Positions 1 to 64,000 of a stretch of 64,000 nt of DNA are shown piece by piece. Location of the stretch: contig NZ_CP100451.1 of assembly GCF_024227715.1 (NCBI RefSeq), positions 1 through 64,000 of the forward strand, written 5' to 3'. Source of the DNA: Halomarina litorea (GTDB taxonomy: Archaea > Halobacteriota > Halobacteria > Halobacteriales > Haloarculaceae). How positions within the stretch are numbered: position 1 is the stretch's first letter; every line of letters starts with the position of its first letter. A program made the translations under genes and the position numbers. The notes under the pieces are model-generated. The model had not been told where the DNA came from, searched no databases, and was given only the letters and a program-made list of their open reading frames with translations.

Positions 1-310
1 TAGTGTCCTATACTCTTGAAACGAAGGTAACGAGCGAAACGAACAAAACGAGCGTGATTGGTGTAATGAACGCATTCACAGAAACGAACCGGTTGACAGA
101 ACGGTCTCTAAACGCGTTCATTGAACTAAATGGAAGAAACGAACATAACGAGTTCATCGACAAAAACGAGCGTGCTGGATTCAACGAACGAAACGAACAG
201 TTGGTTTTAACATCCCTGTAATCCTCTCACTGAGTGAAACACTCTCACTGAACGCACCGAACAAAACGAACAAAACGAACGTAACGAATCCAACGACCAC
301 AACGAAAGAA
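1..310. repeat. AACGA-type iteron array upstream of parA (putative centromere)
   Basis: The motif AACGAA or AACGAG recurs many times from about position 18 up to the parA start, for example around 18-55, 80-90, 135-175, 183-197 and 255-305, often as GAAACGAAC or AAAACGAAC. Spacing is irregular but commonly 7-10 nt inside clusters. No convincing gene lies here: the open frame at 3-221 is only a translation of the repeats. Location directly before parA and repetition inside the next gene suggest a partition site; an origin-linked iteron function is the alternative. Confidence 0.6.
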
Positions 311-1129
311 ATGACCGACACCAACACCGCACGAATCACCGTGGCGAATCAAAAGGGGGGCGCGGGGAAGACAACCGATGTCATCCATACTGGCGGCGCA
401 CTTGCCGCGCGAGGACACGACGTACTTCTCGTCGATATCGACTACCACGGTGGGCTCACATGCTCGCTTGGTTACAGTGACCTGTACTACGATACGGACC
501 GGACCACGCTCTTCGACGTGCTCGACTTCGATCAGATGGAGTCGGTGAACGACATCACCGTCGAGCACGAAGAATTCGATATTCTCCCCGCCAGCGAGAA
601 GCTCGCGAACAATAAGAACATCCAGACGCTGCTCGAAGCGCCCAAGAGCCGAGAGCGTCTGGGAATGACTCTCGACAAGCTCGAGATGGACTACGACTAC
701 ATTGTCGTCGACACTCCACCGTCGCTCAATGTTCTCACCGACAACGCCCTCGTCGCGACGGGGAACGTTATCATTCCAGTCCTCCCTGAGAAGCTCAACG
801 CCAATAGTCTCCGAATTTTCGCGAAACAGCTCCAATCCCTCGAACCTGCCTACGGGGACGTCAACCGCCTGGCTATCGTGTGCAATCGGGTCGAGCAGAA
901 CGCCGAACACCGGAACACGATCAAGCAAATCGAATCTGCCTACTCGCTGCCTCTCTTCGAGATCCCGAAGCGGACGGATCTCTCGCAATCGATCGGTGAA
1001 GGCGTATCGATCTTCGGCTTCAGCAAGGAGAACAAGCGTGTCGAAGACGCCCGCTCGCTGTTCAACGACATCGCCGACCTGCTTGACGAGACCTTTGAGA
1101 AAACCCCGCCAACGGAGGTTGAAGCATGA
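311..1129 (+). CDS. parA: ParA/Soj-family partition ATPase
   Basis: A 272-residue P-loop ATPase of the ParA/MinD superfamily, expected to segregate plasmid or replicon copies by binding DNA in its ATP form. The deviant Walker A is NQKGGAGKTTDVIH near residues 13-26, the A' segment is LLVDIDYHGG near residue 40, and Walker B is YIVVDTPPS near residue 132. The N-terminus is short, so this is the small ParA type without an N-terminal HTH. The ATG follows the repeat array directly, and the stop overlaps the next start by 4 nt, indicating translational coupling to the parB-like gene. The DNA-binding partner is inferred from position, not from recognised homology. Confidence 0.9.
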   Translation: MTDTNTARITVANQKGGAGKTTDVIHTGGALAARGHDVLLVDIDYHGGLTCSLGYSDLYYDTDRTTLFDVLDFDQMESVNDITVEHEEFDILPASEKLANNKNIQTLLEAPKSRERLGMTLDKLEMDYDYIVVDTPPSLNVLTDNALVATGNVIIPVLPEKLNANSLRIFAKQLQSLEPAYGDVNRLAIVCNRVEQNAEHRNTIKQIESAYSLPLFEIPKRTDLSQSIGEGVSIFGFSKENKRVEDARSLFNDIADLLDETFEKTPPTEVEA

Positions 1130-1527
1130 GCGACGATTGGGGAAGCGCCTCAGGTATCGAAGGCAACTACGATGACGACGAGGAAACGGAGGAAACGAAC
1201 GAGACGAGCGAGGTGACCGAGACGACTGAAACCAGTTCCTCGACTGGAACGCAGGAAATGACTTCACCGAACGAAACGAAGGAAACGAACAAAACGAATA
1301 TCAAGGAGGAGTGGAACGGCCGGACGATCTACATCCCGGACAGCATCCTCGACGACTTGGAGGATACGTACCTCGAATCCCAGCTGAAACTCCGGAAATC
1401 GGGCCGTGACGAATTCAAGAAGAACCGGCATTTCTACCCGCTCCTCGTGCAGTTCGGCCTCGAAGCGCTCTCAGACGCCGACGTCGACGACATCCAGGCT
1501 CGGCTCTCCGACATCGGCGACGAATAA
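1126..1527 (+). CDS. Small ParB-like centromere-binding candidate with repeat-encoded linker
   Basis: A 133-residue acidic protein overlapping parA by ATGA. Residues about 18-60 are low complexity, rich in Glu, Thr and Asn (EETNETSE, NETKETNKTN), and are encoded by the same AACGAA-type DNA repeats found upstream of parA (clusters near 1183-1210 and 1268-1300). The C-terminal 70 residues, starting near RTIYIPDSI, are predicted helical and could be a ribbon-helix-helix-like domain. No ParB or Spo0J domain is recognisable. Position after parA supports the role of partition adaptor; the exact fold is unknown to me. Confidence 0.65.
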   Translation: MSDDWGSASGIEGNYDDDEETEETNETSEVTETTETSSSTGTQEMTSPNETKETNKTNIKEEWNGRTIYIPDSILDDLEDTYLESQLKLRKSGRDEFKKNRHFYPLLVQFGLEALSDADVDDIQARLSDIGDE

Positions 1528-1613
1528 CCCCCGATATACAGTCGAATCAGCCCCTTCTGGCTTCCGCGCTGACCGCGCTGGTGCCCGTCATCCGGTAGGG
1601 AAGCGATAGGGCA

Positions 1614-2897
1614 TCACGAATCGAAGAGCCCGACCAGGTCATCACGCATTTCATCCCGGCGATGGCGACGTCGCTCGGGCTTCGAGAGGTAGTTATCGAG
1701 GACGACCTCGGCTGATTTCGAGCCCTGTTCTTCTGCGATACCCTCGAATCGCTCAGCCACTCGTTTGACCGCTGCCCCGTACGCAGTGTACCAGTATCGA
1801 CGTCCCATCTTCGGCGTCGGCGCCGTCCCGTCGACGGCAACCCCAGCTTCCTCAGCGAGGTCGCGGAAGTGCCGCCGGGCGGTTTCCGTCGATATATGAC
1901 CGGATTTCGACGAGGATGACGGCAGAAGGTAGCCATTCCAGTCGTCATCGAACTCGTCGTGGAGATCGTCGATCCGTGACTCGAGTTCTTCGACGCCAAC
2001 CAGTAACGCGACTGTCCCCGGCCCGTTCTTGCGCTCATCCTCCTCGAAGCCGATGTACGGGTCTGGACCCTCGGGGTCGTCCTCGTCAGGAGTGAGCGTG
2101 AGCTGGCGTGAATGGAGCGCACAGACTTCGATCGGCCGCAGTCCCCATCCACAGACACCAACGACAAGAAGGCGGTCAGCCGACGTCTCGGCCGTCCGGT
2201 AGAGAGCCTGGATCTGGTCGGCGTCGAGGGCGGGATTGTCCCAGTCGGGTGCCGAATCCCACCCGAATCTGCGTTCGAGCCGCGTCGTCGGGTCGTAGTC
2301 GGCTTTCCCGAAGTCGACACGGTGCTGGTAGAACTGCCGAACCTCCTGAACGTACTTGCGACGCGACGCGTGCGTGTTCAGCGTCTCGTCGAGCCGTCGG
2401 AGGACGTCGAAGGTGTCCGCGACACGGGCCTTCTCCTCGGAACTCCCCCGTTCAGACCGGAGTGGTGAGAGCAGGTCGTCGGTGTCGTTCACCTGCTGGT
2501 AGGTCTCGACGTAGCGGCGAAGGACCGAACGTCGGGTCGCGACCGTCGATTCAGCGCGTCCCTGCCGGTCCCGGAGCTCACGCAGGTAGGACTCGAGCGC
2601 CTGACGGGTCTCCTGATCGTCGACGAACGCGAACGGGCTGTCGTCGTCTTCCTCGTTGTTTGGCGGAACCCCGATCTCGGCGTAGAAGTCTCCGGGTGAG
2701 AGGTCGAAGTTCCGGGAGAGATGCGCGATGAAGCCTCGATAGTGGTCACTCAACCACGCGTACGTCGGCGTCTCGTGGTCGGGGTCGAGCCCGTCAGCCC
2801 GCATCTCCTGGGCGATTTCCTCCTGGTAGAAGGCCTCGCAGTCCTCGATATCCATCGTGCTGTAACGTGGTGGGTCGGTGGTAGTTTCTGTGGACAT
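1614..2897 (-). CDS. Tyrosine recombinase / integrase (XerC/D-like)
   Basis: A 427-residue site-specific recombinase. The N-terminal half is an acidic, helical core-binding region (LRELRDRQGRAESTVATRR near residues 146-165). The catalytic domain shows the box I arginine in GWGLRPIEVCAL near residue 263, a degenerate box II around MGRRYWYTAYG, and the nucleophilic tyrosine in VVLDNYLS close to the C-terminus. The box II region lacks the usual HxxR histidine pattern, as happens in haloarchaeal integrases. It faces the partition genes convergently, with 86 bp between stops. It may resolve multimers of the replicon or integrate an element; the imperfect inverted repeat 160 bp upstream is a candidate site. 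Confidence 0.85.
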   Translation of the reverse strand: MSTETTTDPPRYSTMDIEDCEAFYQEEIAQEMRADGLDPDHETPTYAWLSDHYRGFIAHLSRNFDLSPGDFYAEIGVPPNNEEDDDSPFAFVDDQETRQALESYLRELRDRQGRAESTVATRRSVLRRYVETYQQVNDTDDLLSPLRSERGSSEEKARVADTFDVLRRLDETLNTHASRRKYVQEVRQFYQHRVDFGKADYDPTTRLERRFGWDSAPDWDNPALDADQIQALYRTAETSADRLLVVGVCGWGLRPIEVCALHSRQLTLTPDEDDPEGPDPYIGFEEDERKNGPGTVALLVGVEELESRIDDLHDEFDDDWNGYLLPSSSSKSGHISTETARRHFRDLAEEAGVAVDGTAPTPKMGRRYWYTAYGAAVKRVAERFEGIAEEQGSKSAEVVLDNYLSKPERRRHRRDEMRDDLVGLFDS

Positions 2898-3370
2898 GGA
2901 TGATGACGGTCGTGACGGGGTGCCGAGTGGAGCGCTGTTGAGTTCGGGCTTCCAATTTTGATGACGAAATCGCGCTACGGAAGGCGACCTGCTGTGTGTG
3001 CCCCCGATTCTAAGACCTGGATTTTCGGTGGGTAGAGCGATAACCCAAGTTCACTTAGGTGTTGTGGTGTGGCGTTTTCTAATCCAGAAAACCACAGCAA
3101 CACCACCAACCCAGATTTGATGTCTAATTGGGATAAATCGTATATGGCTATACAATCTTCTCTGCCGGGCCTTCCTGCGCGTTTGGATTTCTACTCACCG
3201 TACGCTCGGCGGACTGTACCGCTCGTCAACCGGTCAGCGGTCAATGGACAACCGCCACCGTTCTGACAAACTGAGTCGCTACTCAGCGGCGCCCCTCGAG
3301 GTATTGTTCCCCGGGTGTTCGTCGGTCATCAGTTTTCTTAGTCGGAGAGCGTCTAACAGCCGAGAGTGAA
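2898..3370. other. Non-coding stretch upstream of the recombinase
   Basis: No supported gene. Base composition is lower in GC than the neighbours. It holds the recombinase promoter region and the imperfect inverted repeat at 3058-3104. A short open frame at 3069-3266 starts inside that repeat with a GTG and has no recognisable features. Confidence 0.5.
3058..3104. repeat. Imperfect inverted repeat, candidate recombination site
   Basis: GTTTTCT (3074-3080) and AGAAAAC (3086-3092) flank a 5-nt centre AATCC. Outside them GGTGTTGTGGTGTGGC is answered by CACAGCAACACC with a few missing bases. The size and 5-nt centre resemble a tyrosine recombinase core site. It lies about 160 bp upstream of the recombinase start. 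Confidence 0.4.
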
Positions 3371-3895
3371 TTATTCATTCTGTTTCGTGGGCATTCCCGA
3401 GTCATAATGGATGCGTTGAATCCGGAACTCGCCGTTTTCGACTGTGACTTCCAACGCTTCATTGCTCCCAGTCACTCGGTTCCAGCCCGACACCGTCGTT
3501 GACGCCGTCTCAGTGCCACTGGAACGATTGAGAGTGACTGTGACTCGGTACTCGGTATCTGCAGAGAGGTCAAACAGAAGCTCGCGATGGCTCGAAGAGG
3601 CAGCAGTACAGGAAATGACGTCGGTGAGGGTACTTTCAGAGACCTCTCTGATAGATATTGTTACTGGATGGGAGTCTAACCCGACATTACGGATGAAGAG
3701 ATGCCACGGTAACTCACCCGCGCCGTCTGCTTCGCTTTGATACACGTAATCGTCACATGACTGTGTTACTGTGCCGGTACTGTTCGTGGATGGATTTGGT
3801 TCACTATCCGGACTCGCCACCATCGAGTCGACACAGCCAGTCATACTTACGCCAACAGCAACCCCAAGCCAGTCAAGAACTGTCCGGCGATACAT
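3371..3895 (-). CDS. Exported lipoprotein, unknown function
   Basis: A 174-residue protein. Start chosen at MYRRTVLDWL because the twin-arginine/hydrophobic signal begins there; an upstream ATG would add 15 residues that do not look like a signal. The lipobox is SMTGC near residue 20, followed by a Ser/Thr/Pro linker (SPDSEPNPSTNSTG), typical of haloarchaeal cell-surface lipoproteins. The mature part reads as a beta-rich domain (PWHLFIRNVG, YRVTVTLNRSSG). I do not recognise the family. It stands alone on the minus strand. Confidence 0.7.
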   Translation of the reverse strand: MYRRTVLDWLGVAVGVSMTGCVDSMVASPDSEPNPSTNSTGTVTQSCDDYVYQSEADGAGELPWHLFIRNVGLDSHPVTISIREVSESTLTDVISCTAASSSHRELLFDLSADTEYRVTVTLNRSSGTETASTTVSGWNRVTGSNEALEVTVENGEFRIQRIHYDSGMPTKQNE

Positions 3896-3981
3896 ACGAA
3901 TTGGTCGTGCGACGACACTAATACACTCCCGATGGTTCAATCGCTGATTTTATCGAACTACTGAATCGTCCCCAGTGATAC

Positions 3982-4026
3982 ACACGCGGCACGCGTCAAA
4001 CGATAGACGTAGAGCGTGGGTCTATC
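3982..4026. repeat. 45-bp hairpin repeat, copy A
   Basis: Shares most positions with 4305-4348. It contains a perfect 8-bp inverted repeat, CGATAGAC (4001-4008) and GTCTATCG (4020-4027), around an 11-nt loop with the core AGAGCGTGG. It lies just beyond the stop of the minus-strand small membrane gene 4061-4252. Confidence 0.7.
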
Positions 4027-4060
4027 GCTCCGACGAGATTGCTTCCCTGCTCCGTTTTTG

Positions 4061-4252
4061 TCAGGCGACGTCTACGTCTGTAGCTCCCCGGCGATAGACA
4101 ACCCAGTACGCGACGGAGAACGCGAGAACGAATCCGATAATCGTCACGGGCAGCGTCGAGTAGGGGTCAGGAGGGAGGAAGAGGCCTGGAATACCAGCGA
4201 CAAGCGCGAATACCACCGTCGCCACCAGGAAGAACTTCAGCCAGCGTTTCAT
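4061..4252 (-). CDS. Small two-TM membrane protein
   Basis: A 63-residue protein starting MKRWLKFFLVATVV, with two predicted membrane helices (FFLVATVVFALVAGIPGLFL and VTIIGFVLAFSVAYWVVY) separated by a short PPDPYS loop, and a short acidic tail. The start is the methionine at the base of the first helix; a longer frame exists but its extra 21 residues are not hydrophobic and overlap hairpin copy B. No family recognised. It is bracketed by hairpin copies A and B. Confidence 0.6.
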   Translation of the reverse strand: MKRWLKFFLVATVVFALVAGIPGLFLPPDPYSTLPVTIIGFVLAFSVAYWVVYRRGATDVDVA

Positions 4253-4304
4253 GAAATCGGTGTTTATCGCGAGGTGACATAAATCTCCATGCGTGACGGT
4301 CGTT

Positions 4305-4348
4305 ACACACGGCACGGTCGAACGATAGACAGAGAGCGTGCGTCTATC
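4305..4348. repeat. 45-bp hairpin repeat, copy B
   Basis: Second copy of the element at 3982-4026, with GATAGAC (4324-4330) and GTCTATC (4342-4348) as 7-bp arms and an 11-nt loop. It sits in the divergent space between the minus-strand gene ending at 4252 and the plus-strand gene starting at 4406. Confidence 0.7.
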
Positions 4349-4405
4349 AACGCATCCACTTACGGTCGCGGAACGTACTTGTCAGGACAGATATTATCAA
4401 CAACA

Positions 4406-4849
4406 ATGAATCTCCGTCGGTGGGGGTCGATCGCACTGGTTATGCTTGAAGTTTCACTTGTTGGCGTCGGGGGTGCTGCTGCAGTCGGTATCGGCCCGTT
4501 CGCGCCCACCGAGTGCCCAGCGTACGTCCTCTCCATCTTCGATTACTCATCGTGGACGCCTGAGTCGCCCGTTGTTCCGTACGAGACGCTCACTGAGTAC
4601 CAGCAAGATCGATTCCGCGTAAGCGTTGAGGTGGACGGTGCCTCCGTTCCACTCAATGAAACGCAGTGGGCGAACGGCGCTGACGCTCCTCAGTATATCA
4701 ACTACCGAAACTCGACGTACCATGCGACCTACTACGGAACCGAGTGTAACGTCTTTCAGGAGATCTATCGAATGGGTGGGCCAGCACTCATGCTGGTCGG
4801 GGTGGCGCTCGTCATGGGTGGTTCCCGGCTCAAGCGACCATCCTCGTAG
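4406..4849 (+). CDS. Membrane-anchored protein with extracytoplasmic domain, unknown
   Basis: A 147-residue protein. Start chosen at MNLRRWGSIALVML, the beginning of the N-terminal helix. Topology: one TM helix (about residues 6-30), an extracytoplasmic domain of about 85 residues with two cysteines (PTECPAYV and TECNVFQE) that could form a disulfide, and a C-terminal TM helix (PALMLVGVALVMGG). The family is not recognised; a similar architecture occurs in many haloarchaeal envelope proteins. It lies between hairpin copies B and C. Confidence 0.65.
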   Translation: MNLRRWGSIALVMLEVSLVGVGGAAAVGIGPFAPTECPAYVLSIFDYSSWTPESPVVPYETLTEYQQDRFRVSVEVDGASVPLNETQWANGADAPQYINYRNSTYHATYYGTECNVFQEIYRMGGPALMLVGVALVMGGSRLKRPSS

Positions 4850-4855
4850 CTGTTT

Positions 4856-4872
4856 GACCCAGAGCGTGGGTC
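4856..4872. repeat. Hairpin repeat, partial copy C
   Basis: GACCCA (4856-4861) and TGGGTC (4867-4872) around GAGCG; the core AGAGCGTGGGTCTA matches copy A. It begins 6 nt after the stop of the preceding gene, so it could act as a terminator. Confidence 0.55.
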
Positions 4873-4912
4873 TACCATCGATTTGGAGTACGCGAACATT
4901 CTTGCGGAAAAA

Positions 4913-4918
4913 TTTATA
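4913..4918 (+). promoter_or_regulatory. TATA box for the 4942 gene
   Basis: TTTATA lies 28 nt before the ATG at 4942, the usual distance to the transcription start in haloarchaea, so the transcript is probably leaderless. This decides for the ATG at 4942 over the one at 4924. Confidence 0.6.
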
Positions 4919-4941
4919 CTATCGTGTGGGTGAGTCACCAC

Positions 4942-5196
4942 ATGGTCTCGCCTTTGGTCCTCCACCCCGCTCGAATTTTTGGTGCTGTACTGGTCGTTGT
5001 TGGCCTCTTCGTTGCAGGATACGGTCTTTATCAAGATACGACCGCACCAGCCTGTTCTGGTCCGATCGAGTCACCAGAGGACGGACAAATGAGTGCTGGT
5101 GGCTGTCAAGAACCGGGCTTGTCGAAGCTATTCGGTGGTGCCAGTCTTGCAGTCCTCGGTGCACTCCTCGTAGGAGTTGCGACGTTCGCTCCGTAA
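4942..5196 (+). CDS. Small two-TM membrane protein
   Basis: An 84-residue protein starting MVSPLVLHPARIFG. The two TM helices are ARIFGAVLVVVGLFVAGYGL and GGASLAVLGALLVGVATF, with a loop of about 30 residues carrying two cysteines (PACSGP, GGCQEP). The third small envelope protein in a row, each next to a copy of the hairpin repeat. Function unknown. Confidence 0.65.
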   Translation: MVSPLVLHPARIFGAVLVVVGLFVAGYGLYQDTTAPACSGPIESPEDGQMSAGGCQEPGLSKLFGGASLAVLGALLVGVATFAP

Positions 5197-5497
5197 TGTG
5201 AAATGCTTCTCTTGATTTACTGATCTTCCTCCTGACCGGCATCGCCACGATCGTTGGTTCTGAGACGAACGTAGCCACTGAGCCGTAACATATCCTCACC
5301 GACGACAACCCGTAGGACGCCGTGGAGTCCTCGACTCGCGAAGTACGCTACGAGAGGACGCCAAAGAACCCAATCTGGGCTGTCGGTGGGTTGGACCCCA
5401 TCGGCATGCTCATCTTACCGGCGCTCTGACCAGTCTTTGTGTCGTCCTCGACAACTCCCATCGTCAGCATACGACTAATCAGCACGGTCGGTCTCAC
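5197..5497. other. Intergenic stretch with possible gene remnant (minus strand)
   Basis: On the minus strand one frame stays open from about 5410 to a stop at 5217 and gives a plausible haloarchaeal protein tail (DWVLWRPLVAYFASRGLH, then GEDMLRLSGYVRLRTNDRGD) but lacks a start and has a stop just upstream. It could be the end of a degraded gene. Nothing else is recognisable. Confidence 0.2.
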
Positions 5498-6181
5498 GTG
5501 ACACGCTCCTTTCGAGAGTGGGCGTTCGCCCGCCGGAGTGCCGCCCACAGTCGGCGCGTATACGACTGGTGGGGAAGGCACGACCTCGCCTACACCGTGT
5601 TCGTCAACGCGTTCCTGTTCGGGCGCGAGGCGCCGTTTCGAAACCGGACAGTGGCGGCTCTCGCTCTCGAATCGGGCGATCGGGTGGTCGATATCGGCTG
5701 TGGTATGGGCCAGAACTTCGAGTATCTGGCTGACGCGGTCGGACCAACTGGAACGGTCGTCGGCGTCGATACCAGCCGCGAGATGGTTCGCCGTTCGCTT
5801 GAACGTGGCGGGACGCTCGACACCTCCGTTTCGGTCCTGCGAGCGGACGCGACCCGACTGCCAATCGAGGACGGGCAGTTCGACGCCGTTTGTGCCACTC
5901 TCTCGTTGAGCGCGATAGCCGATGCGGTTGACGTGGTGCGAGACGTCTATCGCGTTCTCCGGCCGGGTGGGCGGCTCGTAGTTCTCGATACTAGGTCGTT
6001 CCGAACCGCACCCGGGCGGTGGCTGAACCCGTTCATCGAAGGTGTCTCGGCGGCCATCACTAACTGGTACCCTGACGCGGACATCGCCGACGCTATCGAG
6101 CAGACGTTCGACGATATCGCCGTTCGAACCTACCACGGAGGAACTGTCTACATCGCGGTCGGTCGGAAATCCGGTCCCTGA
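5498..6181 (+). CDS. Class I SAM-dependent methyltransferase (UbiE-like)
   Basis: A 227-residue protein with a GTG start. The Rossmann-fold SAM site is VVDIGCGMGQNFEYL near residues 63-77, motif II is VVGVDTSREM near 88-97, and the post-motif region includes LRADATRLPIEDGQFDAV and VLRPGGRLVVLDT. This pattern belongs to the Methyltransf_11/UbiE group, acting on small molecules such as quinones or lipids; the substrate cannot be read from sequence. It is a lone plus-strand gene. Confidence 0.85.
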   Translation: MTRSFREWAFARRSAAHSRRVYDWWGRHDLAYTVFVNAFLFGREAPFRNRTVAALALESGDRVVDIGCGMGQNFEYLADAVGPTGTVVGVDTSREMVRRSLERGGTLDTSVSVLRADATRLPIEDGQFDAVCATLSLSAIADAVDVVRDVYRVLRPGGRLVVLDTRSFRTAPGRWLNPFIEGVSAAITNWYPDADIADAIEQTFDDIAVRTYHGGTVYIAVGRKSGP

Positions 6182-6254
6182 GGACCTGGCACTCGTCGAC
6201 GTCGCCGGTAGACGACCAACCGTTTGTAGTGGCCAAGAGCGGACGCAGGTCTCC

Positions 6255-7193
6255 TTACGCGAGTACGACATCGAGTGTGAGCATCAGTGCGGCCCCGAAC
6301 ACGAGGCCGAGCGTCGCGATTCGTTCATGGCCCCGGGTGTGCGTCTCGGGGATGATCTCAGCGGCGATGACGTACAGCATTCCACCAGCAGCGAACCCCA
6401 TCGCGTACGGTAAGAGGGGCGCGGCCACAGTCACTGCCCAAGCCCCTAATAGGGCAAGCGGAATCTCGACGACTCCCGCACGGATGCCGGCGACTGCAGC
6501 GTACCATGACCGGTCGAACCCAGCATTGATGGCCGCGACGGACACCGCAAGCCCCTCAGGGATGTTCTGGATGCCAATTGCGAGCATGAGCGCGATACCG
6601 TTCCCGATGTTCCCACTCCCGAACCCGACGCCGACTGCAAGCCCTTCGGGCATATTGTGGAGCGTGATGGCGACGGTGAACAGGAGGACCGAAAGGACGC
6701 GGGCGTTTCCCGAATCGGAGTCCGTCGCAACGGGTCCGATCATCTCGGCGTGCCCGCCTGCGTGACTGTGTGTCGAATCACCCTCTCCCCCATCCGAGCG
6801 CGCTTCGGTCCGTGTGACGAGTCGATCACTGATAATCGGGCCAACGTAGTGGACCCACCGCTCGCCCCGGTCGAGGACGGCGACCCCGAACCCGAACCCG
6901 ATGAGAACCGGCACGATTCCTGCCAGTGCGAATCCGCCAAGGGTGATGGCGCGGTAGCCGGACTCCGAGGCGAACTCGATACCGGGAAGGAGAAGGCTCG
7001 TGAAACTCGCCGACAGCATGACCCCAGCGGCGAACCCGAGTGCGGCATCGAGCCATCGCTCGGTCGGGTTTCGCCACACCAGTACGACCGACGCCCCGAG
7101 CAGATTCAGAAACGCGATGACGACACCACCGGCTAGGCCCTGCATGACCGGGTTCGTCCCAACGAGGTCGACGAACAATTCCTCGATACTCAT
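6255..7193 (-). CDS. ZIP-family divalent metal transporter
   Basis: A 312-residue polytopic protein of the ZIP (ZupT/GufA-like) family, predicted to carry Zn2+ or related divalent cations across the cytoplasmic membrane. The signature metal-site helices are visible as TLHNMPEGLAVGVGFG near residue 180 and IGIQNIPEGLAVSVA near residue 207. A His-rich cytoplasmic loop (THSHAGGHAEM, about residues 142-152) separates TM3 from TM4. About eight TM helices are expected. Direction of transport (uptake or efflux) cannot be told. It is one of several metal-transport genes in the window. Confidence 0.9.
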   Translation of the reverse strand: MSIEELFVDLVGTNPVMQGLAGGVVIAFLNLLGASVVLVWRNPTERWLDAALGFAAGVMLSASFTSLLLPGIEFASESGYRAITLGGFALAGIVPVLIGFGFGVAVLDRGERWVHYVGPIISDRLVTRTEARSDGGEGDSTHSHAGGHAEMIGPVATDSDSGNARVLSVLLFTVAITLHNMPEGLAVGVGFGSGNIGNGIALMLAIGIQNIPEGLAVSVAAINAGFDRSWYAAVAGIRAGVVEIPLALLGAWAVTVAAPLLPYAMGFAAGGMLYVIAAEIIPETHTRGHERIATLGLVFGAALMLTLDVVLA

Positions 7194-7266
7194 CTATCAG
7201 GGTCCTCGTCCATCGAACACTCCATCTCTATCGAGTTCACGCGCCACTGTTATAATCGACACGAGT

Positions 7267-8268
7267 TCAGAATTCGAACTCTTCGTCCGATGCGGCGAAG
7301 GGAGCGACCGACGCGTTCCGCTGTGCGACCCACGCTAATCGGGGTACGTACGCTCCCAGGACTAACAGCGGTGCGACAGCAGCGGCAATGGTAATCGGAA
7401 GCGCGTACGCCATGACGATTGGCGGAATGGTCCCCGTCGCTACTGCGTGGTAGCCAAGCAACGCTCCGACGAGGACCAACTGCCCCGGAATGCCGACGTA
7501 GAGGATGATCCGCGAGAGGAACGCGAGTTCCTTCTGGATGTACACCGTCCGGAAATACTTCCGGGCGACGTCGATGTATATCATGACGTCACGGAGTCGC
7601 CCGAGGTGGTCCCGTATCGTCTTGTCGAGGGACTCATCTGCCGCACTCGAGAGGCGGTCGATCTCGTAGAGTTGGCCTGCGTGGTTGGTCCTCAGGGTCG
7701 CCGTGATGACCGCGTAGATACCGTTCTCGGAGGAGTCGAGGGCGCTGTTGACGTCGTCGGCGTCGGCTCGAACCGACTCGACGAGTGCATCGAGCCGCGA
7801 CTGTAACTCCGGGGGATGTTCCCCGTCCGCTTCGTCGGCGAGATCCGCCGCGAGGTCATCGAGACTGTGGTGTAGTACCTGCAGGAATCGCCTCGGTGTC
7901 ACCGGAGGAGCCGCTTCGACGACATCGTCGACGGACTCGCGATACGACAGTGCCTCCTGCAGACGCTGATGGAGTTCTCCCGGTGCACCGAGTTCGCGTG
8001 AGAGGACGAGCTGATTGATCGAGATAACGACGGTGATGAGTGTGAGGTTCCCGCCGAGGAACCCGCTCAGCAGGAACGACATCGGGCTCGTCGACGCGCC
8101 AGTCAGGATTCCTGCCCAGACGAGCACCGCTACTGTCCCGGCGATACACAGGAACGCACCGCCGAGGAGCCGCACTCGACTCGCTTCGAGCAGTAGCCAC
8201 CGACTGATCGTATCGTCGGGCGTCTCTTTCGCGTATGTCCCCATGTCGATCGACGCCCTATCGCTCAT
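7267..8268 (-). CDS. Haloarchaeal membrane protein with cytoplasmic helical domain, unknown
   Basis: A 333-residue protein. Two TM helices near residues 33-80 (GGAFLCIAGTVAVLVWAGIL, FLLSGFLGGNLTLITVVIS), a largely helical acidic middle domain of about 150 residues (LHQRLQEALSYRESVDDVVE onward), then two TM helices near the C-terminus (IILYVGIPGQLVLVGALLGY, PIVMAYALPITIAAAVAPLL). No catalytic motif is visible. Similar four-TM proteins are common in haloarchaea but uncharacterised. Transcribed toward the ZIP gene with 73 bp between. Confidence 0.7.
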   Translation of the reverse strand: MSDRASIDMGTYAKETPDDTISRWLLLEASRVRLLGGAFLCIAGTVAVLVWAGILTGASTSPMSFLLSGFLGGNLTLITVVISINQLVLSRELGAPGELHQRLQEALSYRESVDDVVEAAPPVTPRRFLQVLHHSLDDLAADLADEADGEHPPELQSRLDALVESVRADADDVNSALDSSENGIYAVITATLRTNHAGQLYEIDRLSSAADESLDKTIRDHLGRLRDVMIYIDVARKYFRTVYIQKELAFLSRIILYVGIPGQLVLVGALLGYHAVATGTIPPIVMAYALPITIAAAVAPLLVLGAYVPRLAWVAQRNASVAPFAASDEEFEF

Positions 8269-8530
8269 TCGGAGTTGTTGTCGAAGCGAGTATGCTCAAA
8301 GGTTGGCCCCGTTTTGGGCTCGGATAGCATCTGTTCCAGTAGTACTGATCGCTCATACGGGTGGCTACTCGATACACACTCATTGCATCTCCGGCTTGGT
8401 GTCGTACTTGCCGTCCGTCTCCCCTCGCGCCAATGAGATCTCGCGAGGTATGCGACCGTCCTGACCATCTATCGGATTCGGTTGTTCTCTTCGACGGTTC
8501 AATCGTCCATCGACGGGTGGACTCGGCTCG

Positions 8531-9349
8531 TCATCCCTCGACTTGGATATCGAAAGCAGCAGTGACGAGCTCACCGTCCGGCTTCGCCTGCAGGAAGAGA
8601 CGGTAGTGGCCGGGCGTCGGGAACTGCGCATCGAACGCAACCGTCCCGTCTTCCGGGTTCGTTTCGACCGGGTGGACATGGAGGTACGCGAGGTCCCCGT
8701 CACGGAGAGTGACGAGATGTCCGAGTGCGCCCAAGTACGGATGGAGCGACGCCGATGTCCCGTCTTCCCGTCGGACTACGAACGAGAGCTGACTCGCCTC
8801 ACCCACCGAAATCAGTCCAGACTGCAATTCGATGTCGTAATCGGCAGCCGTCGCACGCCGCATTGCTTTCTGGTCAGTGTTCGGTTCGAACGTCCCCGAT
8901 ACGAGGAGGTCGATACCGAGCGTCGTGGGCCGGTCGTCAACGACGACGTCGACGAACGCCCGGTAGACGCCGCCGGCAGGAAGAGAGAACTCGGCGACAC
9001 GCCACGTCCCATCAGCCTCTAAGGTCGGGTGCAGGTGCTGGAACGCCGTCAGGTCACGACGGACCACGATGAGATGGCTCCGCTCGCCGTGTGACTCCTC
9101 GAACTCCGTGATAGGGCGGCCGTCGCCACCGAGAATATGGAATGTCCACTCGACGGGGACGCCGGATTCGAAGATGGTGTTGTCGGGGACCAGTCGGAGA
9201 CCGTCGGCGGCCAGCGAGAATCCACCGGCAAGATGGTGCCCACTCGTGGCTTCCATCTCGTTCGTCATGTCGTGGTGAACATCGGTCCCGTGCGATCGGG
9301 GGTGAGTAGTACGCATGTGAATAGGGAGGGTGTCTGAGGATATCTTCAT
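8531..9349 (-). CDS. Duplicated beta-domain protein in metal-resistance context
   Basis: A 272-residue protein with a His-rich N-terminus and two related beta-sandwich-like repeats. Repeat 1 has SHLIVVRRDLTAFQHLHP, then LPAGGVYRAFVDVVVD; repeat 2 has GHLVTLRDGDLAYLHVHP, then FPTPGHYRLFLQAKPDG. The HLHP/HVHP motifs are typical of a family found next to copper and heavy-metal genes in bacteria and archaea, of unproven function. No signal peptide or TM is visible. A TATA-like GAATATC lies about 27 nt before the first ATG, favouring a leaderless start at 9349; ATGs at 9316 and 9268 are alternatives. Confidence 0.65.
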   Translation of the reverse strand: MKISSDTLPIHMRTTHPRSHGTDVHHDMTNEMEATSGHHLAGGFSLAADGLRLVPDNTIFESGVPVEWTFHILGGDGRPITEFEESHGERSHLIVVRRDLTAFQHLHPTLEADGTWRVAEFSLPAGGVYRAFVDVVVDDRPTTLGIDLLVSGTFEPNTDQKAMRRATAADYDIELQSGLISVGEASQLSFVVRREDGTSASLHPYLGALGHLVTLRDGDLAYLHVHPVETNPEDGTVAFDAQFPTPGHYRLFLQAKPDGELVTAAFDIQVEG

Positions 9350-9420
9350 AGCGCCGCTCCACGGCGTACTCGATATTCAGCCGCCCTGGGAGATTGGATT
9401 TTGAATCCCTCGATCGTAGT

Positions 9421-10017
9421 CTATTCGGCGTCGGCGAGTCGCTCGTACTGCTCGGTGATGTCGGCGGCGCACGTCGAGCAACAGACGACGTGTCGGTTCC
9501 CGCTCTCGACCTCGACGTCGACGCCGTCCTCGGTGATGGTGTTGCCACAGACCGTACAGACGAGTCCGAACCCGCCGGTCACGCCGAGGTGCGGGTCCCA
9601 CCGCGTCCCGACGAGCGGTTCGACCGACCAGTCGGCGTCCGGGTACGCTTCAGAGAGGTCGCCGAGCAGCCCGTCGAGGGTCGACGTGTCGACCGTCGCC
9701 TTCGCGACGACCGTCCCGCCGACGCCACGAAGCACGTGTTCGACCGCCTCGTCGTCGGCCAACGCGTCGGCGAGCGGCTCGGCGGCGCTCGGCTGCACGC
9801 GAGCGACGACGAGCGACTGCTCGCCCGTCGTCAGCATCGATCGGTCGATATCGAGCGTGAACCGCCTGATGACGCCGAGTTCCCGGAGTCGGTCGACCCG
9901 GTTCGACACCGTCGGTGCGGACCGACCGATCTCGTCGGCGATCTCCCGGAACGACCGGCGGGCGTCCTCCAGGAGGAGGTCGAGGATCTGCCGGTCGAGG
10001 TCGTCGAACTCGACCAT
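9421..10017 (-). CDS. Lrp/AsnC-type HTH regulator with TRASH metal-binding domain
   Basis: A 198-residue transcription factor. The N-terminal winged helix (LDRQILDLLLEDARRSFREI, then SAPTVSNRVDRLRELGV) is of Lrp/AsnC type, the middle is a RAM-like ligand region, and the C-terminus is a TRASH domain with paired cysteines (CTVCGNT and VCCSTC, about residues 154-181). In haloarchaea such proteins sense copper and control copper ATPases and chaperones. It starts 2 nt after the DUF4396 stop, so the two form one operon. It is a paralogue of the protein at 39381-39980. Confidence 0.88.
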   Translation of the reverse strand: MVEFDDLDRQILDLLLEDARRSFREIADEIGRSAPTVSNRVDRLRELGVIRRFTLDIDRSMLTTGEQSLVVARVQPSAAEPLADALADDEAVEHVLRGVGGTVVAKATVDTSTLDGLLGDLSEAYPDADWSVEPLVGTRWDPHLGVTGGFGLVCTVCGNTITEDGVDVEVESGNRHVVCCSTCAADITEQYERLADAE

Positions 10018-10019
10018 GG

Positions 10020-10793
10020 TCAGTCCGCGGCGGCTGCGCCCTCACGCATCTCCGAGGGGTCGCTCATGCCCTCCTTGACGCCGAACTCGACGAGCAGGAC
10101 GTTGACCGGCCAGGCGACGAGGAAGCCGATCGACAGCGAGAACGCGAGCGCCGACCAGAACAGGAGGTCACCCATGTGCGCCTCGGCGGCCAGCAGGAGG
10201 TCGGTGCCGATGGCAAAGATTTCCATGATGGTAATCGAGGGCGTCTCACTCAGGAGGGCGTCCCACGTCGCCTCTTTGAAGCCCACCCCGTCCTGCATGA
10301 GCGGGCCGATGGTGAGCGCGTACCCGAAGAGGTACGCGAACCCGAAGGTGACGGCCGCGACCCAGCCGACGGTGAGTGCGAGGATCCCCTGTGCGAGGGT
10401 GATGCCGACGACTTCACCCGCGCCACACCCCGAGTAGCAGTGGCTCGTCGAGCGGAAGCCCCGTCTCCACAGCGAGTCATTGGGAATCTGCGTCCGTCCG
10501 GAGTACCAGTACACCCCGAGTCCGAACGGTCCAGAGTAGGCGACCACGAGCGTCCAGACGGCCTTCATCATCGAGGGCAGCGGCTGGTTGTTCGACCGGA
10601 GGTCCCACCACAGCATCCCGAGACAGGCGAGGACGAGGACCGCCCATGCCCCGACGACGACGGGGTTCGACAGAATCGGGACGAGTACCTCGCGGGCCGG
10701 TTCGAACGCCCGCTCGATCTGTTTGGCGATTCCCGCGAGCCCGCCGGTCGATTGGAGCACGGCGGGTCCGACGACGCTAGTGCTTGTGGACAT
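10020..10793 (-). CDS. DUF4396 membrane protein (copper-linked family)
   Basis: A 257-residue protein with about six TM helices. The conserved DUF4396 signature SHCYSGCGAGEVVG appears near residue 118, with paired cysteines and histidine suited to metal contact within the membrane, and a later acidic/His stretch (EIFAIGTDLLLAAEAHMGD). DUF4396 genes usually accompany copper ATPases or TRASH regulators; function is unproven. First gene of an operon with the TRASH regulator. A CTTTGGAT motif shared with the second TRASH locus lies 50 bp upstream. Confidence 0.8.
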   Translation of the reverse strand: MSTSTSVVGPAVLQSTGGLAGIAKQIERAFEPAREVLVPILSNPVVVGAWAVLVLACLGMLWWDLRSNNQPLPSMMKAVWTLVVAYSGPFGLGVYWYSGRTQIPNDSLWRRGFRSTSHCYSGCGAGEVVGITLAQGILALTVGWVAAVTFGFAYLFGYALTIGPLMQDGVGFKEATWDALLSETPSITIMEIFAIGTDLLLAAEAHMGDLLFWSALAFSLSIGFLVAWPVNVLLVEFGVKEGMSDPSEMREGAAAAD

Positions 10794-11148
10794 CGTCTAC
10801 TACACGGTTCACGCGGCTCGTTTAATGCGCTTGTCCCTCAGCATCCAAAGCTGTGTACCGTATAGACGGGTTCTCTCTCCGCGTGAGTGTACTCTAGTGA
10901 TGATGCTCCGCTCACGCCACCCTTCGAAACGGTGCTCGGGCCGCGGGCCGAGATTTCGATTCACCGACTGAACCCACACCGAAATCGAACTTCGTAAACT
11001 ACGCCGCACTGACACACGGCGGTCGACCGGCCGTCTTCGGCACTCTCCGGGGTGCTCCGTGAATAGCTCATCAAGGTTGTGCTCGCACAGCGGCCTTGCT
11101 TCGTTAGCGAAAACCCGCTTGAATCAGGGGGCCCTCTCTCTATACGCG
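10794..11148. other. Divergent intergenic region between DUF4396 and the Csp-like gene
   Basis: No gene supported. It holds the two divergent promoters and the CTTTGGAT motif at 10843-10850. A palindrome-like TTCGTTAGCGAA sits at 11101-11112, about 40 bp before the Csp-like ATG. Confidence 0.4.
10843..10850 (-). promoter_or_regulatory. CTTTGGAT motif upstream of DUF4396/TRASH operon
   Basis: Read on the minus strand, CTTTGGAT lies 50-57 bp upstream of the DUF4396 start. The same 8-mer occurs at 39352-39359 (minus) and 40040-40047 (plus) around the other TRASH/copper genes. This would suit an operator for the TRASH-type regulators. Confidence 0.35.
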
Positions 11149-11493
11149 ATGACGCTCCAAGAACTCGACCACCTGAGCGAGGAACAGCGCGACTGTATCG
11201 ACAACTGTACCGAGGCCGTCCAGGCCTGCGAGTGGTGTGCCGACGAGTGTGCCGGCGAGGGCGAAGGCATGGCCGAATGCATCCGACTGTGCCGTGACGT
11301 CGCGGACATCGCGTCGCTGCATGCGCGGCTCATGGCGCGTGACTCCAACTACAGCACGCAGCTCGCTGAGGCCTGTGCCGGCGCCTGCGAGGAGTGCGCC
11401 GAGGAGTGCGAACGGCACGAGGCCGACCACTGCCAGACGTGCGCGGAGGTCCTCCGCGAGTGCGCGGAGTCCTGTCGCAGCATGATGAGCTAA
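11149..11493 (+). CDS. Four-helix-bundle Cys-rich copper-storage-like protein (Csp/DUF326)
   Basis: A 114-residue cytoplasmic protein with 15 cysteines in CxxxC spacing along predicted helices (CIDNC at 16-20, CEWCADEC at 27-34, CIRLC at 44-48, then eight more in residues 75-108). This matches the DUF326/Csp3 family, whose bundle core binds many Cu(I) ions. The start at MTLQELDHL matches the family N-terminus; an upstream ATG at 11059 would add an unrelated segment. It diverges from the DUF4396/TRASH operon. Confidence 0.88.
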   Translation: MTLQELDHLSEEQRDCIDNCTEAVQACEWCADECAGEGEGMAECIRLCRDVADIASLHARLMARDSNYSTQLAEACAGACEECAEECERHEADHCQTCAEVLRECAESCRSMMS

Positions 11494-11547
11494 GTCGGTT
11501 CACGATACCGAGCGACGAGGCGGCCGGACACTCTCGGTCGGAATTTT

Positions 11548-12045
11548 TCACGAGAGAAGCGACCCAGCGACCGGGTCCCCGGCTGTGACTACGGGTACTG
11601 GGGCAGTTCTAGCGACCCGAGTCGAGACACTCCCCGACAGCAACCGGTGAAGGCGTGATCGCTCCGGGCCCCTCATCACGATCATGTCGATGTTCTCCTC
11701 GATAGCGTAGTCGACGATTACATCCGCGGGAAACCCGACTCGGAGTGCTTCGACGGTCCGACCCGACGACGTCTCTAGCCGGTGGGTAACCCGACGAATG
11801 ATCCGCTTGCCGGTTTGTCTGACCGGCTGTGGGACATCGTCTATTCGCGCGTCCCCAACGCCCGGCGGGAGGGTGTTCCGGCTTACGACGTGCAGGACAT
11901 GGATTGTCGCGTCGAACTCCGCCGCGAGTGCGCCGACATGGCGCATCGCGTTCCGAAATCGGTCCCCGACCGCGTCTCCCGATGTGGAATCAGTTGTGTC
12001 CCTGCTATCACAGCCGACCGTTGGGAGAAGAAGCCGGTCGTACAT
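11548..12045 (-). CDS. UspA-family universal stress protein
   Basis: A 165-residue single-domain Usp. Start at MYDRLLLPTVG, the normal N-terminal beta strand of the family; the longer frame adds 15 residues. Visible features are IHVLHVVSR, IVDYAIEENIDMIVMRG and the nucleotide-binding-like tail SRLHRLLSGSVSTRVARTAP, close to the ATP-binding G-2x-G-9x-G(S/T) pattern but with Arg/Leu in place of early glycines. Role in stress tolerance is inferred from the family. It lies convergent to the Csp-like gene. Confidence 0.8.
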   Translation of the reverse strand: MYDRLLLPTVGCDSRDTTDSTSGDAVGDRFRNAMRHVGALAAEFDATIHVLHVVSRNTLPPGVGDARIDDVPQPVRQTGKRIIRRVTHRLETSSGRTVEALRVGFPADVIVDYAIEENIDMIVMRGPERSRLHRLLSGSVSTRVARTAPVPVVTAGDPVAGSLLS

Positions 12046-12102
12046 CCGTACCGCATTCGTTCGGCTGGACTGACAAAATTGTGTCGACAATTCCTCGCTG
12101 AA

Positions 12103-12669
12103 CTACTGAGGGGCGTTCGGTCCACCGCTCGGCGTCGATCGGTACTCCCGAACGTAGAGGTAGCCGAGCAGTCCGATGATTGCGACCTGGACGACCTTGT
12201 CGGCGAGCCCATAGCTGTCGAGGTGGGGCATTCCCGCTTGGAACCACAGAACGAGCTGGGCAAGCGTGTAGACGATGCCAATGGGGTAGAGGTAGCGCTG
12301 GGCGAACCCGACGGCGAACAGCCCGACACCGCCGAGGAATCCGAGTCCCGCGAGCAACATGATGGTCTCGCCGTGTGCGACGTAGATGTAGAGGTGGACG
12401 ATTCCCGTGATCAATAGGAGGACGATCGTCAGCAGGTGTACGGGGTCTTTCGTTCGTTCGCTTGTGTTCCGCCCGCTGAACCAGTACGCCGGTCCAACTG
12501 GGAACGCAGCGAGTAACAATACGCCCGCAGCAGTCACGAGCCAGCTTCCTCCTCCGTGACCGTGACTCGACGCCTGTTCGCCACTCTGTATCGGAACGCT
12601 GCCCGCGGTACCAGCCACGAGTAGCCCGACGGCGAGTACGGCCGTCGCTGCGAAGAGTTTCCGTCTCAT
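12103..12669 (-). CDS. Exported/membrane protein with His-Gly segment
   Basis: A 188-residue protein starting MRRKLFAATAVLAVGLLVAG, a signal-peptide-like helix, followed by a short segment SSHGHGGGSW and about five TM helices (ending in VVQVAIIGLLGYLYVREY). The His-Gly stretch could contact metal. Similar haloarchaeal proteins are annotated only as membrane proteins. 57 bp upstream of the UspA gene on the same strand, so possibly cotranscribed. Confidence 0.7.
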   Translation of the reverse strand: MRRKLFAATAVLAVGLLVAGTAGSVPIQSGEQASSHGHGGGSWLVTAAGVLLLAAFPVGPAYWFSGRNTSERTKDPVHLLTIVLLLITGIVHLYIYVAHGETIMLLAGLGFLGGVGLFAVGFAQRYLYPIGIVYTLAQLVLWFQAGMPHLDSYGLADKVVQVAIIGLLGYLYVREYRSTPSGGPNAPQ

Positions 12670-12739
12670 GAGAGGGCCTTATCCCCATGCTGGCATGAAC
12701 GATTCGGTCCGAACACGAGGACGGTCATCGTGTGATTTC

Positions 12740-12976
12740 TCACGGTATCTCTTCCCCCTTTGTTCCGCTCTTCCGCTTCTCGAGGATTGCGAACACACCG
12801 AGGACGATGGCGACGAATGCACGAGCGAGTTCACCACGATGAGTCGTTGCCCACAATTGCGGGCTGTGGTCGCGCGCCCGGTCGTCGAATCGGACGCGTG
12901 CGCCGTGGTCGACGTCGTCGTCGTCCGGTTTGCGGAGGTTGTCCGGCCGGTCAGGGTTCTCTTTTGTATCGGTCAT
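12740..12976 (-). CDS. Small acidic protein with one TM helix
   Basis: A 78-residue protein starting MTDTKENPDRPDN. A highly acidic N-terminal half (RKPDDDDVDHGARVRFDDRA) is followed by one hydrophobic helix (LARAFVAIVLGVFAILE) and a short charged tail. The acidic composition is typical of halophile coding sequence. No family recognised. An in-frame ATG 30 nt upstream is possible. Confidence 0.5.
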   Translation of the reverse strand: MTDTKENPDRPDNLRKPDDDDVDHGARVRFDDRARDHSPQLWATTHRGELARAFVAIVLGVFAILEKRKSGTKGEEIP

Positions 12977-13915
12977 CTGACCGCTCCACGCGTTGCGGGC
13001 GAGCAACCGGTCGAGATGTCGAGGGATGACTCGGTTACCGACGATGGCCTTGACCGTCGGAAGACCGACCCGACCGCTCGTGGCCTTTCGGAATGCGAGA
13101 GCGCCGGGAGGTGATGGCGACTCTCATGTGGTGGGTCGATGCTACGAGCGACGCGTTCAAACGGACTTTCGCTAACGAACGATAGTGCGACTCGAGTATC
13201 CCTCGCGGTTCCGTCGCTCCTCGACCGCAGGCCGCCACGAATGCCTGTGACCTCGGACACGCTTGAACGAACGGCCCGGTTCGGGCACGGTCGTAGCGGG
13301 TCCGCCCCGGGGGAGCCGTTCGGGCCGTCGTCAGCGGCAGTCGGCACCGACTTACCGAACGCCGGTCGACAGCCCGACAGAACTACACCTGGTCGACTCT
13401 CTCCTCGGCCTAATCAAAGAAACCAAACCACGGTCTGTCCCGATAGGGAGTCGTCGCACCGCTGGAGTGCGAAACCCGGACCACATCACCGTCACGTGGC
13501 GGCTCAGCCGGTGGACTGGCGAATGTTCCTTGGATACGAACGCTCCGAACTCTCCCCTTCGTTTAAGTAGATCGGGGTTACGTCTCGAACGAGCTCGGAA
13601 GAGGCTTGAGACGGCTGGATATGCCCTACCTAGCAGTTCGGTCTCAGTCTTTGCCCGCAGCGGATTTGTATTCCGAGAGTTTGCGACCGTTCGGTTGCGA
13701 ATATCGAACCTGCTATGACACCACTATACCTGTAATAGAAAGCGATACCATATTGAAACAGTTGTCTACGTAAGCAGAGGAAGTCTTGGCTGTTGTGCTC
13801 ACTCCTCTTACTACTAGATGCTGGCTGGCATCGCCACGACAAGCTTTGATTCATGGGCTGTCGCGGACTATAATCCATATTCCTCTATCGAGAGAGGCCA
13901 AATGGCATACCAGTA
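12977..13915. other. About 0.9 kb without a recognisable gene
   Basis: Several short open frames overlap on both strands (for example 13035-13238 minus and 13263-13718 plus), none with family features or halophile-like acidic composition. The part after about 13600 is lower in GC. The segment ends at the truncated metallo-beta-lactamase fragment, so it may be debris from an insertion or deletion. Confidence 0.45.
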
Positions 13916-14206
13916 ATGCTTAGTAGTCGCAATACTATCCATAGGACGGAAGCCGATGTCCGAAACGACGGTACTGATGAGGACGCCTCGCCCGGCGAGC
14001 TTGTCGGCGCACCACTCTCGGAGGTCCGTGATACCCTCGACCTCGTCGGCCTCGATGAGGGGGCGTTCGTCGAACGGATGGTCGGCGACCTCCCGGAGAA
14101 GCCCGTCAACTACGAAGCGATCATCGACGTCAACGGAGGGAAAGAGTCGGCCGAGGATACTGACGCGACGGAACTCGACCCCGGAGCCAACAACAGTGCC
14201 GCCTGA
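13916..14206 (+). pseudogene. C-terminal fragment of a rhodanese/MBL-fold hydrolase
   Basis: The frame encodes only the tail of the MBL-fold family seen complete at 46136-47326 and 49838-50959. The match is clear in GLDEGAFVERMVGDLPEKP, VNYEAIIDVN and ELDPGANNSAA, which correspond to DREAFVEFILSDMPPRP, ANYEEIIGTN and ELGPNNCAAS. Recognisable similarity begins near 13980; the first 20 or so residues are not family-like. The metal-binding and rhodanese parts are absent, so this is a remnant. The cysteine in the NNCAA tail is serine here. Confidence 0.8.
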
Positions 14207-14267
14207 GCGAGAGTGCCAACCCCCCGTTACTGACGACAGACTACCTGAGAAATCCCTGAACAGTATC

Positions 14268-15728
14268 GTGACCCCACCCAGACCTCCCAACAGACCCACG
14301 CGTAGAACAGTCCTCCGATCGCTCAGTGCCGGTACGCTCGCCGCACTCGCCGGTTGTGGAGCCAACGCACCATCTGAAGCCGACTCGGAAAGTGGTAGTG
14401 AGCCGCCGAGCGCGACGACTGGAGCCTCCACAGCGGACCTCCGTCCCGACGAAACAGTCGAATTACCCGCGAATACCGGCACGAACACCGTCGCCGGGGA
14501 TACGTCGTGGGATACGTGGCGCTACGACGGACAGATCCCGGGTCCGGAGCTCAGGGTTCGGGAAGGCGACGTGTTCCGGGCTCGAGTCTCGAACCAGCTC
14601 CCCGAGTCGACGACGATTCACTGGCACGGTGTCCCAGTTCGGAACGCGATGGACGGGGTCCCGGAGGTGACCCAGCAACCGATCAGTACCGGGGAGACGT
14701 TCGAATACTCGTTCCGGGCCGAACCCGCGGGGACATACTTCTATCACAGCCACGTCGGGTTGCAACTCGACCGGGGCCTCGCCGGACCGCTTATCATCGA
14801 AGAAGCCGACCCGCACGTCGAGTACGACCGCGATATCACACTCGTACTGGACGACTTCCTCCCGGGACCGCCGCAGATGCCCGATGCGTCGGGGGGCGGT
14901 GGATCGGGAGGAATGGGTAGCGGGTCAGGAGGAATGGGTGGTGGGATGATGGGGGACACCCGCCCACCGTACGAAGGGCTGCTCATCAATGGGCGCCTCC
15001 CATCGGACCCTCCGTCGTTCTCCGTCGAGGACGGCGAGCGAATCAGGATGCGCTTCATCAATGCCTCCAGCGCGACGACGTTCCACGTCGCGCTCGCAGG
15101 CCACGAGATGCAGGTTTCACACGCGGATGGCCGACCGGTCGAACCAGTCGGCGTCGATTCGTTCGTCTTCGGTGCCGGCGAGCGATACGACGCTATCGTG
15201 GAAGCGAACTCCCCTGGCGCGTGGGAGGTCCGGGCGGCGGCGCTCGACGGGGACGAACCGCCAGCGAAGGCTGTCCTTCGATACGGGAACAGCGACGACG
15301 CCCCGACACCTGTCGAATCGACCGGCCAGCAGCTCCGGTATTCGGACCTCCGAGCGCTCTCGCCCGTCGACGGTATCGACAGTGGTCCCGACCGGACGTT
15401 CGATCTAACGCTGTCGGCCGGTGGCGGTCGGTCCTACCGGTGGACTATCGACGGGCAGACCTACCCCGACGCCGACCCGCTTCGCATCTCGGCGGGTGAT
15501 CACGTCCGCGTTCGGATGACGAACCACAGCCCCGTCGTCCACCCCATGCACCTCCACGGACACTTCTTCCAGGTCGGCGATGCGGTCAAGGACACGGTGC
15601 TCGTTCCGGGTCACATGGGCGAGGTCACCTTCGACTTCATCGCCGACAACCCGGGTCAGTGGCTGTTCCACTGTCACAACCTCTATCACCTCCATGCAGG
15701 GATGGCTCGCGCCTTCGTGTACGAGTGA
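14268..15728 (+). CDS. Tat-exported multicopper oxidase
   Basis: A 486-residue laccase/CopA-like oxidase. GTG start chosen because it directly precedes the Tat motif (RPTRRTVLRSLSAG) and the lipobox LAGCG; the upstream frame runs through the MBL fragment. Copper ligands are all visible: HWHG and HSH in the first cupredoxin domain, HPMHLHGH and HCHNLYHLHAGM in the last, giving type 1, 2 and 3 sites with a Met axial ligand. A Gly/Met-rich insert (GGMGSGSGGMGGGMMG, about residues 214-229) resembles the Met-rich loops of cuprous oxidases. Likely oxidises Cu(I) outside the cell. Confidence 0.92.
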   Translation: MTPPRPPNRPTRRTVLRSLSAGTLAALAGCGANAPSEADSESGSEPPSATTGASTADLRPDETVELPANTGTNTVAGDTSWDTWRYDGQIPGPELRVREGDVFRARVSNQLPESTTIHWHGVPVRNAMDGVPEVTQQPISTGETFEYSFRAEPAGTYFYHSHVGLQLDRGLAGPLIIEEADPHVEYDRDITLVLDDFLPGPPQMPDASGGGGSGGMGSGSGGMGGGMMGDTRPPYEGLLINGRLPSDPPSFSVEDGERIRMRFINASSATTFHVALAGHEMQVSHADGRPVEPVGVDSFVFGAGERYDAIVEANSPGAWEVRAAALDGDEPPAKAVLRYGNSDDAPTPVESTGQQLRYSDLRALSPVDGIDSGPDRTFDLTLSAGGGRSYRWTIDGQTYPDADPLRISAGDHVRVRMTNHSPVVHPMHLHGHFFQVGDAVKDTVLVPGHMGEVTFDFIADNPGQWLFHCHNLYHLHAGMARAFVYE

Positions 15729-15834
15729 CGACGAAGACAGACTGATACAGCCTCCTGTTCGGTTCCCGAAGGTTGAGAATCGCTCCGCAGCTATATTCCC
15801 CTCCACCCCCTCCTCTAGCGTAGGTGACGACCAA

Positions 15835-16191
15835 ATGACTTCGACGAAGCAGATATTCGGTTGGATTGCCGGCGGACTCGTCGTCCTGACCCTACTCATG
15901 TTCGGGTTCGCCATGGCTGCCGGCAACCAGGTGGCCGGGGATTGGTGGATGCCCCACATGTGGGGAGGGTGGGGTGGCATGGGTGGCTGGGGTATCGGCA
16001 TGATGCTCGTCGGAACCCTCTGGATGGTGCTGCTCGTCGCATTGCCCGCCATCCTCGTCTACGGGCTGGTCGCCGACCGAGACGCTACCCAATCCGACCC
16101 GGCGATGGATACCCTCCGCGAGCAATACGCCCGTGGCGACATCGACGAGGAGGAATACGAGTCTCGTCGTCGCCGTCTCTCCGGACAGTAG
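15835..16191 (+). CDS. Gly/Met/Trp-rich two-TM protein with SHOCT domain (copy 1)
   Basis: A 118-residue protein. The first TM helix (IFGWIAGGLVVLTLLMFGFA) is followed by a loop WWMPHMWGGWGGMGGWGIGM, a second TM, and a C-terminal SHOCT motif (DTLREQYARGDIDEEEYESR). SHOCT modules are short oligomerisation segments. The Met/His/Gly loop next to a multicopper oxidase suggests metal contact at the membrane. It is the first of three such proteins within 1.7 kb and follows the oxidase by 106 bp on the same strand. Confidence 0.8.
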   Translation: MTSTKQIFGWIAGGLVVLTLLMFGFAMAAGNQVAGDWWMPHMWGGWGGMGGWGIGMMLVGTLWMVLLVALPAILVYGLVADRDATQSDPAMDTLREQYARGDIDEEEYESRRRRLSGQ

Positions 16192-16268
16192 CTTCCGGGG
16201 TCGACCTCACTACGATCGTGTCGGACGGCCAGCGATGGGTGCTAACTATCATCTGTCCCTCTCGCAGA

Positions 16269-16628
16269 CTACTGCGACTCCTCCCGGCGGAAGTTCGTAC
16301 GCCGTTCCTCGAACTCCTCCTCGGTGAGATCACCACGGGCGTACGCCATGCGCAATTCTTCCATCGCGGGATTCCGCGACGACTGTGATTCCGTCACGCG
16401 ACGGAAGATGAGATATCCTCCACTGAGCAGGACGAGTAGGAAGACCAGTGGGACGAGCATCCCGACGAGTGGCCACCAGCCGCTGGTCGTCCCGTATCCG
16501 CCCATCATACCCCCGTAACCCATCATCCCGCCGAGTCCCATCCCCATCGTGAGCAAGGGGAGGACAATGATCGCTCCGAGGATGAGGAGGACGATGGTCG
16601 TGGTGTCGAGTTGGTTCGATGATGACAT
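16269..16628 (-). CDS. Gly/Met-rich two-TM protein with SHOCT domain (copy 2)
   Basis: A 119-residue protein. TM1 (TTIVLLILGAIIVLPLL), a Gly/Met loop (MGMGLGGMMGYGGMMGGYG), TM2 (LVGMLVPLVFLLVLLSGGYLIF) and the SHOCT tail (EELRMAYARGDLTEEEFEER). It starts 3 nt after the DUF302 stop, so it is the downstream gene of a DUF302-SHOCT pair. The same architecture as copies 1 and 3 but with different loop sequences, indicating old duplication. Confidence 0.8.
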   Translation of the reverse strand: MSSSNQLDTTTIVLLILGAIIVLPLLTMGMGLGGMMGYGGMMGGYGTTSGWWPLVGMLVPLVFLLVLLSGGYLIFRRVTESQSSRNPAMEELRMAYARGDLTEEEFEERRTNFRREESQ

Positions 16629-16631
16629 GGC

Positions 16632-17048
16632 TCAGGCCTCCGTAGATGAGTCGAGTTCGTCCGCGACACTGGCGAGGACGCGTTCGAACCGGTCATGGAC
16701 CTCGTTCGCGATCGAGTCGAGCGCCTCGTTGTCGGCGATGCCGACGAGCTGTTGGGGATCGACTGCACTCACCATGACCTCGCCGTCGTCGGTTTCGTAG
16801 ACGATGACGTTACACGGGAGGAGTGCGCCGAGTTCGATCTCCTCGTTCAGCCCCTCGTGTGCGAGCGCCGGATTGCACGCACCGAGAATGCGGTATCGCC
16901 GAAACTCTTCCCCGATCTTATCTTCGAGCGTCGCCTGAACGTCGATGTCACAGAGGACGCCGAACTCTTCGTCTTTGAGCGCGCCGATGGTCGTCTCGAC
17001 CACTTGGTCGAAGTCACCGGACACGGCCTTTTGTATTGTGTACTTCAT
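16632..17048 (-). CDS. DUF302 protein (copy 1)
   Basis: A 138-residue protein starting MKYTIQKAVSGDFDQ. It has the DUF302 core with a central cysteine-containing stretch RILGACNPALAHEGL and a second Cys in ELGALLPCNVIVYE. DUF302 is a small alpha/beta domain often linked to sulfur or metal genes, function unproven. The longer upstream frame (70 residues) is not family-like. It is closely related to the copy at 44613-44999, which sits with sulfur genes. Operon with SHOCT copy 2. Confidence 0.85.
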   Translation of the reverse strand: MKYTIQKAVSGDFDQVVETTIGALKDEEFGVLCDIDVQATLEDKIGEEFRRYRILGACNPALAHEGLNEEIELGALLPCNVIVYETDDGEVMVSAVDPQQLVGIADNEALDSIANEVHDRFERVLASVADELDSSTEA

Positions 17049-17139
17049 GCGATATACTTCTCTATTGGTGGAGTTAACTGTGGAGTTCCGACGCGGTCGG
17101 TGGATGGAGGCATCCGTGCTGGAACCGACACCAGATGGA

Positions 17140-17490
17140 TCATCCGGCACGTTCCAGCTGTTCGCGCCGTCGTTCGAATTCGTCGTCAGAGAGTTCTCCA
17201 TGCGCGTAGCGCTCTCGGAGGACCGACAGCGGGCGTTCCTCGGTTCCGTCTCCGCCACGCCTCGCGAGCGCGAAGACGAGGTAGATCGGGGCCGCGACGA
17301 GCAGCCCCATCCAGAGGAGACCCCAGGGGCCCATCGCGCCGCCGAAGAGCCCCCAGTCGCCGCCCGTCATCCCGCCGCCGTAGCCTCCGCCCATCGCGGT
17401 GGCCGTGCCGGTCGTCGCGACCAGCAGCGGGATGGCGAGCAACGTGAGTCGACGAGCAGTGCGTCCGATGTGAGTGGTGAGTTGCGTCAT
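17140..17490 (-). CDS. Exported Gly/Met-rich protein with SHOCT domain (copy 3)
   Basis: A 116-residue protein. The N-terminus (RRLTLLAIPLLVATTGTATA) is a signal-like helix, then MGGGYGGGMTGGDWGLFGGA, a TM helix (LLWMGLLVAAPIYLVFALA) and a SHOCT tail (LRERYAHGELSDDEFERR). It may be cotranscribed with the His/Met-rich exported protein upstream (57 bp gap). Confidence 0.78.
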   Translation of the reverse strand: MTQLTTHIGRTARRLTLLAIPLLVATTGTATAMGGGYGGGMTGGDWGLFGGAMGPWGLLWMGLLVAAPIYLVFALARRGGDGTEERPLSVLRERYAHGELSDDEFERRREQLERAG

Positions 17491-17547
17491 TGTCGTGTAT
17501 TGGTTAGTCGCGTTGTTCTGTCGAAGCGATCCAAACGGTCAGGACCG

Positions 17548-17844
17548 TCAGCAGTGGCCCTGCCCGTACATTCCACCGTCGTAGTCGCCGTCAGCCATGT
17601 CTTGGGCCATCTCGTCGACGGTCCCACCCATGTGCGCCTCCATCCACTCGACGGCACCCGAACCCATGTGCTCGGTCATGTGCGCCTCCATCCAGGCGGC
17701 CCAGTCGTCTGCGGTCCCGTCATACGGGGGCGCATCGTCTGCAGTCGTTTCGTTGCCGTGTGCGCTGACCACGGGGGCGGCGAACGCGAGTCCGATGATC
17801 GCGAGCGCCACGAGCAGCCAGCGGCCGAGTTCGAAGGTGATCAT
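17548..17844 (-). CDS. Exported His/Met/Trp-rich acidic protein
   Basis: A 98-residue protein starting MITFELGRWLLVALAIIGL, with a signal peptide ending near VVSAHG. The mature part repeats WMEAHM twice (WAAWMEAHMTEHMG and VEWMEAHMGGTVDEM) and ends DGGMYGQGHC. Met, His and a terminal Cys in an exported protein beside an oxidase and SHOCT proteins suggest copper binding outside the membrane. An ATG 45 nt upstream is less likely because it would bury the signal. Confidence 0.72.
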   Translation of the reverse strand: MITFELGRWLLVALAIIGLAFAAPVVSAHGNETTADDAPPYDGTADDWAAWMEAHMTEHMGSGAVEWMEAHMGGTVDEMAQDMADGDYDGGMYGQGHC

Positions 17845-18023
17845 TGTCTTTCTCCTCGGTTGGTCGTAGGACCGCTCGGGAGTTATCACGATGGGTGTGA
17901 ATTCGCGCAGGAGAACGTCCGAGAACGTGTATAGAGCGTTCTAATCGTTTTTCAGGGAGAGAACCGTTCGTCCGTGCCGAATTCGTCGGTGCTCGGCTAC
18001 CTCCTCGGACGCTGTACCGGTGA

Positions 18024-18626
18024 TCAATGCTCCTGGTTTTGATGCAGATCGTCGCTCGGGTAGATCCGATACGTCCGTCCTTGTCGCTCGCGATACAGCA
18101 ACCCACGCTTTTCCAGGGCACTGACCGTCTGGCTCACCTTGCTCTTCGAGAAGTCCGAGCGATCCCGCAGTTCGATCTGCGTGATGCCGGGTGAGGAGAG
18201 CACCGGCTCGAGGATGCGGCGTTCGTCTTCCGGTAGGAGGTCTAACACGCGAGTCTGTGGCTGGGACTCCGGATTGACAGCTCCGTTCGGCTGCACTGCC
18301 CCCTCTGGTGATTCGGCGCTCTCGCGAGCGGTCGAACTCGCCAGCTCGTCCTGTGAGCGGTCGGGTGCATCTATGCCGGTGAGTTCGTCCCGAACCACGA
18401 GATACCCCCCACTGATGACAGCCGAGACGAGGAGGGTTCCGAGGACGTACCAGAGCGGATTCGTTCCGTGAACCGCCCCCATCGACATTCCCATCATCGA
18501 TCCCATCTCCTCGAATGCTTGCTGTTGCTGGTACGCATCCCAGCTGAGCGCACCGCCGATGATGAGAACGGCAGCGACGAGGAAACCGACCACCGTATCG
18601 GCTCGCCGTCGATTCATCCCTCCCAC
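18024..18626 (-). CDS. Membrane-anchored winged-helix regulator
   Basis: A 200-residue protein with two TM helices (VVGFLVAAVLIIGGALSW and LWYVLGTLLVSAVISGGYLVV) enclosing an extracytoplasmic loop of about 30 residues rich in Met (MGSMMGMSMGAVHG), then an acidic linker and a C-terminal winged HTH (RRILEPVLSSPGITQIELRD, KSKVSQTVSALEKRGLLYR). The layout suggests a one-component sensor in which the Met-rich loop perceives external metal and the HTH acts on DNA. It begins 6 nt after the permease stop, so both form an operon. Confidence 0.8.
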   Translation of the reverse strand: MGGMNRRRADTVVGFLVAAVLIIGGALSWDAYQQQQAFEEMGSMMGMSMGAVHGTNPLWYVLGTLLVSAVISGGYLVVRDELTGIDAPDRSQDELASSTARESAESPEGAVQPNGAVNPESQPQTRVLDLLPEDERRILEPVLSSPGITQIELRDRSDFSKSKVSQTVSALEKRGLLYRERQGRTYRIYPSDDLHQNQEH

Positions 18627-18632
18627 CTTGAT

Positions 18633-20153
18633 CTAGCGTGATACTCGTTCATGCCCGAGAGTTGGTGAGACTTCGCTGTACCAGTTGTGATTGACCGAGG
18701 CTAGTCTCGGGGCTGCTTGATTTCGGAACGATGTATCGAGACATGACGGTCTGTGGTGTTCATGACTCTGGGACGTCCCCGTTCCAGAGGTCTGTGGGTG
18801 TTGCTGTGCGAATTCGGATGGGTGCTTCTCGAACGATCGCTTGCATCGCTTCGAGCAGAAGTAGTACGTCTCGTCGTCGTGGGTGAGACTCGGCCCGCTA
18901 TCGTCGGTCCGCATCCCACAGACGGGGTCGCGGTATTGGCCGGGAGCACCCAATCCTCGACGATAGACGTAAAGGAGGAACCCGGAGAGCGCGAACGCGA
19001 TGATGTTGAGATAGAACGTGTAGTTGAGTTCGAAGTACGTCTGTTCGGACGCGGTCTGCCCGCCGGCAAGATTCGGAACGATGCCGAGGACGTTGAACAG
19101 TTCCTCCATGAGAAAGCCCGTGAAGGCCATCGTCACGAAGAACACACCGAGAATGTACAGCATCACCTTCCAGCCGTAGTACTTCCGATAGACGTTCAGG
19201 ACGGGAATCGTGATGAGGTCGGCGTAGACGAACGCGATGACGCCCGCGAAGCTGATACCACCACCCCACAGCGCGACGGCGAACGGGACGTTCCCCATGC
19301 TCCCGACGAAGCTGAGCACGGCGATTGCGACACCCATGATCGCGTTCTCGGCGCTGACGAGCAGCCCGTCACCCTGCAGGAAGAGCGAGTTCCACACCCA
19401 CTGTGGCACGAACACGATGACGAACCCCGAAATCAGAAAGCCGGCGATGATGTCCTTCCAGATCATCGACCACTCCTTGCGGTACTGATTCCCGACCTTG
19501 TACCACCCACCCCACGAGAGGAGTTCGTCGCGCCATCCGCCGCTACTGGCGGCCTCCTGCTCGTAGGTCTCCATACAACCCTTCGAGCAGAACTTCAGCG
19601 TCTCGCCCCCATCGGTCGTAAGCGAGTACTCGTTTTTCCCTTCCATCCCGCAGGTCGGATCCTCGGTGATTCCCCCCTCGTCGTCTCGCTGGTTCAGTTC
19701 CTGGCGAACTTGATCGAAGAGATTCTCGGGGAGCGTCAGATGGACGAGAAGCGCCATCACCGCGATGAGGATGACGCCACCGAGGAGCTCCGCGACGAGG
19801 AACTCCCACCCGAGGAGAATCAGAATCATCAGCCCGAGTTCGACGATGAGGTTCGTCGAGGCGAACATGAACGCGAGGAAGTTCACCGTGTGCGCGCCTT
19901 TCTTGAATAGCCCCTTCCCGATAGCGACGGCACCGAAGCTACAGCCACTACTCGCCGCGCCGAACACTGTTGCCTTCGTGAGACCACTCAGGTCCCCTTC
20001 TCCGAGAACGTTGGCCATCCGTTCCTTCGAGACGTAGACCTGCACGAGGCTCGTGATGACGAGCCCCATGATAATCGCCCACGCGGCTGTCCAGAGAAAC
20101 CCGATACCGATCCGCAGCGATTCGAGTACCCCCTCGACGAGCGCGGCCTGCAT
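18633..20153 (-). CDS. Permease with two YHS/TRASH-like metal domains
   Basis: A 506-residue protein of the DUF318/ArsP-like predicted permease group, with about ten TM helices. The core signature GAASSGCSFGAVAIGKGLFKKG lies near residues 66-87. A cytoplasmic loop carries a YHS-type domain (DPTCGMEGKNEYSL, then KFCSKGCMETYEQ, near residues 165-200), and a second one is at the C-terminal side (RDPVCGMRTDD, YYFCSKRCKRSFEKHP). YHS domains are found at the ends of heavy-metal transporters. Likely exports a metal or metalloid; arsenic or copper is not decidable. The last 50 residues after the second domain are not family-like. Confidence 0.82.
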   Translation of the reverse strand: MQAALVEGVLESLRIGIGFLWTAAWAIIMGLVITSLVQVYVSKERMANVLGEGDLSGLTKATVFGAASSGCSFGAVAIGKGLFKKGAHTVNFLAFMFASTNLIVELGLMILILLGWEFLVAELLGGVILIAVMALLVHLTLPENLFDQVRQELNQRDDEGGITEDPTCGMEGKNEYSLTTDGGETLKFCSKGCMETYEQEAASSGGWRDELLSWGGWYKVGNQYRKEWSMIWKDIIAGFLISGFVIVFVPQWVWNSLFLQGDGLLVSAENAIMGVAIAVLSFVGSMGNVPFAVALWGGGISFAGVIAFVYADLITIPVLNVYRKYYGWKVMLYILGVFFVTMAFTGFLMEELFNVLGIVPNLAGGQTASEQTYFELNYTFYLNIIAFALSGFLLYVYRRGLGAPGQYRDPVCGMRTDDSGPSLTHDDETYYFCSKRCKRSFEKHPSEFAQQHPQTSGTGTSQSHEHHRPSCLDTSFRNQAAPRLASVNHNWYSEVSPTLGHERVSR

Positions 20154-20429
20154 ATGTACACCATCGCAGGCATCATCTTTGTCGATTGTTCTTACAAATC
20201 AAAAACAGGGGCATCACTTACTCATAGAATCTAAATCGTGAGCTGGCTTCGTCTGGGTTCGCCGCATCGCACGGGGCCAAACGACTGCGAGGGGAGCGTA
20301 TGCAGTCACTGTTTGAGTGGCTCTGTTGAAATACTCAGAATTTGATACGTACGACGTACAACATACAGAGGGTGTATGTAGCGAAGAAGACACCGGCGAT
20401 AGATGGGGCAGAAGCAGGTCCCTACGTGA

Positions 20430-21134
20430 TTAGACGGACTCGGTGAGGCCGCCATCAACGCGGATGTTCTGGCCGGTAATATAACTTGACTCAGGAGAGA
20501 CCAGATACGCGACTGCGTCCGCTATCTCGTCCGTTCGTGCTGGTCGGCCCATCGGGATTCGCGCTCGCGTCTCCTCGTCTATCTCGTAACTGTCGACGAA
20601 TCCCGGCTGGACGGTGTTCATTCGAATCCCACTGGCGGCGTACTGGTCGGCATAGAGCTTGGTGAAGCTCCCGAGTCCAGCCCGCAGCACCGACGAAACG
20701 GGGAACGTCACGGAGGGCTCGAACGCCGAGAACGTAGAGATGTTCACAAACGCCCCGCCACCCTGCTCCTCCATGATGGGCGTGATGAGTCGCGCCATCC
20801 GAACCGTATTGAGCAGTACGAGATCGAGCCCCTCGTGCCACTCTTCGTCCGAGATATCGAGCAGGTCGCCGGACGCCGGGTGGCCCGTGTTGTTCACCAC
20901 TGCGTCGATACGCCCGTAGCGTTCCTGTGTCGTCTCGACGAGCGCCGCCAAGTCGTCGTAATTCGTCACTGACCCCTCGAATCCGGTCCCGCCGAGTTCT
21001 TCTGCGACCTCGACGGCGCTCCCTGACCGTGACAACAGTACCGGAGTGTAGCCATCCTCACTCAGTTTCCGTGCGCATGCCTCGCCGATTCCACTTCCAG
21101 CAGCAGTCACCACAGCGACCTTTTGTTCGTCCAT
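20430..21134 (-). CDS. Short-chain dehydrogenase/reductase-like protein with altered active site
   Basis: A 234-residue Rossmann protein of the classical SDR type. The cofactor motif is TAAGSGIGEA near residues 10-19 (TGxxxGxG variant), followed by NNTG near 82-85. Where YxxxK is expected the sequence reads SSVLRAGLGSFTK, aligning as S in place of Tyr and R in place of Lys, so normal SDR catalysis looks impaired. The C-terminal PGFVDS and SSYITGQNIRVDGG segments are intact. Start at MDEQKVAVV; an ATG 15 nt upstream is possible. Divergent from the bat-type regulator inside the same mobile unit. Confidence 0.85.
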   Translation of the reverse strand: MDEQKVAVVTAAGSGIGEACARKLSEDGYTPVLLSRSGSAVEVAEELGGTGFEGSVTNYDDLAALVETTQERYGRIDAVVNNTGHPASGDLLDISDEEWHEGLDLVLLNTVRMARLITPIMEEQGGGAFVNISTFSAFEPSVTFPVSSVLRAGLGSFTKLYADQYAASGIRMNTVQPGFVDSYEIDEETRARIPMGRPARTDEIADAVAYLVSPESSYITGQNIRVDGGLTESV

Positions 21135-21169
21135 ACTCTGTGTATCCACGCTGATGGGATGGGCACGTA

Positions 21170-21185
21170 ACCTGCTATAGCAGGT
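21170..21185. promoter_or_regulatory. 16-bp perfect palindrome between SDR and regulator genes
   Basis: ACCTGCTATAGCAGGT is fully symmetric and sits in the 94-bp divergent space, 36 bp from the SDR start and 44 bp from the regulator start. It is the natural candidate operator for the adjacent HTH protein. Confidence 0.55.
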
Positions 21186-21228
21186 GCCAACCCGTCTTGC
21201 TTTTCATTGGTGACTGCTAGACACGACT

Positions 21229-21936
21229 ATGAGTGCGACCGAGTCTGCAGAAACACTACGACTCACCTTAGATGTCCGGCATCCTGGGTGTTGGGTGCTG
21301 GACGTGACGACACAGGTTGACGTCGGTTTCTTGGGATACGCAATTTACACTCGTGAGAGTGGCAGAGCAAGCACGCACTACACCGTCTATGGTGACGAAC
21401 AGGACACTATAGAGGAGGGTCTGTCGTTGGTTCGAAACCATCCAGCGGTGTACTCAGTTTCGGAGATGGCCCACGGGTACCGACACGGTCGCTCCCCAAC
21501 ACCTGGCAATGTAACCCGTGACTTGTTAGTCGAGCATGATGGAAAGACACAGATCAGCGACGCGTTCACATCTCGTGGGTTCGTCTATGGTGCCCCAGTT
21601 GATGCCTTCGGAAAGACCGAGCACTGGACGGTCCTCTCGAATGCCACTCGTGAGACGATTCAATCACTGCTCAATGAAATTCGAGACGAACGAGACGCAG
21701 AGATTGTCGTGGAGTCGATTACCAGTGCCAGCCGTACGGAGGGCTCGAATTCACTCCCCCTCGATGGACTCTCGCATCGGCAGCGGGAAATCTTTCAGCT
21801 GGCACGGAAACGAGGGTACTACCAGCACCCAAAGGCCGTCACAGCGGGAGAGCTGGCTACAGAGTTGAGTATTACAACTTCTACGTTCCACGAACATCTG
21901 CACAAAGCAGAAGCGAAAGTACTCGACTTGTCGTAG
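21229..21936 (+). CDS. Bacterio-opsin-activator-type HTH regulator (HTH_10)
   Basis: A 235-residue protein. The N-terminal 150 residues resemble the ligand/sensor part of haloarchaeal Bat-like regulators without PAS or GAF domains. The C-terminal HTH_10 is clear: LDGLSHRQREIFQLARKRGY, then KAVTAGELATELSITTSTFH and EHLHKAEAKVLD. The protein probably controls the divergent SDR gene through the palindrome between them. It is carried by the IS6-end-bounded unit. Confidence 0.85.
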   Translation: MSATESAETLRLTLDVRHPGCWVLDVTTQVDVGFLGYAIYTRESGRASTHYTVYGDEQDTIEEGLSLVRNHPAVYSVSEMAHGYRHGRSPTPGNVTRDLLVEHDGKTQISDAFTSRGFVYGAPVDAFGKTEHWTVLSNATRETIQSLLNEIRDERDAEIVVESITSASRTEGSNSLPLDGLSHRQREIFQLARKRGYYQHPKAVTAGELATELSITTSTFHEHLHKAEAKVLDLS

Positions 21937-22244
21937 GGTCTGACCAGATGAACTTGAGTTTACTCAGATCGCTCTTTTCCGGTTCAGGCTCTTGACCGAC
22001 TCGCGCGTTGTATGCAGCACGGCTCCGAGAACATATCACTGATTGAGGGTTTCAACAGAGCCGCTTGAGTCTAAATGCTGTCTGAAACCGCTCCCACGAA
22101 CTCCCGGTTACTCAGAGAGAGAGCGTGCATACGGGAATACATATCCATCAGATTGAGCAGACCAGCAAATCGTGAATGGTGACTATACTCATTGGTCGGT
22201 TTCGATTCGAATATTTCTCGCCCTGATATCCACCCCTTAATAAG

Positions 22245-22264
22245 CACAATTGTAATAAATTGTG
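22245..22264. promoter_or_regulatory. Inverted repeat upstream of doxX-like gene
   Basis: CACAATT (22245-22251) and AATTGTG (22258-22264) around GTAATA, 23 bp before the ATG at 22287. The AT-rich centre and position over the expected promoter suggest an operator overlapping the TATA region. Confidence 0.45.
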
Positions 22265-22286
22265 AATGAATCATTCTAGCTGCACT

Positions 22287-22703
22287 ATGGCAACGACAGA
22301 AACCCTCGAAACGGAAATCTGGGGCCGTCCCGTCACGTTCGACTACTCCGAGCACTGGGTCGGATACTCACTGTTCCTCCTTCGGATCGTGATGGGGTGG
22401 ACGCTCTTCCAGGGCGGCGTCACGAAGCTCGTCACGTATCTGGACGCCAACCCGGAGAACAACTGGACTGCCGCTGGCTTCCTGATGAACGCCGTCCCGG
22501 AAGGTAATCCGCTGATGGGATTCTGGGGGAGTATGGCTGGGAACCCACTCATCGACCAGCTGAATATGTGGGGGCTCACGTTGACCGGACTCGCACTTAT
22601 TCTGGGTGCGTTCGGTGCTGGGCGGATTCTCGGGCTGGATGCCTATCTCGAAGATCTCGAGGTCGTGCAGTCCAATCCGTGGCTCCGGTACTTGCTCGGG
22701 TGA
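22287..22703 (+). CDS. DoxX/TQO small-subunit-like protein with probable internal deletion
   Basis: A 138-residue protein related to DoxX/DoxD (TQO_small_DoxD). The N-terminal part has the family pattern (YSLFLLRIVMGWTLFQGGVT), and the tail is LGLDAYLEDLEVVQSNPW. Full-length haloarchaeal relatives, as I recall them, have two more TM helices between LILGA and FGAGRILG; here these are joined directly, with short repeated sequence at the join (near 22605-22620), so an in-frame deletion is likely. If so, the protein lacks part of its membrane core. Start at MATTETLETE; ATG at 22266 is an alternative. Confidence 0.65.
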   Translation: MATTETLETEIWGRPVTFDYSEHWVGYSLFLLRIVMGWTLFQGGVTKLVTYLDANPENNWTAAGFLMNAVPEGNPLMGFWGSMAGNPLIDQLNMWGLTLTGLALILGAFGAGRILGLDAYLEDLEVVQSNPWLRYLLG

Positions 22704-22839
22704 TTCGAAAGGAAGCCTCGAAAACGTCCTCCTGTACCGTTTTCGTATGTCGACGAAACGTCGGTGAACCCTCTGCCAGGGGGCTTGCTTTCGAATCGTA
22801 ACGACAATCGCATTGAATCATGCCGACGTATCACTAGAT

Positions 22840-23139
22840 ATGAGCACGACTACCAGCAACACCGCAAACCGTACTGACCGGGCTGAGGATGCAGTCCGAG
22901 AACTGAACGCGATTGCACTCGGGGCATCCGGAGCGATCGTCGCAGCAGTCGTGATGCTACTGCTCGGTGTCTTCGGTGCTGTCGGAGTGTACGAGGGTGC
23001 GGTAGCGATGATGGAACAGTGGCACCTGTTCTTCGAGCCGACCGTCGTCGGGACGGTGGCGGGCATGATCGAGGCAGCTGTCATTAGCTTCGTTCTTGTG
23101 TACGCCTTCGCGTGGTTGTACAACGCGCTCGCACGGTGA
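22840..23139 (+). CDS. DUF5676-type two-TM membrane protein
   Basis: A 99-residue protein starting MSTTTSNTANRTDR. Two TM helices (AIVAAVVMLLLGVFGAVGVY and AGMIEAAVISFVLVYAFAWLY) are joined by a short amphipathic loop (MMEQWHLFFEPT). The pattern LNAIALG..GAIVAA matches the DUF5676 group of small bacterial and archaeal membrane proteins that often sit beside metal genes. Function unknown. Confidence 0.6.
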   Translation: MSTTTSNTANRTDRAEDAVRELNAIALGASGAIVAAVVMLLLGVFGAVGVYEGAVAMMEQWHLFFEPTVVGTVAGMIEAAVISFVLVYAFAWLYNALAR

Positions 23140-23172
23140 GCGAAGAAAGAATGAGAGCGTGGAGAGACCACC

Positions 23173-23696
23173 ATGTACGTCACCGACAAAGCCGAAATCG
23201 TCATCGACGCATCGCCCGAGGAAATCTGGGAGTACGTAACCGAATCGGTCCACTGGACGGCGTCGAACTCCGAGGAGCACTACGGACTCGAATACGATAC
23301 CCCTGACAACCGCCCACGTGAGGGGGCAAATTCCATCAGGCGGAAGAGGTCGCTGGGATGTACGCCAACCTTGACGGCCGATTCCAGTATCTTGATCTGG
23401 CTCGGACGTACGATGCGACACTTCATGCCCTCTACGTTGTCGATAGAAGTGCCTACGCGTCTCGTCGGGGAGGACGTGGGCACGAACTGCAGCAAGTTTT
23501 GGAGCAAAACAGGGAGACTGTCGTAGAAGACGTCCAATCGCAGGCGGCTACCGATGGTGTTTCAGTCGCTGCTGAAATCACTCACGGCGTTCCCCATCTG
23601 GTGATATCAGAGTACTGCGACCAGCAGGACATTGATCTCGTTATATGGGGACACACGGTCGGTCCGGTATTTCACGATGGCTCGTTGGGAGCGTAA
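23173..23696 (+). pseudogene. SRPBCC domain frameshifted and joined to a truncated UspA
   Basis: The first frame encodes an SRPBCC (polyketide cyclase-like) N-terminus (DKAEIVIDASPEEIWEYV). At the G-run 23322-23326 the frame breaks: one extra G would give REGGKFHQAEEVAGMYANLD, continuing the domain. It then passes into UspA sequence ([39 protein letters not shown]) that lacks its N-terminus and ends about 30 residues early at HDGSLGA. So two genes were fused by deletion and the first also carries a frameshift. A sequencing error could explain the G-run but not the fusion. Confidence 0.75.
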
Positions 23697-23763
23697 CCAA
23701 ACGAGTTCTACGGAGCTCAGATGTGCCAGCTCTGATCATTTGAGGGGTGTAGACACTCCAGCG

Positions 23764-24039
23764 CTACCGGCGAAGAGAGATTAGAAGAATCAGGAATCCG
23801 AGAGCGATTGCCACTGATTCGACGATATGGACGACAGCGAGATTGAGGCCCCCGAATTCGAACAGCACTCCTTCGATGAACACGCCGAGAGTGATGATTC
23901 CGAATCCGATTGCAGCATTACGCATATAGTACGTCCCAGTTCGTCGGTAGGCCTCGAAACTGTCGTACGTGATCAGAATACCGAGTGCGAGGACGACCAA
24001 GCGGACGACCAAGAGAACTACTGTTGTCGTATCTACCAT
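23764..24039 (-). CDS. DUF7521-type three-TM membrane protein (copy 1)
   Basis: A 91-residue protein with three TM helices (VLLVVRLVVLALGILITYDS, NAAIGFGIITLGVFIEGVLF, VHIVESVAIALGFLILLISL). Closely similar in layout to the next gene upstream; the pair with an ArsR-type HTH is a common haloarchaeal arrangement. Starts 4 nt after the previous stop. Function unknown. Confidence 0.75.
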   Translation of the reverse strand: MVDTTTVVLLVVRLVVLALGILITYDSFEAYRRTGTYYMRNAAIGFGIITLGVFIEGVLFEFGGLNLAVVHIVESVAIALGFLILLISLRR

Positions 24040-24043
24040 TCAC

Positions 24044-24331
24044 TTAATCCTCCAGTTTCCTCGAGTCGCGTCCGAACAGAGCGTACAGAATCGTGAGCAT
24101 ACCGATCGCGACGATTGCCGTTGCCACCGTTCCTGCATTGTGGAACGTCAGACCAACCACGTCGAACAAGATCCCTTCGATGATCGCGCCGAAGCTGATG
24201 ATGGCGAAGCCGACCGCGAGGTATAACATCGATTGGCTGTTGGCACGTCGATATCCTCGGTAGGCCTGGTATGCGATCACGAACCCGAGAGCCATCGTGA
24301 CGAGCTTTGCGATAACGAGACCGATGTGCAT
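24044..24331 (-). CDS. DUF7521-type three-TM membrane protein (copy 2)
   Basis: A 95-residue protein starting MHIGLVIAKLVTMALGFVIA. The shared pattern with its neighbour is (I/V)(I/V)AYQAYRGYRR versus ITYDSFEAYRR and AVGFAIISFGAIIEGILFD versus AIGFGIITLGVFIEGVLFE. Start chosen next to the stop of the HTH gene (2-nt gap). Middle gene of the HTH-DUF7521-DUF7521 operon. Confidence 0.75.
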   Translation of the reverse strand: MHIGLVIAKLVTMALGFVIAYQAYRGYRRANSQSMLYLAVGFAIISFGAIIEGILFDVVGLTFHNAGTVATAIVAIGMLTILYALFGRDSRKLED

Positions 24332-24333
24332 GG

Positions 24334-24684
24334 TTATTCTCTCCTCATTGTGTCCCACAGACGAGCGAGTCTGTCGGGGGCGTCTTCCCGAAGTTCGATG
24401 CGGACGTCGAACCCAGTCTCGAGGAGCCGGACGTCGATGCGGTCAAGTTGGGCCTCGTATTCGCTGTAGTGGTGGCCATTCGGATCGATATGCGTTCGCT
24501 CGATGAGCAGGTCGTACTCTAGTAACGTGTTGACCCGTCTGGAAACTGTCGAGACTGACATCTCGCACACTTCGCTGAGTTCCTTGGCAGACATCTGTTT
24601 TCGGCGAGTCGCCTCGAGGATTGCGCGTGCATAGTCGTCGTCAAGGATTTCGAGGATCCCCGAGATGTTCCGCTCCTCACTCAC
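24334..24684 (-). CDS. ArsR-like winged-helix regulator
   Basis: A 116-residue winged HTH (ILDDDYARAILEATRRKQMS, KELSEVCEMSVSTVSRRVNT, LLEYDLLIERTHIDPNGHHY). First gene of an operon with two DUF7521 membrane proteins. A TTTATATA box read on the minus strand at about 24708-24715 lies 25-30 nt before the ATG, indicating a leaderless transcript, and the palindrome at 24725-24741 sits just upstream of that box. It probably autoregulates; the signal is unknown. Confidence 0.85.
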   Translation of the reverse strand: MSEERNISGILEILDDDYARAILEATRRKQMSAKELSEVCEMSVSTVSRRVNTLLEYDLLIERTHIDPNGHHYSEYEAQLDRIDVRLLETGFDVRIELREDAPDRLARLWDTMRRE

Positions 24685-24724
24685 AGTCCGTGTTGTTGTG
24701 AACGAGTATATAAAGAAACGCCGA

Positions 24725-24741
24725 TTTGCTGACCCAGCAAA
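24725..24741. promoter_or_regulatory. TTTGCTG-N3-CAGCAAA palindrome
   Basis: Perfect 7-bp arms around ACC, located directly upstream of the TATA box of the ArsR-like gene and 60 bp before the halocyanin start, so it could serve both divergent promoters. Confidence 0.6.
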
Positions 24742-24800
24742 CCTACTTCCCGGACTATATCCCCCGAGTGTGTGGGTTTACGTGTAAGGTGACCGATGCC

Positions 24801-25448
24801 ATGACCGACTCACTCACGCGCCGACAAATGCTTCAGATGACTGGCGGTGCGGCAGTCGTTGGGCTTGCTGGGTGTACTGGAACGCAGAACAACGACGGCG
24901 GAGCGGCAAACGAATCGCTGACCGAGAGTGGCCATGACGACAACGGCACGGAGTCCGGTAACAGCGACGATGGGGAGGGTCACGACGAGGCAGTTGGTGC
25001 GCCGTCCGACACGGCCGAAGTGAACATGATTGCCAAGGATGGAGACAATCACTTTGAGCCACACGTCGTGCGGGTGAACGTCGGTGGGACCGTGACTTGG
25101 ACCAACGAGAGCGGAAGCCACTCGACGACGGCGTACCATCCCGACAACGACCAGCCTCTGCTCGTCCCGGACGGCGCAGCGGCCTGGGACAGCGGTATTC
25201 TTTCGGAGGGTGGCGCGACGTTCGAGCACACGTTCGAGACTGAGGGCGTCTACCACTACTACTGCACGCCCCATGAGACCCTCGGGATGCTCGGCACCAT
25301 CATCGTTGGAGAGCCGAATCCCGACGAACAGACTGCATTGGAGGAGCCGCCAGCAGACAAACCCAAGCGCGTTCGCGAGAAGCTCACCGAACTGAATGGA
25401 ATGGCTCGGACAGCCCTTAGCGACGATCACGAAGAGGACAGCTCGTAA
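24801..25448 (+). CDS. Halocyanin-like blue copper lipoprotein
   Basis: A 215-residue cupredoxin. Tat signal (TRRQMLQMTGG) and lipobox LAGC place it on the outer face of the membrane, followed by an acidic Asn/Gly/Asp linker. Type 1 copper ligands are visible: His in SGSHSTTAY, then YYCTPHETLGM giving Cys, His and Met. The C-terminal 40 residues beyond the domain are charged (PPADKPKRVREKL). Predicted electron carrier or extracellular copper binder. Divergent from the ArsR/DUF7521 operon. Confidence 0.92.
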   Translation: MTDSLTRRQMLQMTGGAAVVGLAGCTGTQNNDGGAANESLTESGHDDNGTESGNSDDGEGHDEAVGAPSDTAEVNMIAKDGDNHFEPHVVRVNVGGTVTWTNESGSHSTTAYHPDNDQPLLVPDGAAAWDSGILSEGGATFEHTFETEGVYHYYCTPHETLGMLGTIIVGEPNPDEQTALEEPPADKPKRVREKLTELNGMARTALSDDHEEDSS

Positions 25449-25496
25449 AACTACACTGTTGCCACATCGTTTTTGAACGATTTTTCGCTTCGACTC

Positions 25497-26039
25497 TTAC
25501 TTTACGAGTAGATTGTATCCGACGTGGACTACCGCGAGACCGAAATACCCGAAAATAAGCGCCGCCAGAGTTCGTCGAGAAAGCGACGAAAAGCCCATAT
25601 CGCCGGTATCGTGAATCTGCTCACCGAGCGCGTACGCGAACCGCCCGGCGAGTAGTGCGAACGGCAGGTGAACAAACACCAGCGGTAACACCAGCAGGTC
25701 GAGCTGGGCTGTCGCCTCCGAGCGCGACAGATATTCGAGCTTGAGCAGCAGTTCGAGGAATGCAACGGTTAGGCCAGACACGACGGTCGCAAGTAGTCCT
25801 TCGGTTTTCGAGAGGAGCTGGCCTCGCCAGTAGCTCCAGGTATAAAAGACGAGTATCAGCGGGATGAATCGGGCGAACGCCTCCTCGACGACCCCGACCA
25901 GGAGTGTCCAAGTGGCGACGGTCGTCACTCCGAGCAAGACGAGCTCAAGCTGGTATGCGATCCACACACCGATACCGGTCACAACGCTGGTCACGCTCGC
26001 GAGTCCGACTAGCGACCGATACCCGAGCGTCATGAGCAT
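25497..26039 (-). CDS. Membrane protein, possible PrsW/CPBP-like intramembrane protease
   Basis: A 180-residue protein with about six TM helices. An EE motif (VGVVEEAFARFIP, about residues 49-61), a His in VHLPFALLAGRFAYAL and a final VHVGYNLL could form a PrsW/CPBP-type metalloprotease site, but the spacing is not the classic EExxxR...H. Alternative: an uncharacterised transporter-like protein. The stop lies 48 bp from the halocyanin stop (convergent). Confidence 0.5.
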   Translation of the reverse strand: MLMTLGYRSLVGLASVTSVVTGIGVWIAYQLELVLLGVTTVATWTLLVGVVEEAFARFIPLILVFYTWSYWRGQLLSKTEGLLATVVSGLTVAFLELLLKLEYLSRSEATAQLDLLVLPLVFVHLPFALLAGRFAYALGEQIHDTGDMGFSSLSRRTLAALIFGYFGLAVVHVGYNLLVK

Positions 26040-26176
26040 CGACGAGATCTGTCTACCAGTCGGCGCGCGGCCGGGATAGGCGTACTCGTTCGAAGCGCAT
26101 CCTGCAAAGAGTCTTTATTATCGCACCCCTGTTATGCAGTACCACGAAAGTCGAGCGTCGTCACCAACTGACTGTT

Positions 26177-26911
26177 ATGCCATCCGATGAATCCGGCTCC
26201 GTTTGTCGACCGTCCGATACGGAACCCGACGTGATTGGTCGTATCGAAGAGACGCTTTTGTCACGGAGGGAGTTCCTCGCAGGACTCGGAATCGGGGGCA
26301 TCGGCGGCGCTGGGGCGGTTCTCGGTCTCACTCAAGGAGGGGAGGGCTTTCAGTCGCTGGCGACGCTCGCTGGAGGAGCCACACTTCCCACCCCAACGCG
26401 CTACTATCTTCCAGCGGTCGACGGCTTCGATAACGGTCTCATCGTCCCGTTTGATGTGAAGTTCACTGAGGGGGTGGGTGAGCTGTTCGTGAACCTGAAC
26501 GGGATTGAAGTCCGTCACGACCTCCAACTCGCGCTCCGAGAGGCGAGGGAGACCGCCACACGTCTCACTGGGGGTTCACTCGCCAATATGGCGACGCACG
26601 TCACGTTCGACTCCCCCTCATCTGGTGTGTTTGCACTACGCGGAAAGAGCTGGGAGGCCGGACTCACGGTTGCCTTCGTTGCCAGCCTCCGCCAGCGGGC
26701 ACTCTCACAGGAGACGCTCATCACGGGAATCGTCAACGACGATGGCGCGTTGCTCCCCGTCGGCGGGATCGAGACGAAAGCCCGCGCGGCGCGAGCGATC
26801 GGGGCACGGGAGCTGATCGTCTCGGCGAGCAAACCGACGGACGTGGCTGTTCAAGGACTCCAAATCGTCGAAGCCCCCTCGATTTCAGAGGCACTCGACC
26901 GAATTCTGTGA
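26177..26911 (+). CDS. Exported Lon-protease-domain (S16-like) protein without ATPase
   Basis: A 244-residue protein. The N-terminus has a Tat-like signal (LSRREFLAGLGIGGIGGAGA). The rest resembles the Lon proteolytic domain: TGIVNDDGALLPVGGIETKA near residues 186-205 matches the block before the catalytic Lys (LPxGGxxxK). At the nucleophile position, where Lon has PSAG, the sequence reads GKSWEAGL, so Glu appears to replace Ser, though the nearby Ser may serve. No AAA+ domain. An ATP-independent exported peptidase or an inactive relative is possible. Confidence 0.65.
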   Translation: MPSDESGSVCRPSDTEPDVIGRIEETLLSRREFLAGLGIGGIGGAGAVLGLTQGGEGFQSLATLAGGATLPTPTRYYLPAVDGFDNGLIVPFDVKFTEGVGELFVNLNGIEVRHDLQLALREARETATRLTGGSLANMATHVTFDSPSSGVFALRGKSWEAGLTVAFVASLRQRALSQETLITGIVNDDGALLPVGGIETKARAARAIGARELIVSASKPTDVAVQGLQIVEAPSISEALDRIL

Positions 26912-27013
26912 CCGAATCGTCCCGCGACCGACTGAGTCCAGTGCGTACGTTGCCCGGCTCTATCGATTGCATATGGGCTATGATTCAAGAACCCGGTCGG
27001 TGTAGCTCACGGT

Positions 27014-29794
27014 ATGGCCGAGACAGATCCGTTCGACGCGATTCGCGAGTTCGAGTTCGACGGGACCGCCTACCGGATGGCGGACCTGACCGCCCTCGAA
27101 GAGGCGGGACTCTGCGAACTCGACCGCCTCCCCGTCAGCATCCGAGTCCTCCTCGAATCCGTGCTCCGGAACGTCGACGGCGACACGATCACTGCCGACG
27201 ACGTCCGTAACGTCGCCTCCTGGTCATCCGACGTCCCCGACGTCGAGCTGCCCTTCACCCCCTCGCGTGTCGTCCTGCAGGACCTCACGGGCGTCCCGGC
27301 CGTCGTCGACTTGGCAGCCCTCCGGTCGGCCGTCAAGCGGGAGGGGAAGACCCCCGCCCTCGTCGAACCCGAAGTCCCCTGTGACCTCGTCATCGACCAC
27401 AGCGTGCAGGTGGACTTCTTCGGGAGCGAGGACGCCTACGAGCGGAACGTCGAACTGGAGTACGAGCGCAACGGCGAGCGCTACCGGGCGCTCAAGTGGG
27501 CCCAGCAGGCCTTCGAGGACTTCCGCGTCGTCCCGCCCGGGACCGGTATCGTCCACCAGGTGAACCTCGAGTACCTCGGGCAGGTCGTCCACGCCCGCGA
27601 GCGCGGGGGCGAGCAGTGGCTCCTGCCGGACACCCTCGTCGGGACGGACAGCCACACACCGATGATCGGCGGTATCGGCGTGGTCGGCTGGGGCGTCGGC
27701 GGCATCGAAGCCGAGGCCGCCATGCTCGGACAGCCCATCACGATGAAACTCCCCGAGGTGGTCGGCGTCCATCTCACTGGTGAACTCCCCGAGGGGGCGA
27801 CGGCGACGGACCTCGTCCTCCACGTCACCGAACGGCTTCGGGAGGTCGGCGTTGTCGACCGCTTCGTCGAGTTCTTCGGCCCCGGCGTCGCGAACCTCAC
27901 TGTTCCCGACCGGGCGACCATCGCGAATATGGCACCCGAACAGGGCTCGACCATCTCGATGTTCGGCGTCGACGAGGCGACCCTCGACTACCTCGAACTC
28001 ACAGGCCGCGACGAGGACCACATCGAACTCGTCCGAGAGTACCTCGACGCACAGGGGCTGTTCGGCGAACAGGACCCCGAGTACACCGATACGGTCGATA
28101 TCGACCTCTCGACGATCACACCCAGCCTCGCTGGCCCGAAACGCCCGCAGGACCGCGTGCCGATGGGGGAGATGAAGACCCACTTCCGGAAGCTCGTCCA
28201 CGGCGAGTTCGAGGACGACCTCCACGAGATCGACGAGGACGCGCTCACCCGATGGCTCGGAGAGAGCAGCGCTCCCGACACCGACCGGCCCGACACCGAC
28301 CTGCCGGAGGCAGACATCGGTGACCTCGACAAACGAGTCGAGGTTGACGTGAACGGCGAGACGACCGAAATCGGTCACGGGAGCGTCGTGGTCAGCGCCA
28401 TCACGAGCTGTACCAACACCTCAAACCCGTCGGTGATGCTCGCGGCGGGCTTGCTCGCCCGCAACGCCGTCGAGCGCGGTCTCGATGTCCCCGCGTACGT
28501 CAAAACGAGCCTCGCCCCCGGTAGTCGCGTCGTCACCGAGTACCTCGAAGCGTCGGGCCTCCTCCCGTACCTGGAGGACCTCGGCTACAACGTCGTCGGC
28601 TACGGCTGTACGACCTGTATCGGGAACGCCGGTCCACTTCCCGAACCCATCGAGCGCGCCATCGACGACCACGACCTCTGGACGACGAGCGTCCTCTCGG
28701 GCAACCGGAACTTCGAGGCGCGTATCCACCCGAAGGTCCGGGCGAACTACCTCGCCAGCCCGCCGCTGGTCGTCGCCTACGGGCTCGCCGGGCGGATGGA
28801 CGTCGACCTCGAACACGACCCGCTGGGCACGGACGAGGACGGCGAACCGGTCTACCTAGCCGACCTCTGGCCCAGCGCCGACGAGATTCTCGCGGCCGTC
28901 CACGACAGCGTCGACGCCTCGATGTTCGAGGAGAAGTACGCCGAGGTGTTCGAGGGCGACGAGCGCTGGGAGGCCCTCGACGCCCCCACGGGGGACGTCT
29001 ACGAGTGGGACGACGCCTCGACGTACATCCGCGAACCGCCGTTCTTCGAGGACTTCCCGCTCGACGAGCCGGGCGTCGCCGACGTCGAGGGCGCCCGGAC
29101 GCTCCTGTTGCTCGGCGACACCGTCACGACCGACCATATCAGCCCCGCGGGGCCGTTCTCCCGCGACCTTCCCGCAGGTAAGTGGCTCGTCGACCACGGC
29201 GTCGAGCCCCACGAGTTCAACACGTACGGCGCTCGTCGGGGGAACCACGAGGTGATGATGCGAGGGACGTTCGCCAACGTCCGTATCGAGAACGAGATGC
29301 TCGACGGTGTCGAGGGCGGCTACACGGTTCACCACCCCACGGAGGAACAGACGACCGTCTTCGAGGCCAGTCGGCGCTACCGCGAGGACGATACGCCACT
29401 GGTCGTCTTCGCGGGCGAGGAACTCGGCACGGGGTCGAGTCGTGACTGGGCCGCGAAGGGGACCGACCTGCTCGGCGTCCGGGCGACCATCGCGGAGAGC
29501 TACGAACGCATCTTCCGGGACAACCTTGTGGGCATGGGAGTCCTCCCACTCCAGTTCGCGGAAGGCGACTCGTGGGAATCACTCGGCATCAACGGGTCCG
29601 AGCACGTCTCGGTTCGGGGGCTCGACGACGGACTGAGCGTGAACAACGACCTCACGGTCGTCGCCGAGCGAGCCGACGGTTCGACCGTCGAGTTCCCTGT
29701 CACCGCGCAGGTCGGGACACCGGCGGCCGTCCGCTACGTCCAGAACGGGGGCATCTTGCACCTCGTGCTCCGTCGTCTGCTCATCGAACAGTAG
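27014..29794 (+). CDS. acnA: Aconitate hydratase (AcnA/IRP type)
   Basis: A 926-residue, full-length AcnA-type enzyme interconverting citrate and isocitrate in the TCA cycle. The 4Fe-4S cysteines are in AITSCTNTSNPSVM (near 465) and YGCTTCIGNAGP (near 533). The active-site block GTDSHTPMIGGIGVVGWGVG lies near 212-231, and the C-terminal swivel domain shows GDTVTTDHISPAGP and GTGSSRDWAAKG. It looks intact. Aconitase is normally core metabolism, so its place here beside accessory genes is notable; it may be a second copy. Confidence 0.95.
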   Translation: MAETDPFDAIREFEFDGTAYRMADLTALEEAGLCELDRLPVSIRVLLESVLRNVDGDTITADDVRNVASWSSDVPDVELPFTPSRVVLQDLTGVPAVVDLAALRSAVKREGKTPALVEPEVPCDLVIDHSVQVDFFGSEDAYERNVELEYERNGERYRALKWAQQAFEDFRVVPPGTGIVHQVNLEYLGQVVHARERGGEQWLLPDTLVGTDSHTPMIGGIGVVGWGVGGIEAEAAMLGQPITMKLPEVVGVHLTGELPEGATATDLVLHVTERLREVGVVDRFVEFFGPGVANLTVPDRATIANMAPEQGSTISMFGVDEATLDYLELTGRDEDHIELVREYLDAQGLFGEQDPEYTDTVDIDLSTITPSLAGPKRPQDRVPMGEMKTHFRKLVHGEFEDDLHEIDEDALTRWLGESSAPDTDRPDTDLPEADIGDLDKRVEVDVNGETTEIGHGSVVVSAITSCTNTSNPSVMLAAGLLARNAVERGLDVPAYVKTSLAPGSRVVTEYLEASGLLPYLEDLGYNVVGYGCTTCIGNAGPLPEPIERAIDDHDLWTTSVLSGNRNFEARIHPKVRANYLASPPLVVAYGLAGRMDVDLEHDPLGTDEDGEPVYLADLWPSADEILAAVHDSVDASMFEEKYAEVFEGDERWEALDAPTGDVYEWDDASTYIREPPFFEDFPLDEPGVADVEGARTLLLLGDTVTTDHISPAGPFSRDLPAGKWLVDHGVEPHEFNTYGARRGNHEVMMRGTFANVRIENEMLDGVEGGYTVHHPTEEQTTVFEASRRYREDDTPLVVFAGEELGTGSSRDWAAKGTDLLGVRATIAESYERIFRDNLVGMGVLPLQFAEGDSWESLGINGSEHVSVRGLDDGLSVNNDLTVVAERADGSTVEFPVTAQVGTPAAVRYVQNGGILHLVLRRLLIEQ

Positions 29795-29867
29795 CCGTAC
29801 AGAGTCGACCGGTGCTTGCCTTTCAGTATTGGTGATACAAATTTGGTACTCAACGTAGTTATCGGAA

Positions 29868-30336
29868 TTAATCCCCAAGGAACCTATTCGGTTCCTCAAA
29901 TTCTTCGGATGAAAGAATTGTTTCCGTATCGAACACATCAAATCGTTCAAAGTGGTTGTCAATCGTCAGGACAGTGTTCACTCCTTCGTCGACCGCGACC
30001 TGTGCATAATACCCGTCCCAGCTGTCAACATTTGTCTCACTCGCCAGAGAAAATCCATCCCGAACGATGTCTTCAGACATATTGTCGTGCCAGTGGATCC
30101 GTTTCGCGTCCATAAAATTCTGTAGAAGGCGGGACGCGTCCCTGTTTGAGCGCCCATAGTACGTCGTCAAGACAGTATGCGCTCCAAACAGCGCAGGATT
30201 ACGGGACAACGGCGTCTATGTTACCAGTGATGGCATCTCGGACGTATGAGAGCGCAGCATCACGGACAAGGGCCTCTGTGTGTGCGAGTGCAATTACCCC
30301 GACGTTGAAGAGATACGGCCCGTCACCGTCACTCAT
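29868..30336 (-). pseudogene. VapC-like PIN-domain toxin, frameshifted
   Basis: The first part starts at 30336 (MSDGDGPYLFNVGVIALAHT) and ends at a premature stop after NIDAVVP. The rest continues in another frame from about 30205 down to 29868 (PALFGAHTVLTTYYGRSN, SWDGYYAQVAVDEGVNTVLT). A single extra T/A pair in AGGATTACGGG (30195-30205) explains the break: without it the sequence reads VVPYPALFGAH. PIN acidic residues are present in NVDSWDGY and TIDNHFERFD. The start overlaps the antitoxin gene end by 8 nt, as in vapBC operons. Toxin probably inactive unless this is a sequencing error. Confidence 0.85.
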
Positions 30337-30613
30337 TACTATTCCGTTCGGCTCCTCTTCGAATGGCGTCTCGGTGCTTCTGAGCAATTGGGTCGGCTCC
30401 CCCGTCAAGCGGCGTCGTCTCACCCCGTTCCGGAGACGTTTCCGCAACGAGTTGTTCCATGCGCTCGATAATCTGTTCGGGGTTGTCTTCGGGTTCAACG
30501 ACTGCTTTCCCATCCTCTTCGTGGATCTCTACCTCAGTACCGGGAGTAATCCCGAGACGCTCTCGTACCTCCCGTGGGAGAACGATCCGCCCTTTTGAAT
30601 CCACCTTCGCCAT
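30329..30613 (-). CDS. AbrB-type antitoxin (VapB-like)
   Basis: A 94-residue protein starting MAKVDSKGRIVLPREVRERL, the swapped-hairpin AbrB/SpoVT DNA-binding domain (GITPGTEVEIHEEDGKAVVE). The acidic C-terminal half would bind the PIN toxin and ends in the toxin start. Start chosen at the domain edge; an upstream ATG adds 9 residues. The partner is broken, so the antitoxin persists alone. Confidence 0.88.
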   Translation of the reverse strand: MAKVDSKGRIVLPREVRERLGITPGTEVEIHEEDGKAVVEPEDNPEQIIERMEQLVAETSPERGETTPLDGGADPIAQKHRDAIRRGAERNSNE

Positions 30614-30719
30614 ATTCCCACCTAGAGTGAGAACGATCATAACGTTTGCTCAGAACCCTACTCCCAGCCCCGACTCGAAGTAGAGCAGCGATATTACCAG
30701 CTATCACGAAGATAGCGAC

Positions 30720-31592
30720 TCATCGCCGTGTTGCGGTGACGAGCAGATGTCTGAGGTGCGGGAGCGCACGATGGGCGTGTCGGATTTGTTCGCTCACTGC
30801 CTGTCGGTCCATTCCCCAGTGAGAGAGCAGCCGTTCAACGACCCCTTCGATATGCATCTCGAAGAACAGATACAGGCGCGTCCACTTCTGGAATCGACCA
30901 ATACTGTTCGCAGTGATGTCCTGAACAGTATCAATGGTGACCCCGGCGTGTTCGAGGTCCGTCAGGTACTGTTCGACGGTCGAGAGCGGCGGCATGTCCC
31001 AGGCCTCTGCGAAATCCGTGACAGCATCTGCTTCAGCCGTTCCGACACTGTCACTCATGAGTAGGTCCGATATCGCGAGCACACCGCCCGATTTTAGCAC
31101 ACGCGCTAGTTCCTCGAATGCAGCGGGCTTGTCCGGGATGTAGACTAGCGAATCGACGGCGGTACAGACATCGACGGTATTCGTCGCAATTGGTAGTCCG
31201 GTCGCATCGCCCACGAGAAACTTCGCCCCGATTCCATGCGTCGTCGCGTTCGTGCGTGCAGTGGCGATATTGAACGGGACGAGGTCGACCCCAAGTGCGG
31301 GGACGTTCAGCTCCTCGGCGAGTTCGATCGTCGGCCCGCCCCGACCACAGCCAACATCCAAGAGCTGTGTCTCTTCGGTATCGACGAGCCGAGGTTTCAG
31401 CTCGGTTGCAATCTTTATTGCGAGACGCCGTTGGCTCGATCCGAGAACGTAAGGCAAATACCACGGCGAGTAGCCCATATTGAGGAACGACTCGGTGTCG
31501 AGCAGAAAATCGAATCCGCGCCAGATGTCGGCTCGCTCGCCACGGTACGAGAACTGGTCCGTAATCCGGTCGTGGAGTGAGTCCGACACCAT
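30720..31592 (-). CDS. Class I SAM-dependent methyltransferase
   Basis: A 290-residue methyltransferase. SAM site LLDVGCGRGGPTIELAEEL near residues 77-95, motif II VPALGVDLVPFNI near 97-109, VGDATGLPIATNTVDV near 127-142, and ELARVLKSGGVLAISDLLM. The N-terminal extension with ESFLNMGYSPW and the layout resemble the tocopherol/phosphoethanolamine N-methyltransferase-like group; substrate unknown. It starts 3 nt after the stop of the upstream gene, so they are cotranscribed. Confidence 0.85.
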   Translation of the reverse strand: MVSDSLHDRITDQFSYRGERADIWRGFDFLLDTESFLNMGYSPWYLPYVLGSSQRRLAIKIATELKPRLVDTEETQLLDVGCGRGGPTIELAEELNVPALGVDLVPFNIATARTNATTHGIGAKFLVGDATGLPIATNTVDVCTAVDSLVYIPDKPAAFEELARVLKSGGVLAISDLLMSDSVGTAEADAVTDFAEAWDMPPLSTVEQYLTDLEHAGVTIDTVQDITANSIGRFQKWTRLYLFFEMHIEGVVERLLSHWGMDRQAVSEQIRHAHRALPHLRHLLVTATRR

Positions 31593-31595
31593 CCG

Positions 31596-31979
31596 TTACT
31601 CCGAGTATTCCGAGAGCTTCGAAACCTCTGAATAGCAGTACGCCGATTCGCTGCCGTACTCTAGCTCGGTACACCCTCGCGGACGCTGGTAGTCGATGTC
31701 TTTGTGGCGACGGAGGTAGGTGACGTAGCCGTCGTCGACGCGGTCGAGGATATCGTGACAGACCCATCTCTCGCCGAACCAGTTCGCACCAAGGTTCCTG
31801 TAGGGGCAGAGGAATATCGTCCGTTCGACTGCGTCGACCCGTGGCGTCTCGACGATGCGAACCCCGACGAGCCGATACGCGAGTCGAAGCCGTCGGACGA
31901 CGGCACGCGGTGTGGTCGCGCCGAGAAAGAGGACGTGAGCTGCGAGGTACCCGAACCCGTGGAGAAGTCGCCTGATCAT
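31596..31979 (-). CDS. Hypothetical protein with Cys-containing core
   Basis: A 127-residue protein. The N-terminus is a possible membrane-associated helix (LHGFGYLAAHVLFLGATTP), followed by an alpha/beta stretch FLCPYRNLGANWFGERWVCH, then HKDIDYQRPRGCTELEYG. Three spaced cysteines and a His suggest a metal or FeS site. The family is not recognised. Operon with the methyltransferase, perhaps for modification of one substrate. Confidence 0.6.
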   Translation of the reverse strand: MIRRLLHGFGYLAAHVLFLGATTPRAVVRRLRLAYRLVGVRIVETPRVDAVERTIFLCPYRNLGANWFGERWVCHDILDRVDDGYVTYLRRHKDIDYQRPRGCTELEYGSESAYCYSEVSKLSEYSE

Positions 31980-32164
31980 CGGATTTCGTAGCTCCGGACG
32001 GGAAACCCATTGGGTAACTGTCGGGCCATCCCTCGTCGAACAGTCACGCGTCGCTCCTCACCGTGCTGCTTGCTCTCGGTACCCGACCCGATGAGCGTCA
32101 CTGCGTCGACACCGACGGACACAGCGGGAGTGGCCGAGAACAGTACAGATTCCGACCGATTCAT
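31976..32164 (-). CDS. Possible small protein at the head of the methyltransferase operon
   Basis: A 62-residue frame whose stop overlaps the next start in an ATGA. Contains a short hydrophobic start (VLFSATPAVSVGVDAVTLIG) and a basic tail. The overlap favours a real gene, but the sequence is not acidic and no family is recognised; it could be a chance frame or the end of a degraded gene. Confidence 0.3.
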   Translation of the reverse strand: MNRSESVLFSATPAVSVGVDAVTLIGSGTESKQHGEERRVTVRRGMARQLPNGFPVRSYEIR

Positions 32165-32323
32165 GATCTTGACACGGTGGTTATACGAGTCACACCTCTA
32201 TTGCGATTACGGCTTCTTTTGCTTGCAATCTACGAGCTTCATGTTTCGATTACCGTGCTTTTTGGAACGTACCATTTGGAATCTATGATCATGGGCGTCT
32301 TGTGAGGGGCAACCGACTTGTCG
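31980..32323. other. Divergent intergenic region
   Basis: Apart from the doubtful small frame at 31976-32164 no gene is supported. The stretch 32170-32310 is AT-rich and should hold the plus-strand promoter for the two small membrane genes that follow. A short plus-strand frame ending at 32305 is hydrophobic at its end but has no clear start. Confidence 0.35.
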
Positions 32324-32644
32324 ATGGCCAAACTGCACGTACCTATGTTCGTCTCCCACGTCGAGTGGCTCACAACGGGACTCATCGTCCTGAGTTCGGT
32401 GTATTCAGTGTCGAAGATCCTCACAATTCGGCACCAGTATCAGGGAATATACGGCCAGTTTCTCGAGGGAATTCCACTCATGGGTGCTCTCTTCGGAATC
32501 GCTCATATTGGGTGGATCGTCTCTCTTCCACACGACGTTCTCAGTGTAACAGAGGCCGGCGCTGCGATTGGTGTCTTGGCGGTAGTGGCTGGATTGGGTT
32601 ATATCCACCCACGGCTGAGTTATTCAGGCGGTGAATCGTCGTGA
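32324..32644 (+). CDS. Small three-TM membrane protein
   Basis: A 106-residue protein starting MAKLHVPMFVSHVEWLTTGL. The TM helices are WLTTGLIVLSSVYSVSKIL, GIPLMGALFGIAHIGWIVSL and EAGAAIGVLAVVAGLGYI. Start chosen at the ATG; a TTG 6 nt earlier is also open. The stop overlaps the GTG start of the next gene, so both are translated together. No known family recognised. Confidence 0.65.
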   Translation: MAKLHVPMFVSHVEWLTTGLIVLSSVYSVSKILTIRHQYQGIYGQFLEGIPLMGALFGIAHIGWIVSLPHDVLSVTEAGAAIGVLAVVAGLGYIHPRLSYSGGESS

Positions 32645-32940
32645 ATCAGCTCCTCTCGACGGTCCTCTTGATAGGAGTATCGGGGACAATTGCCCTCCTG
32701 TGTTACGTGTTTCTGTATCGTGAGTATATCCTCGTAATCCAGCGTCCGTTCTTCTTCAGACTCGGACTCGGCGCATTCCTCGCTGCGATTCTCAGTGTGA
32801 GCTCCTTGGTGTTCGAGCAGGTTCCGCTACATCTCTCACATGCCGTGCTTGCAGTTGCTGTTGCCGCTGCCGTCCACGCCATTCAAGACGGCCTCTCCCC
32901 CGAGAACGAGGGCTGGTTTCATTCCTTGTTCCGACCGTGA
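32641..32940 (+). CDS. Small three-TM membrane protein
   Basis: A 99-residue protein with a GTG start overlapping the preceding stop by 4 nt. Helices: LLSTVLLIGVSGTIALLCYV, FRLGLGAFLAAILSVSSLVF and LSHAVLAVAVAAAVHAIQ. The first is N-terminal and uncleaved. It forms a two-gene unit with the preceding membrane protein; function unknown. Confidence 0.65.
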   Translation: MNQLLSTVLLIGVSGTIALLCYVFLYREYILVIQRPFFFRLGLGAFLAAILSVSSLVFEQVPLHLSHAVLAVAVAAAVHAIQDGLSPENEGWFHSLFRP

Positions 32941-33111
32941 GTCCACTGGGAGTGGCGAAACGCTCCGTTCGATCCGTTTTCTTGTCGTGACGGCCGTGCT
33001 TCTCGGCTGGAAGGGCTCTACTTCAACCGGGAGTCGATCCGGTCTGGAATCGACAGGGTACAATAGACCTGAACCGGGAACGTCAATACCCGTCGAGGGT
33101 CTCTATCGAGT

Positions 33112-33636
33112 GTGCTGTTTTGGGTTCACGCCGCGGTCGCGTATCTCAGCTATCGCACGGTCGTCCGTAGGGTCTGGGAAAAGCAACCTCACGGAGACGA
33201 TATTATCGCACTCTGTGGAGGTGCATTACTCCCCGATCTCATCGATAAGCCGCTGACTCTCGTGATTTCTTCGCTCCCAAGTCGGTCGGTGGCACACTCG
33301 CTGTTCGTGACCGTTGTCCTCATCGCGGCTATGGGTACTCTCGCAAAACGGCGAGGAAAGCGAGAGTTCGGTGCAGTATTCGCACTCGGATATCTCTCCC
33401 ATCTCGGTGCTGATCTCGTTGATTACGTATTCATCCCGGAAGAGACGATTTTGTTTCTGTTTTGGCCGGTCGTCACCGAGTACCACCATATCAGCACGAT
33501 CGGTGACCTCCTCGCCTTGCTCTCGTCGACGCCATACGTTCTCGCTCAGACTGTCGTGACACTGGTCGCGAGTGCTCTGTGGATTCATGACGGAAAGCCG
33601 GGGTACTCGTTCTCGAAACGATCCCGAAGCCCCTGA
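33112..33636 (+). CDS. YdjM-like membrane-bound metal-dependent hydrolase
   Basis: A 174-residue protein with a GTG start. The sequence follows the YdjM/LexA-regulated membrane hydrolase pattern: HAAVAYLSYRTV near the start, ALLPDLIDKPLT near residue 39, SVAHSLFVTVVLI near 60 and LGYLSHLGADLVDY near 90. Conserved His and Asp residues at membrane edges form the putative metal site. Activity unproven in this family. Confidence 0.72.
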   Translation: MLFWVHAAVAYLSYRTVVRRVWEKQPHGDDIIALCGGALLPDLIDKPLTLVISSLPSRSVAHSLFVTVVLIAAMGTLAKRRGKREFGAVFALGYLSHLGADLVDYVFIPEETILFLFWPVVTEYHHISTIGDLLALLSSTPYVLAQTVVTLVASALWIHDGKPGYSFSKRSRSP

Positions 33637-33705
33637 CTGTGGGTGGACCCTAGTCGTCGGTTCGAAATCGGTCTCGAATAGAATACGGAACGGACCCGAC
33701 TGTAC

Positions 33706-34137
33706 CTATTCAACGATAACTCGTCCGATCATTCCATTCTCCTCATGCGGAAGGCAGAAATACCGATACGTGCCTGCGACGTCGAACGTGTAACTGTAGG
33801 TGTCGCCGCCTTCGAGGAAGCCCCGCGCCGACGTGCTCTGGCGGACGGCCTGTTCGGACTCGTACCCACCACTGGCGAAATACGACGCGTCGGCCGGGAT
33901 CGCGTTCTCGTATGCTGGTGCCGTGTGTGGCGCCCCACCGTCGTTGGTCCACGTGACCTGCCGACCAGCATCGATGGTGATGTCTGCCGGGTCAAAGCGA
34001 AGCTCGCCAGTCATCGTCACCCTCGGTCCCGACGGGTTACTGCCCCCGAGACAGCCAGCGACTGTCGTCGTTCCGACGACTAGTGTCCCGCCAGCCCGTC
34101 GAAGCAGTGTTCGTCGCGAGTACGTATCTACTGGCAT
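33706..34137 (-). CDS. Halocyanin/plastocyanin-like copper lipoprotein
   Basis: A 143-residue cupredoxin with Tat signal (YSRRTLLRRAGGTLVVGT) and lipobox VAGC. The copper ligands are His in GGAPHTAPAY and Cys, His and Met in YFCLPHEENGM. It is shorter than the halocyanin at 24801-25448 and has no C-terminal extension. Last gene of a minus-strand series beginning with CopA, so it may receive or shuttle copper or electrons. Confidence 0.9.
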   Translation of the reverse strand: MPVDTYSRRTLLRRAGGTLVVGTTTVAGCLGGSNPSGPRVTMTGELRFDPADITIDAGRQVTWTNDGGAPHTAPAYENAIPADASYFASGGYESEQAVRQSTSARGFLEGGDTYSYTFDVAGTYRYFCLPHEENGMIGRVIVE

Positions 34138-34222
34138 CTCTAGCTCCCTCCGCCCTGCGTGTTCGTGTCATCCGCGATGCACGGGGTACGACGTCTGTTC
34201 CGAAACTGCTGTCGGACATTTG

Positions 34223-34942
34223 TCATGGTTCGATCCCTCCGGTCGACCGAGGTCTCTGTGCGATTGATTCGGGAGCGGCTCCCTCAAGCTTCTTCACGCG
34301 GGTTGCTAGAGCGAGGAACGTCGCCGCGAGCGTCAGGGTTACTGCGGCGGCGGCCGCGAGGTCGTGCGCCCCCAACGAGTGATCGAGAGCGCCGTTGACG
34401 AGTTCGGCTCGCAGGAACGTATGGTTGTACTCGCCGACAAGCGGTGTGAAGTAGTCCACGAGGTCGTTGAATCCGTACCAGACGGTGGCGACGGCGACCG
34501 CACCGACCGAGAACTCGGCGTAGCGATAGATCAGGAACGACTGCAGACTCATCGCGAGATGGCTCACGATGAGGAACCAGTAGAGCCAGGGTTCGATGCC
34601 GCCGGGACCGTTGAGCACGAACTGGACGAACGGTGTCCAGAGGCCGAGCTTGATGTTGCCGAAGAACGCGAGCATATGCAGCCACTCGACGTCGTAGCCG
34701 AGTTTCCAGGCGGCGAGACTCAGCGCCACGAACAGCGTCGCAATGGGACTATCGGGGACGAACGGCCACATCACTAGCGGGGTTTGAGCAAGCTGGGAAC
34801 GGTAGTACCAGAACCCGAACGCGGTTCCCGCGAGATTGATCGAGACGATGAGCCACGCGTATCGGAGCGCCAGATCTTCGAGCCGCCGTGGAAGTGGGGC
34901 GAGGTACATCGGGAGGTCGACCCGCGAGCCAGTATCCGTCAT
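34223..34942 (-). CDS. DUF1405 family membrane protein
   Basis: A 239-residue protein with about seven TM helices. The DUF1405 pattern is visible in LIVSINLAGTAFGFWYYRSQL, MWPFVPDSPIATLF and YGFNDLVDYFTPLVGEYNHT. Function unknown. 13 bp after the Met-rich membrane gene on the same strand; in haloarchaea DUF1405 and DUF63 are often neighbours of halocyanin and copper ATPase genes. Confidence 0.8.
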   Translation of the reverse strand: MTDTGSRVDLPMYLAPLPRRLEDLALRYAWLIVSINLAGTAFGFWYYRSQLAQTPLVMWPFVPDSPIATLFVALSLAAWKLGYDVEWLHMLAFFGNIKLGLWTPFVQFVLNGPGGIEPWLYWFLIVSHLAMSLQSFLIYRYAEFSVGAVAVATVWYGFNDLVDYFTPLVGEYNHTFLRAELVNGALDHSLGAHDLAAAAAVTLTLAATFLALATRVKKLEGAAPESIAQRPRSTGGIEP

Positions 34943-34955
34943 TCGTTCGATGACG

Positions 34956-35411
34956 TCACATCTCCGATCCAGCGTCGACGCGATTCGTCATGATGATGCC
35001 GCTGATCAGCATTAGTACTGCGAGTGCGACCATTCCGAGGTCCCAGCCCATTCCGGCAGTCATCGGAGAGCCCATACTACCCATTCCGCCGTCCATGCTC
35101 GATCCCATGCCGCTTCCCATCCCCCAGTTCGCGCTTCCAGTAACGCCGACGAGCACCTGGTTGAGTAGCATTACCAGCGAGTAGCCGATCATCAGCGGAC
35201 CGCTCGCATTCCCGAGTCGGACCGCGGAGGGCGTCAGCAAGACCACGCCGTGCACTACGACCACCACGCCGAGGAGGGCCATGAGGAGCCCGCTGTTCGA
35301 CCCCATCATCCCGCTGCCACCGGTTGCTGACACCAGCGAGTACAGGCCCGAGACCACGGCGATCGCTGCTCCGTACTGCCGCATCGTCGTACTATCGGTG
35401 TTCGTGTTCAT
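34956..35411 (-). CDS. Met/Gly-rich four-TM membrane protein
   Basis: A 151-residue protein. Four TM helices surround a Met/Gly-rich loop between TM3 and TM4 (WGMGSGMGSSMDGGMGSMG, about residues 95-120). Such loops bind Cu(I) in several exporters and oxidases. It starts 1 nt after the DUF63 stop, so both are coupled. No named family recognised. Confidence 0.72.
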   Translation of the reverse strand: MNTNTDSTTMRQYGAAIAVVSGLYSLVSATGGSGMMGSNSGLLMALLGVVVVVHGVVLLTPSAVRLGNASGPLMIGYSLVMLLNQVLVGVTGSANWGMGSGMGSSMDGGMGSMGSPMTAGMGWDLGMVALAVLMLISGIIMTNRVDAGSEM

Positions 35412-35412
35412 G

Positions 35413-36411
35413 TTAGACTCCGAGCATCATCCTGAGTGATCCTCTGACTCCCATCGGCAGTCCAATCGCGCCGATGAAAAACGCCATGAGCCACCACCAC
35501 GTGTGGTTCATCTCTTCTCTCGCCTCCGCGAGATACCACACGATACCCCCGGTCACGAGGAGTTTGAGGACGAACGTCGAGCCGGCGAAGCCAGTTGCCT
35601 GGTACACGAGGTTCGTCAGAACCAACTTCGGGGAGTAGCCGAGGAACGCGACGCCGACGAGACTTTGCGCCCCGTCCCACAACTGACCGAAGATCGCGAG
35701 TAGGAGTAATGGATGACGGAGGTGAGGTGTATCGACGAATCCGGCACCCCAGTAGTACACGCCCGTCACTCCAAGGGCGATCCCGGTCGTTACGACCGGA
35801 ACCCACAGTCGCAGCGACACCGCCATCGTCGCACCGTACAAGAACGCCCACCCGACAGCCCCGATGGCCCACACTGCCCCGACCGCACCGATTGCCTGTG
35901 GAATCGTGACGAGTCCCCGATCGCGAGCCAGCGCCCCAGCACCGAGTGCCAGGACGGTGACCGCGGTGACGACGAAATAGATCGACGGCGTGATGAACAG
36001 CACATCGTACTCCCCGAGCAGGCCGATATCTTCGAGGGCACGCATCGCGCCGCCGGCGACGATAATCGGGGCGAACCCGTAGGCAAGTCGTGCGTCGAAC
36101 GTGACGTCGAGGGCGTCCAGATACGCCCGTAGCCCAGGGAGGCTGTACAGGACCGCCGCGAGGTACGTCACCGTATTCACCGCGTTGTACCCACGTACGG
36201 CCCGAATCCCCTCGTGGGTCACTGGCTGGCTGGCGGCGTCGGCGACAACCGGTCCCCAGAGGTACTGCCAGACGAATCGGTCATAGACCAGCGTCGGGAA
36301 CACGAGGAGTGCGACGCCGATGAGGAGTACTGGGCCGAGCAGATACAGCAGCCACCACTCGCGCGATCCAGTGTCGGGCAGTGTCCCCCAGGCGTGTCGA
36401 GCAGTGCTCAC
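35413..36411 (-). CDS. DUF63 family membrane protein
   Basis: A 332-residue polytopic protein (about nine TM helices). DUF63 features include RGYNAVNTVTYLAAVLYSLP, FAPIIVAGGAMRALEDIGLL and LAIFGQLWDGAQSLVGVAFL. GTG start chosen because it overlaps the DUF7123 stop as GTGA; an ATG at 36459 would overlap that gene by 52 nt. Family function unknown; spread is archaeal. Confidence 0.82.
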   Translation of the reverse strand: MSTARHAWGTLPDTGSREWWLLYLLGPVLLIGVALLVFPTLVYDRFVWQYLWGPVVADAASQPVTHEGIRAVRGYNAVNTVTYLAAVLYSLPGLRAYLDALDVTFDARLAYGFAPIIVAGGAMRALEDIGLLGEYDVLFITPSIYFVVTAVTVLALGAGALARDRGLVTIPQAIGAVGAVWAIGAVGWAFLYGATMAVSLRLWVPVVTTGIALGVTGVYYWGAGFVDTPHLRHPLLLLAIFGQLWDGAQSLVGVAFLGYSPKLVLTNLVYQATGFAGSTFVLKLLVTGGIVWYLAEAREEMNHTWWWLMAFFIGAIGLPMGVRGSLRMMLGV

Positions 36412-36632
36412 GCCGTGCTCACCTCGAGGCGCCACGTCGTACTCTTCGAACGTCCCCACTTCTCGAGGGAGATATCGGCGAGGTCGTCCTGAAGCTGACT
36501 GAGATACTGCGCGACAGCTTTCGGTGATGCGTCCAACTCGTTGGCAATCTCACGAGCACGGAGGTACGTCGGCTCGGAGCTGGCCGTCTTAACGAGATAC
36601 GCGTGCACCGTTTGGCGGGAAATATTGGACAT
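36408..36632 (-). CDS. DUF7123-type small winged-helix protein
   Basis: A 74-residue protein that reads as a winged helix: QTVHAYLVKTASSEPTYLRA, REIANELDASPKAVAQYLSQ, then EKWGRSKSTTWRLEV as the wing. It lies 18 bp after CopA and overlaps DUF63, so it may regulate, or be regulated with, the copper genes around it. Confidence 0.8.
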   Translation of the reverse strand: MSNISRQTVHAYLVKTASSEPTYLRAREIANELDASPKAVAQYLSQLQDDLADISLEKWGRSKSTTWRLEVSTA

Positions 36633-36650
36633 CGGTTGAGCGAGTGACGT

Positions 36651-39275
36651 TCAGCGGAACCAGCCCAGCAGTTTGTAGTCGTGGTCGGGGGTATACCGCC
36701 GGAACAGCAGGCTGTTCGACAGTACCGACACGCTGGAGAACGCCATCGCGCCAGCAGCGAGCACCGGTTGGAGTAATCCGAGCGAGGCCAGCGGAATCAT
36801 CGCCGTGTTGTACCCCAGCGCCCACACGAGGTTCTGTTTGATTTTCGCGAGCGTCGCGTCCGAGATGCGGATGGCCTTCACGACGTCGAGCGGGTCGTCG
36901 CGCATCAGCGTCACGTCCGCCGCCTCGATGGCGACGTCCGTCCCCGAGCCGATGGCCGTCCCGACGTACGCGACGGCAAGGGCGGGCGCATCGTTGACGC
37001 CGTCGCCCACCATCATCGCCTTGCGCCCTTCGTCCTGAATGCTCTCGACGGCGTCGGACTTGTCTTCGGGGAGAACCTCCGCACGGACGTTCTCGGGGTC
37101 GATGCCGACCTGCTCGGCGACCGAGCGGGCGGTCCGTTCGTTGTCGCCGGTGATCATCATCACGTCGACGCCGCGTTCCTGCAGTTGGCTCACGGCGTCT
37201 TTCGCACTCTCTTTGACTGTGTCGGCGTCAGCGACCACGCCGACGAGTTCGCCCTCGTCCGTGCCGGCAGGCACGCGGGCGACGAGCATCGCCGTCTTCC
37301 CCTCGTTCTCTAGGCGCTCCATCGTCTCTTGGGCGGGTGACGGGTCGATCCCGTTGTCCCGGAGCAGCTTCCGGTTGCCCACCAGCACCTCGCTGTCACC
37401 GACGGTCGCTTTGATGCCGTGACCGGGGACGTTCTCGAAGTCGTCCGGGTCGGTTACATCGATCCCGCGCTCTCTGGCTCCGTCGACGATAGCGCGGGCG
37501 AGGGGGTGTTCGCTCCCGCTCTCGGCGGTGGCTGCCAGCCGCAGCACGTCGTCCTCGCTGAGGCGCTCCTGTGCAGTTAGCTGGCCCCCATCTGCGGCAG
37601 GGTTCCCACCGTCCGCGACCGGTTGGCCGTCTCCGTTGAAGACGACCACGTCGGTGAGTTCCATCTCTCCTTTCGTGAGCGTGCCCGTCTTGTCGAAGAC
37701 CACCGTGTCGACGTCCTTCGCCCGTTCGAGGATGTCGCCGCCCTTGAACAGGACGCCGTTCTGTGCGCCGATGGTTGTCCCGACCATCGTCGCCGCCGGC
37801 GTTGCGAGTCCGAGCGCACAGGGACAGGCGATGAGCACCGACGACGCGAAGACGATGATAGAGAACTCGAAGACCGATACGCCGCCGGCAGCGACGGGGC
37901 CGCCAGCAACGAGGCTCCAAAGCGGAAGCGCGTCGATAACTCCGACGAGGAGTTCGGGGAACAGATACCAGACGACGCCCCAGAAAAGGGCGTTCACGAT
38001 AACCACGGGCACGAAGTACGCCGAGATGCGGTCGGCGAGGTTCTGGATGTCGGGCTGGCGTGACTGGGCTTCCTTGACCGTCTGAACGATCTGCTGGAGC
38101 GCCGTGTCCTTGCCGACCTTCGTCGCCTCCACGACGAGCACGCCGTTCTCGTTGATGGTCGAGCCGACCACCTCGTCGCCCTCGCTCTTCTCGACAGGGA
38201 CGGACTCGCCGGTGACCATCGACTCATCAACGGCTGACTGCCCGTCGACGACGACCCCGTCGGTCGGAATCTGCTCACCGGGGCGGACCTTCATTCGATC
38301 CCCGACCTCAACGTCCTCAAGCGGGATTTCCTCCTCGTTGCTGTTCTCGTCGACGACGGTGGCTGTCTCGGCCTCCATCTCGAGCAGCTTCCGGAGCGCC
38401 TCACCGGCCTGGCCCTTCGAGCGGGCTTCGAGGTAGTTCCCGAGCGTGATGAACACGAGGATGAGCGCCGCCGTATCGAAATACAGCCCCCCGGCGATTA
38501 CCCCTGAGAGGACCGCCACGGAGTAGACGTACGCGGTGGTCGAACCCAGCGCGATCAGCACGTCCATGTTGGCGCGGCCGTTCTTCACGAGCGCCTTGTA
38601 GGAGTTCTTGTAGAACGGCCAGCCGAGTACCAGCTGGACGGGCGTCGCCAGCAGGAACTCGACCCAGCCGAACTCGATGCCAAGAATGGTCTCCGGAAGG
38701 ACGCCACCGCCGAGCAGGAATTTTTCGACGAGGAAGAACAGCAGCGGGGCCGACAGCGCTGCACCGAACAGCGTCAGCCGCAACTGTCGCCTGATCTCTG
38801 CTTGCCGGGCCTCCTCTCGGGCGTCACCACCAGACCCGTCCTCAGTCTCCGCGTCCTCACGGACGGGCGAGTAGCCAGCGTCCTCGATGGCGTCGTAGAA
38901 GTCCGAGAGGCTCGCCTCGGCCGGGTTGTACGTGACCTGTGCCTCGTCGGTCGCGAAGTTCACGTCGGCGCTGACGACACCCGGCGTCCGTTCGAGCGCG
39001 TCCTGCACCGTCTCCGAGCAGTTCGCACACGACATGTCCGTGATACCGATGTTCACTGAATCTGTGACTGGCGAGTAGCCAGCGTCCTCGATAGCATCGA
39101 ATATTTGGCCGAGTGAGACGTCGTCCGGGTCGTACTCGACACTCCCCTCGTCGGTCGCGAAGTTGATGTTCGCGTCCGAGACGCCATCTACGGATTCAAC
39201 GGCGTCAGTGATGGTTTGCGAGCAGTTCGCGCAACTCATCCCCTGGATGTCGATTTGGCTTTTCCGCTGACTCAT
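36651..39275 (-). CDS. copA: Cu(I)-transporting P1B-type ATPase, CopA-like
   Basis: An 874-residue copper exporter. Two N-terminal HMA domains carry the CxxC motifs GMSCANC (residues 12-18) and DMSCANC (near 80). Then come the actuator loop with MVTGES, the membrane copper motif CPC (near 483), the phosphorylation site DKTGT (near 528) and the hinge GDGVNDAP (near 757). In the last block [17 protein letters not shown] departs from the usual [11 protein letters not shown] at two positions. It looks complete. The minus-strand TRASH regulator lies upstream and DUF7123, DUF63, DUF1405 and halocyanin follow. Confidence 0.95.
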
Positions 39276-39350
39276 TACATGCTCATACGGCCTCCATATT
39301 CAATCGGTTTGCCCTTTCAGGTGTTCGGCGAATGTGGCTGTGGAATTTCG

Positions 39351-39359
39351 AATCCAAAG
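39351..39359 (-). promoter_or_regulatory. CTTTGGATT motif between TRASH regulator and copA
   Basis: On the minus strand CTTTGGATT lies 76-84 bp upstream of the copA start. It is repeated on the plus strand at 40040-40048. Confidence 0.35.
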
Positions 39360-39380
39360 CAGTCTAGCAGGCCTTTCTAA

Positions 39381-39980
39381 TCAATCAGCTCCCTGCTGAA
39401 GCTGCTCGTATTTCTCCTCGAACCGGGATTCACACGACGGACAACAGAACTGGTACAACTCCCCGTCGATGCGGGTGGCTGTCCCCTCGCTATCGACCGT
39501 ATTCCCGCACTGGGCACAGGAGAGGGCGAACTCCGTCCCGCCCAGATCAGGCGACCAGTCAGCGCGTGCTAGGAGCGTCACTCCGAAATCTGCGATTGCT
39601 CCGTCGTCGAGCGTGTCGTCGAGCCAGCTCGCAACGTCGTTGTCTGGAACGCGCGCATAGACGACCAGATCGCCTTCAGCGGTGGTGAACACGTGCTCGA
39701 CAGCCCCCTCATCGAGCAGGACATCTTTAAGTGGCCCGACTCCCGGACCGTCCGAGGCGACGTCCAGCGTCAGCAACACGGGAATGCCTTTCCGGAGTTG
39801 TGAGCGGTCGACATCGAGGGTGAACCGGCTGATGATTCCCATCTCCTGCAGTCTCGCCACCCGATCCGACACGGCCGGTGCCGAGAGGCCGACGACGTCC
39901 GCGATATCACTGTACGGTCGACGAGCGTTCGACAGCAGGAGCTGGAGGATTTCCAGATCGGTTTCGTCGAGGTCGCGCAT
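39381..39980 (-). CDS. Lrp/AsnC-type HTH regulator with TRASH domain (copy 2)
   Basis: A 199-residue paralogue of the protein at 9421-10017. The winged helix is LDETDLEILQLLLSNARRPY with SAPAVSDRVARLQEMGIIS, and the TRASH domain has LSCAQCGNTV and FCCPSCESRFEEKYEQL. Copper sensing and control of copA/copZ is known for this type in Halobacterium. It is placed between copA and the divergent chaperone/CopB genes, so it can serve both sides through the motifs at 39351 and 40034. Confidence 0.9.
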   Translation of the reverse strand: MRDLDETDLEILQLLLSNARRPYSDIADVVGLSAPAVSDRVARLQEMGIISRFTLDVDRSQLRKGIPVLLTLDVASDGPGVGPLKDVLLDEGAVEHVFTTAEGDLVVYARVPDNDVASWLDDTLDDGAIADFGVTLLARADWSPDLGGTEFALSCAQCGNTVDSEGTATRIDGELYQFCCPSCESRFEEKYEQLQQGAD

Positions 39981-40033
39981 AGTGGACCAACGACAACGAA
40001 TGACTAAAGCATCTCGGTGCTACCTGCTTAGCT

Positions 40034-40046
40034 TCCAAACTTTGGA
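40034..40046. promoter_or_regulatory. TCCAAA-C-TTTGGA palindrome in copper divergent region
   Basis: A perfect 13-bp palindrome centred on C at 40040, 66 bp before the chaperone start and 54 bp before the TRASH regulator start. Its right half continues as CTTTGGATT, matching 39351-39359 (minus). Confidence 0.5.
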
Positions 40047-40111
40047 TTGCTTGTGACTCGCTGTTTCGAAGGGAAAATCCGCATAAGAGTGGGAGGCGTA
40101 CGTATCCATGT

Positions 40112-40309
40112 ATGTCGACGACCATCACCGTCGAGGGAATGACTTGCGGCCACTGCGAACAGACAGTCGAAGAAGCGCTTCGAGAGGCGAGCGGCGTGAC
40201 CGACGTAACTGTCGATCGAGAAGCCGAACAGGCGAGCATCGAGGGCGATGCTGACGCCACGGCACTCGTCCAAGCCGTCGAGGACGCTGGCTACACCGCC
40301 CACGCCTGA
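40112..40309 (+). CDS. CopZ-like copper chaperone (HMA domain)
   Basis: A 65-residue single HMA domain, MSTTITVEGMTCGHCEQTVE, with the Cu(I) site MTCGHC at residues 10-15 and the normal beta-alpha-beta order to GYTAHA. It should carry Cu(I) to the ATPases flanking it. Start follows a nearby alternative ATG at 40108 that is out of frame. Diverges from the TRASH regulator and precedes the CopB gene by 123 bp. Confidence 0.92.
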   Translation: MSTTITVEGMTCGHCEQTVEEALREASGVTDVTVDREAEQASIEGDADATALVQAVEDAGYTAHA

Positions 40310-40432
40310 GAAACGCCGGAACGCACGCTGACGAACGCCCCGCCGTTCTCGTTCGATTCCGACCCTCTCGATGGCACCGCGCAGTGTCAGGGTCTGGACA
40401 ATATAATGAGGGGCGGCACCAAAACCCACGCC

Positions 40433-42736
40433 ATGAGCAACCATCCAGACCACGAGCATTCCGGAAACCTCTCCCCGGGGCCTCACCCACCGCATCAATC
40501 CGAAGGATCCGTCTACTGTTGTCGAATTTGCCAGTTAGAAGCAGATGCTGAAGTGCGAGCAACAGCTTACGCGTTATCCGAGCAGCAGTCCCACCCCACG
40601 GAGTACGAAGCGCATACTGCGGCGGATGAGGCCACCACGGAACCCGAACATCCCGAGCACGAGCACCGCCAAGCCGAAACCGAACACACTCATCACGGGG
40701 AAACTGAGCACGACCACGGTGCGCACGGTCACCAAGGGGATCACGAGGATCACGGCGCACATACGGACCACACGGGCCACGAAGGGATGTTCCGCCGGCG
40801 GTTCTGGGTGTCGCTCGTCCTCTCGGTGCCAGTCATCTTCTTCAGCGAGTTCATCCAGGACGTCTTCGGCTACTCCGCGCCTACGTTCCCAGGTAGTGTC
40901 TGGATCACGCCAGTCCTCTCGGTAATCATCTTCGCGTACGGTGGGATTCCATTCCTCTCGATGGCCCGGACGGAACTCGAGAACCGGGAGCCGGGGATGA
41001 TGATGCTCATCTCGTTGGCCATCACCGTCGCGTTCGTCTACTCGATTGCGAGTTTGTTCCTCGAGGGGACGACGCCATTCTTCTGGGAACTCGTCACGCT
41101 GATCGACATCATGCTGCTAGGCCACTGGATGGAGATGCGGTCGGTCCGACAGGCTTCTGGAGCGCTCGACGAGCTGGCGAAGCTCATGCCCGACACCGCC
41201 GAGCGCGTCACCGAGAGCGGAGACACGGAGGAGGTACCCGTCTCTGAACTCGGCGAGGGCGACGTCGTTCTCGTTCGTCCGGGTGCAAGTGTACCTGCGG
41301 ATGGGGAAGTCGTCGAGGGTGAGTCCTCGGTCGACGAATCGATGATTACTGGGGAATCCCGTCCTGTCGACAAGGAACCCGGGTCGGAAGTCGTCGCTGG
41401 TACGGTCAACCAGGACGGCAGCCTCCGCGTTCGCGTCACGAAGACCGGCGACGAGACGACGCTGGCGGGCATTATGCGACTGGTCGACGAGGCCCAGCAG
41501 TCCAAATCCCGTACGCAACTCCTGGCCGACCGGGCCGCTGGTTGGTTGTTCTACGTGGCACTCGGCGTCGCGGCGATTACGGCCATCGCGTGGGTCGTCG
41601 CGGTCGGGTTCAACATCGGCGTGCTCGAACGCGTCGTGACGGTCCTCGTCATCGCCTGTCCGCATGCCCTCGGCTTGGCCGTCCCGCTCGTAGTGGCGAT
41701 CAACACCTCCACGGCTGCCCAGAACGGGATGCTCATCCGCGACCGCATCGCTATGGAGGAGGCCCGGAACCTCGATACGGTGATGTTCGACAAGACCGGA
41801 ACACTCACGAAGGGCGAGCAGGGCGTCGTCGGTGTCGAGACGGCAGGCGATTGGGACGAGGAGCGGGCGTTCGAAGTCGCTGCGGGCGTCGAGGGTGATT
41901 CCGAGCACATGATTGCCCGCGCTATCCGGAACGCCGCCGAGGAGCGGGGCGTCCAGCGAGCGAGCGTCTCGAAGTTCGAGAACCTCCGTGGACTCGGCGT
42001 TCGGGCGACCGTCGATGGCGAGGTGGTTCACCTCGGCGGCCCCAACCTGATCGAGAAACTCGGTATCGACCGCCCCGACGACATCACCGCCTTCGCGGAG
42101 GAAGCCGGCTCGAACGCACAGACGGTCATCTACCTGATTCACGACGAATCCGAAGTCATGGCGGCGTTCGCGCTGGCGGACGTCATCCGCGAGGAGAGTC
42201 GGCAGGCCATTGAGGCACTGCACGAAATGGGAATCGAGGTGGCGATGCTTACGGGGGACTCCGAGGACGTCGCGAAGGCCGTCTCCGAAGAACTCGGCAT
42301 CGACCAGTACTTCGCGGAGGTCCTGCCCGAGGAGAAAGACACCAAGGTCGAACAGCTCCAGTCGGAAGGGAAGCTGGTCGCCATGGTGGGCGACGGCGTC
42401 AACGACGCCCCCGCGCTCACCAGAGCCGACGTGGGCATCGCCATCGGCTCGGGAACCGACGTGGCCATCGAGTCGGGCGACATCATCCTCGTCGACAACA
42501 ACCCACTAGATGTCGTCCGTCTCATCAAACTCTCGAAGGCGAGCTACCGGAAGATGCAGGAGAATCTCGTCTGGGCCAGCGGCTACAACGTGTTCGCGCT
42601 GCCTCTCGCTGCGGGAGTCCTCGCACCCATCGGGATTCTGCTGTCGCCGGCGATCGGCGCCGTGTTCATGTCGCTGTCGACGATCATCGTCGCGATCAAC
42701 GCCCGCCGACTCCGGGGAGTCGACCTCTCGGCATGA
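40433..42736 (+). CDS. copB: P1B-type ATPase, CopB-like (CPH motif)
   Basis: A 767-residue ATPase with a His-rich N-terminal segment of about 110 residues (including [20 protein letters not shown]) and a CRIC pair, but no HMA domain. The membrane motif is CPH (near 410), the mark of CopB-type Cu(II)/Cu(I) exporters. MITGES, DKTGT (near 452) and [20 protein letters not shown] are intact. A TATA-like AATATAAT about 30 nt before the ATG at 40433 makes a leaderless start there likely; ATG 40406 is the alternative. Confidence 0.93.
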
Positions 42737-42993
42737 CGACGCTGATCGTCGGAGGCTACGGATCGGTCGGTCACACGATAGCAGAAGAACTGGCCACTGC
42801 GCCTGACGACCCGAGCGCAGTGATTATCGCTGGTCGCGACGCGATCAAAACGAACGCCGTCGCCAGCGAGTTCGGAGACCACGTCTCTGGCGTTGCGTTC
42901 GACTTCCAAGAGACGGGTTCGTACGCTCGTGTCCTCGAAGATCCGGACCAGATCGTGATGTGCGTGGATATGCTGACCACGAAGCGGGTGTAA
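42733..42993 (+). CDS. Truncated Rossmann (saccharopine-dehydrogenase-like) N-terminal fragment
   Basis: An 86-residue frame overlapping the CopB stop by [22 protein letters not shown] is a dinucleotide-binding loop and [20 protein letters not shown] its continuation, as in saccharopine-dehydrogenase-like oxidoreductases of 350-400 residues. After VMCVDML the frame ends; the rest is missing. Likely a remnant that still uses the coupled start; a genuinely short protein is less likely. Confidence 0.6.
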
Positions 42994-43130
42994 TACCGTC
43001 GCCTGGTATCGTCGCAGTAGACCTAATGATATCGATAATGGCTTGTTGAGACACCTTGGCGAACCTCTGGTCGTTGTCTTCGGCGTACTACAGCTCACTG
43101 AAGGGGATCAGCGCACGACGGGAGCGGGAT

Positions 43131-43403
43131 TCAGATCGTATCATCAGGATCGTGTTCTTTTATCATGCGAGTGGCTTCGTTCTCATACCGTTCTTTCAAC
43201 TCCGCCTCATCGACGGATTCGAGGTTGTCGGGAGAGACATCCTTTGCGGCAGTCACCGTATCGAGGTCGATCGCCTGGGCGGCGAGTTCCCGTCGGAAGA
43301 GTCGCTCACCATCAGCGGTCGCGTACTTGAGGATGACTAGATCACGGTTGTTGTACCCGCGCTCAACGAGCCACACGCGAACGGTGTCACTTTCGGAAGA
43401 CAC
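43131..43403 (-). CDS. Small acidic haloarchaeal protein, unknown
   Basis: A 90-residue protein with an alpha/beta start (SDTVRVWLVERGYNNRDLVI, LKYATADGERLFRRELA) and an acidic helical end (ESVDEAELKERYENEATRMI). Composition is typical of halophile proteins. Similar small proteins appear in haloarchaea without known function. It stands alone. Confidence 0.65.
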   Translation of the reverse strand: MSSESDTVRVWLVERGYNNRDLVILKYATADGERLFRRELAAQAIDLDTVTAAKDVSPDNLESVDEAELKERYENEATRMIKEHDPDDTI

Positions 43404-43672
43404 TGCCGAAGCGGATGGGGGACACGAGGATAGTCGTTGGGCTTACACTGACGGCAGGCGTCGAATCCGAACTCGATAGTCAAGAGCTGTGTTCAGAGCT
43501 CGACTTCTCCACTGTCTCAATCTACCTCCTCGACAGTGACTTAGCTTCCAGCGCGCTGCGTCGGGTTTCCCGGCGAGCCAGCGCGCCATTCCCTCGTCGT
43601 CATCGATGACCGCGACGGCATAGTCGATTCAACCCAGTCCTTTCCGATGCTATACACAGAACGGGTACTCCC

Positions 43673-44446
43673 CTACTCGATGTCGTCCCAGGCACCGACC
43701 TCGCTCCGTCGGAGCTCACCGGTTGCCTGCCAGACGCGGGGGCGGAACGTGATTCCGGCGAGCATCAGGTAGAACGCACCGACGAGTGCCGTGGTGACCG
43801 TCCCTGGTATCGCGCCCATCGCGGCACTCGCGGGCCAGGCTCCTTCGGTTCCCGAGGCAACGAAGATCCGGAATAGCCACGCCGCGAGCAGCACCGTCAA
43901 CAGCGGGAGGTACACTCGGCGCAGTCGATGGGCGATGGCCTCCTCGTAGGAGACCTTCGCCCGAGGCTCGCGGTAGTCCCGGGAGAGCCGCGGACGCCAG
44001 TCGGGGTCCTCGATGCCCTGTGAGGGGTCGAGCGAGTACGCGAAGACGTTCCGCTGGAGTATCCGGACCCGAGAGCGCCACATGTCGTAGCCGCGGTACC
44101 GACGGGCTTCGATGACGAGGAACACCGTCACCATGACGACGCCGACGAGGATGATGTAATGTGGGCGGTCGCCCCCCGAGAACGCGTAGGTGAGGATGGC
44201 CGCGATGAGCGTCACCGCCCAGTTCGAGGTGCGGTCGAGGCGCTCGCGCCACAGCTTCATCCGGTGGATCTCCCCCCGGTAGAGGTGCGCCATTGCCGAC
44301 CCGGGGGCGCTCGACTCCTCGAAGAACCCCCGACCCATCGTCCGGGCCTCCTCGCTCACCGCGTCGAACGACTCGTCGCAGTCGTAGCCGTCGCTCCCCG
44401 GGTCGGTTCGCGGCTCTCGCGTCGCGTTCTGTTCGGAATCGCTCAT
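43673..44446 (-). CDS. DUF2270 membrane protein
   Basis: A 257-residue protein. After an acidic N-terminus the DUF2270 core is clear: MAHLYRGEIHRMKLWRERLD, TSNWAVTLIAAILTYAFS, VFLVIEARRYRGYDMWRSRV and LQRNVFAYSLDP. Four TM helices. Start at MSDSEQNATRE; an ATG 36 nt upstream also fits. Function unknown. Confidence 0.85.
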   Translation of the reverse strand: MSDSEQNATREPRTDPGSDGYDCDESFDAVSEEARTMGRGFFEESSAPGSAMAHLYRGEIHRMKLWRERLDRTSNWAVTLIAAILTYAFSGGDRPHYIILVGVVMVTVFLVIEARRYRGYDMWRSRVRILQRNVFAYSLDPSQGIEDPDWRPRLSRDYREPRAKVSYEEAIAHRLRRVYLPLLTVLLAAWLFRIFVASGTEGAWPASAAMGAIPGTVTTALVGAFYLMLAGITFRPRVWQATGELRRSEVGAWDDIE

Positions 44447-44612
44447 GTGATGGTTCGTGCTGTCAGCGGTCGGGGCGTCCAATCCGTAGGGGAGTCCCCT
44501 CGGCTCCCGGTCGGTCGCGAGTGGAACTGCCGGGGGCCCGTCGCCGAGCGTGTCCCGCCCGACGCCACCGGTCTAAGGAGGGAGCCGACGGGGCGGGCGT
44601 CGGACGAGGGAC

Positions 44613-44999
44613 TCACAGCGACCCAAGAACGCGCTCGAACCGGTCGGACACGTCCTCGGCTATCGGATCGAGCTCCGGGTTGTCGGTGATCCCGACGAGC
44701 TGCCCGGCGTCGACCGCGCTCACGACGACCGTTCCGTCGTCCCGTTCGTAGACGATGACGTTGCACGGGAGGAGCGCGCCGAGTTCGACCTCAGATTCGA
44801 GTCCCTCGTAGGCCAGTTGCGGGTTGCACGCGCCGAGGATGCGGTACTGCCGGAACTCCTCGCCGAGTTTCTCGGCGAACGTCGCCCGGACGTCGATGTC
44901 ACAGAGGACACCGAACCCTTCCTCCTCGAGTGCGCTGATCGTTCGATCGACGGCGTCGTCGAACGGCCTGTCGACTTCGGTCTGTGTCGTGTAGGTCAT
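44613..44999 (-). CDS. DUF302 protein (copy 2)
   Basis: A 128-residue protein starting MTYTTQTEVDRPFDD. The central block RILGACNPQLAYEGL and ELGALLPCNVIVYE match copy 1 at 16632-17048 almost residue for residue. It follows the DsrE-like gene by 49 bp on the same strand, in a TusA-DsrE-DUF302 operon, which links the family here to sulfur transfer. Confidence 0.87.
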   Translation of the reverse strand: MTYTTQTEVDRPFDDAVDRTISALEEEGFGVLCDIDVRATFAEKLGEEFRQYRILGACNPQLAYEGLESEVELGALLPCNVIVYERDDGTVVVSAVDAGQLVGITDNPELDPIAEDVSDRFERVLGSL

Positions 45000-45048
45000 G
45001 ATGTGCTGGTGGAGTGGGGTCGGTGTAGTTGTTGTCCTGTGGGAGGTC

Positions 45049-45657
45049 TCAGACGAGCAACTGGACGTCGGCATTGGCCATCCGCTGAAGCGCCGTGGCC
45101 GCACCGACACCGGTCGTGACGCCGTCGTAGAAGTCGTTCTCGTCGTAGTCCATCAGTTCGATAGTCATCTGACAGGCTTGGAGGTCGACGCCCTGTTCGA
45201 GCGACACGTCGATGAGTTCCTCGATGGTCGCGGTACCGTTGTCCGCGATCTTCCGGTTCATCATGCGCGTCGCCATCGAGTCCATCCCCGGAAGCGCCGC
45301 CAGCGCGTTCGGCATCGGCATGTTCGGGTTCCCGACCGCGGAGAGCTTGAGGTTCTTCGACTTCTCCTCGTGGAGGATATCGAGCCCCCAGAACGTATGG
45401 AAGACGGTGACGTCCCAGCCGAACGCCGCTGCTGTCGAGGCCAGGATGAGCGGCGGATACGCCATGTCGAGGCTCCCTTTCGTCGCGACGATGACCATCG
45501 ACTTCCCGTCATCGCCTATCTCGGCTTTGAGGTCCGTCACCTGCTCGCGTAGCTCCTCGACCTCCGCGGCGAGTTCTGCCGCCGTCAGGTCCTCGGGAGC
45601 GTCGACAGGTTCGACAGCGCGCTCCGCTTCCGAACTGTCGGATGTCTCGGTACTCAT
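45049..45657 (-). CDS. DsrE/DsrF-like sulfur-relay protein (DsrE2 type)
   Basis: A 202-residue protein. The N-terminus has an acidic coiled-coil (LAAEVEELREQVTDLKAEIG), followed by the DsrE fold: SMVIVATKGSLDMAYPPLIL, WDVTVFHTFWGLDIL and the conserved Cys in VDLQACQMTIELMDY. Such proteins carry persulfide sulfur. Start at MSTETSDSSE, 2 nt after the TusA stop; the upstream MT extension is possible. Confidence 0.87.
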   Translation of the reverse strand: MSTETSDSSEAERAVEPVDAPEDLTAAELAAEVEELREQVTDLKAEIGDDGKSMVIVATKGSLDMAYPPLILASTAAAFGWDVTVFHTFWGLDILHEEKSKNLKLSAVGNPNMPMPNALAALPGMDSMATRMMNRKIADNGTATIEELIDVSLEQGVDLQACQMTIELMDYDENDFYDGVTTGVGAATALQRMANADVQLLV

Positions 45658-45659
45658 GG

Positions 45660-45905
45660 TCACTCGGTCCTGCGCACGTAGTGTTTGAACACGTCGCCGT
45701 CCTCCTGCTGGTCGAGGAGTTCGACGCCGTCGGTCGTCTCAGCCCAGCCCGCAATGTCGCTCACGCTGCCGGAGTCGGTGGCGAGCACTTCCAGCACGTC
45801 GCCCTCGTTCAGACTGTCGATTGCCTGTTTCGTCTTCACGACCGGCATCGGGCACGATTCGCCTTTCACGTCGAGCGTCTCGGTGACTGTGTATTCCGTA
45901 CTCAT
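45660..45905 (-). CDS. tusA: TusA/SirA-family sulfur carrier
   Basis: An 81-residue protein with the TusA motif GESCPMPVVKTKQAID (Cys near residue 18), which carries persulfide. The fold ends EDGDVFKHYVRR. First gene of the TusA-DsrE-DUF302 operon. Start at MSTEYTVTETL, the normal family N-terminus; the longer frame adds 16 residues. Divergent from the rhodanese/MBL gene. Confidence 0.9.
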   Translation of the reverse strand: MSTEYTVTETLDVKGESCPMPVVKTKQAIDSLNEGDVLEVLATDSGSVSDIAGWAETTDGVELLDQQEDGDVFKHYVRRTE

Positions 45906-45923
45906 GTTGATATGCCCGTTCTG

Positions 45924-45946
45924 TATTGGGCTTGGAAGACAATACT
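45924..45946. promoter_or_regulatory. GTATTG-N11-CAATAC inverted repeat upstream of tusA
   Basis: GTATTG (45924-45929) and CAATAC (45941-45946) lie 19-41 bp before the tusA start, over the expected TATA position, so a repressor site is possible. Confidence 0.45.
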
Positions 45947-46135
45947 GCCCCATCGCTAAAAAGTGTGTCGACTATTGGATAGAGCACCCACTACTATACC
46001 ATGTATATCGATTCCATGTGCATCACAGAGGTCTTTTCGAGTAGTGAGGGCTCGTTCAAGCCGTATCAGAATTGCTCGGTTCTCACAAAATCATGGGAAA
46101 CCTTATACACGACCGGCCAGTAGCAACGGGTACAG

Positions 46136-47326
46136 ATGGACGACGAATCTCCCGAACCGGACGCGAACGTAGCATCGATTGACCCCGGGACGCTCAAGCG
46201 ACGCATCGACGACGGTGCCCCCGTCCAGATACTGGACGTGCGCGCCGAAAGCGAGTTCGAAACGTGGCGCATCGACGGCGAGCGTGTCGACGTGGTCAAC
46301 ATCCCGTACTTCGAGCTACTCGACGGGGTCAGCGAGGAACAACTCGAGCGCATCCCCGACGGTGACCCAACGGTCGTTGTCTGTGCGAAGGGCGGCTCCA
46401 GCGAGTACGTCGCCGGTCACCTCCTTGACGCGGGATTCGACGCGGTCAACCTCGAACGCGGGATGAACGGCTGGGCACGGATCTACGAGTACCGCGAATT
46501 GGACGCCGACACGGACGCGACGGTCGCACAGTACCAGCGGCCCTCTAGTGGCTGCATGACGTACATGGTTGTCAGCGACGGCGAAGCCGCCGTCTTCGAC
46601 CCCCTGCGGGCGTTCGTCGACGACTACGTACAGGACGCGCGGGCGATGGGTGCCGAGATCACGTACGCGGTCGACACGCACGTCCACGCCGACCACGTCA
46701 GCGGCGTCCGCGAACTCGCCGCCGAAACCGGCGCGCGGGTCGTCCTGCCCGAGCCGGCCGTCGAGCGCGGCGTCGAGTACGATGTCAAATACGAGACCGT
46801 CGAGGACGGCGATAGACTCACCGTCGGTGACGTCGGGGTCGACGTGCTCCACACCCCCGGACACACGTCGGGGATGACCTCCTACCTCGTCGACGACGCC
46901 GTCCTCCTGACCGGCGACGGCCTGTTCACCGAGAGCGTCGCCCGGCCGGACCTCGAAGGGGCGGACGACGAGGCGGCCCGAGCGGCTGCCGCCGAACTCC
47001 ACGACACGCTGCAGTCGAAGGTCCTCCCGCTCGACGACGACGTACTCGTCGCGCCCGCCCACTTCAGCGACGCCGCGACCCCGCGGACGGACGGGACGTA
47101 CGTCGCTCGATTGGGTAACCTGAAAGCGCGCATGGACGCACTGTCGATGGATCGTGAAGCGTTCGTCGAGTTCATCCTCTCGGACATGCCCCCCCGGCCG
47201 GCGAACTACGAGGAGATCATCGGGACGAACCTCGGCCGGCGGGCGACCGACGACGAGGAGGCGTTCGAACTCGAACTCGGGCCGAACAACTGCGCCGCCA
47301 GCAGCGACGCGATGACCAGCGACTGA
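46136..47326 (+). CDS. Rhodanese/MBL-fold hydrolase (persulfide dioxygenase-like)
   Basis: A 396-residue protein. The N-terminal rhodanese domain has its active-site Cys in VVVCAKGGSS near residue 83; the MBL domain has THVHADHVSG near 180, TPGHTSGM near 243 and GDGLFTESVARPD. Its order is the reverse of CstB-type proteins. The tail ELELGPNNCAAS is shared by the homologue at 49838 and by the remnant at 13916. A TATA-like CTTATAC about 30 nt before the ATG suggests a leaderless start. Likely oxidises or transfers persulfide sulfur. Confidence 0.88.
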   Translation: MDDESPEPDANVASIDPGTLKRRIDDGAPVQILDVRAESEFETWRIDGERVDVVNIPYFELLDGVSEEQLERIPDGDPTVVVCAKGGSSEYVAGHLLDAGFDAVNLERGMNGWARIYEYRELDADTDATVAQYQRPSSGCMTYMVVSDGEAAVFDPLRAFVDDYVQDARAMGAEITYAVDTHVHADHVSGVRELAAETGARVVLPEPAVERGVEYDVKYETVEDGDRLTVGDVGVDVLHTPGHTSGMTSYLVDDAVLLTGDGLFTESVARPDLEGADDEAARAAAAELHDTLQSKVLPLDDDVLVAPAHFSDAATPRTDGTYVARLGNLKARMDALSMDREAFVEFILSDMPPRPANYEEIIGTNLGRRATDDEEAFELELGPNNCAASSDAMTSD

Positions 47327-47844
47327 TGACGGGGGGTCTCGAACTGATGGACACGACGATACTTCCGCTACTCGCGCTCGGGGACCTGTTCCCGCGCGGG
47401 GTCACACAGTACGCCGTCGGCGGCGTCCTCATCGGCCTCGGCGTGGCGACGGTCTACCTCTCGACGGGGATCATCGCGGGCGCGAGCACGTTCCTCGAGT
47501 CGACGCTATCGTACGTCTCTGACGTCCCCCGGTTCAACCGGGCGAAGTACCTCGCCTCTCGCGACTGGCGAGTGGTGTTCACGCTGGGTATCGTCGGCGG
47601 GGCCGCCGTGTACGCCCTCGCTGTCGGCGAGTTCGGCTGGACGACGGACGTCCAGTGGTGGCGACTGCTCGGCGGCGGCGTCCTCGTCGGCGTCGGCACG
47701 CGCATCGGGAAAGGGTGTACCTCCGGCCACGGCGTCTGTGGCATCGGGTCGCTCTCGGAGACGTCGCTGGTGAACGTCGCGACGTTCATGGCCCTCGCCA
47801 TCGGGACGGCGCAGCTCGTCGCCGCGCTGGGGGTGTCGCCATGA
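47326..47844 (+). CDS. YeeE/YedE-type sulfur transporter subunit (half 1)
   Basis: A 172-residue protein with four or five TM helices. The sulfur-transport signature is GTRIGKGCTSGHGVCGIGSL near residues 125-144, with two cysteines in the pore region. The start overlaps the MBL stop by 1 nt. Pairs with the next gene to form the split YeeE/YedE transporter of thiosulfate or related sulfur species. Confidence 0.88.
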   Translation: MTGGLELMDTTILPLLALGDLFPRGVTQYAVGGVLIGLGVATVYLSTGIIAGASTFLESTLSYVSDVPRFNRAKYLASRDWRVVFTLGIVGGAAVYALAVGEFGWTTDVQWWRLLGGGVLVGVGTRIGKGCTSGHGVCGIGSLSETSLVNVATFMALAIGTAQLVAALGVSP

Positions 47845-48320
47845 GCGCCGACACCGACGACGGGCGCGGGCCCGCCTTCATGCTCGCGGTCCTGCTCGGC
47901 GGTCTGGTGTTCGGGTTCGGCCTCGCACTCAGCGGGATGGCGAAACCCGAGATCGTCCTGGACTTCCTCCAGTTCGACGACCTCGGGCTGCTGTTCGTGA
48001 TGGGTGGGGCCGCCGTCGTCTCCGGAGTGACGTTCTTCGGGGCGACCCGGTTCCTCGACCGGGCACCTCTCACCGGGCGTGCGTACACCCGCCGACTGAA
48101 GACCATGGATCGGAACGTCCCCATCGGCGGGGTCATCTTCGGCGTCGGCTGGGGGGTCTCGGGCATCTGTCCCGGGGCCGCCTACGCCAGCGTCGGTATC
48201 GGGAACCTCCCTATCCTCTGGGCGGTCCTCGGGATGTTCCTCGGTGCGTATGCGCAGGGGTACGTCCGTTCGTATCGCGCCGAGGACGCCGACTCCGCGG
48301 ACACCGCTCCCACCGACTGA
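47841..48320 (+). CDS. YeeE/YedE-type sulfur transporter subunit (half 2, DUF6691-like)
   Basis: A 159-residue protein with four TM helices. It contains FGLALSGMAKPEIVLDFL near residue 27 and GVGWGVSGICPGAAYASVG near 103, the second-half motifs of the YeeE family with a conserved Cys. Overlaps half 1 by 4 nt. The C-terminal tail is acidic. Confidence 0.88.
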   Translation: MSADTDDGRGPAFMLAVLLGGLVFGFGLALSGMAKPEIVLDFLQFDDLGLLFVMGGAAVVSGVTFFGATRFLDRAPLTGRAYTRRLKTMDRNVPIGGVIFGVGWGVSGICPGAAYASVGIGNLPILWAVLGMFLGAYAQGYVRSYRAEDADSADTAPTD

Positions 48321-48413
48321 TATCTATGGTCCCTCACAACCCGATATCCGGTGTTCGTCAGGAGTATTGTGTGATAATCGAACTACTAAACAAGACAACG
48401 GGGTACAATTGAA

Positions 48414-48563
48414 ATGGTCGGAATCGAAGCCGTAAGCGGGTCAGCAGGTGCGATAGCGACCGTCGGGTTCGTCCTCGGGGAGGCGCTGGCGCTGTACGTC
48501 GGGTACGGCGCCCTCGCGAGTCTCGTCGGGTCACCCCTTCTCGACGCGGTCGGAGGTGACTGA
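48414..48563 (+). CDS. 49-residue DUF7512-type membrane microprotein
   Basis: A short gene MVGIEAVSGSAGAIATVGFV, then LGEALALYVGYGALASLVGS. One TM helix with the pattern LEA(I)LYVGYGAL seen in a small haloarchaeal family (DUF7512), which is often next to TauE or YeeE genes. It ends 2 nt before the TauE GTG, and lies 93 bp after YeeE half 2. Its role may be as a transporter subunit; not proven. Confidence 0.7.
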   Translation: MVGIEAVSGSAGAIATVGFVLGEALALYVGYGALASLVGSPLLDAVGGD

Positions 48564-48565
48564 GC

Positions 48566-49567
48566 GTGGAGCTCTTCGGAATGAGCCTGCTGCTGGTCGG
48601 GGGGTTCGTTGGGTTCGGCCTGCTCATCGGGATCCTGTTTGGGTTCTTCGGGATGGGCGGGTCGTTCCTCGTCACGCCGGCACTGCTGGTCATGGGGTAT
48701 CCCTCGACGGTGGCGGTCGGGAGCGGCCTTGCGTTCGTCTTCGGGACGAGTGTCATCGGCGCGCTCCGCCACCGCGACCACGGCCAGGTCGACTACAAAC
48801 TCGCGCTCATCATGACCGTCGCCATGACGATCGGCATCGAGAGCGGGAAGGGTGTCGTGGTCTCGCTCGATGCGACGGGGCAGGCCGACCTCATCATCAG
48901 CATCGCCTACGTCGCCCTGCTCACGATCGTCGGCCTGTTCACGCTGCGCGATGCACAGCGGACCGACACGGACACCGATGGGACAGAACGGTCTCTCGCA
49001 GACCGTGTCCAGTCATTGCACATTCCCCCGATGGTGACCTTGCGCGGTGGCGTCCGTGTCTCCGGGTCCATCGTCTTCGCGCTCGGCCTCGTCATCGGCA
49101 TGCTGTCCGGTTTTCTCGGGGTCGGTGGCGGGTTCCTCCTGATGCCCGCGATGATGTACGGTCTCGGCGTGCCCGCTGGCATCGCCGTGGGCACGGACAT
49201 CCTCCAGATCACCATCTCGGGGGCGTTCGGCGCGTTCCGATACGCCCAGTTGGGGGCCGTCGACCTCCCCGTCGTCGGTGCGTTGCTCGCCGGGAGTGCG
49301 CTCGGCGCCCGGGTCGGAGCGGGTGCGACGAAGCTCGTTGAGGAGGACGCCATCAAGGGGTACTTCGCAGCGATGTTACTCGCAGGGAGCGTCGCCGTCG
49401 CGGCGAAGGAACTCGGCAACGCCTACGGGATCGAGTTACTGAACACGGCGAGCATCGTACTCATCTTCGGTGCGGCGATCCTCGTCAGCGGAGCGGTCGT
49501 GCTCGCTGCGGTCTGTCGGCTCCGTGGCGACCGGACGGGGACGTGGTGTCGGCTCACCACTCCTTGA
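48566..49567 (+). CDS. TauE/SafE-family anion exporter
   Basis: A 333-residue protein with a GTG start and about eight TM helices. Two internal repeats show the family loop: LFGFFGMGGSFLVTPALLVM near residue 23 and LSGFLGVGGGFLLMPAMMYG near 184. Members export sulfite, sulfonates or related anions. Operon with the DUF7512-type microprotein; position after YeeE and MBL genes argues for a sulfur substrate. Confidence 0.88.
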   Translation: MELFGMSLLLVGGFVGFGLLIGILFGFFGMGGSFLVTPALLVMGYPSTVAVGSGLAFVFGTSVIGALRHRDHGQVDYKLALIMTVAMTIGIESGKGVVVSLDATGQADLIISIAYVALLTIVGLFTLRDAQRTDTDTDGTERSLADRVQSLHIPPMVTLRGGVRVSGSIVFALGLVIGMLSGFLGVGGGFLLMPAMMYGLGVPAGIAVGTDILQITISGAFGAFRYAQLGAVDLPVVGALLAGSALGARVGAGATKLVEEDAIKGYFAAMLLAGSVAVAAKELGNAYGIELLNTASIVLIFGAAILVSGAVVLAAVCRLRGDRTGTWCRLTTP

Positions 49568-49837
49568 CCGCTCGGCTGCTCGGTCACGCCGGTTCTACAC
49601 CGTTTGGGACGAACCGTAGCGCCTCGATCCGTACGCTACGGCGATCGACCGGTTGTGCATCGGTGCCACATACGGGTCGTCGTGAGTACGCTCGCCATGC
49701 GACGCGAGTGAATATCGTTGACAGACGAATCGTTCAATGTGAACCTCATCGAGGCTCTGCTCCGCGAAGTGCTGCGAGTATGTCACTCTCCCGCAGCCAA
49801 CGAGTTTAAGTGTCTGTCGAGCATGGTTGTGGATGTA

Positions 49838-50959
49838 ATGAGCAATACTGGCTTCGCGGCGACCGAGGTCGCACAGCGGGTACAGGACGACGGGGCCGAC
49901 CCCTTCATCCTCGACGTCCGTCGGGAGGAGGACTACGAGGAGTGGTCCATCCCCGGGAGTACGAACCTCCCTGTCTACGACGAACTGCTCGACCACGACT
50001 TCTCCACGCTGGAGGAGCACCTCGACGAGCTCCCCGAGGACGAGGAGATCGTCGTCGTCTGCGTCGCCGGCATCACGTCGGCCCGCGCGGCCGAGTTCCT
50101 GCGCGAACACGGCTACGACGCCGAATCCATCGACGACGGGATGAACGGCTGGGGACGTGTCCACCGCCAGTACGAGGTCGAGGGCGCCGAGGGCGTCGTT
50201 CAGGTCGTCCGACCGGGGACGGGCTGCGTTTCGTACCTCGTCCACGACGACGGCGAGGGCGTCGTCGTCGACCCCTCCCAGTACCTCGACCACTACCTGA
50301 ACGCCGCCGAGGAGCGTGACGTCGAGATCGTCGGCGTCGCCGACACACACGCCCACGCCGACCACGTCTCGGGGGCGCGGCGCCTCGCGGGGGAGCTCGA
50401 CGTGCCCTACTACCTCCACGGCGAGGACGTCGCCTCCCTCGACCGCGTGAATGAACTCGCCGACGGCGACACCATCACCGTCGGCGACCGTGAACTCGTC
50501 GTCCGTCACACTCCGGGTCACACGCCCGGCAGCGTCTCCTTCGAGTTCGGCGACGCGCTCCTCTCGGGAGACACGCTGTTCCTCCGGAGCGTCGGCCGGC
50601 CCGACCTCGAGGACAGCTCCGAGGACGCCGTCCGAACGGCCGCGAGCCGGCTGTTCGAGAGCCTCGAGGAGCTCACCGACCTCGACGACGGGACCGTCGT
50701 CCTCCCCGGTCACTTCAGCGACGAGGCGGTCCGCCCGCTCGCGACCGAACTCGGCGAGCTGAAAGCGGAGTCGACGAACGAACTGCTGAGCTACGTCGAG
50801 GAGGGCGACGAGGAGGCGTTCGTCGAGACCATCGTCGAGAGTCTCGCGGACGAACCCGCCAACTACAACGAGATAAAACAGATCAACTGGGGCAAGGAAC
50901 AGCCCGGCGACGACGTCGAGGAACTCGAACTCGGCCCGAACAACTGCGCCGCCAACTGA
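49838..50959 (+). CDS. Rhodanese/MBL-fold hydrolase, second copy
   Basis: A 373-residue homologue of 46136-47326. Rhodanese site IVVVCVAGITSARAAEFL near residue 71, MBL site ADTHAHADHVSGARRLAGE near 168, HTPGHTPGSVSFEF near 226 and GDTLFLRSVGRPD. The tail ELELGPNNCAAN is conserved. Start at MSNTGFAATEV; the longer upstream frame is not family-like. TTTAAG about 30 nt upstream is a possible TATA. Confidence 0.88.
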   Translation: MSNTGFAATEVAQRVQDDGADPFILDVRREEDYEEWSIPGSTNLPVYDELLDHDFSTLEEHLDELPEDEEIVVVCVAGITSARAAEFLREHGYDAESIDDGMNGWGRVHRQYEVEGAEGVVQVVRPGTGCVSYLVHDDGEGVVVDPSQYLDHYLNAAEERDVEIVGVADTHAHADHVSGARRLAGELDVPYYLHGEDVASLDRVNELADGDTITVGDRELVVRHTPGHTPGSVSFEFGDALLSGDTLFLRSVGRPDLEDSSEDAVRTAASRLFESLEELTDLDDGTVVLPGHFSDEAVRPLATELGELKAESTNELLSYVEEGDEEAFVETIVESLADEPANYNEIKQINWGKEQPGDDVEELELGPNNCAAN

Positions 50960-51001
50960 CGACCGAACCAGTCTGACCGAGATCATCTCTATCTCTACGT
51001 A

Positions 51002-52279
51002 ATGTCGTACACACAGGGCATCCGACGGAACCGGTCGCAGTTCGCGCTCCAGTTGCTCACCGTGTTCGCGGTCGGGCTGACCATCGGCGCCGAACGGAAC
51101 GTGGTCCCCGTGCTCGGACGCGACGTGCTGGGCGTCGAGTCGATGCTGGTCATCGGCTCGTTCGTCGTGAGCTTCGGCTTCGTCAAGGCCCTGCTCAATC
51201 TCTACGGCGGGAAGTGGTCGGAGTCCTACGGCCGCAAGCCCATCCTCGTCGCCGGGTGGCTGGTCGCGCTGCCAATCCCGGTGATCCTCGTTTACGCGCC
51301 GAACTGGTGGTGGATCACGATCGGGAACGTCCTCCTTGGGATTAACCAGGGGCTCGCGTGGAGCATGAGCGTCAACGCGAAGATCGACCTCGCCGGCAGC
51401 GACGTGCGTGGACTCGCAGTCGGCCTCGACGAAGCCTTCGGCTACGGTGGCGTCGCCGTCGGGACGTGGGTCACCGGCGCCATCGCCGCCCAGTACGGGC
51501 TCCGCCCCGAGCCGTTCTATTTCCTCGCGGGCGTCGTCGTGGTCGCGCTCCTCGTCTCGGTCCTCTTCGTCGAGGAGACACTCCCCTACGCACGGGCGGA
51601 AGCTGAGGATGCCGGGAGAGCCGAGACAGACGCTGACCTCCCATTCCGAGAAGTACTGAAACGGGCGACGTACGGCGACAGGACGCTTTTCGCGGCGGCA
51701 CAGGCCGGGAGCGTCGAGAAGTTCGTCGACGCACTCGTCTGGATTGCCTACCCCCTCTACCTGACGGCATCGGGCCTGACCATCGCCGAGGTCGGCGTCG
51801 TCGTCGGCGTCTACGGTGGTGTCTGGGGGGTCCTGCAGCTCTACACGGGGAAACTCGCGGACGATATCGGTCGGCGGCCACCCGTGGTGGCCGGGATGTT
51901 CGTCGCCGGGGCTGGAGTACTCGCGACGGTACTGGTCTCCGGCTACTGGTCGTGGGTCCTCACCGCCGCCGTGACTGGCGTCGGGATGGCACTCCTCTAC
52001 CCGAACCTGATCACAGTCGTCGGCGACGCCGCACATCCCTCGTGGCGGGCGACCGGCCTCGGCGTCTATCGGATGTGGCGTGACGCCGGCTACGGGTTCG
52101 GTGCGATCGTCATCGGCGTGACGGCGGACCTCGTCTCGACGGAGGCCGCGTTCTACGTCGTCGCCGTCGCGATGTTCGTCTCGGGGGGTATCGCGCTCGC
52201 GTGGATGCGGGAAACCCACCCGGACTACAGTACGGACGACCACGCTGGCGAGGTCTCCGCGGAACAAGTGAACAGTTGA
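51002..52279 (+). CDS. MFS transporter
   Basis: A 425-residue Major Facilitator protein with twelve TM helices. The loop 2-3 signature is GGKWSESYGRKPILVAGWLV near residues 74-93, the repeat is GKLADDIGRRPPVVAGMFVA near 283, and a long cytoplasmic loop (ARAEAEDAGRAETDADLPF) lies between halves. Substrate unknown. It follows the MBL gene by 42 bp on the same strand, so a sulfur-linked solute is possible. Confidence 0.88.
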   Translation: MSYTQGIRRNRSQFALQLLTVFAVGLTIGAERNVVPVLGRDVLGVESMLVIGSFVVSFGFVKALLNLYGGKWSESYGRKPILVAGWLVALPIPVILVYAPNWWWITIGNVLLGINQGLAWSMSVNAKIDLAGSDVRGLAVGLDEAFGYGGVAVGTWVTGAIAAQYGLRPEPFYFLAGVVVVALLVSVLFVEETLPYARAEAEDAGRAETDADLPFREVLKRATYGDRTLFAAAQAGSVEKFVDALVWIAYPLYLTASGLTIAEVGVVVGVYGGVWGVLQLYTGKLADDIGRRPPVVAGMFVAGAGVLATVLVSGYWSWVLTAAVTGVGMALLYPNLITVVGDAAHPSWRATGLGVYRMWRDAGYGFGAIVIGVTADLVSTEAAFYVVAVAMFVSGGIALAWMRETHPDYSTDDHAGEVSAEQVNS

Positions 52280-52650
52280 TCGAGGAGGTACTGGGAGGAC
52301 CTGCCGTTTCACTTGGCGGGGAAGCGGAGGGGAAGCCGTTACTACTCCGACTGCAATGCCTCCTCAGAGTGAGTTGGTTTGCAGATGGACAGTCGACGTG
52401 TCTTGTGCGCTTGGCTCTCGATAGGGAGTGGTTCAAATAGACAGAATCACCGAACAACGTCCGCTCGTCGGTAGCGAGTCGTGGCTGTGTCGACGATAGC
52501 GTCGCGTCGCTCGATGCTCGTTCGTACCTGGACGGTTCTGGCGTTCAGTACTCGTTCGACGCATTCGAACGACGGCCCCGGCGTGGCACGAAATTGTACA
52601 ACTTGCACACAAATCTTTTGCCTGTGCGACCGCTATTATCGCTAACACCA
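52280..52650. other. Intergenic stretch before the TrmB-like gene
   Basis: No gene supported. It ends in an AT-richer promoter region; TTGTACAAC and TTGCACACA occur next to each other at 52594-52612, 40-57 bp before the TrmB-like ATG, and could be paired half-sites for a regulator. Confidence 0.35.
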
Positions 52651-53049
52651 ATGCCCGAGTCGATGGCCGCTCAATTGCGGCAAGATATGGAGTGTGAAGG
52701 GCTCCTTGAGTGCTTCCACGGTCTTAGACAACTAGACAGGGAGTGCTTTCAGGTCCTTGTGAACGCAGCAGAGCCACTTACGATCGACGAAGTCGCGGGT
52801 GTTGTGGGTCGCGAGCGCTCGACCGCCTACCGCTCTATCCAGCGGCTGCTTCAGGCTGGATTCATTCAGAAAGAGCAGATCAACTACGAGCAGGGTGGGT
52901 TCTACCATGTCTACTCCCCGACAGACTCCTCGAAAATCACGACCGATATGCAACGGATGCTCAACGACTGGTACGCGAAGATGGGACAACTCATCCAGGA
53001 GTTCGAGGCCAAGTACGAACAGGGAGAGGCGCCGCCTGCCGAAGGGTGA
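52651..53049 (+). CDS. TrmB-like winged-helix regulator
   Basis: A 132-residue HTH protein without the sugar-binding domain of long TrmB. The winged helix is LDRECFQVLVNAAEPLTIDE, AGVVGRERSTAYRSIQRLLQ, then AGFIQKEQINYEQGGFYHVY as the wing. A C-terminal helix (MQRMLNDWYAKMGQLIQEFE) could dimerise. Start at MPESMAAQLRQ, directly after the promoter. A neighbour of the MFS/MBL genes it may regulate. Confidence 0.8.
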   Translation: MPESMAAQLRQDMECEGLLECFHGLRQLDRECFQVLVNAAEPLTIDEVAGVVGRERSTAYRSIQRLLQAGFIQKEQINYEQGGFYHVYSPTDSSKITTDMQRMLNDWYAKMGQLIQEFEAKYEQGEAPPAEG

Positions 53050-53499
53050 TTGTGACTTCAATGGGCCATTGACTGGGAGTAACGTCAGCGACGCCCGGAC
53101 GTCCGGCATGGCCGCCTTCTCGTCGCTCTCGTAACCGATCAACGAGGTCCGACCGAACTACGCCGTAAACTGATTCCACTGCTTAAAGTGGGCGTAGTGT
53201 GGGGATTTAGCATCGATTGGAGAGCACTCTGCCCGATAGTCGGTAAGACCCATCGAGATATCTGCTACGATACTCCAGCAGTATGTCCGTCGTTTCCGAG
53301 AGATCGCTTGCGGTCGTTGAGCAGCCGTATCGAGACACGAAGCGAGTCTCTGTCGGTGGCTGAAGGCTGTCTCACCAATCGATGTACCCTTCACTTCGAT
53401 AATCCTACTAGAGGGACCTGATTAACACCTCTGCTGAGCCGCCGTGTTCGACGAACGGACTAGAATACCAATGACTACCGAAACAGTTATGATTCTTCT
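53050..53499. other. 450 bp without a supported gene
   Basis: Short frames only (for example 53158-53394 minus), none acidic or family-like. It separates the sulfur region from the iron-type operon. It may be debris of an insertion; no ends are recognised. Confidence 0.35.
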
Positions 53500-53823
53500 A
53501 TGGCTGGTGGACACGGCTCAGGGCTCGCACTCACTCTCGTCTTCGCTGGCGGCGGAGCGCTCCTCCTCGTCAGTCTCGCTACCGGAGCGTTCATTCGGCG
53601 ACGATCCCGACCGTACCTGTTCGTCATGCTTGCGCTCGGGATGCTTTTCGTTCGGACTATCGTCGGCACACTGGTGATCGCGGGGGTTGTCGCTTCGGAC
53701 CCCCATCACTTCCTCGAACACGCCCTCGATCTGGCACTCGTCGGGTTGTTGCTCGCCGCTGTCGGTACTGCTCGCACAGCCGACTCGCCATCCATGGCCC
53801 CGATTTCCCCCGGCGACGAGTGA
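53500..53823 (+). CDS. Three-TM membrane protein (DUF7471-like)
   Basis: A 107-residue protein with helices SGLALTLVFAGGGALLLVSL, PYLFVMLALGMLFVRTIVGT and LEHALDLALVGLLLAAVGTA, and a His pair (DPHHFLEHALD) at a membrane edge. Such proteins are common near Bat-like or HTH genes in haloarchaea; function unknown. Precedes the Dyp-like gene by 95 bp. Confidence 0.65.
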   Translation: MAGGHGSGLALTLVFAGGGALLLVSLATGAFIRRRSRPYLFVMLALGMLFVRTIVGTLVIAGVVASDPHHFLEHALDLALVGLLLAAVGTARTADSPSMAPISPGDE

Positions 53824-53918
53824 CGACGAGCGCTTATACCGTCAGTTGTCTTTCACGTGGGGGCCGTTCCGACGATCCAACCAGAACACACTATCCCGGG
53901 GGTGCCATAGCGAGGCCG

Positions 53919-55193
53919 ATGCCATCGAACACGTCGCGCGGTGTCTCCCGGCGCGCGTTCGTCAAGTCGGCCGTCGCTATCGGCGGGGCGAGCGCACTCA
54001 GCGCCTGTCTCGACCGTGAAGAGCCAGATATCCCTCGCGGGCCGGAAGACCTCTCGTCCATTCCGCAACGACAGTTCGCGTGGAACGAGGTGCTCGCGAC
54101 CGACGACGCCAACAACCACCTCGGCCCGCGCCACCGCGTGCTGCTCTACCTTGACTACGCCCGCTCGGGCACGCCGAGCGAGCGCGACCGGCAACGGATG
54201 GAACAGGCGCTCCGAACGCTGGAACACGCCTATCCGCGCCGCCACGATGGGCTCCTCTTCACTGTGAGCTACTCCCCGGCGTACTTCGAGCGCTTCGACG
54301 CGTCGCTCCCTGACAGTGTGGATCTCCCCGCGCCAGAGCCCCTTTCGCCGTTCGAACAGCCCGAATTCGACACGCCCGACGCGGTCGTCCACCTCGCGAG
54401 CGACTACGGATCGGTCGTCCTCGCTGCCGAGGAGGCACTACTCGGCGAGAAAGACACACTCAACGGCGTCGACGTTGAGGCGTCCCTCGGAGACGTCTTC
54501 GAGCGAGCCGATCGCCGAACGGGCTTCGTTGGCGAGGGTTTACCGGCCGATCACCAGGACGTCGATGGCATCCCCGACTCCGATTCCGTCCCGGAGGATG
54601 CTCCGTTGTATATGGGATTCAAATCGGGATTTCAGAAAAACCAGGCCAGCGAGGACCGAGTCGCTATCGGGGACGGGCCGTTCGCCGATGGGACGACCCA
54701 GCACATCTCGAAAATCCGGCTTCGGTTGGAGGACTGGTACGGCGAGCAAGACCACGACGACCGCGTCGGGGAGATGTTCTGTCCCTTCCACGCCGAACAG
54801 AACCTCGTCGAGGGGACCGGCGAGAGCCTCGGCGAGTCGAGCCGGGTCGACGAGTGTGCCGAGCTGAATGAATCCGCCCGGGAATACGGCCGCGTCGGTC
54901 ACTCCCAGAAGACGGCGCTCGCCCGGGAAGACGGCTCGCCGATTATCCTGCGGCGGGACTTCGACTCGACGGACGGTGGCGAGGCAGGTCTTCATTTCCT
55001 CTCGCTCCAGCGACGTATTAGCGACTTCGTGAAGACCCGCGAGGCGATGAACGCGACCGACGACGTTGATAGTCCAGCGGTCCGTCAGCGTGTCAACAAC
55101 GGTATCCTCGAGTACACGTTCGTCCGCCGCCGCGGGAACTACCTCCTTCCGCCGCGCTCGCTCCGAGCACTCCCACCGGCCGACCCGAGCTAG
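53919..55193 (+). CDS. Tat-exported Dyp-type-peroxidase-like protein (DUF7405)
   Basis: A 424-residue protein. Tat signal SRRAFVKSAVAIGGASALSA ending in a lipobox-like SAC. The C-terminal half has the Dyp layout: RVGHSQKTALAREDGSPIIL with the candidate haem-ligand His, then RRDFDSTDGGEAGLHFLSLQ. Bacterial EfeB proteins of this fold work in iron uptake. The start at MPSNTSRGV is just before the signal; an upstream ATG at 53820 is less likely. First gene of the iron-type operon. Confidence 0.78.
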   Translation: MPSNTSRGVSRRAFVKSAVAIGGASALSACLDREEPDIPRGPEDLSSIPQRQFAWNEVLATDDANNHLGPRHRVLLYLDYARSGTPSERDRQRMEQALRTLEHAYPRRHDGLLFTVSYSPAYFERFDASLPDSVDLPAPEPLSPFEQPEFDTPDAVVHLASDYGSVVLAAEEALLGEKDTLNGVDVEASLGDVFERADRRTGFVGEGLPADHQDVDGIPDSDSVPEDAPLYMGFKSGFQKNQASEDRVAIGDGPFADGTTQHISKIRLRLEDWYGEQDHDDRVGEMFCPFHAEQNLVEGTGESLGESSRVDECAELNESAREYGRVGHSQKTALAREDGSPIILRRDFDSTDGGEAGLHFLSLQRRISDFVKTREAMNATDDVDSPAVRQRVNNGILEYTFVRRRGNYLLPPRSLRALPPADPS

Positions 55194-55279
55194 CGACCAA
55201 CACGAACCGTGAACAACGTTCACACGCGTTCGACGGTCCAACCAGAACCCGTTTTCGTGTGACCTCCGAAGCCCGACTA

Positions 55280-56365
55280 ATGAGACGGCGGATGGTACTT
55301 CGGGGAGGAGCGTCGCTCGCCGGGGCCGCAGCATTATCCGGATGTACCTCGATCTCGGGACTGTTCGAGACGCGCAACGCGGGAGAACCACCGCTTCCGG
55401 AGAACCGTCCCGACGCGGTGTACTACCCGAGTCACGTCGAGGGAATGACGATGGCCGGGATGGGTACGAGTGGCGACTACAAGTTCGGCCTGATGTACAG
55501 TTTCGCCCACCGCTTCTGGAACGTCAACGGTGAGGGCGTCGAGAAAACGAGTATCGAAGAGGACGATTCGGCCCACCTCATGGCCTCGGTCTGGGACCCG
55601 GAGACGGGCGTCGTCATCCCTGAAACGGGACTAACCGTCGAGATTTCACGAGACAGTGAGTCGGTCAGTCAAGAGACAATCTACCCGATGCTCTCCCAGC
55701 CGATGAGGTTTCACTACGGTGCGAACTTCGGCCCGTTCGAGGACGGGACCTACACCGCCACCCTGAGTGTCGGTGGACTGTCGACCCGCCGAACGGGGTC
55801 GTTCGTCGACAGATTCGGTGAACCGACGAGCGTTGATATCGAGTTCGAGTACAGCGAAGAGACCAAACAGGAGGTGATGTTCCGGACGCTCGACGAGAAA
55901 GCAGGTACGAAAGGTGCGGTCGAACCAATGGAGATGGAAGGGGTTCCCCAGTCGTTCGCCCCGACCACAGACGACCTGCCCGGACGGGTCGTCGGCGAGG
56001 GAACGAGCAACGACGTAGGGTTCGTACCGACGGTCCTCGACAGCCCGCCCCAGGGCATCGACGAGCAGAAATCATATCTCGCCGTCTCGGCGCGGACGCC
56101 CTACAACCGAATGATCGTTCCCGCGATGGGCCTCTCGGGGACGCTTGTCCGGGACGGCGAGACGGTCTTCGAGGGATCGCTCCAGCGGACGCTCGATCCG
56201 ACCCTGAACTACCACTACGGCGCAGTCGTTGACGACGTTCAGCCGGGCGACGAACTGACGCTCTCGGTCGGAACGCAACCTCAGACGGCCCGCCACGAAG
56301 GATACGAAACCGCCTTCGGCGGACTCATGGGCGATATGTCGGACGTAACGATCCAACTCCAATGA
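55280..56365 (+). CDS. Exported P19-like iron-binding protein (pfam10634/DUF7350 type)
   Basis: A 361-residue protein with Tat signal (MRRRMVLRGGASLAGAAALS) and lipobox SGC. The P19/Tp34 core is seen in YYPSHVEGMTMAGMGTSGDY and MYSFAHRFWNVNGE, with Met and His that bind Fe or Cu in bacterial P19, and RFHYGANFGPFEDGTYTATL. A second domain starts near residue 240 (SYLAVSARTPYNRMIVPAMG) and ends LNYHYGAVVDDVQPGDELTL. It probably captures iron or copper outside the membrane. Confidence 0.78.
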   Translation: MRRRMVLRGGASLAGAAALSGCTSISGLFETRNAGEPPLPENRPDAVYYPSHVEGMTMAGMGTSGDYKFGLMYSFAHRFWNVNGEGVEKTSIEEDDSAHLMASVWDPETGVVIPETGLTVEISRDSESVSQETIYPMLSQPMRFHYGANFGPFEDGTYTATLSVGGLSTRRTGSFVDRFGEPTSVDIEFEYSEETKQEVMFRTLDEKAGTKGAVEPMEMEGVPQSFAPTTDDLPGRVVGEGTSNDVGFVPTVLDSPPQGIDEQKSYLAVSARTPYNRMIVPAMGLSGTLVRDGETVFEGSLQRTLDPTLNYHYGAVVDDVQPGDELTLSVGTQPQTARHEGYETAFGGLMGDMSDVTIQLQ

Positions 56366-57516
56366 CACGACCCGGCTCTACCGTACTGGCCCGTCGCGTG
56401 CTCAGTGCCCTCTGTGTCAGCACCGTAGCGACCGCGGCGATACCGACCGCCCAGGCACACAGCGGAACAACACACGCGGGAACACCACACTGGGTGTTGT
56501 TTGCGCTCGTCGCGGTCGGTATCATCGGGGCAGGGCTGAGCGCACTGGCCGCCCGACGCGGCGTTCTCGGCGGTCGTGGCGCAATTGTAGGGGTCTTCGC
56601 CGGTGGTATCTTGGCGATGGTCGGAGGGATCGGCCTCGTCGAACTGCAAGTCGTCGCTGCCAGTGGACCGCAGTTCGGGGAACTCTACGGCCCCGTGGCG
56701 TTCCTGACTGGAAGCGCCATCATGCTGGGAAGCCTCGTCGCCGGGTGGTACTATTGGCACGACCGGCCCCGATACATGGCACTCGGGGCCGTACTCGGCG
56801 CGTGGGTGATGTATCCAGCGGTGATGCCGAACAACGGCATCACACACCCACTCGGGTACGCGCTCGTGTTCGCGTTCCCGGTAGCCGTCGGACGTATCAT
56901 CCAGCAGGACGCCCGGACGCTGCTCATGCGTATTCGACGCAATCAGCTCGCCAGTCGGACAGCACTGGCGGCGAGTGGACTGTTCGCTGTGTTCTTCGCG
57001 TTCTCGGCGGGAACCCTGTCGCTCAATCCGGACACCGTGCCCTCGATGGACACGACACGAAAGGTCGTGGTCGTCCCGCTGACCGACCCGCTCGTCTCGT
57101 GGCCGGCCGTCGAGTTCTACTTCCCATCCGTTCCGCTGGCCGGGTTCGTCTCGATCGGGACCGTCATCCTCGTCGGCGTGCTCGCGACACTGGTCGGACT
57201 GAACGCGGGGTACGTCGCCGACCGGTGGACACGTGCGAATGATGAGACGGCCGACAGCGCGTTCGCCGGGTCGCTCGCTGCGTCCGGCGCGACTGCCTGT
57301 TGTTGTTGCGCACCGGCGATGTACGGCGTGCTGAGTGCCGTCTTCGGCGCAGCAGCCACGCCCGTCTACTGGGCGTTCATGGACCCGACGTCGCCGGTCG
57401 GTGGCCTGTTCCTCACTGTGAGCGTCCTTCTACTCGTGGCAACGCTTGTCCGCTCGTCCGATAGGCGCCCCGTCCAGTCGTCGGCGTCAGCTGGCGTCCC
57501 GTCCTCATCGGACTGA
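56362..57516 (+). CDS. Polytopic membrane protein with CCCC motif, iron-type operon
   Basis: A 384-residue protein with a signal-like start and about eight TM helices. ATG overlaps the P19-like stop by 4 nt. In TM7 region ASGATACCCCAPAMYGVLSA (near residues 310-329) has four consecutive cysteines, unusual and suited to metal or redox work. A His-rich turn (AHSGTTHAGTPHW) lies at the start of the mature part. It is not Ftr1/EfeU-like: no RExxE motif. It may be the permease of this operon; unproven. Confidence 0.7.
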   Translation: MTRPGSTVLARRVLSALCVSTVATAAIPTAQAHSGTTHAGTPHWVLFALVAVGIIGAGLSALAARRGVLGGRGAIVGVFAGGILAMVGGIGLVELQVVAASGPQFGELYGPVAFLTGSAIMLGSLVAGWYYWHDRPRYMALGAVLGAWVMYPAVMPNNGITHPLGYALVFAFPVAVGRIIQQDARTLLMRIRRNQLASRTALAASGLFAVFFAFSAGTLSLNPDTVPSMDTTRKVVVVPLTDPLVSWPAVEFYFPSVPLAGFVSIGTVILVGVLATLVGLNAGYVADRWTRANDETADSAFAGSLAASGATACCCCAPAMYGVLSAVFGAAATPVYWAFMDPTSPVGGLFLTVSVLLLVATLVRSSDRRPVQSSASAGVPSSSD

Positions 57517-57665
57517 TCAGAGAGTCTGTCGATACTCCGTTCCTCATCGTTTGGACGTTCTATTCACTCTCGCTCTCCTACTGATACCCTGATCGGCACT
57601 CGGTACTACGAAGCTCGTAGTATCTCGACCGTCTCCGACCGAAGATCGGTTCGCTGATCGGCTGA

Positions 57666-58274
57666 CTAGCGCTTGTCGAAGGCCCTCAGCAGTCGCCGGA
57701 GGAGTTCCAGTAGGTCCTCCGAGGATTGGTCGCCACCATACACTGAGACGGTGTCGACGCCGGAGAGACCGTGTTCCCCCGACTCGTCACGCTCCCAGAA
57801 GAGCCAGGCGGTGTCGTCGCCCTTCTCGAGTCCCGTCTCACCGACGGGGAAGCGCAACTCGAGAACCTCGGTGGTCTGTTTCTCGTCGCCATGTCCAGTC
57901 GTCATTTCTTTGACCTCACCGTCGTCGACTGGGCGAGCGCCCTCCCCATCGTCGAGCGCGCTCCGGGAGCCGAAGCGATAGCGCACGTCCTCCTCCGTCG
58001 GGTCGAACGTCGTCTTCTCGCCGTCACTGAGATACTCAGATGGGAAGACCACGACCGAAACCTGGTCGTGGTCGTCGAGGTCGACGAAGTTGTCGGCGTT
58101 GTCGGGTTGTACGTCGATATCGAGTTCGACGGGGAAGTGCGCCGACGCGACGCCGCTGAGCGCGGGAACGGCGCCGACACCGGCAGCGATGCCTGCCGAA
58201 CTCTTGAGGAATCGACGACGCCCGAGATGACTGAGTATGCTCCTGTCCGTATCCGATGGCGTATCTCGTACCAT
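57666..58274 (-). CDS. Tat-exported protein, unknown
   Basis: A 202-residue protein starting MVRDTPSDTDRS, with Tat signal LGRRRFLKSSAGIAAGVGAV ending in GVASAHF. The mature part is acidic and beta-rich (VELDIDVQPDNADNFVDLDD, DQVSVVVFPSEYLSD) and the tail is helical and basic. Similar to haloarchaeal secreted proteins without known function. It is convergent to the CCCC protein. Confidence 0.7.
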   Translation of the reverse strand: MVRDTPSDTDRSILSHLGRRRFLKSSAGIAAGVGAVPALSGVASAHFPVELDIDVQPDNADNFVDLDDHDQVSVVVFPSEYLSDGEKTTFDPTEEDVRYRFGSRSALDDGEGARPVDDGEVKEMTTGHGDEKQTTEVLELRFPVGETGLEKGDDTAWLFWERDESGEHGLSGVDTVSVYGGDQSSEDLLELLRRLLRAFDKR

Positions 58275-58459
58275 GCTACGTTCGAGAGTACATGCAATGG
58301 CGACAGTATCTGTTCTGGTTGGATCGACGAATGAGCCATCGCTCTCGTCCTCTTCGGATTCCCAGTTCGTGGTAGGCCGACAATTCTTTACATCGACTTC
58401 GCTCCGAGATGTGCTACAACAACACGCGGATTGCGGACCCAATCACTCTACAACGTCCA

Positions 58460-59431
58460 ATGAACGAATCAACGATCGAACGACCGAGTCGCGGCGAAGC
58501 GTCCGAATCCGAGAGCGCTGGACCGGACGAGGGCAGCCAGACGCAGTGTCCGGAGTGTGGCGGACGCGTCGTTCACGACCACGAACACGGCGAGACAGCC
58601 TGTGACGACTGTGGCATCGTACTGGGTGAGGATCTCATCGACCATGGCCCAGAGTGGCGCTCGTTTGAGGACGAGTCATCGACGAAAAGCCGCGTCGGGG
58701 CACCGGTTACGAAGCTCAAACACGATAAAGGGCTCAGTACAACGATTGGCTGGCAAGACAAAGACGCCTACGGCCGAACACTCTCCGGACGTCAGCAACA
58801 GAAGATGCGGCGGTTGCGAACCTGGGACGAGCGCTTCCGGACGAAGGACTCCCAGGAACGGAACCTCAAACAGGCCCTTGGTGAAATCGATCGCATGGCC
58901 TCCGCACTCGGCCTCCCGACAGACGTCCGCGAGACGGCGAGTGTCATCTATCGGCGTACCGTCGAAGCGGGACTACTCCCCGGTCGATCTATCGAGGGGA
59001 TGGCGACGGCAAGCCTGTACGGGGCGGCGCGCCAACAGGGCTCCCCACGGACGCTTGTCGAATGTGCAGCCGTTAGTCGGGTTGAGAAACTCCCGATCCA
59101 ACGGGCCTATCGATATCTCTCTCGCGAACTCGGCCTCGCGATCGCGCCGACCGATCCAGTCCAGTACGTCCCGCAGTTCGCTTCGGCGATCGAACTCCCC
59201 GACGAGGTCGAGCGGGTCGCCCGTGAGCTCCTCGAGACAGGAAAGCGACAGGGGGTTCACAGTGGGAAGCACCCTGCTGGGCTCGCGGCCGCTGCCCTCT
59301 ATGCAGCGGCCCGACTGACGAACACGGAGATCACCCAGGCGACGGTCAGTCACGCATCGAACGTGAGCAAAGTGACGATTCGAAATCGGTACCAGGAGCT
59401 CCTCGAAGTCAGAGCGGAGCAGGGACGATGA
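58460..59431 (+). CDS. tfb: Transcription initiation factor TFB
   Basis: A 323-residue TFB. The zinc ribbon has C30, C33, C48 and C51 (CPECGG, CDDCG), the B-finger/reader region EWRSFEDESSTKSRVGAPVT follows, and two cyclin repeats occupy residues about 125-320 (ETASVIYRRTVEAGLLPGRS, LAAAALYAAARLTNTEITQA). Haloarchaea keep several TFBs; plasmid-borne ones can redirect gene sets. Start at MNESTIERP. The ATGA overlap with the next HTH gene is unusual for a TFB. Confidence 0.95.
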   Translation: MNESTIERPSRGEASESESAGPDEGSQTQCPECGGRVVHDHEHGETACDDCGIVLGEDLIDHGPEWRSFEDESSTKSRVGAPVTKLKHDKGLSTTIGWQDKDAYGRTLSGRQQQKMRRLRTWDERFRTKDSQERNLKQALGEIDRMASALGLPTDVRETASVIYRRTVEAGLLPGRSIEGMATASLYGAARQQGSPRTLVECAAVSRVEKLPIQRAYRYLSRELGLAIAPTDPVQYVPQFASAIELPDEVERVARELLETGKRQGVHSGKHPAGLAAAALYAAARLTNTEITQATVSHASNVSKVTIRNRYQELLEVRAEQGR

Positions 59432-59670
59432 CCGATCTGCAACGAGATGTTCTTGGGGCGCTTGACACCCACGGACCGCTCGATACTGTTGAGATCGCCG
59501 AACGAATCGATGACCACCCCCTCACCGTCGATCGGATCTGTACCCAGCTCCGTCGAGACGGAGCGATCAGAACGATCAGTGGTGGACGGTACTGCGTGAC
59601 CCCGAGTGGACGCGAACACTCACTGAGGAAGGAGAGCGGACGCAATCACGGATCGGCGACCCAGTACTGA
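59428..59670 (+). CDS. Small winged-helix protein coupled to TFB
   Basis: An 80-residue protein that reads as a single winged helix: DLQRDVLGALDTHGPLDTVE, IAERIDDHPLTVDRICTQLR, then GAIRTISGGRYCVTPSGR as the wing. Its ATG overlaps the TFB stop by 4 nt, so both are made from one transcript. Partner or regulator of the TFB is an inference. Confidence 0.8.
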   Translation: MTDLQRDVLGALDTHGPLDTVEIAERIDDHPLTVDRICTQLRRDGAIRTISGGRYCVTPSGREHSLRKESGRNHGSATQY

Positions 59671-59731
59671 CTCCCGGCTTCCTTACAGCGGCGATTCTAT
59701 CTCTTCTCCCCGAACCGTCCGACTATCGGCC

Positions 59732-60136
59732 CTACCACGGCTGTAGGTGAATTCGAAGACGCCGGAGAAACCAGAGCGGAACGATCGCTGCCACCGCGAG
59801 TCCAGCAGCCTGATCGAACACAGTCCACGCCATGCCACCCAGAACGACACTGATTGCACTCGCTCCTGTGTACGCGACACCGGATGTCGCCCACTCAACT
59901 CGCGCCGTCGGTCGCGACCAACTGAGAACCCGGCCGAACCGCGTCACTCGACTGAGCCAGAGGCCGAGAACAAGCCCGGAGACACAGCTGAGAAAGAGAG
60001 GGAATAGCTCCCGGAACTCGACGACGGCAGCAATGCCGACCCCGATTCCTACCGGCGAAGTGAGCACGACGACTTCCGCTGTCGTCGTCGCGAGTACGCG
60101 AGCAGACGACACGCCGTCGCGATCGTTATCCGGCAT
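59732..60136 (-). CDS. Four-TM membrane protein, unknown
   Basis: A 134-residue protein starting MPDNDRDGVSSARVLATTTA. The TM helices are EVVVLTSPVGIGVGIAAVVE, ELFPLFLSCVSGLVLGLWLS, YTGASAISVVLGGMAWTVFD and GLAVAAIVPLWFLRRLR. No family recognised. An upstream frame to 60568 has no support. Confidence 0.6.
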   Translation of the reverse strand: MPDNDRDGVSSARVLATTTAEVVVLTSPVGIGVGIAAVVEFRELFPLFLSCVSGLVLGLWLSRVTRFGRVLSWSRPTARVEWATSGVAYTGASAISVVLGGMAWTVFDQAAGLAVAAIVPLWFLRRLRIHLQPW

Positions 60137-60366
60137 CGATATGGCAGAGGGCGACCAGTGAAATGAGCCCATTGATCGATTATCGTCGTTGTATTCTGCA
60201 ACTGTGAGCCGGGGCACTACACCTGTTCGTCGAGAAGCACGCGCGAGCGATAGGGTCGCTGACCACGCGATACGGGAGACGAATCCCCCCGGAAAAATTG
60301 ATAATAAACTTACATTTTTCCCGACGTGTCGAAAGATACTGGCCGTATCGTGCGAATCATCTAGTG

Positions 60367-60672
60367 ATGACCAACCGGGGCGGATTGGGAAGGGGACCAG
60401 CAGACGTCCCCGTCTCTGAGCTGGAGGTACCACAGGGCGAGACTCCCGCAGCTCGCTGTGAAATCTGTGACGTCCCGTTCCCGACGACCGAGCAGCTCGC
60501 ATTGCACCAGGGATTAGCACACGAAGCGGAGTTGAGCGAGCACGAGAAGGCCCAGTCCATACGGGCATACGAAGAGGAACAGGAGTCGCTCGGGATGTTT
60601 CGACTGAAAGCGCTGTTCGCGCTCGTTCTCCTCTACTTCGGCTTTCTCCTCATCTATGCGGCCATGACCTAG
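60367..60672 (+). CDS. C2H2 zinc-finger protein with C-terminal TM (cox-cluster type)
   Basis: A 101-residue protein starting MTNRGGLGRGPADV. A single C2H2-like finger CEICDVPFPTTEQLALHQGL plus AH is followed by an acidic helix and a TM (LFALVLLYFGFLLIYA). Proteins with the same layout sit next to heme-copper oxidase genes in other haloarchaea. The finger is probably structural. Precedes the oxidase gene on the same strand. Confidence 0.72.
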   Translation: MTNRGGLGRGPADVPVSELEVPQGETPAARCEICDVPFPTTEQLALHQGLAHEAELSEHEKAQSIRAYEEEQESLGMFRLKALFALVLLYFGFLLIYAAMT

Positions 60673-61057
60673 CTCCCTTTGGACGTCCCCATCACGCGTC
60701 GGACGGTCGCCCCAAGCTCTCGTCCTGCCCGTTCGGTTGTCCTGACGACGGGCTTTACGGGTTGGGTGATTCCCACTGAACAGGAACCCGACACAGGCTC
60801 TTTTCCCGGGTGGCCGAACTCGGGATAGCGACTCGAACGATGAACTATTTGCCTACCTCAACGCTGCTATCCGCGAAACGAGCAGCTACACCAACACCAG
60901 TGTACTCCGACAGAACGGAGGCACCGGCTCGCGAATCGAGGCTCATACACCGCTGTCACGAATTCCAATCGTGAGCGACTGCTGTATCCTCGACCGTCGA
61001 ATGGGACGCGTGACCACCACTCTCGGTTGCGCAGGTCGGAGCGTGCTCTACTAACCC
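60673..61057. other. Intergenic stretch before oxidase subunit I
   Basis: No gene supported. It should hold the promoter for the oxidase. Low-complexity frames only. Confidence 0.35.
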
Positions 61058-62791
61058 ATGATTCTCACGGGACTCCTCTTAGGGACAGTATTCGTCGGAG
61101 CATTGGTACTCCTCGGCTATCGGAGGAACGGAGACGAGTGGAGGTCCGCTCGCACGGACGGGGGATACGTTTCAGAGTACGAGTCAGAGGCGACGAAGCC
61201 CTTCGGCGTAGTCCGATGGCTGACGACGGTCGATCACAAGGATATCGGCATCCTCTACATCGTCTTCGGGACCGTCGCCGCACTCTGGGGCGGAATGGAC
61301 GCGATGATGGTCCGGACCGAACTGCTGACCGCCGATACCACCATCTGGTCGAACGAGACGTACAACGCACTGTTTACCACTCACGGCATCACGATGATCT
61401 TCTTCTTCGTCGTGCCGGTGTTCGCGGGTATCGCGAACTACTTCCTCCCGATTCTGATCGACGCCGAGGACATGGCGTTCCCACGGATCAACGCGATCGC
61501 GTTCTGGCTCCTTCCGCCTGCACTCCTCTTAGTGCGTGGTGGACTGGTCACGGAGATCGTCGCCAAGCTACTGGCACCAGCACTCGGCGTGCTAGTCGAA
61601 CCGCTGTTCGCGTTGCGCCCTCCGACGACATCGTGGACGATGTACACCCCACTGTCGATTCAGCAGGTCAATCAACAGGTCGACCTGATGTTGCTGGGAC
61701 TGCACCTCTCGGGGATTTCGACGACGCTCGGTGCCATCAACTTCATCGTGACCGTGTTTACGGAGCGTGGCGAGCGAGTCAGCTGGGCGAACCTCGACAT
61801 CTTCTCGTGGACGATGCTGACCCAATCGGGCATCATCCTGTTCGCGTTCCCCCTGCTGGGGAGCACGCTCATCATGATGCTCATGGACCGCAACTTCGGG
61901 ACGATGTTCTTCGCCCTCGAGGGTGGCGGCCCGATCCTCTTTCAGAACCTCTTCTGGTTCTGGGGCCACCCGGAGGTGTACATCCTCTTCCTCCCGGCGA
62001 CGGGGCTCACCAGCTTTCTGCTCCCGAAATTCGCCGGTCGGAAGCTCTTCGGGTTCAAGTTCATCGTCTACTCGACACTCGCCATCGGCGTCCTCTCCTT
62101 CGGCGTGTGGGCCCACCACATGTTCACGACGGGCGTCGACCCGCGCATCCGCGCGAGCTTCATGGCCGTCACCATCGCCATCGCCGTTCCGAGCGCCGTC
62201 AAGACGTTCAACTGGATGACGACACTGTGGTCGGGTCAATTGCGGCTCACCGCCCCGATGATCCTTCTGTTGGGTGGCATCGGGACGTTCGTCATCGGCG
62301 GGGTGACTGGCGTATTCCTCGCCTCGATCCCCGTCGACTATGCCTTCCAGGGCACCTACTACGTCGTCGGGCACTTCCACTTCATCATCATGGGCATCAT
62401 CGCGATGTCGATGGTCGCCGCGAGCTACTACTGGTATCCGATCCTCACCCGGCGGATGTACGATCAGCGTCTCGCGAAGGTGCAGGCGGTGACGCTCATC
62501 ATCGGCGTCATCGTCACGTTCACCGTGATGCTCATCGTCGGATATCTCGGGCTCCCGCGGCGCTACGCCGAGTATCCCGAGCAGTTCGAACTGCTCCAGC
62601 AGGTCACGACAGCCGGGGCCTATCTCATCATGCTAAGTGTCGGCCTGTGGGTCATCAACCTCGTTCAATCACTGCGGACCGGCCCGATCGTCATGGATGC
62701 CGACGTCTGGAACCTCAAGTCGGTCGGGCAGTTCACACGAGAATGGCAGTGGTTCGAGGAGAAACTGGACGAAGAGCGAGGGATCGACTGA
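61058..62791 (+). CDS. Heme-copper oxidase subunit I (A-type)
   Basis: A 577-residue terminal oxidase core with twelve or more TM helices. Ligands to the low-spin haem are in TTHGITMIFFFVVPVF (near residue 105) and the later GHFHFIIMG; the binuclear centre has FWGHPEVYILFLPA (near 305), with the cross-linked Tyr, and VWAHHMFTTG (near 350). The E in HPEVY suggests A1 type. No subunit II or III follows, so the enzyme depends on partners elsewhere or the gene is an orphan. Transfers electrons to O2 and pumps protons. Confidence 0.92.
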   Translation: MILTGLLLGTVFVGALVLLGYRRNGDEWRSARTDGGYVSEYESEATKPFGVVRWLTTVDHKDIGILYIVFGTVAALWGGMDAMMVRTELLTADTTIWSNETYNALFTTHGITMIFFFVVPVFAGIANYFLPILIDAEDMAFPRINAIAFWLLPPALLLVRGGLVTEIVAKLLAPALGVLVEPLFALRPPTTSWTMYTPLSIQQVNQQVDLMLLGLHLSGISTTLGAINFIVTVFTERGERVSWANLDIFSWTMLTQSGIILFAFPLLGSTLIMMLMDRNFGTMFFALEGGGPILFQNLFWFWGHPEVYILFLPATGLTSFLLPKFAGRKLFGFKFIVYSTLAIGVLSFGVWAHHMFTTGVDPRIRASFMAVTIAIAVPSAVKTFNWMTTLWSGQLRLTAPMILLLGGIGTFVIGGVTGVFLASIPVDYAFQGTYYVVGHFHFIIMGIIAMSMVAASYYWYPILTRRMYDQRLAKVQAVTLIIGVIVTFTVMLIVGYLGLPRRYAEYPEQFELLQQVTTAGAYLIMLSVGLWVINLVQSLRTGPIVMDADVWNLKSVGQFTREWQWFEEKLDEERGID

Positions 62792-62857
62792 AAGCAACAC
62801 CTCGTCAGAGGTCACACAGCTGCTAACGCATCGAGAGAGCGACTGTTTGGCCGGTCC

Positions 62858-63154
62858 TCAGCGGGCGTCAGTATCGTAGCGAGAGACGAACTGGACGGCC
62901 CCGAAGAGCCCACCCAGTACGACCGCTGTCATCAGTGCGCCGTACGTCGCGAGTCCACTTGGGGTCGGGTGGAATCGCACGACGCTGGCGACTTGGATGT
63001 GACCGAACACACCCGGTGCGACGAGGCCGATCACGTAGCCGAACACGGCACCGATCACGACGGCAGAGATGGCGACGATAAGTAGGACCGTTCGCCCGGA
63101 GCGCTGTGACTTCACTCGGCTCACAGTAGGAGTTGATATGAATGCCATCATCAT
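62858..63154 (-). CDS. Two-TM membrane protein (cox-cluster type)
   Basis: A 98-residue protein with helices TVLLIVAISAVVIGAVFGYV and LATYGALMTAVVLGGLFGAV joined by a His-bearing loop (APGVFGHIQVASVVRFHPTP). Three successive ATGs start the frame; any may be used. Small proteins of this kind accompany oxidase genes in haloarchaea. Convergent to the oxidase gene, with 66 bp between. Confidence 0.6.
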   Translation of the reverse strand: MMMAFISTPTVSRVKSQRSGRTVLLIVAISAVVIGAVFGYVIGLVAPGVFGHIQVASVVRFHPTPSGLATYGALMTAVVLGGLFGAVQFVSRYDTDAR

Positions 63155-63185
63155 GGTCGCTTCGGTACGTCGCAGTTGGTCTCTC

Positions 63186-63929
63186 TCAGAGCAGTCCGAC
63201 CGCCTGCACGTATGCGAGACCGAACTGCGCGGCGTTGTACAGGCCGTGGATCGCCGCCGGAACGAGTAGATTGTCGCTAAGCACGTACGTCGCCCCCAGC
63301 ACGGTCGCGAGCACGAATACGAATCCGATATACGCCGCTACACCAGCACCACTCCCGAGGAGCGAGAAGACGTGGATGGCCGCGAACAACGCACTCGCGA
63401 GAATAATCGCTCGACCGACGTGGAAGGACTCGGCGAGCGAGCCTTGAATGACGCCACGGTAGAGCAATTCCTCGCCGGGGCCAACGAGCAAGATCGACAG
63501 GGGAACCAGCAACAGGAACGCGATCGGTTCCTGACTGGCGGTACTCACGACGTCGTTCTGTGCCAGTTCGATACCGAGCAGTCCGAGGAGTTGTGAGATG
63601 CCGACGAGCAGTCCACCCAAGACGATGAACCCCCCGACGATCCACCCGATATCTCGGAGTGTGGGTACTCGGACTCGCAGCATCTCGAACCCGCGACCGG
63701 TGAGCCAGAGGTAGCCGAGGGCGACCCCACCGAAGGCGACGCCTTGCAGCAACACGGTCGAGAGGAGAAGTTGGCGAGCAGGGTGGTTCCGGATGCCGAT
63801 CCCGACTCCCTCCAACGCCCCGATCGTCACCGTAAGGAGTGACGCCCCGACGACGAGTGCTCCGATCGCCAGACCCCCCGATTCGAGAAGTGTCTTCACT
63901 CCTTTGATGTCCCGTTCGGGCGTGTTCAT
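63186..63929 (-). CDS. CPBP (CAAX/Abi) family intramembrane protease
   Basis: A 247-residue protein with about eight TM helices. The CPBP motif 1 is PGEELLYRGVIQGSL near residue 156, motif 2 is ASALFAAIHVFSLLG near 178 with the His, and motif 3 is VPAAIHGLYNAAQFGL near 231. Such enzymes cleave within membranes or act in self-immunity and prenyl processing. Start at MNTPERDIKG; the upstream ATG at 63956 is less likely. Unlinked to the oxidase by strand. Confidence 0.88.
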   Translation of the reverse strand: MNTPERDIKGVKTLLESGGLAIGALVVGASLLTVTIGALEGVGIGIRNHPARQLLLSTVLLQGVAFGGVALGYLWLTGRGFEMLRVRVPTLRDIGWIVGGFIVLGGLLVGISQLLGLLGIELAQNDVVSTASQEPIAFLLLVPLSILLVGPGEELLYRGVIQGSLAESFHVGRAIILASALFAAIHVFSLLGSGAGVAAYIGFVFVLATVLGATYVLSDNLLVPAAIHGLYNAAQFGLAYVQAVGLL

Positions 63930-64000
63930 CGACCCTGCTTCGGGTGCCTCCGGCAAACCGGTTACGTATCGTCACCAACTCCGAGAGAGGGCATCACTCC

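Follow-up and report, generated by a model that had tools for sequence, protein, structure and literature searches.

The window, the 64,000-nucleotide stretch of DNA analysed here, carries a 1744-bp element that is very probably a mobile insertion cassette (MIC), an IS derivative that carries passenger genes and is non-autonomous. The element has the terminal repeats of an IS family, carries passenger genes without a transposase, and inserted as a unit with duplication of its target, the combination that defines a MIC. Its insertion point was shown to lie between the gene for an ArsP-type permease and one for a small membrane protein. MITEs are short and non-coding, and the element, at 1744 bp with two genes, is neither.

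Structure of the window element

The features of the element are listed in Table 1. The initial annotation described perfect 13-bp inverted repeats, flanking octamers that match at 7 of 8 positions, and a bat-type HTH gene with a divergent SDR gene, a 16-bp palindrome between them and no transposase. All of these were confirmed, the gene content by Pfam and tblastn. Searches with IS5 and IS6 transposases found none inside the element, whose contents are the SDR and HTH_10 genes only.

Table 1. Coordinates of the window element and its internal features
Feature	Position	Strand	Description
Left target-site duplication copy	20311..20318	.	GTTTGAGT, ancestral form; kept as a single copy at the G345 empty site
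Left terminal inverted repeat, 13 bp	20319..20331	+	GGCTCTGTTGAAA
Arm A	20319..20384	+	Terminal repeat, ..TGATA.., then subterminal motif ACATACAGAGGGTGTATGT (20361-20379)
Passenger gene 1, SDR, 239 aa from GTG	20430..21149	-	PF13561 1e-48, PF00106 (Pfam)
16-bp palindrome, candidate operator	21170..21185	.	ACCTGCTATAGCAGGT, between the divergent SDR and HTH_10 genes
Passenger gene 2, bat-type regulator, C-terminal HTH_10, 235 aa	21229..21936	+	PF04967 6e-16 (Pfam)
Arm B	21988..22062	-	Terminal repeat, ..TGATA.., then subterminal motif CGTGCTGCATACAACGCGCGAGTC (21998-22021)
Right terminal inverted repeat, 13 bp	22050..22062	-	TTTCAACAGAGCC, exact reverse complement of GGCTCTGTTGAAA
Right target-site duplication copy	22063..22070	.	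GCTTGAGT; one later T->C change, 7/8 match; changed copy identified via G345

With up to 2 mismatches allowed, the 13-bp end occurs at only two sites in the 64 kb, both exact. The 3.88-Mb host genome contains five exact copies, including these two, and no copy of a reversed control pattern. The palindrome occurs once in the host genome. Arm A can be aligned with the A arms of 12 other elements and has BLAST matches in other haloarchaeal ends. Arm B can be aligned with the B arms of about 20 other ends; its matches in other elements span 61-95 bp at 77-84% identity, and the cargo there is unrelated.

Empty sites define a single insertion

The flanks of the element were joined with one octamer, and 391 genomes of the class Halobacteria were searched with the product. 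Two empty sites match across the whole junction, G345:C4 at about 92% and G330:C3 at about 91%. The G345 junction reads TCACTGTTTGAGTCTAAATGCTG, with one GTTTGAGT and the right flank directly after it. Because G345 retains this single octamer, the insertion added 1744 bp and duplicated 8 bp of target; of the two octamers, the left is the ancestral form, and a single base has since changed in the right. Two exact empty sites mark a genuine insertion rather than a chance arrangement. They rule out an ancestral locus with two decayed IS copies of separate origin, which the initial annotation had named as a refutation, and they uphold its proposal of a passenger module in place of a transposase. 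The empty site with a single octamer that it called for is the one in G345. In G047 and other relatives the permease gene and its neighbour are present without the element, and the intergenic DNA cannot be aligned.

Next to the element lies a separate, second variable stretch. The small membrane-protein gene to the right (window 22266-22703) is absent beside the permease gene in G015, G016, G022, G034 and G054, where the gene at 22813 follows almost directly after the permease gene.

The ends belong with IS5-family transposases

A first set of 69 end pairs, spaced 0.1-6.5 kb apart, was examined for 8-bp duplications. Duplications of at least 7/8 flank 34 of the 69 sampled pairs, where the chance is 0.0004 per pair. 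Among these 34, 22 enclose no transposase, 12 enclose an IS5-type transposase or its remains, and 0 enclose an IS6 transposase. A second sample took 40 further single ends, with a partner sought within 5 kb. A partner with a 7-8/8 duplication was found for 11 of the 40 (0.015 expected), and 9 of the 11 pairs lack a transposase. Since 29 of the 40 have no partner under the search used, many ends are solo, decayed or more than 5 kb from a partner. In all, 45 end pairs have a 7-8/8 duplication and 31 of them are transposase-free, counts that are not a census because sampling seeded by exact 13-bp ends misses decayed or divergent members.

The transposase bracketed by GGCTCTGTTGAAA ends is about 273 aa long, has 8-bp duplications around its elements and belongs to the IS5 family. 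It scores 211 bits against NF033579 (NCBIfam), where the cut-off is 140, and its Pfam match is DDE_Tnp_1. Across both samples, 14 duplicated GGCTCTGTTGAAA pairs enclose an IS5 transposase and none an IS6 transposase. IS6 copies fetched from the same haloarchaeal taxonomic family have the termini GGCACTGTCTAGTT, GGCGGTGTTCAGAT, GGTAGTGTTCAGAT or GGTCGTGTTTAGTT. An R-end match at C3:51981 (L001) of the host genome, 129 bp past an IS6 transposase, has no left partner at up to 2 mismatches in a 3-kb stretch. The initial annotation read the element as one IS6-type insertion of 1.74 kb. The single event stands, with empty sites in G345 and G330; the assignment to IS6 by the ends does not, given the different IS6 termini and the IS5 transposases. 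The window element encodes no IS5 transposase, though relatives with the same ends do, and is thus not itself an IS5-family IS.

Only one close copy of the IS5-type transposase is present in the host genome; it is intact, 275 aa long and encoded on another replicon. It lies in a second element, C3:76113-77378 (L002 1514-2779), which has the same ends as the window element and a perfect duplication, AACCCGGC. This element contains the transposase gene (C3:76508-77326) and an 80-aa membrane-protein ORF, and it has intact empty sites of its own in G357 and G204. Since the host copy is intact and its element shares the same ends, the window element could plausibly have been mobilised by this or a like transposase.

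Sister elements share arms but not cargo

Most of the transposase-free elements form one group, sharing a conserved pair of arms, A and B, whose first ~65 bp are alike. These arms are distinct from those of the transposase-bearing elements, the difference lying internal to the 13-bp repeat. In pairwise BLAST between elements with unrelated cargo, matches are confined to the arms, at ~50-80 bp. For example, L100 and L112 share 65 bp (91% identity) at one end and 59 bp (93%) at the other, with no match in the interior. By Pfam, single cargo genes encode an SBF symporter, BrkB, a luciferase-like protein or an alpha/beta hydrolase. Paired cargo consists of histidine kinase and MBL protein, LtrA and OsmC, HAD and an HVO_A0261-type regulator, bat regulator and DUF7344, or Cys/Met lyase and a monooxygenase-like protein. 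No recognisable transposase was found in the A/B elements whose cargo was scanned. The same transposase-free brkB element is present in L110 (301-1733) and L198 (3172-5001), 95% identical over 1400 bp from the exact end. Its hosts, G113 and G227, are congeneric, and the two insertion sites are unrelated.

Other elements with the same ends (L044, L052, L097, L099, L101 and others) carry an IS5 transposase together with extra genes. A B arm is found at the distal end of two elements with a transposase, L044 and L175, and this links the transposase-bearing and A/B groups.

The sizes of elements with these ends vary widely. Genome G254 holds two transposase-free elements of 3.7-3.8 kb with perfect duplications, L045 301-4115 with LtrA and OsmC and L046 301-4036 with histidine kinase and MBL protein. 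At the other extreme are MITEs of 124-125 bp (L037 301-425, L039 301-424 and L116 301-425) with palindromic interiors and perfect 8-bp duplications; one end of L116 is off by one base. Subterminal hairpins were considered as a general feature and rejected as too weak: the mean perfect stem is 5.26 for the A/B arms, compared with 4.61 for shuffled sequences and 5.0/4.75 for the arms of transposase-bearing elements.

The passenger genes in other genomes

Relatives of the SDR are 80-92% identical in amino acids overall and begin at an inner ATG (21134), while the window annotation begins at GTG. Close relatives (80-91%) occur without the ends and without the regulator in Haladaptatus, Natrialba, Halegenticoccus and others. 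The only other divergent SDR/HTH pair found is in Haloprofundus marisrubri (L054), at 91-92% amino acid identity. The match of L054 to the window, at 86% DNA identity, begins at the SDR stop and ends within the B arm; the rest of the window is unmatched. The palindrome is kept at 16/16 positions. A decayed B arm lies beside the HTH gene, scoring 58, where the highest of 500 shuffled scores is 40; the A-side end is not above chance, with 51 of 500 shuffles reaching its score. This pair lies at an unrelated site with a decayed B arm, so on at least one occasion outside the host species, the SDR/HTH pair and an arm moved together. The initial annotation had also proposed that an SDR/bat pair always found without the ends would count against it, and L054 retains a decayed copy of one arm. 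In a plasmid collection, the 40 matches listed cover SDR or HTH genes only, and none covers 80% of the element.

In an alignment of the SDR clade (window 20430-21149, L053-L059 and L030-L032), the YxxxK motif has Ser and Arg in the positions normally held by the catalytic Tyr and Lys. The substitution is seen in haloarchaeal members as well as in two relatives from bacteria. From the altered motif, the clade is possibly a non-canonical enzyme.

Distribution across Halobacteria

Of 391 haloarchaeal genomes, 182 contain the passenger-type end pattern, and they represent 54 of 86 genera. The reversed control of this pattern is absent from all genomes listed. The transposase was scored as present in a genome at E <= 1e-70, a strict cut-off. 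Ends and IS5-type transposase occur together in 99 genomes, the transposase alone in 68 and neither in 141; the other 83, all with passenger-type ends, have no close transposase match at this cut-off. The transposase is thus present in 99 of 182 genomes with ends and 68 of 209 without (odds ratio 2.5, p 1.6e-5, uncorrected for relatedness).

Proposed mechanism and alternative explanations

We propose that the 13-bp repeats and the ~65-bp A/B arms mark a family of haloarchaeal elements on which an IS5-family DDE transposase acts, creating 8-bp duplications. The place of the transposase between the arms is taken by the SDR gene and, divergent to it, the gene for the bat-type regulator. A related IS5-family transposase would act on the ends in trans, the arms may have a role in mobilisation, and the bat-type protein may regulate the SDR through the palindrome. 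Judged from the shared ends, mobilisation in trans by the 275-aa transposase of the host would be consistent with the data. Since the A/B arms are unlike the transposase-bearing arms internal to the 13-bp repeat, the true cognate transposase could be another.

That last point leads to an alternative in which a different, unrecognised transposase with its own A/B arms moves the cassette, the 13-bp repeat being convergent or a remnant. The tnp-proximal arms of the IS5 elements do lack the subterminal A/B motifs. Yet the A/B elements with scanned cargo hold no such enzyme that could be recognised, L044 and L175 combine a transposase with a distal B arm, and the two groups have both the 13-bp repeat and the 8-bp length of the duplication in common. 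We regard this alternative as improbable. An IS6-family insertion with a replaced transposase is highly improbable: haloarchaeal IS6 elements also have 8-bp duplications and ends starting with GG (PMC6807381), but the IS6 termini fetched here differ from GGCTCTGTTGAAA, and the count within duplicated pairs is 0 IS6 to 14 IS5.

The element could also be a collapsed compound transposon. Two direct IS copies would have flanked the genes, the array would have moved, and the transposases would then have been lost, leaving the outer ends. The end result would look identical, and elements with a transposase plus cargo exist (L044, L052, L099, L101). However, the interior of the window element contains no transposase remnant. 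The same transposase-free A/B pair also surrounds many unrelated genes, and repeated independent collapse is an unlikely source of that pattern. We therefore give a collapsed compound transposon little credence, and the object inserted here, a 1744-bp unit with an 8-bp duplication, is unchanged either way.

Beyond the window element, there is an even chance that the A/B elements are a dedicated Halobacteria lineage of transposase-less gene carriers that reuse standard arms and are moved in trans by IS5-family transposases. The arm of such a lineage would consist of the 13-bp repeat, a TGATA box and an ATACAG/GTAT subterminal motif, and the cargo of single genes or gene-regulator pairs. If so, single genes would be shuffled class-wide, with an effect comparable to that of integron cassettes though not by their mechanism.

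Significance and comparison with known systems

These elements look like a widespread haloarchaeal route for moving single genes that current annotation overlooks. The cassettes are invisible to routine IS annotation because they contain ordinary genes and no transposase. Since the ends occur in nearly half of the 391 genomes, such cassettes may account in part for the patchiness with which single genes occur among haloarchaea. The arms offer a usable search pattern for a census of such cassettes, and the claim is directly testable in laboratory haloarchaea. The MIC is a kind already known from bacteria; the class-wide haloarchaeal family is undescribed in the literature searched, which covered few subscription journals. 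That literature yielded no haloarchaeal MIC family with many cargos and does not mention the 13-bp end in connection with an IS.

The ISH1 group comprises haloarchaeal IS5-family IS with 8-bp duplications. Haloarchaeal IS5-family IS have in common with the transposase-bearing relatives of the window element a related transposase (NF033579) and 8-bp duplications, whereas the window element has neither their transposase gene nor their inner arms. Transporter IS (tIS) are IS copies with a transposase and passenger genes (PMC3129680). L044, L052, L097, L099, L101 and others are tIS-like in keeping an IS5 transposase, unlike the window element. The nearest described haloarchaeal object is the ISH2-type element/HqIRS32 of Halobacterium and Haloquadratum, about 520 bp long with one short ORF and counted as a MITE (PMC3119063). 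It resembles the window element in being haloarchaeal and transposase-free, with terminal repeats and a non-transposase ORF; its single short ORF contrasts with the window family, which spans 0.5-4 kb and carries full-length genes of many families.

The closest parallels in anatomy are bacterial. MIC231 of Bacillus cereus has IS231/IS4-family ends (Chen 1999 and De Palmenaer 2004, as cited in PMC3913671 and PMC2266710). In the account given in PMC3913671, IS231A mobilised MIC231 in trans, and mic-qnrD is built in the same way. A 2008 survey saw modular passenger-carrying elements around the IS231 group only (PMC2266710). Like the window element, these MICs have a passenger between IS ends, no transposase, a target duplication and modular ends. 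Movement in trans is thought to apply to them and was shown for MIC231; for the window element we infer it. MIC231 is bacterial with IS4-family ends, whereas the window family is archaeal, with IS5-linked ends, a distinct A/B arm pair and diverse cargo across the class.
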